From contig DUAN01000036.1 in assembly GCA_012960845.1 (NCBI GenBank), positions 1 through 43,625 on the forward strand: a stretch of 43,625 bases of DNA, read 5' to 3'. Shown here piece after piece: positions 1 through 43,625 of this stretch. This stretch comes from Planctomycetota bacterium. Its GTDB lineage: Bacteria; Planctomycetota; UBA8108; UBA1146. The position numbers and the translations under genes are program-made. Every line of letters begins with the position of its first letter. Position 1 is the first letter of the stretch. Below the pieces are notes generated by a model. That model saw only the letters and a list, made by a program, of their open reading frames with translations, had not been told where the DNA came from and made no database searches.

Positions 1-458
1 GCAATTCGAGATGCTCCCTTGGTCACCACGACGAACTGGATCACCACCAAAATCATGAAGATGATGAAGCCCACCACCACACTGGATCCGGATACGAATT
101 CGCCGAAGAACAGAACGACATCCCCAGCAGCACCGGTACCCTCTTCGCCGGCGCGGCTGAGCACCAGTCGAGTGGTGGCGATGTTGAGGGCCAATCGATA
201 CAGCGTGGCCAGCAGTAGCACGGAAGGGAAGGATGCGAACTCGAGCGGCTTTTTCAGGTACACGACCGTGAACAGTATCAGCACTGATAAACCGATGTTT
301 GCCCCGAGCAGGCCATCCATCAGCTGGCCTGGCAATGGAACCAGGATTGCGATCAACATCCCTGCTAACGCCAGCACCAGCGCAAGGTCTCTATTTTTAG
401 AGATGGAGCCTTTCCAGTCGGACGGCGCCCGTAGTGTCTTGATGTTCGGCGCGCTCAT
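1..458 (-). CDS. flhA: FlhA, flagellar export gate protein (N-terminal part, gene runs off the window)
   Basis: FlhA is the large membrane component of the flagellar type III export gate; its cytoplasmic domain binds substrates and chaperones. About 152 N-terminal codons are visible. They show a short cytoplasmic start, several hydrophobic helices, and the family signature region with TLYRLALNIATTRLVL and then FVVVTKGASRIA, which match FlhA/FHIPEP closely. The gene is partial because the window ends, not because it is broken. The ATG at 458 overlaps the flhB TGA as ATGA, so the two are probably translationally coupled. FlhA follows FlhB in many flagellar operons, so the order is normal. Identification is secure; the C-terminal cytoplasmic domain cannot be assessed here. 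Confidence 0.95.
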   Translation of the reverse strand, partial: MSAPNIKTLRAPSDWKGSISKNRDLALVLALAGMLIAILVPLPGQLMDGLLGANIGLSVLILFTVVYLKKPLEFASFPSVLLLATLYRLALNIATTRLVLSRAGEEGTGAAGDVVLFFGEFVSGSSVVVGFIIFMILVVIQFVVVTKGASRI

Positions 459-1291
459 CGAGAGTCCCTTCTGGGTCCTTCTTGTAGAGACACTTCGGTG
501 ACGGGCTCCAGGGTTCGATCGGACAGGATCTTCTTGTGTGTGTCCCTACGTTTCCGACGAATCTGTGGATTCCCGAGCAGTTCTTTTCTTTCATCCTCAA
601 CTTCTCTTCGACTCATCATCAACGAACGACGATACACCCAGCGTCTGTGTGCCCAGTCCAACGTGGAAATGATCAACAACACTCCGCAACTCTGAAGTAT
701 CAAGTTCATCGCCAACAGGCCTACCGGGATCAATCCGACAAACCCCTCGGTGGTCATTGCTGCGCCGACCTCTTCAGACCGTTCCAGTATCCCCCAGATC
801 CCTGGCACCAGTACGACACCGATCGCAACCAGTTTGAGGAGTGCCATCATGATTCTGCCGACACCTTTGAAGCCGAAGATTGTGCTGGCTCCACGGACCG
901 GGTCGATCCTCGACAGGTCGGGAAGTACTTCGCCGAACCGGATACGAAATCCCACCTGCAACCAGGTCATGACGATTGCGGCGATCAGCATCAGCAACAT
1001 CAGCGGCGAGATGATCTGGAGAATCTGCTCGATCGTTCGTTGGACCAGGCCGGAAGCGGCCTGAGTATTCAATCGCAAGGTTGCGAAGTTACCGAGACTC
1101 GTCCGTGTGATGGTGAGAAGCGCCGAGAAGATGCTACCGGAGAAGAGCAGGACGCTTCCAGCTGCCACTCCCAACACCACCGAACCGACCAGATCCTGGC
1201 TGAGTGCCGCCTGACCATTCATGCGGGCGTCTTCCAGACGCTTGCGCGTCGGAGCTTCAGTTCTCTGGTCGTGGTCATTCATCTGAAGCAT
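455..1291 (-). CDS. flhB: FlhB membrane domain, lacking the C-terminal autocleavage domain
   Basis: FlhB belongs to the export gate and, through autocleavage at an NPTH motif in its cytoplasmic domain, normally switches export from rod/hook to filament substrates. This 278-residue protein has the conserved N-terminus (RTEAPTRKRLEDAR), the four-helix membrane part and the juxtamembrane linker (MSRREVEDERKELLGNPQ). It ends about 30 residues later, with no NPTH and none of the roughly 100-residue FlhB_C domain; family members are usually 350-380 residues. The stop TGA lies inside ATGA shared with the flhA start, so there is no room for the missing domain, and no FlhB_C-like peptide appears in the other frames. 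A separate FlhX-like gene elsewhere could supply it. A GGGGGGAG element lies about 8 bases before the ATG at 1291; a second ATG sits three codons in. Confidence 0.9.
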   Translation of the reverse strand: MLQMNDHDQRTEAPTRKRLEDARMNGQAALSQDLVGSVVLGVAAGSVLLFSGSIFSALLTITRTSLGNFATLRLNTQAASGLVQRTIEQILQIISPLMLLMLIAAIVMTWLQVGFRIRFGEVLPDLSRIDPVRGASTIFGFKGVGRIMMALLKLVAIGVVLVPGIWGILERSEEVGAAMTTEGFVGLIPVGLLAMNLILQSCGVLLIISTLDWAHRRWVYRRSLMMSRREVEDERKELLGNPQIRRKRRDTHKKILSDRTLEPVTEVSLQEGPRRDSR

Positions 1292-1295
1292 CGGA

Positions 1296-2129
1296 TCAGC
1301 TCCCCCCGATTCGGTCGAGGATCAGCTGCGATCCTTCCAGTCCGGTATTCACAACGACTCCGAAGAGGTCCGCGATGAAGGGAAGAGTCATGAATAGAGC
1401 CAGCATCCCGACTCCTGTCCGCACTGCAAATCCAACTGCAAACACATTCATCTCGGGAATCATCCGCGCCAGGATTCCTAACCCTATGGTCGTCACCAGA
1501 AGTGCGACGCTCGCAGGGAAGGCGATTTGTAAACCCAGCAACCAGGTCTGACCTCCGATTTCTCGGGTGACCTCGGTGGCCGTTTCTACCGGAATCCCGG
1601 TCAGGAGGATTTTCCCGATCGATCCTGGGGGTACCGAATCAAAGGAGCCGCAGAGGGCAAGAATCACCAGTCGATGCCCCTCCAGCGCCAGAAAAACCAG
1701 TCCAGCAAAGATCGTCATCAAGGTTGATGTCGGTGTGTTGGCCTGGCCGGTCGTCGGATCCACCACCTGTCCAAATGCCAGGCCTGAATCCTGTCCGATC
1801 AATTGACCACCGAGGTGGGCACCCCACATCAAGATCGCTGCAGTGGCACCGAGAACCCAGCCGATCGCCAGTTCTCCGCCGATGGAGACGGCTCCAGCCA
1901 GCGGCGTCGCGATCAACTGGCCCATTTCAAGGGTTCCTCCCCCGGGCGAGGAGGAGAGGGCGATGGGCGCCACACAGAGTGCAATCAACGCGGCGATGGC
2001 AGCCTTGATCCGCATCGGGATGACCGACGACGAAAAGATCGGTAGCACCATCATCGCTCCAGAGATTCTCGTGAAAACCAGCAGCCAGCAGGTCCAGGTC
2101 GCAGTGGAGTACTCGAATAGTTCGACCAT
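1296..2129 (-). CDS. fliR: FliR, flagellar export gate protein
   Basis: FliR, with FliP and FliQ, forms the helical export-gate complex at the centre of the flagellar basal body. The product (277 residues from ATG 2129) is a polytopic membrane protein with the family pattern: an N-terminal ARISGAMMVLP-type helix (here TRISGAMMVLP), the GxxxGQDSGLAFGQVVDP segment, and a C-terminal region with LGILARMIPEMNVFAVGFAVR. The longer ORF start at 2198 would overlap fliQ deeply, so MVELFEYS is chosen; it begins 5 bases after the fliQ TAG and has GGTGGGGG upstream. Its TGA is 4 bases from the flhB start. Length is typical. Confidence 0.93.
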   Translation of the reverse strand: MVELFEYSTATWTCWLLVFTRISGAMMVLPIFSSSVIPMRIKAAIAALIALCVAPIALSSSPGGGTLEMGQLIATPLAGAVSIGGELAIGWVLGATAAILMWGAHLGGQLIGQDSGLAFGQVVDPTTGQANTPTSTLMTIFAGLVFLALEGHRLVILALCGSFDSVPPGSIGKILLTGIPVETATEVTREIGGQTWLLGLQIAFPASVALLVTTIGLGILARMIPEMNVFAVGFAVRTGVGMLALFMTLPFIADLFGVVVNTGLEGSQLILDRIGGS

Positions 2130-2134
2130 CTCGG

Positions 2135-2413
2135 CTATCCCCCACCCAACGCTGTGGCCGAAGCCTGGATCATCTCCCGGGTGAAGTCGGTGGCCCAACC
2201 GAGTAGCAATGGCATCAGAAGGAGCATCGCCATCGCCACTGCCAGGATCTTCGGAACAAAGGTCAGGGTGGGATCCTGAAGATGGGTCAATGCCTGGATC
2301 AGGCTTACCGCGATTCCTACCACCAGCATCACCAGCAAGATCGGCAATGAAAGTTGCAAGGCAACGAGTAGTGCTTGCTGGAGAATATCCAGTGCCAGGT
2401 CAGCCCGTGTCAT
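2135..2413 (-). CDS. fliQ: FliQ, flagellar export gate protein
   Basis: A 92-residue protein with two long hydrophobic helices separated by a short loop containing QALTHLQDPTLTFVPK, the FliQ signature region (QaxTqiqExTLxFvPK). FliQ packs around the FliP/FliR core of the export gate; several copies are present per complex. Its ATG at 2413 overlaps the fliP TGA as ATGA, which implies translational coupling. The length matches the family (about 89 residues). Nothing unusual was seen. Confidence 0.95.
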   Translation of the reverse strand: MTRADLALDILQQALLVALQLSLPILLVMLVVGIAVSLIQALTHLQDPTLTFVPKILAVAMAMLLLMPLLLGWATDFTREMIQASATALGGG

Positions 2414-3255
2414 CCGCTTACCGTCACCATCGAGGAGAACAGCAGCTGTTCCACCACCAGTCCCCAGCCATCCACCAGAACGAAGACCAACACCTTGAAG
2501 GGGAGCGAAACGATTACGGGGGGTAACATCAACATCCCCATCGAAACCAGCATTGCTGAAACCACCAGGTCGATCACCACGAATGGGATGTAGATCATGA
2601 ATCCCATCTCGAAAGCTCGGCGCAGTTCGCTGAGGACAAAGGAAGGGATGATCACCGTGGTCGGCAAGGCATCGACAAATCCTCTGCTGATGACACCATT
2701 TTCCTCGTAGAGTTCTTTCACCTTGGTAGGCGCACCCACTCGAGCCATCAACAACAGGTCTCCCTCGTCGATGGAGTGATACATGAACTCTCTCATGCGT
2801 GTATCTGCGTATTCATAGGCTTGCTGCCCGGAGGGCACCTCACCAGTCGAAGGGGATGGAGTCTGTTCGGCGTAGGGCTGGATGGCATTGGTGTAGATAT
2901 CACCCCAGATCGGCCCCATCACTGCAAGAGTGAGCAGGAATGACAGTCCGATCAGCACCTGATTGGGTGGGGAATCTTGGGTTCCAATCGCCCGCCGGAC
3001 GAAACCAAGCACCACGATGATTCTGGTGAAGCAGGTGGTCAGCATCAGTAATGCAGGCGCGATGGCCAGAACCGTCGTCAGCAAGATCAACTTGATGGAG
3101 ACATCGACATCCGCAGGCGATCCACTCAATACTCGATCGATGATGCCAGCATCCACTCCATCTCCGGCGCTCGCCAGTGCAACGGGTGCAGTGATCAGCA
3201 AGATCACTACCGCTCCGATGACACCCAGAATCAATGAACGCCTGAAGTTGATCAC
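2410..3255 (-). CDS. fliP: FliP, flagellar export gate protein
   Basis: FliP is the most conserved channel-forming protein of the flagellar export gate. Family signatures are plain: CFTRIIVVLGFVRRAIGTQ followed by PPNQVLIGLSFLLT, and near the C-terminus FEMGFMIYIPFVVIDLVVSAMLVSMGMLMLPP. A cleavable signal-like N-terminus (VINFRRSLILGV... to PVALASAG) is typical for FliP. The ORF extends upstream, but GTG 3255 is preferred: it shares GTGA with the fliO stop and places the signal peptide correctly, giving 281 residues. The 3' end overlaps fliQ by 4 bases. Confidence 0.95.
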   Translation of the reverse strand: MINFRRSLILGVIGAVVILLITAPVALASAGDGVDAGIIDRVLSGSPADVDVSIKLILLTTVLAIAPALLMLTTCFTRIIVVLGFVRRAIGTQDSPPNQVLIGLSFLLTLAVMGPIWGDIYTNAIQPYAEQTPSPSTGEVPSGQQAYEYADTRMREFMYHSIDEGDLLLMARVGAPTKVKELYEENGVISRGFVDALPTTVIIPSFVLSELRRAFEMGFMIYIPFVVIDLVVSAMLVSMGMLMLPPVIVSLPFKVLVFVLVDGWGLVVEQLLFSSMVTVSG

Positions 3256-4088
3256 TTTTTGACCTCTCCCTCGACGCTGTCGCCGAATCCCTCGAGTCGC
3301 TCCCTGAGCCACTCGATCTCATGTCTCACATCTCTCGAAGCGGTATCCACGGTTTGCGAATCTTCAGCGGTCGTGTCAAAGGTGCCCGTGTCCAAGACGG
3401 TGTCGAATGACTCTGTGTCGTCGAATGACTCTGTGTTGTCGAATGTCTCTGTGTCGTCGAATGTCTGCTTGTGGACTGTATCTGTGCCCGCCACAGTGGG
3501 GACCGATTCGCTGGGGACCGATTCGCTGGGGAGTGGAAATTTGGGTGCCAGACTCTCGCCATGGACCCGATCGATCTCCCGGATGAACTCGACGCCATAA
3601 CTGAGAGCCTCAACCTCTTGAGGATCGGTGATCACACTCAGGCAATCCATCCGACCTGAAGAAGCCCCGACCACCAGCACTCGCTCTCCTACCTTGACGA
3701 CAGTGATGTTCTGACGAGTTCCCATCGGCATTCGCATCAGAACTTTCATTCGAGCATCCTTCCCGGGAATCGCTCCTGGTGCGTATTTCCTGAGCAGGAA
3801 GAATCCACCGATTCCTATTCCCGCAATGACGAAAATCGCTCCGAGTGCCTGCATCGTTCTCCATAGATTCTCACTGCCTGAGGAACTCCCTGCGGAAACC
3901 AGACCGCCATTGGCAAAACGCTCGTCCGGCATCTGAGTTCCGGCTACCTCAGAAGAACTGGCGGAATTGGGAACTGGAAATTGCTGGGCATCGATCACCG
4001 ACGTGGCCGCGATGACCAGGATCGCCAACAGGAGGATCGTCCGGATCCAATTGCTCTCAAATTTCCTGCTGCTTACCTGAAGTTGCAT
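3252..4088 (-). CDS. fliO: FliO-like flagellar export assembly protein with a repetitive acidic tail
   Basis: FliO helps assemble the FliP ring. This protein has a signal-like first helix (IRTILLLAILVIAATSV), a periplasmic Ser-rich stretch, a transmembrane helix (ALGAIFVIAGIGIGGFFLLRKY) and then the FliO core with KVLMRMPMGTRQNITVVKVGERVLVVGAS. Identity rests on this core and on its place between fliJ and fliP. The C-terminal third is low-complexity, with FDDTE/SFDNTES-type repeats encoded by 18-base units and a SESVP duplication; such a tail is not part of the normal domain. The start is uncertain: ATG 4145 overlaps the fliJ stop, but ATG 4088 has AAGGA at good spacing and a better signal peptide. 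Confidence 0.82.
   Translation of the reverse strand: MQLQVSSRKFESNWIRTILLLAILVIAATSVIDAQQFPVPNSASSSEVAGTQMPDERFANGGLVSAGSSSGSENLWRTMQALGAIFVIAGIGIGGFFLLRKYAPGAIPGKDARMKVLMRMPMGTRQNITVVKVGERVLVVGASSGRMDCLSVITDPQEVEALSYGVEFIREIDRVHGESLAPKFPLPSESVPSESVPTVAGTDTVHKQTFDDTETFDNTESFDDTESFDTVLDTGTFDTTAEDSQTVDTASRDVRHEIEWLRERLEGFGDSVEGEVKK
3403..3474. repeat. 18-base tandem repeat inside fliO
   Basis: Four consecutive 18-base units beginning TCGAATG (the fourth diverged) lie in frame within the fliO tail and encode FDDTES/FDNTES-like peptides. Nearby, at 3498-3527, a second perfect tandem pair of a 15-base unit (GGGGACCGATTCGCT) encodes SESVP twice. Both preserve the reading frame, which suggests slippage in a tolerant linker. 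Confidence 0.85.
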
Positions 4089-4144
4089 TGTGGTGATCCT
4101 TTCCGATCTCCTGATCTCATCGATCCCCTTTTCAGGAAACCTCA

Positions 4145-4621
4145 TCAGGCCGAGTCCGACTGTATTTCTCCTGCGAACCGAGTCGTATTCTGGTCGTCGA
4201 GTTGCTTCTGTACTGTTCTGATATTTCTATCTCGTTCCATCGATTCACGGCGAGCCTTCAACTGCTCGATGATCCGGCAGCGATTCAAGGCCTGCTCGAC
4301 TTCCGATCTCACTGTATCCAGGCGATCAGACATCTCCTGCGCAATGCGAGTCTGAGCATTCGCCTGTTCACGAAGACGCTCCAGGTATCTCCGATGAACC
4401 AACAACTCCTGGCCGGTGACTCCTGAGACTTCACTTCCAGTTCTTCTGTCGCTGTTTCTTAGCTGTGAAACCAATTCTCGGTACTCGCCCTCGGTCGCTT
4501 TTATCTGTTGCCGTTGGTTCTCAAGGCGTTCGATGCAACAGGCCATTTCTTGCAGATGAAGATCCGCATCCTGCTGTCGGATTCGAAGAAGTGATCCAAG
4601 TCTGAATCGATTGCTGGTCAT
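4145..4621 (-). CDS. fliJ: FliJ-like flagellar export chaperone/stalk (coiled coil)
   Basis: A 158-residue, almost wholly helical charged protein beginning FRLGSLLRIRQQDADL, which matches the FliJ N-terminal pattern (F.l..lL.lr...e), followed by a long antiparallel coiled coil rich in E, R and Q. FliJ sits in the centre of the FliI hexamer, much like gamma in F1 ATPase, and escorts substrates to FlhA. Length and position directly after fliI fit. The ATG at 4621 shares a base with the fliI stop (TGATG); a GTG at 4624 is an equally placed alternative. AGGAGG lies just upstream inside fliI. The call depends partly on context because FliJ sequences diverge fast. Confidence 0.85.
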   Translation of the reverse strand: MTSNRFRLGSLLRIRQQDADLHLQEMACCIERLENQRQQIKATEGEYRELVSQLRNSDRRTGSEVSGVTGQELLVHRRYLERLREQANAQTRIAQEMSDRLDTVRSEVEQALNRCRIIEQLKARRESMERDRNIRTVQKQLDDQNTTRFAGEIQSDSA

Positions 4622-5943
4622 CACGCCTCCTCTCCTTGTGGCCGCTGGGCGATCTCGAGGAGACGCTGCCGTGTCTCCTGAAACGCACTCTTCTCTTGCG
4701 GGGACTGTCGCAGCAGTTCTTCAATCATCGGCATCGCATCGAGAGCCTCGTCCGAGCGCAGATCCTGCCCCCTGACATGGGCCCCGAGTCGAACCATGTC
4801 TTCGATTTCCCTGTAGGTGGCGACCTTTTCCACCAGCCCTTGGGCAGCGGAAAGGTGTGGACCATCGACCACAGATGCCATCGATCGGCTGATGCTGGAG
4901 CAGGGATCAATCGGTGGATACCAGCCCTTGGAGGCGAGTTCTCTCGACAACCACATCTGACCATCGAGGATTCCGCGAACCGTGTCTCCGATCGGATCGT
5001 GCTGGTCATCTCCTTCGACCAGAACCGAATAGAAAGCTGTGATACTTCCCACCTTGCCAGTTCCGGCTCTCTCGAGAAGACGGGGCAGCATCGCGAACAC
5101 GCTCGGGGTGTAACCTCGTGTCGTGGGTGGTTCGCCAGCGCACAGACCCACTTCTCGCTGGGCGAGGGCCACTCGTGTGATGGAGTCGAGCAGCAACAAT
5201 ACATCTTGATCTTGGTCCCTGAACCACTCGGCGATCGAGGTGGCCACCTTCGCAGCCCTCAATCTCATCACAGCGGCTTCGTCACTGGTGGCCACGATCA
5301 CGACACTGCGAGCAAGGCCTTCAGGTCCCAGGTCCCTGTCGATGAAATCACGGACTTCTCGTCCCCGCTCACCAATCAGAGCGATGACCCGTATCGGAAG
5401 ATCCGTATTCCTGGCGATCATTCCAAGCAGGGTCGATTTCCCAACACCACTGCCAGAGAAAATTCCGAGTCTCTGACCTACCCCCACCGTCAAAACGGAA
5501 TCGATGGCTCTCACTCCTGTTTGAACCACTCGATCGATCTTCTTGCGTTGCAGGGCAGGAACCGGATCCGCAGTGATGTTTCGCTTCTCACCACAAGGAA
5601 GTGGACCCAGCCCATCGATGGGGACTCCCCTGGCATTGATGACTCGACCAAGGAGATGCTGCGAAACCTCGATACTCGGCTTCTCACCGTCGTGAACCAC
5701 GACATCTCTGGGGGCGATCCCCTCGCTCCCCGATTCTGGAAGTAGTTGACTTCGACCATCGGAAAATCCGATCACCTCGGCCACCACTTGCTCGCCAGAG
5801 CGAGTCTGGATGGTGCATTCCGCACCGACGGGCAGGGCCAGCCCGACCGCTTCCACGATGACTCCAGAGACCCTGGCAACCGTGCCACGGACCCTGACCA
5901 GGTGATCCTGGTCCATCATCTGTAGTGCATCCATGAAACTCAT
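4621..5943 (-). CDS. fliI: FliI, flagellar export ATPase
   Basis: FliI is the hexameric ATPase of the flagellar export apparatus, related to F1 beta. The 440-residue product has the Walker A motif GSGVGKST, the GERGREVRDF segment, Walker B (VLLLLDSITRVA), the EPPTTRGYTPSVF substrate loop and the VEGDDQHDPIGD/R.ILDG region. The residue after ILDG is Gln where His is usual (DGQ for DGH), a small oddity. Start ATG 5943 overlaps the fliH TGA (TGATG); the ORF track's upstream TTG is less likely. AGGAGAG precedes it at good spacing. Its neighbours FliH and FliJ are its regulator and central stalk. Confidence 0.96.
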   Translation of the reverse strand: MSFMDALQMMDQDHLVRVRGTVARVSGVIVEAVGLALPVGAECTIQTRSGEQVVAEVIGFSDGRSQLLPESGSEGIAPRDVVVHDGEKPSIEVSQHLLGRVINARGVPIDGLGPLPCGEKRNITADPVPALQRKKIDRVVQTGVRAIDSVLTVGVGQRLGIFSGSGVGKSTLLGMIARNTDLPIRVIALIGERGREVRDFIDRDLGPEGLARSVVIVATSDEAAVMRLRAAKVATSIAEWFRDQDQDVLLLLDSITRVALAQREVGLCAGEPPTTRGYTPSVFAMLPRLLERAGTGKVGSITAFYSVLVEGDDQHDPIGDTVRGILDGQMWLSRELASKGWYPPIDPCSSISRSMASVVDGPHLSAAQGLVEKVATYREIEDMVRLGAHVRGQDLRSDEALDAMPMIEELLRQSPQEKSAFQETRQRLLEIAQRPQGEEA

Positions 5944-6749
5944 CAACTCTCCTGCTTGTCCTGAATCAGAGCGAGTTCAATCAGGTCCAGTTGCGTTCCC
6001 ACCGTAAGATCTACACTTGAAGAACGACTCTTGACTCGACATCCTCCCGCGCAGATGGAATCCACACCGATCACTTCGGCACCTTCGCACCCTTCGAATT
6101 TTTTCCGAAGAGCGGGGAGAAACTGAACCACGGCAGACAGATCGGAAGAATTGACCTCGATGATGATCTGGCTTCTATCTCCGATTCGCTGAACTGCCAG
6201 CTCGATGTTCTCTACCACCATCTCTGGCAACGATTCGATTTCCCGACGAATCACCTTCTCGGCGATTCCTCGAGCCAACTTCACCGTATCTCGACGAGTC
6301 TCCTCGATCGTGAAGGTCCAGCTCCTGTCGAAATCCTCGATGATTTTCGAGAGCGTTTTTTGCAACGTCCCGCAGGTTTGCTCGACCAGTTCCTGAGCCT
6401 TCGCTTCTACTTCCTGTTCAAAAATGCGACGACTTTCTGCAAGACCACTCTGCATTCCTTCTTCATGGCCTTTCTTGAAACCGTCCTCTTCTCCATTCTT
6501 GAACCCCTCCTGCTTTCTTCCTTTGATCTCCGCTTCAAGTTGCGGAGCCAAGCGACCTTTCATCTTCTTACGCGCAGACTCCTCTTGTTGCTCGAGTTCA
6601 ATCGCCTTGTTCTGACCATCTTCGACCAGCTTCTGCATCAGGTCATGATAGGCCCGCTGCAGCACTTCGAGACGCAACTGCGCCTCCTCTACTGACCACA
6701 ACACCGGGTCGAGACTGGCATCTGCTGAAATGAACTCAGGATCATTCAT
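5943..6749 (-). CDS. fliH: FliH-like negative regulator of the export ATPase
   Basis: FliH binds FliI and links it to the C-ring; it resembles fused b and delta subunits of F-type ATPase. This 268-residue protein has a charged coiled-coil first half and a run of glycines spaced exactly four residues apart (GFKNGEEDGFKKGHEEG and onward), the known GxxxG helix-dimer repeat of FliH. The second half (IAEKVIRREIESLPEMVVENIE and later IIIEVNSSDL) is the globular FliH/YscL C-terminal domain. The start ATG at 6749 shares ATGA with the fliF stop. In most operons fliG lies between fliF and fliH; here there is none. Confidence 0.9.
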   Translation of the reverse strand: MNDPEFISADASLDPVLWSVEEAQLRLEVLQRAYHDLMQKLVEDGQNKAIELEQQEESARKKMKGRLAPQLEAEIKGRKQEGFKNGEEDGFKKGHEEGMQSGLAESRRIFEQEVEAKAQELVEQTCGTLQKTLSKIIEDFDRSWTFTIEETRRDTVKLARGIAEKVIRREIESLPEMVVENIELAVQRIGDRSQIIIEVNSSDLSAVVQFLPALRKKFEGCEGAEVIGVDSICAGGCRVKSRSSSVDLTVGTQLDLIELALIQDKQES

Positions 6750-8665
6750 GACGATTGAACCTCTCTGCTATCCAGCTCATGTCGATGGCTCTCGATCATA
6801 TTGGCCAGCTTTTCATCGCTCGATCGGATGTCATCGATCACGGACCGCTCGACGTCGTCCTGTGTCGGAATCTCGCTAACAAAGCCCTCGAGCTGCTGAC
6901 CATTCACTGGCGCAGCTGTTGAATTCTGGAACAGTTCCAGCGCCGCCAGTGCGTCGATGATCGACTCCTGATCGATCTCCCTGACCTCGCGAATCATGGC
7001 TGACAGGGTGGTGAGTTCTTCGGGATTCAATGTCTCGAAAATCTGCGCCCGGAAGGAACTCTGCTCGAGAACCAGCAACGCCAAGATGTGGCGCCCAGGT
7101 ACGCTGAAACCTGCATCCGAACTGACGAAGCGGATGATCTCGACCGAGGACTCGAACCCGAGATTACTGATCTCTTGAATCGCCTTCTCGGTGAAGGAAG
7201 CTTCGCACTCCTCGAATAAGGAGTTGACCGTTTCTCTTACCTTTGGCGCCGAGAAACGAGCCCCTCCGAACCCAACGATTGCTGGAGTCATCGACGACTC
7301 CACAGGTCCGTATCGGATCACCCAGTAGACGGACACGATTCCTATCAGAAGCATCCAGAGCAAAGAATTCGGGTATCCGGTCATCGATGTCGCGACGGGC
7401 CCCACCACTCCAGCAGTTGCATTGGCTGCCAGGACCCCGCCAAAGTTGCTATGAACTACCTTGGCGACAACCGCAGCCCCTCCACCAAGACGAACCTTGA
7501 GGTGAGACTTGATCCCCGCCACGATCGTTGCAGTGTCCTCACGAAGGGCCTGCGCAGCTGAAGGATCGACCGGGTTGACGCCGCCGGTTCCAGTCGAGTA
7601 ATCGATGGGTGCTCCGGCGATTATCCGATTCATCGCCTCATTTCTGTCGAGCACCACAGTGACTGCAACCTGGTGAACCTCTGCTAGCTGGGGATCGACC
7701 CCGGATCGATCAGGGATCTGCTGGGAGGTCGCCCTGGAGACCACCGACTCAGCAAACTGAAAGGAGATCGGAGCGTAACTGGCCACCTGCTTCTGCAGAT
7801 CATGGAGACCCGGAACCAGCGATGTTGCCTCGTCACGAGGATGGGATTGCTGTTGCGGTTCGAAAAGACTCACATCCACGAGGACCTTGAACATCTCCGG
7901 GGAGAACAAGTTGGAGAGGTACCTCGTCACATACAATTCCACATCATGCTTCTTCTGCACGATGTCTCCCGAGGGAACAGCCGAACTGGACAGGTCATAC
8001 GATAGCCCCGTGGTATCGGTCATGATGATCTTGTCGAGACTGACCCCGTATACTCCAGAGACATGCGACGCGATGGTTCTTGCCATTTGCTGGCTGAGCC
8101 CATCCGCCCAGAATTCTTTATCCAGTTCAGCCTGAACACTGACCGTATTGACCTTGCTGCTCGAAGCCAGAACTGATCGACCGGTCGATTTACTGGAAGT
8201 TACGCTGACCGAATCCACCCCTTCATATCGAGCAAGATCCTGCTCCAGTTTCTCGACTTCCGATTTCTCCCAGCGCTGCTGACTCTGACGAGAGCTCTCG
8301 AACAACGAGCCGGCAAAGGGCTCGGAAGAACCTTCTTCTACTGCAGTTTCACTCAGTTCTCGCTTGACCTGGTCAAAGTCAGACTTTTGAACCTGAAGTC
8401 CTCCATCTTCTGCGAAGCGGAAATCGATGTTCCTGCTCTGGAGAGTCTCCTTGGTCTGGTAAATCTGCGTCGAGTCACCCGACGCAATGTCGACCCATTC
8501 ATTCTTCCCCTGGGAGTTGAAGAAGAAGGCAAATACGAACAGAAGAACGAAGCCAAGCCCCAATCTCCCGCCCGGACCGAGTCCCTGCCAGAAGTTGCCC
8601 AGTTCGAAGGGTGAGCCGATTCTATTCGAATCGTTGGCACCCTGGTTTTCATCCTGATTCACCAT
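6746..8665 (-). CDS. fliF: FliF, MS-ring protein with a FliG-like C-terminal extension
   Basis: FliF forms the MS ring in the inner membrane. The 639-residue protein has a transmembrane helix near residues 34-50, a periplasmic ring-building region (WVDIASGDSTQIYQTKETLQ; LARYEGVDSVSVTSSK; ASHVSGVYGVSLDKIIMTD), and a second helix near 430-450. Typical FliF ends about 90-100 residues beyond this helix, with a short FliG-binding tail. Here 189 residues follow. Within them, RHILALLVLEQSSF, FETLNPEELTTLSAMI and VERSVIDDIRSSDEKLANMI resemble helices of the FliG N/middle armadillo domains. The torque-generating FliG C domain is not present. The FliG likeness is my inference from pattern. GGGAG precedes the ATG; the stop overlaps fliH by 4 bases. 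Confidence 0.88.
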   Translation of the reverse strand: MVNQDENQGANDSNRIGSPFELGNFWQGLGPGGRLGLGFVLLFVFAFFFNSQGKNEWVDIASGDSTQIYQTKETLQSRNIDFRFAEDGGLQVQKSDFDQVKRELSETAVEEGSSEPFAGSLFESSRQSQQRWEKSEVEKLEQDLARYEGVDSVSVTSSKSTGRSVLASSSKVNTVSVQAELDKEFWADGLSQQMARTIASHVSGVYGVSLDKIIMTDTTGLSYDLSSSAVPSGDIVQKKHDVELYVTRYLSNLFSPEMFKVLVDVSLFEPQQQSHPRDEATSLVPGLHDLQKQVASYAPISFQFAESVVSRATSQQIPDRSGVDPQLAEVHQVAVTVVLDRNEAMNRIIAGAPIDYSTGTGGVNPVDPSAAQALREDTATIVAGIKSHLKVRLGGGAAVVAKVVHSNFGGVLAANATAGVVGPVATSMTGYPNSLLWMLLIGIVSVYWVIRYGPVESSMTPAIVGFGGARFSAPKVRETVNSLFEECEASFTEKAIQEISNLGFESSVEIIRFVSSDAGFSVPGRHILALLVLEQSSFRAQIFETLNPEELTTLSAMIREVREIDQESIIDALAALELFQNSTAAPVNGQQLEGFVSEIPTQDDVERSVIDDIRSSDEKLANMIESHRHELDSREVQSS

Positions 8666-8683
8666 GACTCCCTCTTTCCGGTA

Positions 8684-8737
8684 CTGACCCTCAGGTCAGA
8701 CCACAACCTATTTGTTCCACCCGCAGGCGACTGCGGG
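8684..8737 (-). promoter_or_regulatory. Two stem-loops in the 5' leader of the fliF operon
   Basis: Two perfect small hairpins lie just upstream of fliF: CTGACC-4-GGTCAG at 8684-8699, ending 19 bases before the start codon, and CCCGCAG-4-CTGCGGG at 8720-8737. Neither is followed by a T-run on the minus strand, so they are not intrinsic terminators. They could be leader structures affecting translation or stability of the operon transcript. This is inference; only the symmetry is seen. Confidence 0.4.
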
Positions 8738-9320
8738 GCTGAACTTGCGATCGGAAACTGCCTGTCGCGCCAGTTCCTCTCCCTCTGATTCAGTTCGATT
8801 TCGTGGAATGGAGGGGATCCTGGTAGCGTCCGCAGTCGACTCAACGCACCGACCGACGCTGGTGTCCCCCGAAATCTGGCGAGATGGGAAAAGAGTGTCG
8901 AAAGAGATCGGTTCAAATCGACGAATGGATCTCAATGTCTCTCCCTTCCTTTTCGATCGCCTGCGGTGGTCACAACCACAGTGTGCGACCCCTTACCCAA
9001 TGCAGGGTTCATGCCAGAACCACCGGATCCCCACCGATGGCCCGAAGAACCCCACTTCTCGTGTCGATGCCGCTGGCTCTTCCGCCAAAATCAAGCACCC
9101 ACTGCAACCCGATGACGCATCCGCGATCGAATGCGAACAGAGAGGTGGCCCACAACCGACGGAAGCCTGACACATACTTTATAAAGTGTAAAGTGCAAAA
9201 ACGCCCCAGTGTTCCGGTAATCTCATGGGCCCGGATCCGTCGCCGAGGGTGCTATTTCCCAGCGGAATCGAGCGGGTATGCTGGAATCCGAAATCGACAC
9301 CTTCTTGTGGACGGAACCCA
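8738..9320. other. Gene-poor stretch between divergent fliF and the CNNM gene
   Basis: With the hairpins above this makes a gap of about 655 bases, the longest in the window. Several ORFs of 60-150 codons cross it on both strands, but none has recognisable motifs, good composition or a convincing ribosome site, and I do not call them. In particular the 75-codon minus ORF at 8708-8935 is not FliE-like. The stretch must hold the promoter for the fliF operon and probably that for the plus-strand gene. I saw no complete sigma-54 or sigma-28 element. Confidence 0.5.
9168..9200. promoter_or_regulatory. AT-rich palindrome with promoter-like boxes
   Basis: A perfect 12-base palindrome ACTTTATAAAGT (9176-9187) stands out in GC-rich surroundings. 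On the plus strand CTGACA and TAAAGT are 16 bases apart; on the minus strand TTGCAC and TATGTG are also 16 apart. It could be a divergent promoter, an operator, or both, serving the CNNM gene and the fliF operon. Confidence 0.3.
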
Positions 9321-10412
9321 GTGACTACTCTTCTCCTGGTCGTATCCCTGACCCTCTCCATCTCGTTTCTGTGCTCTCTGCTGGAGGCCACCCTCCTCTC
9401 CGTTTCACTGCCGAGTCTGGAGGAACGGCGAGATCAGAGCCGTGGAATCCGCTGGCTGCTGGAATTGAAGAGAGATCGGCTGAACGAGGCGATCAGTGCC
9501 GTCCTGATCCTCAATACCATCTCCAACACGATGGGAGCCTCGTTCGCCGGTTACCTGGTTCACCAGGAATATCCCGCCTGGGTGGCCCTCTTCACGGCGC
9601 TCTTCACCTTCCTCGTCTTGACCGGTTCAGAGATCATTCCGAAGACTCTCGGGGCGGTTCACTGCCGTAAGTTGTCCGGATTTGTCGGCATCATGCTCAA
9701 ACTGCTCACCTACCTGATGAAGCCCATCCTGGTGCTGACCGGATTCCTGACGCGGATCGTCGGTCAGAGCAAGGCGGAGCACGTCTCCCGCGGCGAGGTC
9801 GAGGCGATGATCGACATGGCCAGGACCGATGGAACCCTCGCTCACCATGAGGAGATGCTCTACGGAAATATCCTGCGACTCGATGAGATTCTGGTCGGCG
9901 ACATGATGACTCCGCGCACCGTGGTCTGGGACATGTCGCAAGCAGCCACCATCGGTGAGCTTCTGGCAGAAAATAAGCGCAGTCAGTTGCCGAGTCGGAT
10001 CCCGATTCACGCCAAGACTCGCGACGAGGTGACCGGCTATGTCTTGCTCCGTGAGATTCTCACCGCCCGCATCGGTGGGTTGGAGGAGTCCACGCCACTC
10101 TCCCACTTCAGGAGGGACATCCGCTTCGTTCCCGAGGTGGCGACCTTGCGTCAGGCGCTGAGCGACCTGACCAGTGGCCATGATCCCATCGCCATGGTCG
10201 CCGATGAACACGGTGGAACCTGTGGCCTTCTCACCACCGAGGATCTGTTCGAGACGATTCTCGGTATCGAGGTGGTCGACGAACACGATCGAGTGGAAGA
10301 TCTCAGGGATCTGGCCCAGGGACTTCGCGAAAAGCGGCTCGCCAGACTGAAGGGGGCACGGGCATTTCACACCTCGTCTGATGATGGTGACCCGAACCAA
10401 GGAAACGAGTAA
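9321..10412 (+). CDS. CNNM/CorC-type membrane protein (DUF21 plus CBS pair)
   Basis: A 363-residue polytopic protein of the hemolysin-C/CorC/CNNM family, implicated in Mg2+ or other divalent cation handling. The N-terminal DUF21 domain has three or four helices and the motifs CSLLEATLLS, LILNTISNTMGA and LTGSEIIPKTLG. After the linker with RGEVEAMIDMARTDGTL come two CBS repeats (VGDMMTPRTVVWDM; IAMVADEHGGTCGLLTTEDL). The C-terminal CorC_HlyC domain is missing, giving the short form of the family. The ORF track starts at 9225, but GTG 9321 puts the first helix at the N-terminus as in relatives; its ribosome site (GGAACC) is weak. Transport substrate cannot be told. Confidence 0.85.
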   Translation: MTTLLLVVSLTLSISFLCSLLEATLLSVSLPSLEERRDQSRGIRWLLELKRDRLNEAISAVLILNTISNTMGASFAGYLVHQEYPAWVALFTALFTFLVLTGSEIIPKTLGAVHCRKLSGFVGIMLKLLTYLMKPILVLTGFLTRIVGQSKAEHVSRGEVEAMIDMARTDGTLAHHEEMLYGNILRLDEILVGDMMTPRTVVWDMSQAATIGELLAENKRSQLPSRIPIHAKTRDEVTGYVLLREILTARIGGLEESTPLSHFRRDIRFVPEVATLRQALSDLTSGHDPIAMVADEHGGTCGLLTTEDLFETILGIEVVDEHDRVEDLRDLAQGLREKRLARLKGARAFHTSSDDGDPNQGNE

Positions 10413-10444
10413 CCTGAAGCGGCCTGTAGCAATCTCGCAACATG

Positions 10445-10534
10445 GGTGGGGTGGCAGAGTGGTCTAATGCACCGGTTTTGAAAACCGGCAGGGTGTAACA
10501 GCCCTCGTGGGTTCGAATCCCACCCCCACCGCCA
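10445..10534 (+). tRNA. tRNA-Ser (anticodon TGA), CCA encoded
   Basis: All cloverleaf parts are visible: acceptor stem GGTGGGG/CCCCACC, anticodon stem CCGGT/ACCGG with loop TTTGAAA (anticodon TGA, reading UCA and related Ser codons), a long class II variable arm, T arm GTGGG-TTCGAAT-CCCAC, discriminator G and an encoded CCA. The long variable arm agrees with serine identity. It lies between the CNNM gene and the coiled-coil protein on the same strand. I saw no integrase or duplicated 3' end nearby. Confidence 0.97.
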
Positions 10535-10560
10535 ATGCGCGTTCCTCATGGCGGAAGGAA

Positions 10561-11223
10561 ATGTCGATGAAACTCCTCAATGTCCTCGTCATCATGATTA
10601 TTGCTCTGGTCATCTCATTCTTGTGGGCCGGCTCCAAGCACCAGCAACAGATCGACAACATCGAAAAGCAGCAGGCAAATTTCCAATTAGAGGACGAGCG
10701 ACTCTCTGGCGAAGTGAACCGGATCGATGAAGAAGTCATCATCATCAAGACCGATCTTGCGGGAGTGCGGACCGGGGTAGAGAAGTTAGATGAACGGATC
10801 ACCAGCACCACCAGCGAGTGGACCGGAAAACTCGATGCTCACTCGATCCGCTTCGATGCTCTCCAGTCAAAGCTGGAAGAGCTGGACAGTGCATTTTCCG
10901 GGTTCGATGAAATCGCCAGCGCCGAACTGGAACAGATCAAGTCAGCACTCTCTGACGAACTGGAACAGATCAAGTCAACACTCTCCGTCGAACTGGAAGA
11001 AATCAAGTCAACACTCTCTGCCGAACTGGAAGAAATCAAGTCAACACTCTCTGCCGAACTTCAAAAGAGCCAACAAGCGCTGGATTCCGCCCACCAGAAT
11101 CAACTGGAACTGGTTCGACGGCAGCAGGAGACGGAACAAAAACTCCAAGATGTAACCACCCAGATGCAGGAGATTCTGCTGCGTCTGATCGAGCAAGATG
11201 GCACACCACCCGATCCCAGATGA
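10561..11223 (+). CDS. Membrane-anchored coiled-coil protein with hendecad repeats, unknown function
   Basis: I do not recognise this gene. The start ATG 10561 follows GGAAGGAA, 26 bases after the tRNA; the ORF track's earlier start lies inside the tRNA and is rejected. The product (220 residues) has one N-terminal transmembrane helix (LLNVLVIMIIALVISFLWAG), then is entirely helical and charged. Residues about 120-165 are four near-perfect 11-residue repeats of the form ELEEIKSTLSA, a hendecad right-handed coiled coil, and the end is Gln/Glu rich. It is probably an inner-membrane protein with a rod reaching into the periplasm or cytoplasm. The run of near-identical codons suggests recent repeat expansion. 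Next comes metH, 90 bases away, with no obvious link. Confidence 0.7.
   Translation: MSMKLLNVLVIMIIALVISFLWAGSKHQQQIDNIEKQQANFQLEDERLSGEVNRIDEEVIIIKTDLAGVRTGVEKLDERITSTTSEWTGKLDAHSIRFDALQSKLEELDSAFSGFDEIASAELEQIKSALSDELEQIKSTLSVELEEIKSTLSAELEEIKSTLSAELQKSQQALDSAHQNQLELVRRQQETEQKLQDVTTQMQEILLRLIEQDGTPPDPR
10924..11055 (+). repeat. 33-base tandem repeat, four copies
   Basis: Four consecutive 33-base units beginning GAACTGGAA encode the hendecad peptides. The third and fourth units are identical and the others differ at a few positions. The length is a multiple of three, so the frame is kept and copy number could vary between strains. Confidence 0.93.
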
Positions 11224-11313
11224 CTGCTCCTCTTCCTTCACGATTGGTATCCCCGGCCCCTTCACAGCCCTATACTCGGGCACTCACTTACCCTTCCCGG
11301 AGGCCCTGAAAAG

Positions 11314-14300
11314 ATGTCTTTCGATCCAGCCAAGATCAGCAAGGAACAGGTCAGAGATCAGTTTCTCGCTCACCTACGGGAGAGGATTCTGGTGCTGGAT
11401 GGAGCCACTGGCACCGCACTCCAGGATCTTGACCTCACGGCAGCGGATTTTGGTGGTGAGGATCTCCTCGGCTGTAACGAAAACCTGGTCCTCACTCGTC
11501 CGGAAGTGATCGCCTCGGTTCATCGGCGATACCTGGAGGCGGGAGCCGATTGCATCGAAACCAACACCTTCGGAGCCACCCCCTTGGTCCTCGACGAGTA
11601 CCAGCTCGGAGAAAAAACCGAGGAAATCAACATCCTTGGCAGTCAGATCGCTCGTGCTGAAGCGCAACGATTTGCCACCCCGGAGAAACCTCGTTGGGTC
11701 ATCGGCTCGATGGGCCCGACCACCAAGACCCTTTCCGTTACCGGCGGGATCACCTTCGATGAGTTAAAGGAACATTTCCGCGTTCAGGCTCGAGGATTAT
11801 TGAGAGGCGGTTGTGATGTATTGCTACTGGAAACAGTGCAAGACACTCTCAACCTGAAAGCCGCTCAGTTCGGAATCGCAGACGCATCGAACGATGTCGG
11901 GTTCTCCAGACCGGTGGCGATCTCCTGCACCATCGAGCCGATGGGTACGATGCTGGCAGGCCAGGCGATCGATGCCTTTTATGCCAGCGTCGAGCACTTC
12001 GAGCCGCTCTTCATCGGAATGAACTGTGCCACCGGTCCTCGCTTCATGACCGACCACCTGAGAACTCTCGCAGGGATCTCCGCATTCCCGGTGTCGGTTT
12101 ACCCCAATGCCGGACTTCCTGATTCGGACGGGCTGTACGAGGAAACTCCAGAGATCCTGGCCGACCATGTCCAGCCGTTCCTCGATCAGGGTTGGATCAA
12201 CATTCTCGGCGGATGTTGCGGAACCACTCCAGACCACATCCGCTCGATGGCGCAACGCGCCTCCGCAGCCACACCCCACCGCTGGGAGACCACTTCCCAG
12301 GCGATGATTTCCGGCATTGAACTGGTCGAGGTCAATGAAGACACCACTCCGCTGGTGGTTGGAGAAAGAACCAATGTCATCGGCAGCCGACGATTCAAGA
12401 AGATGATCGGTCGAGAAGAATTCGAGAAAGCAGCGGAAATCGGGAGACGTCAGGACAAGGGGGGCGCACACATCATCGATGTTTGCATGGCGGATCCTGA
12501 CAGAGAAGAACTAGATGACATGATGCAGTTCTTACCGATGCTGAATCGGATGACCAAGGCTCCTCTGATGATCGACTCCACCGATGCCGATGTCATCGAA
12601 GCATCTCTCAAATTGTGCCAGGGGAAATCGATCATCAACTCGATCAACCTGGAAGACGGAGAAGACCGCTTCGAAGCAGTGGTCCCGCTGGCAAAAAGTT
12701 ATGGGACGGCGCTCGTGGTCGGCTGCATCGATGAGGACCCTGAAGATGGAATGGCCGTCACCGTCGCAAGGAAACTGGAGATCGCCGAGCGATCTCACGA
12801 TTTATTGACCAAGAAGTACGGAATTCCTGAGTCCAACATCGTCTTTGACCCCCTGGTTTTTCCAGTGGGCACGGGTGATGCGAAGTACACATCATCGGCG
12901 AGTTCTACCATCGACGGCGTCCGGGCAATCCAGGAGCGCTTCCCGAAGTGCAGTACCGTGCTTGGCATCAGTAATGTTTCCTTCGGATTACCACCTGCGG
13001 GTCGTGAAGTCCTGAACTCCGTGTTCTTGTATCATTGCGTTCAAGCCGGCCTATCGATGGCGATTGTCAATTCGGAACGAATGGATCGCTACGCCAGTAT
13101 CCCTGAGGAGGAGCGCACTCTGTGCGAAAACCTCATCTGGCAACGCTCCGCCGATCCCATCGCAGAGTTCACGGAGCACTTTCGCGGCCGAAAGGTCGCC
13201 ACCGAGGGGCAGTCGCCTCTCCTCGACCTACCGATTCCAGAACGCCTCGCACGAAATATCATCGAAGGAACCAAGGAAGGTCTCGATGACGCACTCCGAG
13301 TCGCACTGGAGATGTACGATACTCCGCTGGCCATCATCAACGGCCCCTTGATGAACGGAATGGCAGAAGTTGGCCGGCTCTTCAACAACAATGAACTGAT
13401 CGTTGCTGAGGTCTTGCAGAGTGCTGAATCGATGAAGGCTGCCGTCGCATTCCTCGAACCACACATGGAATCATCGGAATCCATCTCCAGGGGAAAAGTG
13501 ATGCTGGCGACCGTCAAGGGTGACGTTCATGACATCGGAAAGAACCTGGTGCAGATCATCCTCTCCAACAATGGCTACGATGTCATCGACCTGGGAATCA
13601 AGGTTCCTCCGGCTCAACTCATCGATGCCGTTCAGGAACATCAACCTGACATCATCGGGCTCTCTGGATTACTGGTCAAATCTGCTCATCAAATGGTAGT
13701 CACCGCAGAAGATCTGCAATCCTCCGGAATCGATTTGCCCATTCTGGTCGGAGGAGCTGCACTTTCCGAGAAGTTCACCGCGCTGAAGATACAGAAGAAG
13801 ATCGACTCCCCCGTGATCTACGCTCGGGATGCCATGGATGGATTACGAATTGTCAGCGAGATCATCAATGAGAGCAAACGAGATGCATTTTTCGCCGAGG
13901 TCAAACGAAGCCAGAATCGTATTCTCAGCGGAGGATCTCCCGCGACGAGCACAGCAGTAGCCCAGATCACTCTCCCCGATCGATCCCCTGCGATCTCCAT
14001 CCTGGAAGAAATCCCTGCGATCCCTGACCATGAACTACACATCCGATCGCAGATCGATCCACGTGAGATTTTCCCGTTGATCAATCCTCAGATGCTTTAC
14101 GGCAGACATATGGGTTTGCGGGGCAACTTCACCAAGAAGATCGAAGCCGGAGACGACAAGGCCCAGAGTCTTCAGCGATTGATGGAAGAGTTGCTGGAAG
14201 AGACGATTCAACGGGAACTCCTGATGCCCAAGGCGATGTGGAAGTGTTTCCCTGCGAGTGCCACGGCCACGGATATCACCATTCACGATCCGATCTCACT

Positions 14301-14829
14301 GGAGCCGGTCGAGAAGATCACTTTCCCTCGCCAGGTCAAAGTTCCTCATCAATCGATCTGTGATTACATCTTGCCGCTCGCCGATGATGGAACTCCGCAA
14401 GATCATCTCACGATGCTTGTGACCACTGCAGGTTCAAAGGTACGGGAACAATCCCGTGCATGGATGAACTCCGGTGAGTACTTGAAGTCTCACGCTGTGC
14501 AGGCTCTTGCCGTTGAAATGGCCGAAGGCCTCGCAGAATTTGTTCACCGAGAGATCCGATCCGGCTGGGGCTTCGCTGATCCCGCTGGAATTACAAATCT
14601 CGATCTGTACAGGGCACGCTACCGTGGAAAACGCTTCTCCTTCGGGTATCCGGCCTGTCCCGACCTCTCCTGCCAGGAAGTGATCTGGAGATTGCTCCAA
14701 CCTCAGGAGCACCTGGGTGTGGAGTTGACAGAGGGATTCATGATGGATCCTGAAGCAAGTGTCTCTGCACTCGCCTTCCATCACCCGGACGCCAGATACT
14801 TCGGCGTCGGGAGCAGAGAAGAAGCCTAG
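11314..14829 (+). CDS. metH: Cobalamin-dependent methionine synthase MetH
   Basis: MetH transfers a methyl group from methyltetrahydrofolate to homocysteine through cobalamin, making methionine. At 1171 residues it is near the usual 1200-1250 and has every module in order: homocysteine domain (about 10-325, with zinc site motif GGCCGTTPDHI), pterin-binding domain (about 350-615, from VGERTNVIGSRRFKKMI), B12 cap domain, cobalamin domain (DVHDIGKNLVQIILSNNGYDV, supplying the His ligand), and the AdoMet reactivation domain (GYPACPDLSCQE). No key motif is missing. GGAGG lies 9 bases before the ATG. No cobalamin riboswitch fits in the 90-base gap upstream; only a lone TATACT near 11271 is promoter-like. 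Confidence 0.97.
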   Translation: MSFDPAKISKEQVRDQFLAHLRERILVLDGATGTALQDLDLTAADFGGEDLLGCNENLVLTRPEVIASVHRRYLEAGADCIETNTFGATPLVLDEYQLGEKTEEINILGSQIARAEAQRFATPEKPRWVIGSMGPTTKTLSVTGGITFDELKEHFRVQARGLLRGGCDVLLLETVQDTLNLKAAQFGIADASNDVGFSRPVAISCTIEPMGTMLAGQAIDAFYASVEHFEPLFIGMNCATGPRFMTDHLRTLAGISAFPVSVYPNAGLPDSDGLYEETPEILADHVQPFLDQGWINILGGCCGTTPDHIRSMAQRASAATPHRWETTSQAMISGIELVEVNEDTTPLVVGERTNVIGSRRFKKMIGREEFEKAAEIGRRQDKGGAHIIDVCMADPDREELDDMMQFLPMLNRMTKAPLMIDSTDADVIEASLKLCQGKSIINSINLEDGEDRFEAVVPLAKSYGTALVVGCIDEDPEDGMAVTVARKLEIAERSHDLLTKKYGIPESNIVFDPLVFPVGTGDAKYTSSASSTIDGVRAIQERFPKCSTVLGISNVSFGLPPAGREVLNSVFLYHCVQAGLSMAIVNSERMDRYASIPEEERTLCENLIWQRSADPIAEFTEHFRGRKVATEGQSPLLDLPIPERLARNIIEGTKEGLDDALRVALEMYDTPLAIINGPLMNGMAEVGRLFNNNELIVAEVLQSAESMKAAVAFLEPHMESSESISRGKVMLATVKGDVHDIGKNLVQIILSNNGYDVIDLGIKVPPAQLIDAVQEHQPDIIGLSGLLVKSAHQMVVTAEDLQSSGIDLPILVGGAALSEKFTALKIQKKIDSPVIYARDAMDGLRIVSEIINESKRDAFFAEVKRSQNRILSGGSPATSTAVAQITLPDRSPAISILEEIPAIPDHELHIRSQIDPREIFPLINPQMLYGRHMGLRGNFTKKIEAGDDKAQSLQRLMEELLEETIQRELLMPKAMWKCFPASATATDITIHDPISLEPVEKITFPRQVKVPHQSICDYILPLADDGTPQDHLTMLVTTAGSKVREQSRAWMNSGEYLKSHAVQALAVEMAEGLAEFVHREIRSGWGFADPAGITNLDLYRARYRGKRFSFGYPACPDLSCQEVIWRLLQPQEHLGVELTEGFMMDPEASVSALAFHHPDARYFGVGSREEA

Positions 14830-14839
14830 CCGCTCGATT

Positions 14840-14881
14840 GATTCAGTTCAGCCGATTCAGTCCTGCCGATTCAGTCCCATG
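14840..14881. repeat. 14-base tandem repeat between metH and plsC
   Basis: The octamer GATTCAGT recurs at 14840, 14854 and 14868 with a 14-base period, linked by CCTGCC-like spacers. It fills the gap between the convergent genes and enters the last codons of the acyltransferase. No terminator hairpin is evident here. Confidence 0.8.
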
Positions 14882-15515
14882 CCGGCCGCTTGCAATGATC
14901 TGCCAGATTTTCGATCTCTCGCTTCAGTTTTGCCACGAATTCCGTCCGATCTCCGCTCCATGTCATCGGCTGCCCCACCACCGCATCGACGAAGAAGGGC
15001 ACAAAGATAGCTTCCCCGCGCGGCAGTGCTTTTCCACACCCATGCAAGAAGAGTGGATAAACCGGGACCTCTGGATGTCGCTGTGCGAGGTGAGCCACTC
15101 CCGTCTTGAACTCATCCATCATTTCGGCCTCTCCCCGGCTGCCTTCAGGAAAAATGATGAGAATGTCGCCCGCTTCAAGCGCCTCACTACAAGCGGATAG
15201 AGGATCTCCCTCGCTGTGGCGCACCTTTCGGTGCACCGGAATGATCCCGATGATCTTCAGTGAGAACCAAGCGATCCACTTGTTCCTGAGGAAGTAGTCC
15301 GCTGCTGCCACAGGACGAACCTTGTTCATCATCTGCAGGGGAAAGAGGGACTGCAAGATGAAGGAATCGAGATGGCTGTTGTGATTGGCAGCAATGATGG
15401 CTGGACCGCGATCGGGAATCCTCTCCCGGAACCGAACATTGAGACCGATCAAGATCAACACCAGTGGCCGGAAAAACAAGCACTGGAACATCACCTTCAG
15501 CAGTGAACTCATCAT
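14871..15515 (-). CDS. PlsC-like 1-acylglycerol-3-phosphate acyltransferase
   Basis: A member of the PlsC/LPLAT superfamily, which puts an acyl chain on lysophosphatidate or a similar acceptor at the inner membrane. It shows the catalytic HX4D motif (NHNSHLD, about residue 45), the FPEGSRGEAE motif for phosphate binding, a hydrophobic N-terminal segment and a VYPLFLHGCGK strand. The ORF extends upstream into the CdsA-like gene, but ATG 15515 (or 15512) begins one base after that gene's stop and fits family length (about 214 residues). With the CdsA-like and YnbA-like genes upstream it forms a lipid-synthesis unit, so its acceptor may be a special phospholipid precursor rather than bulk lysophosphatidate. 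Confidence 0.87.
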   Translation of the reverse strand: MMSSLLKVMFQCLFFRPLVLILIGLNVRFRERIPDRGPAIIAANHNSHLDSFILQSLFPLQMMNKVRPVAAADYFLRNKWIAWFSLKIIGIIPVHRKVRHSEGDPLSACSEALEAGDILIIFPEGSRGEAEMMDEFKTGVAHLAQRHPEVPVYPLFLHGCGKALPRGEAIFVPFFVDAVVGQPMTWSGDRTEFVAKLKREIENLADHCKRPAWD

Positions 15516-15516
15516 C

Positions 15517-16461
15517 TTAATAGTACAGCCAGAAACTGAAGTGGAAGAAGATCGGTGCAGTGTAGATGAGACTGTCGACACGATCGAGGATTCCGCCATG
15601 CCCCGGCAAAGTGCCGCCTGTGTCCTTGATGTTGAGGTCTCGCTTGATGGCCGACATCACCACATCCCCGATGAAGCCCGCCGTACCGACCAACCCCCCC
15701 GCGATCAGTGCTTGTTGGGTGGTGAATGGTGAAAGGTACGGGCCAATCCAATAGGACAGTGCCACCGTGGTCGCCAATCCTCCGATGAAACCCTCCCAGG
15801 TCTTGTTGGGACTGACCTTGGGAATGATCTTGGTCCGACCAAAAGTCTTTCCCCAGAAATACTGCGCGATGTCATTTCCTTCGGTGAGGATCAAGAGCAT
15901 CACCGTCAGACCCGGCCCACCCGCAACACCCACATGCTCCACATCCAGGGTTCCGAGATAGGCGATGTGGCCGATGCAAAACACACATGTCATCAGGCCC
16001 CACTGGGTGGAACTCGCAGCCCTCAAGAATCCTTCGTTGGCTCCGATGAACACCATTCTCATCGGCAAGAGCAGGAACAGATAGACTGGAATGAAGATGA
16101 TAAACATGTCGTACCATCGATCATGAATCCAGTAGTACTGAACGGGTATCGCAAGATATGCCCAGAAGAGTACGCGCCGATCTGCACGGCGCGTGGGTAT
16201 CATCGAATAGAACTCCTTGAGTCCCAGAAAGCTGACCAGAGCGAAGAACATGATGGAGTATGGCTCTTGAAGAACCAGCGCCACCGTCACCATGGAGACG
16301 ATGATCCACCACGAGAATATTCTTGGAGAAAGGTCCCCAAGGTCCTTATCAGGCTTCAGCCAACCGATCAGCTTCACGATGAAGGTGGATAGGATCAGCA
16401 CCGAGAAGATGGCCCCGAGGGAGTACTCGACCGCTGATGAGAGATTACTGAACCAGTTCAC
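15517..16461 (-). CDS. ynbB: CdsA-family phosphatidate cytidylyltransferase, YnbB-like
   Basis: CdsA-type enzymes make CDP-diacylglycerol from phosphatidate and CTP in the membrane. This 314-residue, multi-helix protein has the family signature SAIKRDLNIKDTGGTLPGHGGILDR, plus EGNDIAQYFWGKTFGR and VSPNKTWEGFIGG. Its sequence pattern and its pairing with a YnbA-like gene match the E. coli CdsA paralogue YnbB better than housekeeping CdsA. YnbB has been reported to serve synthesis of the glycolipid MPIase; whether that holds here is unknown. GTG 16461 is preferred over GTG 16467: it shares GTGA with the upstream stop and has AGGAG five bases before. A normal cdsA probably exists elsewhere. Confidence 0.88.
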   Translation of the reverse strand: MNWFSNLSSAVEYSLGAIFSVLILSTFIVKLIGWLKPDKDLGDLSPRIFSWWIIVSMVTVALVLQEPYSIMFFALVSFLGLKEFYSMIPTRRADRRVLFWAYLAIPVQYYWIHDRWYDMFIIFIPVYLFLLLPMRMVFIGANEGFLRAASSTQWGLMTCVFCIGHIAYLGTLDVEHVGVAGGPGLTVMLLILTEGNDIAQYFWGKTFGRTKIIPKVSPNKTWEGFIGGLATTVALSYWIGPYLSPFTTQQALIAGGLVGTAGFIGDVVMSAIKRDLNIKDTGGTLPGHGGILDRVDSLIYTAPIFFHFSFWLYY

Positions 16462-17105
16462 TGGCACTCCTGAAGCGCTTTTCTCGACCGATTCCAGATG
16501 GTCAGTACACCCAATCCGATCAGCACCCCAAGAATCATATCGAGCCAGTGGGAAATATCGTACCCAAGCCCGATGATCCCGCAGAGGAGGCCCACCACTA
16601 GCGCTCGATCACTTTTCCCCATCGGCCCATCGTATCGTCGGCTCGCCCCGATCTGGACTGCAATGACTCCAGCCATCTCTGCAATGATTCCGACGATCAC
16701 CATTGCCACGACCAGTACAGCGTTGAATCCTGCGACGTAGGCCAGGGGCAGATAGAGAGCAGCATCCGAGATGACGTCTCCCAGTTCATTGAGCACTGCT
16801 CCGAGACTCGACTTCATGTCGTGCTCTCTGGCCAGCATTCCATCGATGGCGTTGAGAGCCATCCTGAGCAGCAGGACCACCGGGATTGCCAGCAGCAGGC
16901 AAGGGCTCGAGGCCGAGTCTGAATTCTCTGCCGAAAGAAATGGTAAGGGGTGATGATCATCGAGAATCCAGATTCCCGTGGCGATCGACAGCAACATCGC
17001 TGCAACGGTGACCTGATTGGCGGTCACTCCGATGCGAGCCAACATCTTCACAATCGGTCTGAGCAGATTTTGAAATACCGGTTTGATGTCATAGACGCTG
17101 ACCAA
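16458..17105 (-). CDS. ynbA: YnbA-like CDP-alcohol phosphatidyltransferase with Asn-substituted motif
   Basis: CDP-alcohol phosphatidyltransferases join a CDP-linked lipid to an alcohol, making phospholipid headgroups. The N-terminus (YDIKPVFQNLLRP) and the catalytic block match E. coli YnbA from memory. The general motif DxxDGxxARx8GxxxDxxxD reads here as NAIDGMLAR...GAVLNELGD: the first and third aspartates are Asn85 and Asn106, while Asp88 and Asp110 are kept. The same Asn pattern occurs in YnbA, so this looks like a subfamily trait and not decay. About six membrane helices. Start is TTG 17105 with GGAGG four bases upstream; no ATG fits as well. The stop overlaps the YnbB-like gene. The acceptor alcohol is unknown. 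Confidence 0.85.
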   Translation of the reverse strand: MVSVYDIKPVFQNLLRPIVKMLARIGVTANQVTVAAMLLSIATGIWILDDHHPLPFLSAENSDSASSPCLLLAIPVVLLLRMALNAIDGMLAREHDMKSSLGAVLNELGDVISDAALYLPLAYVAGFNAVLVVAMVIVGIIAEMAGVIAVQIGASRRYDGPMGKSDRALVVGLLCGIIGLGYDISHWLDMILGVLIGLGVLTIWNRSRKALQECQ

Positions 17106-17181
17106 AGAGCCTCCAGATCGATCGAAGCAGTGCTTCCTTGCGTGGGAGTCTACTCACCCAGGGAAATCTGATCACTTGAAT

Positions 17182-20100
17182 TCAACGCTTTCTCAGGACC
17201 ACATTCACCTCGAAGGTGTCACCCGTTCGTTCGATCACCAGCAACACGGTATCTCCCGCTTCCAACTGTTTCAGAAGGTTCGAGTAGCCCCGGAGGTCAT
17301 CGATGACGGTACCGTCCAGCGAGAGGAGTCGATCTCCCTCTCGCAGTCCCGCCGCCTGAGCAGGAGAATCTTTCACCACTCCTTCAATCCTGACACCCGG
17401 ACCGGTGTCAGCGAAATCTGGAATCGTGCCCAGAAAAACCCTTCTCCCGGCGGTAGGAGTTGTGATTTTGGTTCCCGCCGCCCCAACCAGGGTCGAGGTC
17501 AGCGGCTCGGTACGATCCGATAGATACAACAGCGCTTCCCGCAACCATGTCGCGACCTCAACCATTCCAGCAGTGTCGACCTTGTCGGCAGTATCTCCTG
17601 GACGGTGGTAGTCATCGTGTGGACCCGTGGTCAGTTGAATCCCCGGTACACCTAACTCGTGGAAAGGCACCTGATCCGACCCACCGGGATCATCCTTGAC
17701 CGCCGTGGCTGCAACACCGGTGGTGAAGCCGATCCCGCGGGCGATGTGAATCCATTCGGTCGCGGTGCCGGTTCCCAGTGCCAACAACCTCCCCTGCGAG
17801 AGGCGTCCGACGGCATCGATGCTGATCACCGAGATCGCATCCTTGGCTGGCCACTGCTCCATCGATTCGATGTACCGACGAGCCCCTCGCAAAGCCCACT
17901 CCTCGGCACTGGTGGCGACGAAGATGACGGTCCGTGCTGGACGATGGGTTCCGGCCATCATCCTGGCGGTCTCGAGCATCACTGCCACACCGGAGGCGTT
18001 GTCGTCCGCTCCCGGGTGAATCTTGCCTTCATTTCCTGCCCTGACGTCGGGCCACCCGCGACCGAGGTGATCGACGTGAGCGAGGACCACGACAGATTGC
18101 CCCGACAGCGCTGGATCGTTGCCGGGAATGACTCCGATGACATTTCGAAGCCTCACACCCTTCTTCAACCGATCGTCGAGTTCATCTTCGCTCCAGCAAT
18201 CGAAGAAACTTCCGTCCGGTGCCCCCGGCTGCAGCCCGATCTCGGAAAATCGATCCGCCACCCACTGGGTCGACTGATGCAGTCCTTCTGAACCATTTCC
18301 ACGCCCCTCCCGTTGTGGATCGGCAAGCCAACCGACATCCGAGATCATTCGATCCGCATCGAGGACCGGACCCGGTCGAGCGAGAGGCTCTCTCGCATCT
18401 TCCGGCGCGGCGACCGAAATCCCCGCGGCTGTCCAGGAGAGTGGGGAAGTGCCAGTCGCCCATTCACCCTTGGCCACGTTGGTCGGTTCATCGCCTTCAA
18501 ACAGCAGATAGGAATACTTGCCATAGTGCGGCAGTTTTCGCGCCAGACCCGGAATCGCCGCCTCGCGATAGCAACGGACCAACCCAATCGTCAGATTTTC
18601 ATCGTCGGGATGTCGTTCCACCTGAACTCCGCAGTGATCGAATTGATCCAACCTTGGCTCTACGTACGGCGGCTTCATCGTCGGCAGTTTCCAGGACGAA
18701 TAAGCGAGTTCGAACTTCCTACTCTTCGATCCCTTCTGGAGGATCGCCTTCCGCAAGGTCCCATTCGCAATACCCATCGTCGGCTCGCCGAGGATCCAGA
18801 CCGACCTATCCTGCGGGATTTCTTCCAGTTCGGTGTCGAGGACGATGCGAACATCTCCATCGGTAGCCCACGATTCGGCCAGCGCTCGCCATGCATCGAG
18901 TCTCGGACTCAGAGAAGGCAAGATGATCAATTGGGAAGAGGCACCGAAGATGTCTCCGATGGTCGGTGGGGTTTCCGAACGATCGAGCCTTCGAAACACA
19001 TCGAAGAAGGGATCGACCCTCACCGCGGCCAGTGAACCCTCGACCTCAAAAGATATCTGTCGAGAAATCACTCCATCGTCTCCGGGAGTGAACTCCAAAA
19101 TTTCCTGCAACCACAAGGAGGAAGTCGTCAGTTGGTAATGAACCGGAACCCGAATCCGATACGGGTTCTGCTCCTGAACCTGCTCGATAACGATGCGCGA
19201 CGATTCCTCGCCCGCTTCCACGCTCAGCCGAAACTCCGGTGCTCCAGTCCTTTCGGTCCAGGATTTCATCCAGTCCACGAGATCAGTCCCGGCGACCTCT
19301 CCGATCGATTCGGCAATGTCCTTGAAGGCAGCACTCCGAAAAGAAAAGGACGAGTAGAACTCCTGAAGACCTCTCTTGAACGCTTGCTCGCCAACCTTCA
19401 AGCGGATCATATGCCACAACATCAGGCACTTGCCGTAGCCCACCGCTTCGGAAGCCCCGGAATGGCGACTACGGAAATCTCGTAAGGGAAAATCGAGTCC
19501 CTCCTGTACATAGGATCCGAACTTCTTCAAGACATCGCGGCGGTACTCTGCTCCACGTCCCTCACCTTCCTTCATCAAATGGTCGGCGAGATATGCAGTG
19601 AGCCCTTCGCACCAGTTGCCGCTCGGATAATCGACATACACCGAGTTCCCCCACCAGTTATGTAGCACCTCGTGCGGATAGGATGATCTGATGATGAAGG
19701 GCAGCCGGATCACTTGCGGACCGAGCAACGTGAAAGACGGCATGCCGTAACCGCTCTCCCAGAAGTTTTCGACCAGAGCGAACTTTGAATACGGATAGGG
19801 ACCGATCAATTTCGAGTACATCTCGACATACTGGAGAGTCGCTTCCAGATACTTCGCAGCAAGGTTGGGCTCATCATCTCGCAAATACACCTGAGCCTCG
19901 ACCTGAGCGGTCACTTTGCGATACTCGTGAAAACGGGCAGCGATGAGAAAAATTTCTTCCTGGGGTTTACCCTTCTCACTTCTCCAGTGAACGATGCTCC
20001 GATCCGCTTCACTCGACACGACTTCTCTCGTGCCCTGGCTCACAGCTGTCCAGCCAGCCGGAAGATCGACTCTCAGCGAGAAAGTAAACCTGGTCTCTTC

Positions 20101-20574
20101 CTGAAGGGGTAACCACGATGTCGCTCCCCCCAGAAACACACCCTTCTCTTCGATGGTTCCAGGAGTCGCTGAAAAAGATCTTCCCGCTCCTGAGCCGACC
20201 TGTGTCAGTTGTTCCTGGATGACCCCTGATGCACTGAGGATCACAGGGGAAGACTCCTGGTCCTTGAACTCGACTCTCCACCATCGACGTGACACCGGCC
20301 GCTGGGGGTCGAGTGTCGCTCCAGATCCAACCACTGATGCATCCCGGATCTGAGTCAAGGATCCGGCCGATTCGAGTTGAGGGGTTAAACCAGAATGGAG
20401 AGGGAAATCATAATGCTGCTGCAACGATTCGACCGTCGACAAGGTGGCACGCCAGGAGATCGCACCTGTTGAGGGCTGGAGAATGACCTCAGCGTCCAGA
20501 TGAGGCGGATACCCGGACGAATTCTCGGTAGGAGCGACAGACAGCAAACTGCTCAATATCAGGGTGAGGTACAT
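17182..20574 (-). CDS. Exported M1-like / M28 double peptidase with C-terminal PDZ domain
   Basis: An 1130-residue protein with a short signal peptide (MYLTLILSSLLSVAP) that fuses two zinc exopeptidase modules. Residues about 230-500 are M1-like: HEVLHNWWGN near 301, with a Glu in WCEGLTAYLADH 17 residues on, one fewer than the classical 18 spacing. After a linker domain, about 800-1040 form an M28 aminopeptidase with all ligand motifs: HVDHLG, ADDNASG, SAEEWALRG, DAVGRL and GPHDDYHRPGDT. The end is a PDZ domain (VVKDSPAQAAGLREGDRLLSLDG). Likely an extracytoplasmic peptide scavenger, with PDZ steering substrates. The start has GAGGAG four bases upstream. It precedes the ynbA-like gene by 76 bases on the same strand. 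Confidence 0.9.
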   Translation of the reverse strand: MYLTLILSSLLSVAPTENSSGYPPHLDAEVILQPSTGAISWRATLSTVESLQQHYDFPLHSGLTPQLESAGSLTQIRDASVVGSGATLDPQRPVSRRWWRVEFKDQESSPVILSASGVIQEQLTQVGSGAGRSFSATPGTIEEKGVFLGGATSWLPLQEETRFTFSLRVDLPAGWTAVSQGTREVVSSEADRSIVHWRSEKGKPQEEIFLIAARFHEYRKVTAQVEAQVYLRDDEPNLAAKYLEATLQYVEMYSKLIGPYPYSKFALVENFWESGYGMPSFTLLGPQVIRLPFIIRSSYPHEVLHNWWGNSVYVDYPSGNWCEGLTAYLADHLMKEGEGRGAEYRRDVLKKFGSYVQEGLDFPLRDFRSRHSGASEAVGYGKCLMLWHMIRLKVGEQAFKRGLQEFYSSFSFRSAAFKDIAESIGEVAGTDLVDWMKSWTERTGAPEFRLSVEAGEESSRIVIEQVQEQNPYRIRVPVHYQLTTSSLWLQEILEFTPGDDGVISRQISFEVEGSLAAVRVDPFFDVFRRLDRSETPPTIGDIFGASSQLIILPSLSPRLDAWRALAESWATDGDVRIVLDTELEEIPQDRSVWILGEPTMGIANGTLRKAILQKGSKSRKFELAYSSWKLPTMKPPYVEPRLDQFDHCGVQVERHPDDENLTIGLVRCYREAAIPGLARKLPHYGKYSYLLFEGDEPTNVAKGEWATGTSPLSWTAAGISVAAPEDAREPLARPGPVLDADRMISDVGWLADPQREGRGNGSEGLHQSTQWVADRFSEIGLQPGAPDGSFFDCWSEDELDDRLKKGVRLRNVIGVIPGNDPALSGQSVVVLAHVDHLGRGWPDVRAGNEGKIHPGADDNASGVAVMLETARMMAGTHRPARTVIFVATSAEEWALRGARRYIESMEQWPAKDAISVISIDAVGRLSQGRLLALGTGTATEWIHIARGIGFTTGVAATAVKDDPGGSDQVPFHELGVPGIQLTTGPHDDYHRPGDTADKVDTAGMVEVATWLREALLYLSDRTEPLTSTLVGAAGTKITTPTAGRRVFLGTIPDFADTGPGVRIEGVVKDSPAQAAGLREGDRLLSLDGTVIDDLRGYSNLLKQLEAGDTVLLVIERTGDTFEVNVVLRKR

Positions 20575-20602
20575 TCACTCCTCTTTCTCGGGTTGGTAGA
20601 GG

Positions 20603-20631
20603 ATCTTATCTGCTGAACTCGGTTCGGTCCA
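20603..20631 (-). promoter_or_regulatory. Candidate promoter for the M1-M28 peptidase gene
   Basis: On the minus strand TGGACC and TAAGAT are separated by 17 bases, a fair housekeeping-type match, 29 bases before the peptidase ATG. Judged by eye only. Confidence 0.3.
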
Positions 20632-20633
20632 TG

Positions 20634-20662
20634 TTGACTCTGGTGGCTGGAAACCTTCTCAT
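20634..20662 (+). promoter_or_regulatory. Candidate promoter for the Ser/Thr kinase gene
   Basis: TTGACT and TCTCAT are separated by 17 bases, 48 bases before the kinase ATG. Its -35 box lies two bases from the -35 box of the divergent minus-strand candidate, so the two could compete for polymerase. Confidence 0.35.
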
Positions 20663-20709
20663 CCAGGGTACCTTCAGCGGCCCCAGCAGCCTGTACAGGA
20701 GAGCCTCAG

Positions 20710-23121
20710 ATGAACAAGGTGGATCAGTTATTCCTGAAATCGGCGCTCAAGAATGGGCTGCTCGACGAGGCTGGGGTGAAGGCGATCGCAGCGGAGATCC
20801 AGAATGACAATGGAGATGCCAGTAGACACGCGGTAGCTCTCGATCTGCTGACTCAGGATCAATCCAACCGACTCATCTCCGGTATCGAGGCCAAGCTTCC
20901 CCCCGAGGGAATACCTGGATTCGAAATCCTCGACCCCATCGGCAGAGGTGCAACCAGTACCGTGTGGAAAGCAAAGCAGGAATCTCTGGGCAAGGTCGTG
21001 GCGCTGAAGGTGTTCTCCTCGACAGTGACCAATACTACTAGACCCGAAGATTTGATCACAGAAGCGCGGAATGCTGCGCGCTTGAACCACCCTCACATCG
21101 TTCATGCCATCGATGCGGGGATCACAGATGGGAAGTGCTGGTTCGCCATGGAACTGGTGGAGGGGGAAACTCTTCAGCAGAAGCTGGTCAGAAGGGGATC
21201 GCTTTCAGAAAGAGAGCTGGGAGAACTGGCCCTGTGCATCACGCAAGGTCTGTCCCACGCTCATTCTGCAGGCCTGCTCCATCGCGATCTCAAGCCGGCT
21301 AACATCCTGATCTCCGAGGAAGGCGTTCCCAAGATCACCGACCTCGGTCTGGCCCTTGCCGAAGAAGAAGCCGGTGCACTGAACAGTTCTGATCGGCGTA
21401 AGGGAACGCCACTCTACATCTCGCCAGAACAGGCTCTGGGTCAAGATATCGACGCCAGGAGCGATCTCTACTCGCTCGGAGCAACCCTCTACCACTGCAT
21501 GACCGGTAGGCCGCCCTTTCAGGGGAATAGCAATCGAGAGATTCTTCAGAAGCATGTGCAGGAACAGATCATGCCAGTTGCCACCCTGACCGGAGTCGAT
21601 TCTCCACTTGATGAGGTGGTGGAGAAACTGCTCGCAAAGGCTCCGCAGCAACGCTATCAGGATGCAGAGGAATTGCTCACCGCTCTCCATCTCGCCAGCG
21701 GATCATCGAAGGAGCAGAACTCGATCAGTTCTCCCAGGGCCCGGAAACGACCCGCACGCGGTTCTAGATCCTCCGGTACATCCCGCCAGCGGAAAGGATC
21801 GGGGAGCTCCCAAGTTTCGACCCACAGCAAGAACACTCTGATGACCAAGATCGGAATCGGCGTTGGAGTGGCCATATCCGTTTTTATGATGCTCTCTGCC
21901 GCGTCCAAGATGAACCAGGGCACCCCTCAGTTTGATGAACGGTTGGATCAACATCGAAACAAAATCGCAGCACTGAAGATCGTGGAGCGAATGGCAACGG
22001 CCAAGATCGATTTCGACAGATCCGAGGCTCTCGCTGAATCTCATCTGAGATCTATCTTGTCACAAGACCAAGATTTGCAGGTTCGAGCACTCAAACTCGC
22101 ACTCCCAACTCATGGAGGGACGCGAGCTTCGGCCAAGATGAGCATTGCTCTGGATAATATCAGGGTATCGATAGTGCAAACGAGGCAAGCGGATGGTCGA
22201 ACGGTCATGGCTGAAGCCAAACTACTGGCCAGCGATGGTAAGTTGTGGGCCGCCATCACTCGCCTCGATGATCGCCCTTCTTCTGCGCGAAAAGACGAGG
22301 ATCTCAATCGTGACATCGAGATCTTGCTCTCGAACTGGGAGGAGGAAATCGACTCCAGATTCGAAGCAGACCGTCAGAAGGTCACCTTTCACAGGGATCG
22401 CCGAGAGTTTGTCGAAGCGCTGGCACTGATCGATGAGATCGAACTCTACGCAGATCCAGATAACACCAGCAGTGCCGTCAAGTGGCGAGACGAAATCGTC
22501 ATGGCTCGAAGTAAACTGGCGAAGGAAGAGTCGAAGAAGAGACTGGTCGAGGAAAACAGACTGTACCTGGCCCTCTGGACCGAATATCGGGAGAAATCTC
22601 TCCAGCGAGACATCAAGGGAATGGTCAGCATTGCAGTTTCCCTCGATGCCGAGTTGATGGTGGACGATGTGAAGACGCTGATCGAAACCGACCTGCTCGC
22701 CTTCGGCTTACTCGATCAATTCATCAAGAGCGCACTTCAGGAACTGAGGGAAATGGGGCAGGACGGCAAGGAAGTGACCCTCGAACGGGTCCCACTGGAA
22801 GGCCGCAACAGGAGTCGCAAGGACCGAGGAGTCGTCGATCGAATAGACAGCGAGAGTGTCTGGCTTCGACTATCTTCCGAGAACGCCGTGATGCCGATGA
22901 AGATCAGCGAACTCACCGACTCGTTCCTGTTTGGCCTGGTTTCCCAGCGGCACGGGAATTCAAGCGTGGAATACCGCATTCCTCTGGGACTGCTCAGCAT
23001 GTACCGAGGTCTCAATGACATCGCACAGGACAACTTCCGCATCGCCGAGGAAAAGGGCACCAGACCAGACACCTGGTTACAGCATCTGCAGTGGGCCAAG
23101 AATAACGTGTCCGGTTACTGA
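20710..23121 (+). CDS. Membrane Ser/Thr protein kinase (Hanks type)
   Basis: An 803-residue bacterial Ser/Thr kinase. Residues 1-68 are a helical N-terminal extension with a LLDEAGVKAI/LLTQDQSNRL pattern seen before many planctomycete kinases. The kinase domain (about 70-330) has a complete active site: glycine loop IGRGATSTVW, Lys100 in VALKVF, Glu118, HRDLKPAN with Asp193, DLG (Asp211, in place of DFG) and the GTPLYISPEQ activation segment. A basic Ser/Arg-rich juxtamembrane stretch leads to one transmembrane helix (378-398). The roughly 400-residue outer part is helical and charged; I recognise no domain in it, but it is likely the sensor. AGGAG precedes the ATG. The stop abuts the convergent gene's stop with no gap. 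Confidence 0.93.
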   Translation: MNKVDQLFLKSALKNGLLDEAGVKAIAAEIQNDNGDASRHAVALDLLTQDQSNRLISGIEAKLPPEGIPGFEILDPIGRGATSTVWKAKQESLGKVVALKVFSSTVTNTTRPEDLITEARNAARLNHPHIVHAIDAGITDGKCWFAMELVEGETLQQKLVRRGSLSERELGELALCITQGLSHAHSAGLLHRDLKPANILISEEGVPKITDLGLALAEEEAGALNSSDRRKGTPLYISPEQALGQDIDARSDLYSLGATLYHCMTGRPPFQGNSNREILQKHVQEQIMPVATLTGVDSPLDEVVEKLLAKAPQQRYQDAEELLTALHLASGSSKEQNSISSPRARKRPARGSRSSGTSRQRKGSGSSQVSTHSKNTLMTKIGIGVGVAISVFMMLSAASKMNQGTPQFDERLDQHRNKIAALKIVERMATAKIDFDRSEALAESHLRSILSQDQDLQVRALKLALPTHGGTRASAKMSIALDNIRVSIVQTRQADGRTVMAEAKLLASDGKLWAAITRLDDRPSSARKDEDLNRDIEILLSNWEEEIDSRFEADRQKVTFHRDRREFVEALALIDEIELYADPDNTSSAVKWRDEIVMARSKLAKEESKKRLVEENRLYLALWTEYREKSLQRDIKGMVSIAVSLDAELMVDDVKTLIETDLLAFGLLDQFIKSALQELREMGQDGKEVTLERVPLEGRNRSRKDRGVVDRIDSESVWLRLSSENAVMPMKISELTDSFLFGLVSQRHGNSSVEYRIPLGLLSMYRGLNDIAQDNFRIAEEKGTRPDTWLQHLQWAKNNVSGY

Positions 23122-23721
23122 TCACTCCTCGATCAAGGCTGAGACCCTTATCCAGTCGGCCAGATCGTCCACATCCTCGAGAACCAAGGGGTTCTCAGTG
23201 ACGACATGATCGACCATCAGATCTGGAAGAGCGAACAGAGCCCTGAGGTGCTGCGGGCCATCGGCTTGCAGAAGAGTTTCGATCTTGTCCCTGGTCACGA
23301 TCACAGGGTGACCTCGACGCATCGCATGAGAGATGATCCAGGCATCGAAACGGGGAGGGCTTTGACGGGCGACCCTGGTCAGTTGTTCGACATCCGATTT
23401 CCTGACACCGATGACATCTACCGGATGAATCAGCATTGCATCCCACTGACCTGCCACAGCGACTGCAGTCCTGATACTGCTGACCGGCCCATCACTGGGA
23501 TCATGATTGATCACCAGTGGAGTTCCAATCCGATGCGCCTCTTCCTGCACTGCCGCACAATGAGTGCCTCCAGCCACCACCATCACCTCATCGCACCCAC
23601 CACCGCGCAGGGTCTGATGTAGCCGATCGAGAATCGATCGGCCGTGAATATTGAGCAATGCCTTCGGTGAACCAAACCGACTCGACTCTCCTGCTGCGAT
23701 GATGACGCCTCGAATCTTCAC
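23122..23721 (-). CDS. MobA-like nucleotidyltransferase
   Basis: A 199-residue MobA-like NTP transferase. The N-terminal nucleotide-binding signature IIAAGESSRFGSPKALLNIHG is intact, followed by a Rossmann-type pattern and IHPVDVIGV at the metal-binding position. Relatives include MocA (molybdopterin cytidylyltransferase), MobA and sugar-phosphate nucleotidyltransferases; the MocA-like pattern RFG.PK and the RRGHPVIVTR segment lean towards the MocA/MobA branch, but no molybdenum-cofactor gene is nearby, so the substrate stays open. The GTG start at 23721 shares GTGA with the upstream helicase stop, so the two are co-translated, which gives no clear functional link. Length is typical. Confidence 0.82.
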   Translation of the reverse strand: MKIRGVIIAAGESSRFGSPKALLNIHGRSILDRLHQTLRGGGCDEVMVVAGGTHCAAVQEEAHRIGTPLVINHDPSDGPVSSIRTAVAVAGQWDAMLIHPVDVIGVRKSDVEQLTRVARQSPPRFDAWIISHAMRRGHPVIVTRDKIETLLQADGPQHLRALFALPDLMVDHVVTENPLVLEDVDDLADWIRVSALIEE

Positions 23722-26279
23722 CCGGTGTGCTCCTCTACATCCGATTCCGAGAAGAACGCTTCCAGTCCGGTACGGACTTCATCCCATGTGCCAACGATGC
23801 GTCGGCAATCGGGTAAACTCGCCAGAAACCGTTTTCCGTAGGGCTTGTTGACGATCCGTGCATCTCCGATGACCACGACACCCCGGTCATCGAGGGTTCG
23901 AATCAAACGGCCGAATCCTTGACGCAACCCCAACACCGCCCGGGGCAATGCGAGATGAGCAAATGGGCTCTTCCCTCTCGCTTCCAGTTCCTCCGCCCTA
24001 CCTTGTTCGAGCGGGTGATTGGGAATTCTAAATGGCAACCTGGCGATGATCACACAAGACAATGCCGCTCCAGGAACATCGATTCCTTCCCAGTACGACT
24101 GATTACCGAATAGCACTGCATGACCGGAGTCGACGAACCGCCTCAGCAATTCGCTGCGGGGGGCTTCACCCTGAACCAGAAGCGGCATGCCAAGCGCCTG
24201 CAAACCAGAACGAACCATCTCTGCCGTTCGCCGAAGCGCCTGATGAGACGTGAACAGGACGAAGGTTCGGCCGTCTGCAGCACGAGCAGTGTCGAGCACC
24301 ATCTCTGCAATCTTCTGGTCATATCCAGAACGACCCGGGTCTGGAATGTCTTCTGGCAATCCAAGCAAGACCTGACGCTTCCAGTCAAATGGAGATGAGA
24401 AGTCCTCGCGCTTGATCCGCTCACGCTCGACATGATCCCAACCAAGTCTGTCACTGAGAAAGTTCCACGATTCCCCGACTCTCAACGTGGCACTGGTCTG
24501 GATCACTGTAGAAACCGGGCCGTATAGGTGCTCGGCGAGGAGTTCATCGACGCGTAAAGGGGCTGCACGAAGGACCAGTTGCTTGACAGGTTTCGATGCC
24601 ATCTCGATCCATGGCTGGATTCCACCTGCGGCTCCCAGAACGAAATCAATCGATGAGATCTGCTCGACCACAGAACGACATGCCGAACGCATCTCCACCA
24701 GGCCTGCCTGAAATTCTAGTTCCGGTTCGAAGGTCTCCTCTTCAAGAACCTCGAAGCAATGTTGCAACTCACCTCTCAACCCATCGAGGCTCTCCCTCAC
24801 GTCCGCCAGTGGAGGGGAAACCACGGTCATCGGAAGCAGACCTTCACGATCGCCGATTCGCGCCATCAACGACCCGTTTTGCCCCGCAGAGTCTCCCACC
24901 AGGTGAGATGCAGAGAGGACCCTGACTTCCAGGCGATCGAGTGCCGCCTCGATCTCTTGCCGGGCAACGCGCACTCGCGGAAGAACAGTCATCGACAGCA
25001 ACTCGTGGGCGTGCCCCTGGTGGTGGCGGGCGAGGTGACTGCGTAGCCACGGTAGGCGTCCACTCTCCTTGCGGCTCCTCTTGCCACGACTGGCCACCAA
25101 TCGGCCCAGTACCTGAAGAACTCCTCGGCGGGACACTTCTGCTCCCAGGTGGTGACAGGCGACCTCTTCCAGGTGATGACCTTCATCAAAAATGACCTTC
25201 TGATAGCCAGGGAGCACCAGGTCACTATCGAAGTCACCGGTTGATCTCCGCAGTTTGAGATCGGCAAAGAGCAAGTGGTGATTGACCACCACGATATGTG
25301 CACCGAAGGACTTTCGCCTTGCCTCGTAATAGAAGCACTCACGGTAATGCGGGCATCGCGCCTTCAAGGATTGATCGGAAGTGGACTGGAAATCGGACCA
25401 GATCTCAGCAGGAACCTCGCCTAGCATCTCCTGGCGAGTGCCATGCTTTGCCTCCCCGAGACGGTCGATCACATCCGCTACCCAGCTAGCTCGCTCTTCA
25501 TCATCGGAGAAGATCTCGGGTTCCGTCGCCACCTGCTTGGTCTTTCTCCGGCAAGCATAATTGCCACGCCCCTGGATCAGGGCGAATCGGAAATCGATTC
25601 CCAGCACTCTTTGAAGAGCGGGCAGATCCTTGTGAACCAGTTGTTCGCCAAGCGGAATCGTTGCGGTGGAGACCACCACCCTGCTGCGATTTTTGACCGC
25701 CCAGAGAATCGCAGGCACCAGATATGCATAGGACTTCCCGATCCCGGTTCCTGCTTCCAGAGCAGCGATGTCGCCTTGATTGAGAGCCCTCGCGACAGAC
25801 TTCGCCATCTCCACCTGCCCGGGGCGTTGCTCATATCCGGGGAAGGATGTGGAAAAGACTCCTCCGTCAGCAAAGATCTGTTCGATCTCGACGGGATCCA
25901 CTAGCACTTCCTCACGCTCGGGAAACGGCTCGACGACTCGATTCATCTTGCTGCCATCATTATTGACGATGAAGAATCCGAGGCGTCGTCCACCCGCATC
26001 CGAGGCGATCGAGAGGTCGGCGGGACTGGGAGTGAGATCTCCCCCCGGATGATTGTGGATCAGTACCTGAAATCCCTCCTCCGCTCGGGAAAGGAAGACA
26101 GGCACCTCTGAAGAGCGGCCTCGTGCGACCACCTCGACCTGATGGAGTAGGCCCTGGTCATCGACTCGACCGAGGAAGAAGACCTCATTCTGGCCGGCGC
26201 CAGCGATCTCGGAAGCGATCTGCTGTCGAATAGCAGGAGTCATCCACGGTGCAGTGTCGATTCCTTCGGTACGGCCCAA
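23718..26279 (-). CDS. JAMM (RadC-like) domain fused to a DinG-family helicase
   Basis: An 853-residue fusion. Residues about 25-115 form a JAMM/RadC-like domain with the full metal motif: Glu32, HNHP (His75, His77), then Ser85 and Asp88 at the exact H-x-H-x7-S-x2-D spacing. From about 150 on it is a superfamily 2 DinG/XPD-like helicase: Walker A EAGTGIGKS, DEGH in VIFDEGHHLEE, motif V/VI GNQSYWEGIDVPGA and GFGRLIRT. The iron-sulphur region has YAC, ARC and REC, but the position of the fourth ligand (SC in E. coli DinG, by my alignment) is Ser in DQSLKARC. Start TTG 26279 has GAGAGGA well spaced; ATG 26243 is the alternative. A role in DNA or RNA repair is likely; the JAMM activity is unknown. 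Confidence 0.88.
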   Translation of the reverse strand: MGRTEGIDTAPWMTPAIRQQIASEIAGAGQNEVFFLGRVDDQGLLHQVEVVARGRSSEVPVFLSRAEEGFQVLIHNHPGGDLTPSPADLSIASDAGGRRLGFFIVNNDGSKMNRVVEPFPEREEVLVDPVEIEQIFADGGVFSTSFPGYEQRPGQVEMAKSVARALNQGDIAALEAGTGIGKSYAYLVPAILWAVKNRSRVVVSTATIPLGEQLVHKDLPALQRVLGIDFRFALIQGRGNYACRRKTKQVATEPEIFSDDEERASWVADVIDRLGEAKHGTRQEMLGEVPAEIWSDFQSTSDQSLKARCPHYRECFYYEARRKSFGAHIVVVNHHLLFADLKLRRSTGDFDSDLVLPGYQKVIFDEGHHLEEVACHHLGAEVSRRGVLQVLGRLVASRGKRSRKESGRLPWLRSHLARHHQGHAHELLSMTVLPRVRVARQEIEAALDRLEVRVLSASHLVGDSAGQNGSLMARIGDREGLLPMTVVSPPLADVRESLDGLRGELQHCFEVLEEETFEPELEFQAGLVEMRSACRSVVEQISSIDFVLGAAGGIQPWIEMASKPVKQLVLRAAPLRVDELLAEHLYGPVSTVIQTSATLRVGESWNFLSDRLGWDHVERERIKREDFSSPFDWKRQVLLGLPEDIPDPGRSGYDQKIAEMVLDTARAADGRTFVLFTSHQALRRTAEMVRSGLQALGMPLLVQGEAPRSELLRRFVDSGHAVLFGNQSYWEGIDVPGAALSCVIIARLPFRIPNHPLEQGRAEELEARGKSPFAHLALPRAVLGLRQGFGRLIRTLDDRGVVVIGDARIVNKPYGKRFLASLPDCRRIVGTWDEVRTGLEAFFSESDVEEHTG

Positions 26280-26305
26280 AATTGTTTCCTCTCCGGGTAG
26301 ATGGA

Positions 26306-26334
26306 ATCATCGACCCAGATCAGCCACTCGGCAA
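26306..26334 (-). promoter_or_regulatory. Candidate promoter for the helicase-nucleotidyltransferase pair
   Basis: On the minus strand TTGCCG and GATGAT are 17 bases apart, 27 bases before the TTG start and just beyond the terminator of the preceding gene, which makes a promoter here necessary. Match is moderate. Confidence 0.3.
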
Positions 26335-26360
26335 GCCCACCGACGCAGTACCGATGAGAA

Positions 26361-26399
26361 AACTCCCCGCCAGGAACCATGGGTTCCTGGCGGGGAGTT
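26361..26399 (-). terminator. Terminator hairpin after the dockerin-like gene
   Basis: A perfect 18-base inverted repeat (AACTCCCCGCCAGGAACC) with a 3-base loop, 38 bases past the stop codon of the minus-strand gene. On the minus strand the arm runs into AGTTTTCTC, a short T-rich tail. It separates the secreted-protein gene from the helicase gene. The unusually long perfect stem could also protect the mRNA end. Confidence 0.8.
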
Positions 26400-26436
26400 G
26401 TGAGCCACTGAAAGCAACGACAGGTTCGCTACAGGA

Positions 26437-28197
26437 TTAGCAGCCACCCGTCGGAGATGCACATTCGAGCGAATCGGTATCGGTCGGGTCGATTCCGCAG
26501 TTTCCTCCTGGTGGCGGAGGTGGCGGTCCTCCCGAGAAGAGGAATCCAAGCTCGTAGATCGCATCTGCGATGTTAATCGCTCCATCATCGCTGACGTCTG
26601 CAGCATCATCACAGCCAGGAGCGGTACCACCGGAGAAGAGGAACCCGAGCAGGCTCACTGCGTCACCGATGTTGGTCGCACCATCTGAGTTGACATCTCC
26701 ACGACGGAACTGAATCCCTCCGATATTACAAGCAGGATCGCTGAAGCAGTCGGGGTCATCGCAGTCTGCCAGAGAATCGCCATCGTCATCGACTCCATTG
26801 CTGCAGTCCTCACTCGGCCCCGTGCCCGGAGCTGCGCCGGTGTGGTAGAGACCGCAGGAGATGCCGCCGAACTCGAAGATCGCAGAGTAGGACTCGTTGA
26901 CTCCGTCATTGTCGGCATCGATATCGGGGAAGATATTGAAGGTGTTGAGCAGATCGACCAGCGTTCCTGCGAAGGGCGCGGGAGCGGGCTGGGTGATGAG
27001 GAAGGACTGAGTCAGGAACGCACTCGTCGGAGTACTCTGGAACTCATAGACCCCGGTGAGTGTGCTGGGGAAGAAGTCTGCTTCGACGGTCAGTCCGTTG
27101 AGTGGGATTCCCGAGACGTAGATGGTTCCCGGACCAGCAACCAGGTGCCCCGCGGTCAGTGATCCGCCAGGGAAACTTGAAATCGGCTCTCCTGTAACCT
27201 GGTCATAATCGAGCGGATCGATCACGAAGTCATTGAACCCGTCGCCATTATCGGTGAAATCGCCATCCAGGTCGAAGCCGCCAAAGGCGTTGAGAGTGAT
27301 GTCTCCATCGTCCTGATAGGTGGGATCGTCGAGATCCGCAACCTCGAGGAGGAACGGGAAGTTATCGAGATTAGAAGCCAGTAGATCGTTGAGTCCCGCC
27401 GCGATGGTCGGGTTGGAACCGAGGATTCCGCCGGTCACCACCTGTGAGGTCGCCACAAAACCATCGGCTCTCGGATGGTAGGAATAGTAGAGATCGCAGG
27501 AGATTCCGCCGAACTCAAAAACCGCGGAGTAGGACTCGTTGACTCCGTCACTGTCTGCATCGGTGTCGGGGAAGATGTTGAAGGTATTGAGCAGGTCCAC
27601 CAGCGTGCCGGCAAAGGGTGCAGGAGCCGGCTGGGTGGCGAGGAAGTCCTGGGTCAAGAAAGCATCCGTAGGAGTACTCTGGAACTCGTAGACTCCAGTC
27701 AGGGTGCCCGGAGTGAAGTCCGCCTCGACGGTCAATCCGTTGAGCGGGATGCCCCCGACAATGATGGTTCCAGGCCCAGCGACCATGTGTCCATCGACGA
27801 TGGTTCCATCCGGGAAACTAGAAACGGGTACCCCGGTGTTCTCATCGAAAGAAGTCGGATCAATCGCGAAGGCGTTGGATCCGGAACCGTTATTCGAAGA
27901 ATCGCCGTCCACATCGAATCCACCGAAGGCGTTGAGTGTGATGTTGTCGTCATTGGTGTAGGTCGGGTCATCCAGATCCGCCACTTCCAGAAGGAAAGGA
28001 GAGGTCAATAGACGCTCTGCCAGCAGCTCGTTCAAACCCGCTGCGATGGTCGGGTTGGAACCCAGAATTCCTCCAGTCACCACCTCGGAGGTGGCGACAA
28101 AGCCAGGTCTGGAATTCTGCGCCTGAACTTCTACACAGATCAAAAAGGTAAGAATGACTGCAATGGTGGTAAAAACGCTAGATGTGCGCCGACTCAT
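26437..28197 (-). CDS. Secreted protein with two long internal repeats and dockerin-like C-terminus
   Basis: A 586-residue exported protein of unknown role. A signal peptide (VFTTIAVILTFLICVEVQAQ) is followed by two copies of a roughly 207-residue module (residues about 32-240 and 246-452) beginning GFVATS.VVTGGILGSNPTI. Each contains acidic DxDxDG stretches likely to bind calcium. Next come a Cys-rich GVDDDGDSLADCDDPDC segment and two EF-hand/dockerin-like repeats (GDVNSDGATNIGDAVSLLGF; the second with DVSDDGAINIADAIYELGF), a pattern common in planctomycete secreted proteins. A PPPPPP linker and a Cys-containing end finish it. AGGAGG stands four bases before the ATG, so expression could be high. 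It is monocistronic, bounded by terminators. Confidence 0.85.
   Translation of the reverse strand: MSRRTSSVFTTIAVILTFLICVEVQAQNSRPGFVATSEVVTGGILGSNPTIAAGLNELLAERLLTSPFLLEVADLDDPTYTNDDNITLNAFGGFDVDGDSSNNGSGSNAFAIDPTSFDENTGVPVSSFPDGTIVDGHMVAGPGTIIVGGIPLNGLTVEADFTPGTLTGVYEFQSTPTDAFLTQDFLATQPAPAPFAGTLVDLLNTFNIFPDTDADSDGVNESYSAVFEFGGISCDLYYSYHPRADGFVATSQVVTGGILGSNPTIAAGLNDLLASNLDNFPFLLEVADLDDPTYQDDGDITLNAFGGFDLDGDFTDNGDGFNDFVIDPLDYDQVTGEPISSFPGGSLTAGHLVAGPGTIYVSGIPLNGLTVEADFFPSTLTGVYEFQSTPTSAFLTQSFLITQPAPAPFAGTLVDLLNTFNIFPDIDADNDGVNESYSAIFEFGGISCGLYHTGAAPGTGPSEDCSNGVDDDGDSLADCDDPDCFSDPACNIGGIQFRRGDVNSDGATNIGDAVSLLGFLFSGGTAPGCDDAADVSDDGAINIADAIYELGFLFSGGPPPPPPGGNCGIDPTDTDSLECASPTGGC
26842..28104 (-). 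repeat. Tandem duplication of a 642-base module within the secreted-protein gene
   Basis: The two modules are offset by 214 codons (about 27463-28104 and 26842-27462) and share long identical peptides such as AGTLVDLLNTFNIFPD. Third-position differences are frequent, so the duplication is not very recent. Confidence 0.9.
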
Positions 28198-28315
28198 GAA
28201 ACCTCCTCATAATTTGGTTCAAAATAGATCACTCTGAATTTCAGTATCTCTTCAATCTTCCCGTATGAGGCCGAGTACCGATAGTGCCAATCCACACTTC
28301 TCGACAGTTATCTGG

Positions 28316-28354
28316 CCAAAAAAAGTGGCGGCCCCGTCACCGGGATACCGCCAC
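28316..28354 (-). terminator. Intrinsic terminator of the ATP synthase operon
   Basis: Inverted repeat GTGGCGG / CCGCCAC (28325-28331 and 28348-28354) with further CCCG/CGGG pairing inside. On the minus strand it is followed directly by TTTTTTT (28318-28324), a textbook Rho-independent terminator. It lies 27 bases beyond the atpC stop. Between it and the secreted-protein ATG (28198-28315) I see a short CTGAATTTCAG palindrome but no convincing promoter. Confidence 0.92.
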
Positions 28355-28380
28355 AAGTCTTATTGCTAAAGGACTTTAGG

Positions 28381-28647
28381 TTAAGGCTGCTCGCGCAACC
28401 CCTCGGCCACCACCGAAACATGATTGGCCAGAACCTCGAGGAATCCCCCCGAAACGCTCCAGTTCCGATCCTCCGAGTTCTCAAGGGTGACTCTCAGAGG
28501 ACCCTCTCCCAGTGCAGTGATCAACGGAGCGTGCCCCGGCAAGATCCCGAGACGGCCATCGAGAGCGTGAGCCTCGACGAAGGAAACCTCGCCATCGAAA
28601 ACCTCGCCATCGGGCGAAAGCACCGTGCAGCGTAGAGTGCCGGCCAT
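28381..28647 (-). CDS. atpC: ATP synthase epsilon subunit, N-terminal domain only
   Basis: Epsilon belongs to the central stalk of F1, linking gamma to the c-ring. This 88-residue protein has the beta-sandwich domain with GRLGILPGHAPLI and SGGFLEVLANHVSVVAE, and stops there. The C-terminal helical hairpin, which in many bacteria blocks ATP hydrolysis, is absent; usual length is 130-140 residues. The stop is natural, followed by the operon terminator, and short epsilon subunits do occur in other lineages. It is the last gene of the operon, 4 bases after the atpD stop, with AAGGGG before the ATG. Confidence 0.93.
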   Translation of the reverse strand: MAGTLRCTVLSPDGEVFDGEVSFVEAHALDGRLGILPGHAPLITALGEGPLRVTLENSEDRNWSVSGGFLEVLANHVSVVAEGLREQP

Positions 28648-28651
28648 CGGC

Positions 28652-30109
<1,458 letters not shown>

Positions 30110-30148
30110 TCATCCGACGGCATCTGCTCGCCGGAATATCCAGTTAGA

Positions 30149-31033
30149 TCAGTTCAACACCTCGGCGCCACCGATCACTTCCAGGATCTCCTGGGTGATG
30201 GCTGCCTGACGCGTACGGTTGTAGAGCTGAGTATATTTCGTCGCCATTTCCTCGGCATTGTCGGTCGCATTCTTCATCGCCATCCGACGAGCAATCTGCT
30301 CGCTGGCCGCGGCTTCCACCAACGCCTGGAAAAATTGCATTTTCAATGAGAGCGGCAACAGCCGCCCCAGAATCAGTTCCGGACTCGGCTCGAGGATGAA
30401 CTCCCCGCCGCCGCCCTTTGCACTGCTGTCGTCACCCGAATCCTCATCCGTGATCGGCAGCAGGGTACGCACCACCGGCGCCTGACGAGCCGCATTGATG
30501 TAGTGCGTGAACACGACTGACACTCCATCAATCTCACCCTGTTCAAAGCTCGTCATCACCGGTTCCAGGACCGCTTCAGCCTCCTCGAAGGTGGGACGAT
30601 CCTCGAAGTGAATCATCGACTCGGCCGTGTCACGACCCAGGTACTTGAAGCGGCTGATCCCCTTCTTTCCCAGCATGTAGACATCGACGGCAATCCCATT
30701 TGCCGCCTGAGTGTCGATGAACTGCTCGGCGAACTTCAGCGTATTGGTGTTGTAACCACCGCAAAGACCACGATTGGCCGTAACGATGAACAGCACCTCC
30801 CGGGTCGGCTTGTCGACCTCTCTGAGCAGCGGAAAACTACCTGAAAGGCCATCTCCACTGCCACCGAGATCTCGCAGAATCTCTGCCAGTTTATCTCCGT
30901 ATGGCTGGGTAGCCTCGATCCTTCTCTGACACACCACGGCCTTGGCGGTGGAGATCATCTCCATCGTCCGCGTGATCTTCTTGGTGTTATTCACCGATCG
31001 GATCTTGTTTTTCAGCTCTCTCGAGGTGGCCAC
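30149..31033 (-). CDS. atpG: ATP synthase gamma subunit
   Basis: Gamma is the rotor shaft of F1. The 294-residue product has the two terminal coiled-coil helices (RELKNKIRSVNNTKKITRTMEMIS at the start; NRTRQAAITQEILEVIGGAEVLN at the end, a near-universal signature) and the Rossmann-like middle with TANRGLCGGYNTN. A Gly/Ser-rich insert (DSGDDSSAKGGGGEF) in the middle is somewhat longer than in E. coli. Start is GTG 31033 with AGGAG five bases upstream; it lies 17 bases after atpA. Confidence 0.97.
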   Translation of the reverse strand: MATSRELKNKIRSVNNTKKITRTMEMISTAKAVVCQRRIEATQPYGDKLAEILRDLGGSGDGLSGSFPLLREVDKPTREVLFIVTANRGLCGGYNTNTLKFAEQFIDTQAANGIAVDVYMLGKKGISRFKYLGRDTAESMIHFEDRPTFEEAEAVLEPVMTSFEQGEIDGVSVVFTHYINAARQAPVVRTLLPITDEDSGDDSSAKGGGGEFILEPSPELILGRLLPLSLKMQFFQALVEAAASEQIARRMAMKNATDNAEEMATKYTQLYNRTRQAAITQEILEVIGGAEVLN

Positions 31034-31050
31034 GCTATCTCCTCGCCTCG

Positions 31051-32574
31051 CTAGCCTTGCGGCAACTTGGCACTGAAGTCCTTGTTGAAGTCAGAGACGA
31101 CCTTGGTGAGATTCGCCTCTTCCTCTTTGTTCATCTCTCCTGCATTGACAATCCCCTCGAGGATCTCGGGGAACTCGCTGCGAATGTGATTGAGCAACTT
31201 GTCCTCGAAATCTGCCAGCGAACTGACCGGCAGATTATCGAGATGGCCATTGGCACCGCACCAGATCACCACCACCTGTTCGGAGATGGGCATCGGCTTG
31301 TACTGTGACTGCTTGAGAATCTCCACCATGCGGAAACCTCGGTCGAGCTGGGCTTGTGTCGCCTTGTCGAGGTCGGTTCCCAGTTGAGCGAAGGCTTCCA
31401 GTTCCCTGAAGGCAGAGAGGTCGAGTCGCAGTGAACCTGCAATCTTCTTCATCGCCTTGATCTGTGCGTTACCACCCACCCTGGATACCGAGATTCCGAC
31501 GTTCACCGCAGGCCGCTGGCCCGCGAAGAACAGGTTTGGCTCCAGGTAGATCTGACCATCGGTGATCGAGATCACGTTGGTCGGAATGTACGCAGAAACT
31601 TCGCCCTCTTGCGTCTCGATCACCGGAAGAGCAGTCATCGAACCTCCGCCGAGATCGTCGGACAGTTTCGCGGAACGTTCCAGCAGGCGAGAGTGCAGGT
31701 AAAAGACATCTCCAGGGTATGCCTCACGTCCCGGAGGACGACGCAGCAGCAGTGACAGCTGACGATAGGCAGCCGCTTGCTTCGACAGGTCATCGTATAC
31801 GCAGAGGGTGTGCCCACCTTTGTACATGAAGTACTCGGCCATGGCAGCACCGGAGTAGGGTGCGATGTACTGCAACGGTGCAGGACTGGATGCCGGAGCG
31901 CTGACCACGATGGTGTAAGCCATCGCACCCTCACGCTCGAGACGATCCACCACGCCCGCAATCGTCGACCCCTTCTGCCCCACCGCGACATAGACGCAGA
32001 TCACGCCACTGTCTCGCTGGTTGATGATGGTATCGATGGCGATGGCGGTCTTGCCGATCCCCCGGTCACCGATGATCAACTCTCGCTGACCCCTTCCGAT
32101 GGGGATCGTCGAGTCGATCGCCTTGATCCCGGTCTGAAGCGGCTCGTGAACCGATTTCCGGTCCGCGATTCCCGGCGCAGCGGATTCCACTGCACGGAAA
32201 TGTTCCGTCTTGATCGGGCCCTTGCCATCGATAGGATTCCCGAGCGGGTCAACGACCCGTCCGAGCATCGCCTCTCCACAAGGGACCTGCATGACGGTGC
32301 CGGTTCTCTTGACTTCGTCCCCCTCCTTGAGGGTCGCGAACTCACCGAGGATTACAGCTCCGATGGAGTTTTCTTCGAGGTTGAACGCGAGACCGTTGGC
32401 GCCATTTGAGAACGCCAGCATTTCACCTGCCATGCAGTTTGAAATACCGTAGATCCGGGCGATTCCGTCTCCCACCTCGAGAATGGTTCCGACCTCATCT
32501 ACTGCGAGGTCAGACTGGTAATTTTCGATCTCCTTCTTGAGAACAGAGGAGATTTCGTCGGCATTAATTTTCAT
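31051..32574 (-). CDS. atpA: ATP synthase alpha subunit
   Basis: Alpha alternates with beta in F1 and holds non-catalytic nucleotide sites. The 507-residue product has the P-loop [15 protein letters not shown] (GDRQTGKT in most bacteria, so two loop residues differ), the [19 protein letters not shown] segment, the arginine-finger region with [16 protein letters not shown], and the C-terminal bundle. The ATG at 32574 lies within atpH, with an 11-base overlap, which implies coupled translation. All else is standard. Confidence 0.98.
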
Positions 32575-33148
32575 CGATCAGGTCTTTCCCGAATCGAGTT
32601 AACGAAACTTCTTGACGGACCTTCCGCAATTGGGTGCGAAGGCTACCGTCGACAACCAAGTCACCGATCTGGATGGTCACTCCAGACAAGAGGCCAGCAT
32701 CCACCAGTTCGGTAGAGACCACCTCCTTGTTCAATTTCTTCTCGATCGCTGCTTTCAGTGCGTCCGTTACCCCTGCAGAGAGTTCTACTGCAGAAGTGAT
32801 GGTCACATTGACCCTGCCAGCAACTTCATCAATCTGTTCCCTGTAAGCCTGTGCGATGTCCTCGATCAGGGCCTGCCGATTCCGGTCGATCAGAATTCGA
32901 ACCAGGTTCAGAACCGGGTCCGAGACCTTTCCCTGCAGAGCCCGCTCCAACGCTTCCTTCTTGTCCCCACGACGAATCTTGGGGCTTTCCAGGAACACCT
33001 TGAAGCTGGCCTCGGATTCGACCGCTTCTGTCAGAGCATCCAACTGGTCACCGTAAAGTTCAGCCTCGCCGCTGGCGAAGCCCACCTCCATCAGCGCACG
33101 GGCATACGCCTGTGCGACCGGGTGCCGTTGTTTGATGCCGACTGCCAT
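32564..33148 (-). CDS. atpH: ATP synthase delta subunit
   Basis: Delta (OSCP) caps F1 and fastens it to the b stalk. The protein of about 194 residues shows the N-terminal six-helix domain ([26 protein letters not shown]) and the conserved C-terminal [27 protein letters not shown] signature region. ATG 33148 with AGGAG six bases upstream is chosen over the in-frame GTG at 33151. It follows atpF by 9 bases and overlaps atpA by 11. Confidence 0.96.
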
Positions 33149-33157
33149 CACAAACTC

Positions 33158-34082
<925 letters not shown>

Positions 34083-34130
34083 TCAGGCGAACCAACTTTA
34101 TTGCCCCCGAAGGGGTCAAGATTCTTCTGA

Positions 34131-34907
34131 CTAATGTTCCGGATGCAAAGCTAACGACAGGAATACCGTCGTCAGGAACGCAAAAATGTAGGCCTGAATG
34201 ACGGCCACCAGTAACTCAAGAAATGTCAACATCACGCTACTCAATACTGACACGACGGTGATCACCGATCCGGTCAGCATATTTTCTTTATAGATGATCC
34301 CGGCAAAGCCGAGGATCACGGCCAGCATGATGTGGCCACCCACCATGTTGGCAAAAAGTCGAATCGCCAGCGCACACGGCTTGATGATGTGTCCACCGAT
34401 TTCGATCGGGATCATCAACGGCCAGAGGTATGCCGGCCCGACCAGAAGATTGGCCTTGAGGTATGGGATCAATCCATTGCGCTGAACTCCGACGAAGTGG
34501 TAGGTCACCAGAGAAATCACAGCGAGTCCTGCGGTGACGCTGATGTTCCCCGTCGCAGTCGCAGACCCAGGTATCAGCCCAATCAAGTTGCAAAACAGGA
34601 TCACGAAGAAGAAGGTCCAGATCAGCGGCAGGAATCTCTGGGTATCGTCGCCGAGAAATGGTTTGACCATTTCATCGCGGATGTAGATCAGCACCACCTC
34701 GAACAGGCTCGCAGCCCGGCCTCCCGGAACTCCGCCGGCAATCTTCTTGCCGATCATCGGGAAGATGGTGATACAGACGAATGCCGAGAGCATGAGCATC
34801 AGAACATGCTTCGTCACCTGCAAGTTGTCGGTGAGCCAGTGCAGGTCGTGATCGAGCACATGGCTCAGCGGATCACTACTTGCGAGGGTCAGCATCAACC
34901 CGTTCAT
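34131..34907 (-). CDS. atpB: ATP synthase a subunit
   Basis: Subunit a forms the two half-channels beside the c-ring. Polytopic, 258 residues, with the essential Arg in PCALAIRLFANMVGGHIML and the C-terminal LLVAVIQAYIFAFLTTVFLSLALH signature. ATG 34907 shares a base with the upstream gene's TGA (TGATG), so the TTG start in the ORF track is not used. A 75-base gap follows before atpE, long enough for leader control of the highly expressed c subunit. Confidence 0.97.
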   Translation of the reverse strand: MNGLMLTLASSDPLSHVLDHDLHWLTDNLQVTKHVLMLMLSAFVCITIFPMIGKKIAGGVPGGRAASLFEVVLIYIRDEMVKPFLGDDTQRFLPLIWTFFFVILFCNLIGLIPGSATATGNISVTAGLAVISLVTYHFVGVQRNGLIPYLKANLLVGPAYLWPLMIPIEIGGHIIKPCALAIRLFANMVGGHIMLAVILGFAGIIYKENMLTGSVITVVSVLSSVMLTFLELLVAVIQAYIFAFLTTVFLSLALHPEH

Positions 34908-35404
34908 CAACTTGCCTCTTCCTTGGCTCCTTCAGGAGCGTCTTCGGTGTCATTCTTTCCACTCGAGCTTCGGCCACCATCCACCGAGGTGGACAGTTCC
35001 AGCTCTCCGCGCTTCAGCGCCTGGGCGAGAGTCGCAATCTCCACTCCCAGCACCAGTAGATACAGGACCGTGGTCGCCAGCAGCGCTCGTGGGCTCCAGA
35101 GACTTCCGGAACCGTTCACACTCTCGGTGATCGCATGGGCCAGGCCCATGCTCGCAAAGAGCACAAACGCTCTTTGCACCACACCCTTCAACATCTCGCC
35201 AGCCATCTTGTGCGACTCGCAGGTGAGCGTCTTTTTCAAACTGCGAAATCCAAGGACTCCCAGTCCGACCGCCCAGAAGCAACTCCAACTGAGACAAATC
35301 AGCGCACCGTCGCCCCACTCTTCACTCACGAAACTCGCGGCGACTCCGCTGGCCACCAGTACGATCCCGGCACTTCTCGCCAGAAAGACCTGGAAGAGGC
35401 TCAT
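34907..35404 (-). CDS. Small membrane protein in the ATP synthase operon (AtpI-like position)
   Basis: A 165-residue protein with four predicted membrane helices (for example GIVLVASGVAASFV, LICLSWSCFWAVGLGVLGF, ALLATTVLYLLVLGVEIATL) and a charged Ser/Glu-rich tail. I do not recognise it by sequence. Its layout and its place between the AtpZ-like gene and atpB match subunit I (AtpI), which helps c-ring assembly or Mg2+ handling in other bacteria. Both ends overlap neighbours (ATGA upstream, TGATG downstream), so it is fully part of the operon. Confidence 0.7.
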   Translation of the reverse strand: MSLFQVFLARSAGIVLVASGVAASFVSEEWGDGALICLSWSCFWAVGLGVLGFRSLKKTLTCESHKMAGEMLKGVVQRAFVLFASMGLAHAITESVNGSGSLWSPRALLATTVLYLLVLGVEIATLAQALKRGELELSTSVDGGRSSSGKNDTEDAPEGAKEEAS

Positions 35405-35706
35405 TCCCTCTCCTCTGCCGATGAAGATCGAGCCTCGTCTTCACTACCGGGGGACTCTTCATCCTCCCGAACAGTTCGCGGCCCCTGACCTTCTTGCAAC
35501 AAGATCTTTACCATGGCAACCAGTCCCAGTCCGATTCCAGCAAGGATTCCGAACGGAGCGATGTCGAACTTGTCGTCCAACCAATTCCCCCCGAAAGCGA
35601 GGGCGATGAAGGTCAAGACAACCTGGAAACCCAGTGTCGACAGGCGCACCATCGCCGCCGCTTTCGCTGGATCTCCTTCAGGTTTGGAACTCGAGGAATG
35701 ACTCAT
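35401..35706 (-). CDS. atpZ: AtpZ/AtpI-family protein
   Basis: A 101-residue, two-helix protein with the AtpZ pattern: LGFQVVLTFIALAFGGNWLDDKF, then PFGILAGIGLGLVAMVKILL. AtpZ and AtpI sit at the head of many F-ATPase operons and are linked with c-ring assembly and cation uptake. The N- and C-termini are polar and acidic. AGGAG is eight bases before the ATG; the stop shares ATGA with the next gene. It is the first gene of the operon. Confidence 0.85.
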   Translation of the reverse strand: MSHSSSSKPEGDPAKAAAMVRLSTLGFQVVLTFIALAFGGNWLDDKFDIAPFGILAGIGLGLVAMVKILLQEGQGPRTVREDEESPGSEDEARSSSAEERE

Positions 35707-35776
35707 GCTCGACGCTCCTGATCGGCCTCTGGAAGATGATCAGGAATCCTGTTCATCGACCTCGCAGCAAGGAGGG

Positions 35777-35805
35777 AAGGTAGCAACGGCTCAGAAAGAG
35801 GTCAA
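35777..35805 (-). promoter_or_regulatory. Candidate promoter of the ATP synthase operon
   Basis: On the minus strand TTGACC and TACCTT are separated by exactly 17 bases, 71 bases before the atpZ ATG. The -35 box matches the housekeeping consensus at five of six positions, the -10 box only at three. The interval back to the TPR gene stop (35879) shows only weak hairpins, so readthrough is possible. Confidence 0.4.
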
Positions 35806-35878
35806 GGAAATCGAGCAATCTCAAAACGACTGAATTCGTACTCCTGTGCCGTCTGAGAGGCGGTTCCTGTCTGACCGA

Positions 35879-38716
35879 TCAGTCTTCCGATTCCAGTGCA
35901 TCCCGGACCTGCTGAGCTCTGACCGATGCCGGGACGAGACGCAGGGCACGGATGGAGAACTTGAGTGCCTTCTCCTTCTCATCCAACTTCCACAACACCC
36001 AGCAATAATCGGGATAGATCTCCTTCAACGCCGGAGTCTCGGCGGCGAGTCTCAGCTCCAGTTCTCTCCGCGCCTTCCCCCACGCCTCGATTTGAATGAA
36101 AGCCCTGGCCAGTAATTCATGACCGTCATCTGCGTAAGGAGAGATGAAGGGCAGATCCCACGCAGCATCGACCACACCTGGCCAGTCTTCCTTCTGTGCC
36201 AATCTCTGTGCCAGTGCCAGTCGCGAAGGGGCATCGTCTCTATTGTTGGCTACCTGTGCTCGCAGCGAGTCGATCGACTCCTCGGTCAATCCGAGATCAT
36301 CCTGAATCGTCGCCAGTTCAATCCATGGGCTACGACCTCCCACCGGTGATCGAGTGGACTTCGGAGCTTTTATTGTTGCCGCAGCGTAGAGCTCCAGCGC
36401 TTCCTGACTATCACCACGCTTTCGCAATTGCTGCGCCAGTAGTATCTGACATCGATAGGTCCAGATCGATTCCCCCGCGATCGCCTTTCGCAGTGATTCG
36501 ATCGCACTATCCACCTTGCCTTCGCTCAGTTGCATCCAGCCCTGAACTGCGGCGAGATCTGCATTGTCTTCAGCGACCTTGCTGGCCCTTCCCATCGACA
36601 ACTCCGCATCGGCCTTGCGCCCCGATCCGAGATACGCCGCCGCTAACCAGGCCCATGCCGAAGCATCGTCAGGAGAATTTTCGGCACGTTCCTTCAGGTG
36701 GTCGACATGCCGTTGCTGGAAACTCGGGCCCACTCCATTGGCGAGGATCCACGCACCCACCCACGCCTTCATCTGAGCATCGAACTGCTCGGTCGATTGG
36801 CCGAGTACTCGACGAATCACTTCAGAAGTCGTATCCCCACGGGAATAGGCCTCCAGCATCTTGCGGATCGCACCGAGGCCGTGTGATTCTCCGATCATCT
36901 CGCAGATCAGGCCACTCTGGACGTATCCGACCATGATCTCATTTCGCCATCGTGGGCTCATGAAAGCCCCCTGGAGATCGTCGATTCCTCGCAGTGTTCC
37001 ACCATGGAACTCAGAAGCGATCAACAGGGGCTCATGACGTTTCCAGCGCGGCTGGGTACGCCCCTCCTCGTAGACAGACAATCCCTCGCCAAACCATCTC
37101 GGAATCCGATGCTTCGCTTTTTGCAAGGTCGCCACGTGGGCAAATTCATGCACTGCAACCGCGCCCCAGTTTCCCGGAATCGCATTCGGAGTGGTCAGAG
37201 TAACGAGCCGACCAAAGCAAACTCCACTGGCTGCAAGACCTGGCAACCCGATCGATCTCGCAGAGAAATAGGAGTGTTCCGAGAAATCCTCCACGGTCAG
37301 AGGCCTGGCGATGGCTGTTTCGTAATCACGATCCAACATCGCTCGAGTTTTCAGAAGCAACGGAAGGATGTAAGGCATCAACCATGGCTCTTCATCACTG
37401 CGCATCCGGATGACCAGTCCGTCTTCTTCCGTGGTGGTGAACTTCTCATCGATATGAGACATCAAGGTTCGAGTATTTTTGACCCACACATTGTACTTAT
37501 CTAGCAGCCACGCCTCTTCGAGAGCGACTCGCCCCTCACTCTCGAGGCCGCTCCGCAGAGCATTGATGGAAAAGATCGCATACGCCCTGGGCAATCCCGG
37601 ATCCAGATCCATCGCCTTCTGGGCGTGTTCAGAGGATTCCCTGTAGAAGAATCGATCGACCAGCCGCTCCGCCAGCGCGACATGGAACACTGCAGGTGCT
37701 GGGTGTGCCTGCTCGACACTGGTTTGCAGTTGCTCGAACTCATCGAGCCGCGCGGTGGCCCACAGTACTGCAGCGAGCAGCCCCTGCGCTTCCTGGTGCG
37801 TGGGGTCGATTTCCAGCACCGCTCTGTACAGTTGTTCCGCCTCTTCCCAGCGCTCCGAGCCAAAGGCCAGGTCTCCCTCGAGGATCAACATCGCCGGGTA
37901 TTCCGTGGAAACGGCCTTGGCCCTGGCGATCAAGTCATGGACCTCCTTGCCCCGTTCTCCCGGAAAGCGATAGTCCGACCAGGTCGAGCGAGCCAATCCG
38001 ATCAAGGATTCGACGTGTCGTGGATTGGTGGATAGTGCATCACGGTAATGGCTTCTGGAGTCGGGGTAGTTGTACTTACTGTTGAGAGCGCGGCCGCTGG
38101 CGGCATGGGCCGCTACCGAGTTCTTGTCGATGAATAATGCACTGTCATACATCACCTCGTAGGCATCTCGGAAACGATTGAGACCTTCACAAGTTTTCCC
38201 GAACCATACGAACTGCTCGGGACTCAATTGTTGTGCTTCTTCCCTCGACATCTTCTTGTAAAGGTCGAGCACCTCTCGAAGTTTCTTCTCTCCTTCAGTT
38301 CGTTTTCCTTGTTTGATCTTCAACAATCCGAGTCTGCTGCCGGCTTCGATGTGCTTTGATTCCGCAGCTAACGCCTTGAGTAAGTAAGCAACGGCAACTC
38401 CATCTCTTCCTCGATCTATCTCCAGCCCGGCAGCGGCCACCAGAAGATCGGGAGTTCCTCCAGCGAACAACGGATGAGAGGTCAAGGATTTCAACGCTTG
38501 CTCTGAGCGACCTGTTTCCCGGAAGAGACGCGCCTCGAGTAACGGAAAGATACCTGGCTCTTCCTCGACCCAATCGCCCGCTTCCTGGTATTGGCCCGTC
38601 TCGATCAGATGAAGGAGTTCCGCTCGCTCATCGAGATCGAAACTGAACAGTTGCACGGTGGCCAGCAGCAGGATCGCCGCTGAACAGATCAAGGAACGGG
38701 CAAATGGATAATTCAT
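35879..38716 (-). CDS. Exported TPR protein with a gluzincin-type metallopeptidase domain
   Basis: A 945-residue protein with a signal peptide ([20 protein letters not shown]). TPR-like helix pairs fill about residues 30-430 ([20 protein letters not shown] is a clear unit) and again 630 to the end ([13 protein letters not shown]). Between them, near residue 520, is a zinc peptidase core, [32 protein letters not shown]: HExxH with a downstream Glu in the WFGEG motif, as in the MA-like/DUF1570 gluzincins of planctomycetes. Substrate unknown. ATG 38716 is chosen for the signal peptide; AGGAG is 11 bases upstream. The gene is divergent from clpC and upstream of the ATP synthase operon, with no clear link to either. 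Confidence 0.83.
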
Positions 38717-38758
38717 CGGTGATCCAACTCCTGCGCTATGGGAATCCGTCGGTCCAAT

Positions 38759-38787
38759 TTGCGATATCTTACACCAGGTACTATCCA
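38759..38787 (+). promoter_or_regulatory. Candidate promoter of clpC
   Basis: TTGCGA and TATCCA are 17 bases apart, 135 bases before the clpC GTG, leaving a long untranslated leader. No CIRCE or CtsR-type inverted repeat was seen around it, so heat-shock control by those regulators is not supported. Confidence 0.35.
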
Positions 38788-38922
38788 AGGGGTGTATTCG
38801 GCCCATATCCCCACTTCCTAAATCACGCCGTGGGCCTGATTTGTCGTCATCGACCTCAGCATCCTAGACTCCTTAGTCGGCGAATGCCGCACCTGGGAGT
38901 GTCTTGCAGGAGGGAGCCCATC

Positions 38923-41370
38923 GTGGCCGTGAAGTTCACTGAAAAAGCCGAGAAGGTCTTGCAGATCGCCAAGAGTGAGGCCAAGCGGCTCGGTCATGGG
39001 TATGTCGGAACAGAGCACATTCTATGGGCTCTCCTGCATCAACCGGACTCCGTTGCAGTACAGGCGATCTTGCGCTGCGACCAGACTGTCAATGACTTGC
39101 TATCCGCACTTCAAGACAGTTTGGGCCGAATCCCTGGAAACACAGCAACTACCCCTCTGGAAACTACTTACACACCACATGCAAAACGCTGCCTTGAACT
39201 GGCGCGCGAACAAGCCGTGATTCTTGACCAGTACTACATCGGCACCGAACACCTGCTGATCGGCCTGGGAAAAGAAGAAGAAGGAGAAGCCTCCCGAATA
39301 CTGTCGGAGAGGGATCTAGGAAAAGACCGACTTCAAAATGTCATACAGAGGATGCTGGGAGGCGAAGTGGACCAAGCACCAGGAAGCACCGTCAAGAGAA
39401 GCGGAGTGGCAACACCGACCCTGGATTCCAACGGTGTGGACCTGACTGCCGTTGCAGCTCAGAACCGCCTGGATCCGGTGATCGGACGTCACAAAGAGAT
39501 CGAGAGAATCATCCAGATTCTCTCCCGTAAGACCAAGAACAACCCGGTGGTATTGGGTGAACCCGGTGTCGGAAAAACCGCCATCGTGGAAGGACTCGCC
39601 CAGCGCATCGCAGACAACGCCGTTCCCGATGTACTCGCGAGGAAAAGGGTTGTCTCTCTCGATCTTGCCTCGCTACTTGCGGGAACCAAGTACCGTGGAG
39701 AATTCGAGAAGCGCATCAAGGCGATCATCAAAGAGATTGCCGAGTCTGGAAATGTGATTCTGTTCGTCGATGAACTGCACACCATCATGGGTGCTGGAGC
39801 ATCCGAGTCGAGTCTCGATGCTTCCAACATTCTGAAGCCCGCCCTCTCCAGGGGCGAGATCCAGTGCATCGGTGCCACTACCCTCGATGAATACCGCAAG
39901 CACATCGAAAAGGACGGCGCCATGGAGCGTCGCTTCCAACCGATCATCGTCGACCCGCCCAACCGGGACGATGCTCTGGAGATCTTGACCGGACTGCGGG
40001 ACACTTTCGAGGCGCATCACCGCGTTCAAATCACTGACTGTGCCCTCGCATCATCCGTTGATCTGTCGATCCGCTACATCTCAAACAGGTTCCTTCCCGA
40101 CAAGGCGATCGATGTTCTGGATGAAGCCTGTTCCCGCGAGCGATTGCAGCGGACCACCCGTCCACCCGACCTGACAGAGGTCGAGGCTCAGATCGAGCAG
40201 TTGCAACGCGAGAAGAACGAGGCCGTGTTCTCACAGGATTTCGAGTTGGCTGCAGAGATTCGCGATCAACTTGAGAACCGCAAGAACTACAAGACTCAGG
40301 TGATTCAGGACTGGAAAGACAGCGCCAAGGAAGTCGACGGCAAGGTGGATAGCTCGAGCATCTCCTACACTGTCGCCGAGATGACTGGTGTGCCGATCCA
40401 GAATCTCCAGGAGGAGGAAGCGACCCGCCTGAAGAAGATGGAAGAAACCATCCACCTCGATGTCGTGAGCCAAGATCATGCGATCAGTTCGATCAGCCGT
40501 GCCACACGTCGTGCCAGAGCAGGTCTCAGAGATCCCCAGCGCCCGATGGGTTCCTTCGTATTCGTCGGCCCCACAGGTGTTGGAAAAACTCTCGTCGCCA
40601 AATCCCTGGCCAAGTTCTTGTTCGGGACTGAAGACGCGTTGCTTTCGATCGACATGTCGGAATACGCAGAGAAACACTCCATCTCGCGCCTGATCGGATC
40701 CCCTCCTGGATACGTCGGATACGACGAGGGAGGTCTGTTGACCGAGAAGGTCAGGAGAAAGCCGTACATGGTGGTGCTCTTCGACGAGATCGAAAAGGCA
40801 CACACCGACATCTCCAATACTCTTCTTCAAGTGCTAGAAGAAGGTCGTCTGACCGACGCCTTTGGTCGCAAGGTCGATTTCCGCAACACCATCGTGGTGT
40901 TCACTTCGAACCTCGGAGTGAGAGAAGCTGAAAACCGCGCTTCCCTCGGATTCGGTGAATCTCAAGAGGACCAGAGTGCTTCGAAAACTGCCGTGCTTGA
41001 AGCGGTGACTTCCTTCTTCCGCCCAGAGTTCCTCAACCGTGTGGATGAAGTGGTGGTCTTTAACGAGTTTTCAGAGGAGGAACTGGTACAGATCCTCGAT
41101 CTTGAGGTCTCCAAGCTGGAAGCCCGGATCGCAGGATTGGATCTGAAGATTCACATCGAGGAAGCGGCAAAGTTGCATCTGGTACGCGAAGGCTCTGGCC
41201 CGGGAACCGGTGCACGAGGCCTACGCAGAGTACTGGAAGATCATCTTCAGGATAAAATCGCTGACCTGATCCTCGATGGAAAGCTCAACAACGGAGGACT
41301 GGTCAAGGTCACCCTCAAGCCAGACCAACAGTTGTCTGTCGATATCGAGGAGCAAGACAAGGTCAACTGA
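38923..41370 (+). CDS. clpC: ClpC, AAA+ unfoldase of the Clp protease
   Basis: ClpC unfolds proteins and feeds them to ClpP. From GTG 38923 the product is 815 residues: an N-domain with two repeats ([22 protein letters not shown]), AAA1 with [14 protein letters not shown] and [15 protein letters not shown], a UVR motif ([24 protein letters not shown]), AAA2 with [14 protein letters not shown], and the C-terminal D2-small domain. The middle M-domain carrying the UVR motif identifies ClpC rather than ClpA or ClpB. The start has GGAGGGAG six bases upstream; the ORF track's start 73 codons earlier overlaps the divergent gene and is rejected. No clpP is nearby. Confidence 0.95.
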
Positions 41371-41403
41371 AGCGAACCACAGGAATCCGAGACAGAGCCC
41401 GCC

Positions 41404-41445
41404 AGGCCCGAGGGTCCTCTTCCATGGGGATCCCGGGCCTTTCTC
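41404..41445 (+). terminator. Intrinsic terminator after clpC
   Basis: Arms AGGCCCGAGGGTCC and GGATCCCGGGCCT pair with one bulge around a short loop, then TTTCTC follows. It lies about 35 bases after the clpC stop. Confidence 0.75.
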
Positions 41446-41492
41446 ATGCTACGCTGAATCAGCTGTTGTCAGTCGAGTAGAAAGTTGCGGTG

Positions 41493-41813
41493 ATGGAACT
41501 TGAGGATTGCCCCCACTGCGGATCGCCGGTGTTGCCTCGGAGCATCTGCTGCAAGTCTTGCGGCAGCGATTTCGAGACGGGGTGGCAGGACCCCGCCGAG
41601 ATCGAGTACTCATCGATCGAGTTGCCCGAATCATCCTCGATGCCTGATTCCGCTCAAGCCAACAGGAGTGAACACCTCAAAAGAATCGGCTTGCTGACCA
41701 TCGGCTTGATGGTTTTTGGAATTGTTTTCACGTTATTTTTCCCCACAAAGGAAGCGATCCTGGTCTGGCTGGCGCTGGGCCTGTTGCTGCGATTGATTCA
41801 GAAACCAGACTGA
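41493..41813 (+). CDS. Small zinc-ribbon membrane protein, unknown function
   Basis: A 106-residue protein with an N-terminal zinc ribbon (CPHCGSPVLPRSICCKSCG, two CxxC knuckles), a Ser/Glu-rich linker and two adjoining hydrophobic helices near the C-terminus (IGLLTIGLMVFGIVFTLFF and EAILVWLALGLLLRLI). Such proteins are common but unassigned; the ribbon probably faces the cytoplasm. ATG 41493 or the adjacent GTG 41490 could start it; the ribosome site is weak. It follows the clpC terminator and converges with the transporter gene, 28 bases apart. Confidence 0.65.
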   Translation: MELEDCPHCGSPVLPRSICCKSCGSDFETGWQDPAEIEYSSIELPESSSMPDSAQANRSEHLKRIGLLTIGLMVFGIVFTLFFPTKEAILVWLALGLLLRLIQKPD

Positions 41814-41841
41814 ATCCACTCCTCAGCAATTTTCGCTCTGG

Positions 41842-42801
41842 TCACTTCAATCCCGTCGATGGGACCCGACTTCCCCGCCACACCACCGTCAGGATTCCCA
41901 GCACCACCAGTGGTCCGCCGGACCAGAACGCCTCCGGGGGAGTTTCCCTCAATCCCGGATAGATCCACACGATCATCGGAGCCACCGCCACCTCACCGAG
42001 AAATGCCGTCGAGACCACCGATGGCGGTAAGTGGCGAAGCGCAGCATTGAGCGGAGTATGCCCCAACAGGGTTGGAAACAGCGCCAGCATCGCCGCCAGC
42101 AGCCATTCATCACCATTTTCCGGGAGCAGCAATCCTCCAGATGCTCCGCAGATACCGGAGATGATCAGGTAGCCCGCCAGCACCAGCGCCGCCACCGAAT
42201 AGGCTCGACTGGTATAGACTGCGGTGGATAGTTTCAGAGTGGCGGCCCGTCCGGCAAAGATGTAGCCGACGAAGGCCACCGATCCGATCAGCGCCAGCGC
42301 AATCCCCAGCAACGACTGATCACCGTACCCAGGATCTCTCGCAGCCTCGGTCAGGACCCAGGTTCCGTACAGCGTCACGACCACTCCTACCAGCCGTAGT
42401 CCATCGGCTCGCGCCTGCCTCCTCATCACCTCGATGGAGTAGACGATCACCGGATGCACATACACCAGCACCACCGATGTCGCCACCGAGAGAAACTTCA
42501 GGGAGGCCATCCATGCGCCAAAGTGAATCGCCAGACAAACTCCGGCGATGGAAACCGATCGACTCGCGGTCCACAGCGACGGCTGATTGCCACTCTTCCA
42601 TGCGAACCACCACAACACCGGAGCCGCCAGCAGCAGCCGGCGGAATGCCAGATTGACCTCATCACTATCGGAAAGACGGATCCACAATGTCGATGTGGAG
42701 ACACCGAAGATACCGAGAGCCAGCAGCCACCAGACTGTTACTCCCCGAGGTTTCGAAGAGTTCGGCGGTGGATTCGATGGCGAATTCGATGACTGGCTCA
42801 A
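41842..42801 (-). CDS. EamA/DMT-family transporter
   Basis: A 319-residue protein with about ten hydrophobic helices in two EamA halves; the first holds FRRLLLAAPVLWWFAW and LKFLSVATSVVLVYVHPVIV, the second ALRHLPPSVVSTAFLGEVAVAPMIVW. These are drug/metabolite-type exporters of amino acids, nucleosides or other small molecules; the substrate is not predictable. The N-terminus is Ser/Pro/Asn rich. The TTG at 42801 shares TTGA with the upstream dehydrogenase stop, and no better start precedes the first helix, so coupling with that gene is likely. Confidence 0.85.
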   Translation of the reverse strand: MSQSSNSPSNPPPNSSKPRGVTVWWLLALGIFGVSTSTLWIRLSDSDEVNLAFRRLLLAAPVLWWFAWKSGNQPSLWTASRSVSIAGVCLAIHFGAWMASLKFLSVATSVVLVYVHPVIVYSIEVMRRQARADGLRLVGVVVTLYGTWVLTEAARDPGYGDQSLLGIALALIGSVAFVGYIFAGRAATLKLSTAVYTSRAYSVAALVLAGYLIISGICGASGGLLLPENGDEWLLAAMLALFPTLLGHTPLNAALRHLPPSVVSTAFLGEVAVAPMIVWIYPGLRETPPEAFWSGGPLVVLGILTVVWRGSRVPSTGLK

Positions 42802-43625
42802 CGGTTACCAGGATCGTGCCAGACTCCATCGACCCTGCGTCTACCCTGGACCGTCGACCGTAGATCGGCAGGAAGTAATGAATCTGGAAAACCTTGCCAA
42901 CAAACCGGTCGAACAAATCGCTGTATCGATGCCGCACCAACAGATGTCCAGCGCGAGTCGGTGGTGGCTGGCCATGGACCTCCGTGGTGCATCGCCTCCC
43001 CCACCTCGACTCCGGTCGGCATCCCGTTGAACAGGATCCGTCCCACTCGATCCTCCAGTAGGTCGAGCAATGATGTGCACTGCTGCAACTCTTCGGTTGT
43101 GCCTTGCACGGTGGCGGTCAACTGCCCCTCGAGAGAGCGAGCCACCTGGAACATCTGTTCCATACTGGAACACTCCACCAGCATCGTACTGGGGCCAAAC
43201 ACCTCTCCCTGTAGACTCTTGTCCCCGATGAAACTGCTGGCATCGGTCTGTAACAGCGCCGCCTCGGCGTCGCAGGGCCCAGTTCCCGCAGGACCTCGGG
43301 TCACCAGCTCAACACCATGGCTGGCTGCCAATTGCTCCAGCGCCCCCTGGTATCCCTTGCGGATTCCCGGATGAAGCATCGTTCCCGGTGGCTCATCGCA
43401 AAGCGCTGCGGAGAGCGCATCCTTGAATGAGGCGCCATGATCTCCAGCGACGGTGACGACGATCCCCGGAGAGGTACAGAACTGACCGACTCCCAACCGG
43501 ACACTGGCTGCGATCGAGGTCGCGATCTCCTCGCCGCGACTGGCGAGAGCCTCCGGCAGGATGAAGACCGGGTTCGCACTTCCCATCTCTGCGAAGACCG
43601 GTACCGGAACTTCGCGGGCAGCTGC
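42798..43625 (-). CDS. Aldehyde dehydrogenase, probably 2,5-dioxovalerate (ketoglutaric semialdehyde) type, C-terminal part
   Basis: The last 275 residues of an aldehyde dehydrogenase whose start lies beyond the window; the frame stays open to 43625. The visible part begins REVPVPVFAEMGSANPVFILPEAL, with the general-base Glu in FAEMGS, and has the nucleophile Cys in GVGQFCTSPGIVV. The GQFCT context and SANPVF point to the alpha-ketoglutaric semialdehyde branch rather than betaine or succinate semialdehyde enzymes. It ends ...HDPGNR, overlapping the transporter start. Such enzymes act in sugar-acid or hydroxyproline catabolism, so the downstream transporter may handle a related metabolite; that link is inference. 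Confidence 0.85.
   Translation of the reverse strand, partial: AAAREVPVPVFAEMGSANPVFILPEALASRGEEIATSIAASVRLGVGQFCTSPGIVVTVAGDHGASFKDALSAALCDEPPGTMLHPGIRKGYQGALEQLAASHGVELVTRGPAGTGPCDAEAALLQTDASSFIGDKSLQGEVFGPSTMLVECSSMEQMFQVARSLEGQLTATVQGTTEELQQCTSLLDLLEDRVGRILFNGMPTGVEVGEAMHHGGPWPATTDSRWTSVGAASIQRFVRPVCWQGFPDSLLPADLRSTVQGRRRVDGVWHDPGNR

Follow-up and report, generated by a model that had tools for sequence, protein, structure and literature searches.

The window, the whole stretch of 43,625 nt of Planctomycetota DNA analysed here, carries on its reverse strand an open reading frame of 853 aa in which a JAMM domain precedes an XPD/DinG-type helicase part (residues ~145-845). The frame starts with TTG at 26279, immediately downstream of the Shine-Dalgarno sequence GGAGAGG, and relatives use TTG or GTG in the same position. 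The first-pass annotation had described a JAMM/RadC-like domain joined to a DinG helicase at 25935-26210, which equals residues 24-115 of this frame, and the detection of Pfam RadC and helicase domains in one 853-aa frame substantiates the joining. Misassembly or a frameshift fusing two genes was ruled out, as relatives carry the same single frame.

23718-26279, reverse strand: RadC-like DinG, JAMM domain followed by XPD/DinG-type helicase, 853 aa, single open reading frame
25926-26237, reverse strand: JAMM/MPN (RadC-clade) domain, residues 15-118, by Pfam RadC, AlphaFold and Foldseek
26184-26186, reverse strand: E32, predicted catalytic Glu, conserved in 47/47
26049-26057, reverse strand: H75-N76-H77, predicted metal ligands (HxH), conserved in 47/47 (codons: H75 26055-26057, H77 26049-26051)
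26016-26027, reverse strand: S85-x-x-D88, predicted oxyanion Ser and metal ligand Asp, S in 46/47 and D in 47/47 (codons: S85 26025-26027, D88 26016-26018)
25731-25757, reverse strand: Walker A, motif I EAGTGIGKS, residues 175-183
25335-25553, reverse strand: Fe-S region with C243, C309 and C315; the second cysteine position is S304
25176-25187, reverse strand: Walker B DEGH, residues 365-368
23808-24293, reverse strand: Helicase_C_2, second motor domain, residues 663-824, Pfam 2.7e-40
23122-23721, reverse strand: MobA/MocA-like nucleotidyltransferase, whose GTG start overlaps the helicase stop by 4 bases

The N-terminal 160 aa matched Pfam RadC with an E-value of 8.8e-6 and 26.1 bits (cut-off 22.1), and the whole protein gave 20.9 bits. 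The model NF000642 scored 18.1 bits against an equivalog cut-off of 180, with the match limited to residues 72-92, and no exonuclease family in Pfam matched the N-terminus. The helicase part matched DEAD, DEAD_2 and Helicase_C_2 in Pfam. Its best NCBIfam model was YoaA (5e-168, under the equivalog cut-off of that model), and Walker A, the DEAH box and motif VI of the DinG/YoaA motor domains were all found, along with three cysteines of a predicted Fe-S cluster. The metal motif reads E32 ... H75-N-H77-P-G-G-D-L-T-P-S85-P-A-D88 and fully matches the JAMM pattern E-xn-HxH-x7-S-x2-D, hence the motif is complete and correctly spaced at the front of a DinG-type helicase, as had been stated from the sequence.

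Further, the N-terminal domain is MPN in its predicted fold. The AlphaFold model, built with ten sequences, has a pLDDT of 84.9, a pTM of 0.75 and MPN topology, with a helix, two strands, a helix, a strand leading into HxH, a helix and two strands (alpha-beta-beta-alpha-beta-alpha-beta-beta). A folded JAB domain, which the first-pass annotation had asked structure prediction to look for, is thus present. Foldseek returned RadC 2qlc at the top, followed by archaeal Rpn11, CSN5 and PfJAMM1, at moderate TM-scores of about 0.4-0.55, the level expected of remote relatives; among the matches listed at E<=0.001, the hits were MPN/JAMM proteins. The full-length model, at pLDDT 68.3, has medium confidence, too little to place the JAMM domain on the motor, and its helicase part matches the structures of E. 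coli DinG, S. aureus DinG and XPD.

To compare relatives, homologues were gathered from the window's class and from the phylum Planctomycetota, which gave 47 fused proteins. E32, H75, N76, H77, P78 and D88 are invariant in all 47, and S85 is kept in 46, the remaining one having Thr, so relatives keep the motif residues, whose loss would have spoken against the domain, and the motif goes beyond chance. In proteins from other families the JAMM domain shares 37-52% identity with the window protein and is thus about as conserved as motor domain 2 (34-48%); the Arch domain, at 15-26%, and the linker are far less alike. At one Fe-S cysteine position 21 of the 47 have C and 26 have S, and as the JAMM residues are near-invariant the JAMM site is kept more tightly than one cluster ligand. 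Nearly all members of the window's class (L002-L028) have Ser at the second Fe-S cysteine position (S304 here), leaving three cysteines; Cys is found in the class members L022 and L023 and in the other fused Planctomycetota groups. The orthologue of one genome (G011; L016 / L042) has 820 aa as against about 860, in one frame, with the Arch region ~448-531 unaligned.

RadC-like JAMM proteins occur widely among bacteria and, to our knowledge, have no agreed function. The gene found here is almost certainly a RadC-like DinG, a subgroup defined by Cheng in 2025 with Desulfuromonas soudanensis as model member (PMC11981726). That review has this E, H, H, D centre too, with modelled Zn, reports that a DALI search gave metalloproteases, not nucleases, and states that RadC-like DinG has seen no research. 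By 2017, RadC fusions to DinG/RAD3-like helicases already stood, with earlier work cited, among the reasons for regarding RadC as nucleic-acid-processing (PMC5512222). As fusion, centre and subgroup are all in these papers, the window protein is a further member of a described subgroup, and the novelty implied by the first-pass annotation does not hold; the gain lies in function rather than in discovery of the fusion.

The window protein shares with that subgroup the N-terminal RadC-like domain (E, two H, D), the YoaA-like helicase, an Fe-S domain, here with three of the subgroup's three or four cysteines, and a genome without HolC, and differs in coming from Planctomycetota and in the serine that most of its class has in place of the second Fe-S cysteine. 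Stand-alone RadC (PF04002, NF000642; 2qlc) has the same signature, HNHP-[SG]-G-x-x-x-PS-x-x-D, and its profile matches at 97% probability, but the window protein is without the N-terminal helix-hairpin-helix of NF000642 / UPF0758 and is fused to a helicase. E. coli YoaA and DinG have the same helicase motors, Fe-S region and Arch, but no JAMM domain, and YoaA partners HolC, which is absent here. ExoDinG of the B. subtilis/S. aureus type also carries an additional enzyme domain N-terminal to the DinG motor; there it is a DnaQ-type exonuclease, whereas here it has the JAMM/MPN fold. Finally, the JAMM/MPN+ peptidases (PfJAMM1, archaeal Rpn11, CSN5) share the fold and the full metal motif, while the window protein has the RadC-type HNHP signature and no recognised ubiquitin-like partner, and its peptidase role is a predicted one.

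Among 294 sampled Planctomycetota genomes (completeness filter 80%), a profile of JAMM plus motif I was matched over its full length in 52. The remaining matches begin past most or all of the JAMM part, and one further match, in genome G290, begins at a contig end. Nearly every genome with a match has exactly one DinG-type hit, JAMM or no JAMM, so JAMM-bearing and JAMM-less proteins occupy the same genomic DinG slot; in all 52 fusion-carrying genomes the JAMM domain is bound to the DinG-family helicase of the cell. In an unrooted maximum-likelihood tree of the helicase part all fused proteins fall on one side with support 98, hence the architecture looks old and vertically inherited. One fusion in Planctomycetota with vertical descent thereafter is the simplest reading, and the unrooted tree is also compatible with loss. 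The named loci come from environmental genomes, most of them labelled Planctomycetota. Outside the phylum, the occurrence is known from the 2025 review (PMC11981726) and from one Fusobacterium record.

A mobile or phage gene was considered and rejected, as fused JAMM-DinG is absent from phage records and recovered viral contigs. In the plasmid collection the only match across the JAMM part was the Fusobacterium record of 2.1 Mb (NZ_CP084075.1), labelled plasmid pSB055A, whose size suggests a chromosome filed as plasmid. The DinG of Fusobacterium vincentii in this record (L113:3959-6427, forward strand) has a degenerate JAMM-like N-domain, colinear with JAMM over residues 12-111; its score with the JAMM profile is 17.3 bits, where 200 shuffles reached 2.5 at best. 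R, T and E stand at the positions of H75, H77 and D88, and E32 is missing. From this one sequence we consider a "pseudo-JAMM" DinG possible, which, if general, would parallel the pseudo-exonuclease DinG of PMC11981726; as this DinG appears motif-less, catalysis may not be the sole role of the JAMM domain.

We also looked at what accompanies the fused gene. Family f1, to which the window belongs, mostly has a separate true RadC, the window's genome included, and no separate RadC match was found in the class families f2-f6; dependence of the fused domain on stand-alone RadC is therefore ruled out. HolC (PF04364) was found in 0/26 genomes, with E. coli and Caulobacter positive as controls. With no RadC match in f2-f6 and no HolC in the 26, the fused domain is independent of the usual RadC, and the YoaA-HolC partnership is not applicable. 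That the genome also has a partner system with a JAB peptidase was likewise ruled out, as the Prok-JAB peptidase is absent from f1. Of the neighbouring genes examined, none could be recognised as ubiquitin-like or E1-like.

As to mechanism, our preferred reading is a metal hydrolase that is active and coupled to translocation along ssDNA. The role hinted at in the first-pass annotation, processing of nucleic acids or removal of a protein modification, would be a predicted one. The protein would be a 5'-3' ssDNA translocase of the DinG/YoaA/XPD type with an N-terminal JAMM metal-hydrolase domain that is predicted to be catalytically intact; the JAMM site probably binds Zn2+ and is active, and it would act in concert with the motor where the DNA is blocked or damaged. 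For the substrate we lean slightly, and tentatively, towards an amide (peptide or isopeptide) bond of a protein encountered on the DNA track, as characterised JAMM enzymes carry out amide chemistry with just such a single-metal centre, E-HxH-S-D. It is described as a zinc metalloprotease centre in the account of JAMM chemistry in PMC300881, and a bacterial JAMM cuts MoaD-MoaE (PMC8832034). FANCJ, a relative of the motor, drives into crosslinked proteins and unfolds them, after which a separate protease, SPRTN, cuts (PMC12279946); here motor and hydrolase would share one chain. By analogy, we speculate that the protein could be a single-chain bacterial unfoldase-protease for DNA-protein crosslinks, in which the Fe-S helicase enters the crosslinked protein and the JAMM domain cuts, though we regard this as improbable. 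If true, one bacterial chain does the work that animals divide between FANCJ and SPRTN. The mechanism as a whole, protein substrate included, we put at somewhat below even chances. Counting against this mechanism are the argument of Aravind and colleagues that a groove for the ubiquitin tail is unlikely in RadC (PMC5512222), the lack of a ubiquitin-like or E1-like neighbour, the Fusobacterium domain that seems to be without metal ligands, and the fact that the literature cited here holds no measured peptidase activity for any RadC-clade JAMM.

The lines of evidence diverge on the substrate, with the chemistry pointing to amide (protein) hydrolysis and the position of the domain to a nuclease. 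The main rival is accordingly that the helicase feeds a JAMM domain which acts as a nuclease or processes nucleic acids in another way, cleaving phosphodiester bonds where ExoDinG would use its exonuclease and EndoDinG its endonuclease. Other DinG subgroups carry nuclease domains at the equivalent N-terminal position (PMC11981726), the same phylum has a DinG whose N-terminus resembles an exonuclease (L129), and a nuclease is what the authors of PMC5512222 favour and what was proposed for RadC in 2012 (PMC3482391). We nevertheless consider it slightly less likely than a protein substrate, as no RadC nuclease activity is reported in the literature cited here, characterised JAMM enzymes use such a single-metal centre to hydrolyse amides, and Foldseek in the present study agrees with the DALI search of PMC11981726, which gave metalloproteases. 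Peptidase and nuclease could be told apart directly with simple point mutants in a tractable member.

Less likely again is a mainly structural or regulatory N-domain, binding a partner or guiding DNA, a role of the kind suggested for the incomplete exonuclease of pExoDinG. The colinear Fusobacterium vincentii domain, with R, T and E for H75, H77 and D88, is in line with such a role, but it is one sequence with a weak match, and the protein lies outside the fused group in the helicase tree, its exact place having low support. In the window's lineage, moreover, long divergence has left four of the five motif residues unchanged in 47/47 and the fifth changed once, which speaks against this reading. 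The neighbourhood raises another alternative, that the JAMM domain serves molybdenum-cofactor synthesis by cleaving a MoaD-MoaE fusion. The mobA-like gene and dinG share 4 bases and lie side by side across family f1 and in f5, and the bacterial JAMM mentioned above cuts such a substrate. However, this adjacency was found in part of the class and not outside it, the MoaE frames in these genomes have <=187 aa, which is short for a MoaD-MoaE fusion, four class genomes with fused DinG gave no MoaE match, and the fusion to a helicase would be hard to account for; we consider this explanation highly improbable.

The MobA/MocA-like nucleotidyltransferase gene at 23122-23721 has its counterparts as neighbours in L019-L021 and L031-L042. 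In nearly all family f1 loci examined the order is atp operon, dockerin-type protein, dinG, mobA-like gene and Ser/Thr kinase. The gene lying family-wide between the atp operon and dinG (26437-28197, reverse strand) encodes a protein whose two halves resemble each other, with an acidic double-disulfide repeat after them and a dockerin-like end. Further along, 17182-20574 on the reverse strand encodes a 1130-aa protein with M1-like and M28 peptidase regions and a PDZ domain.
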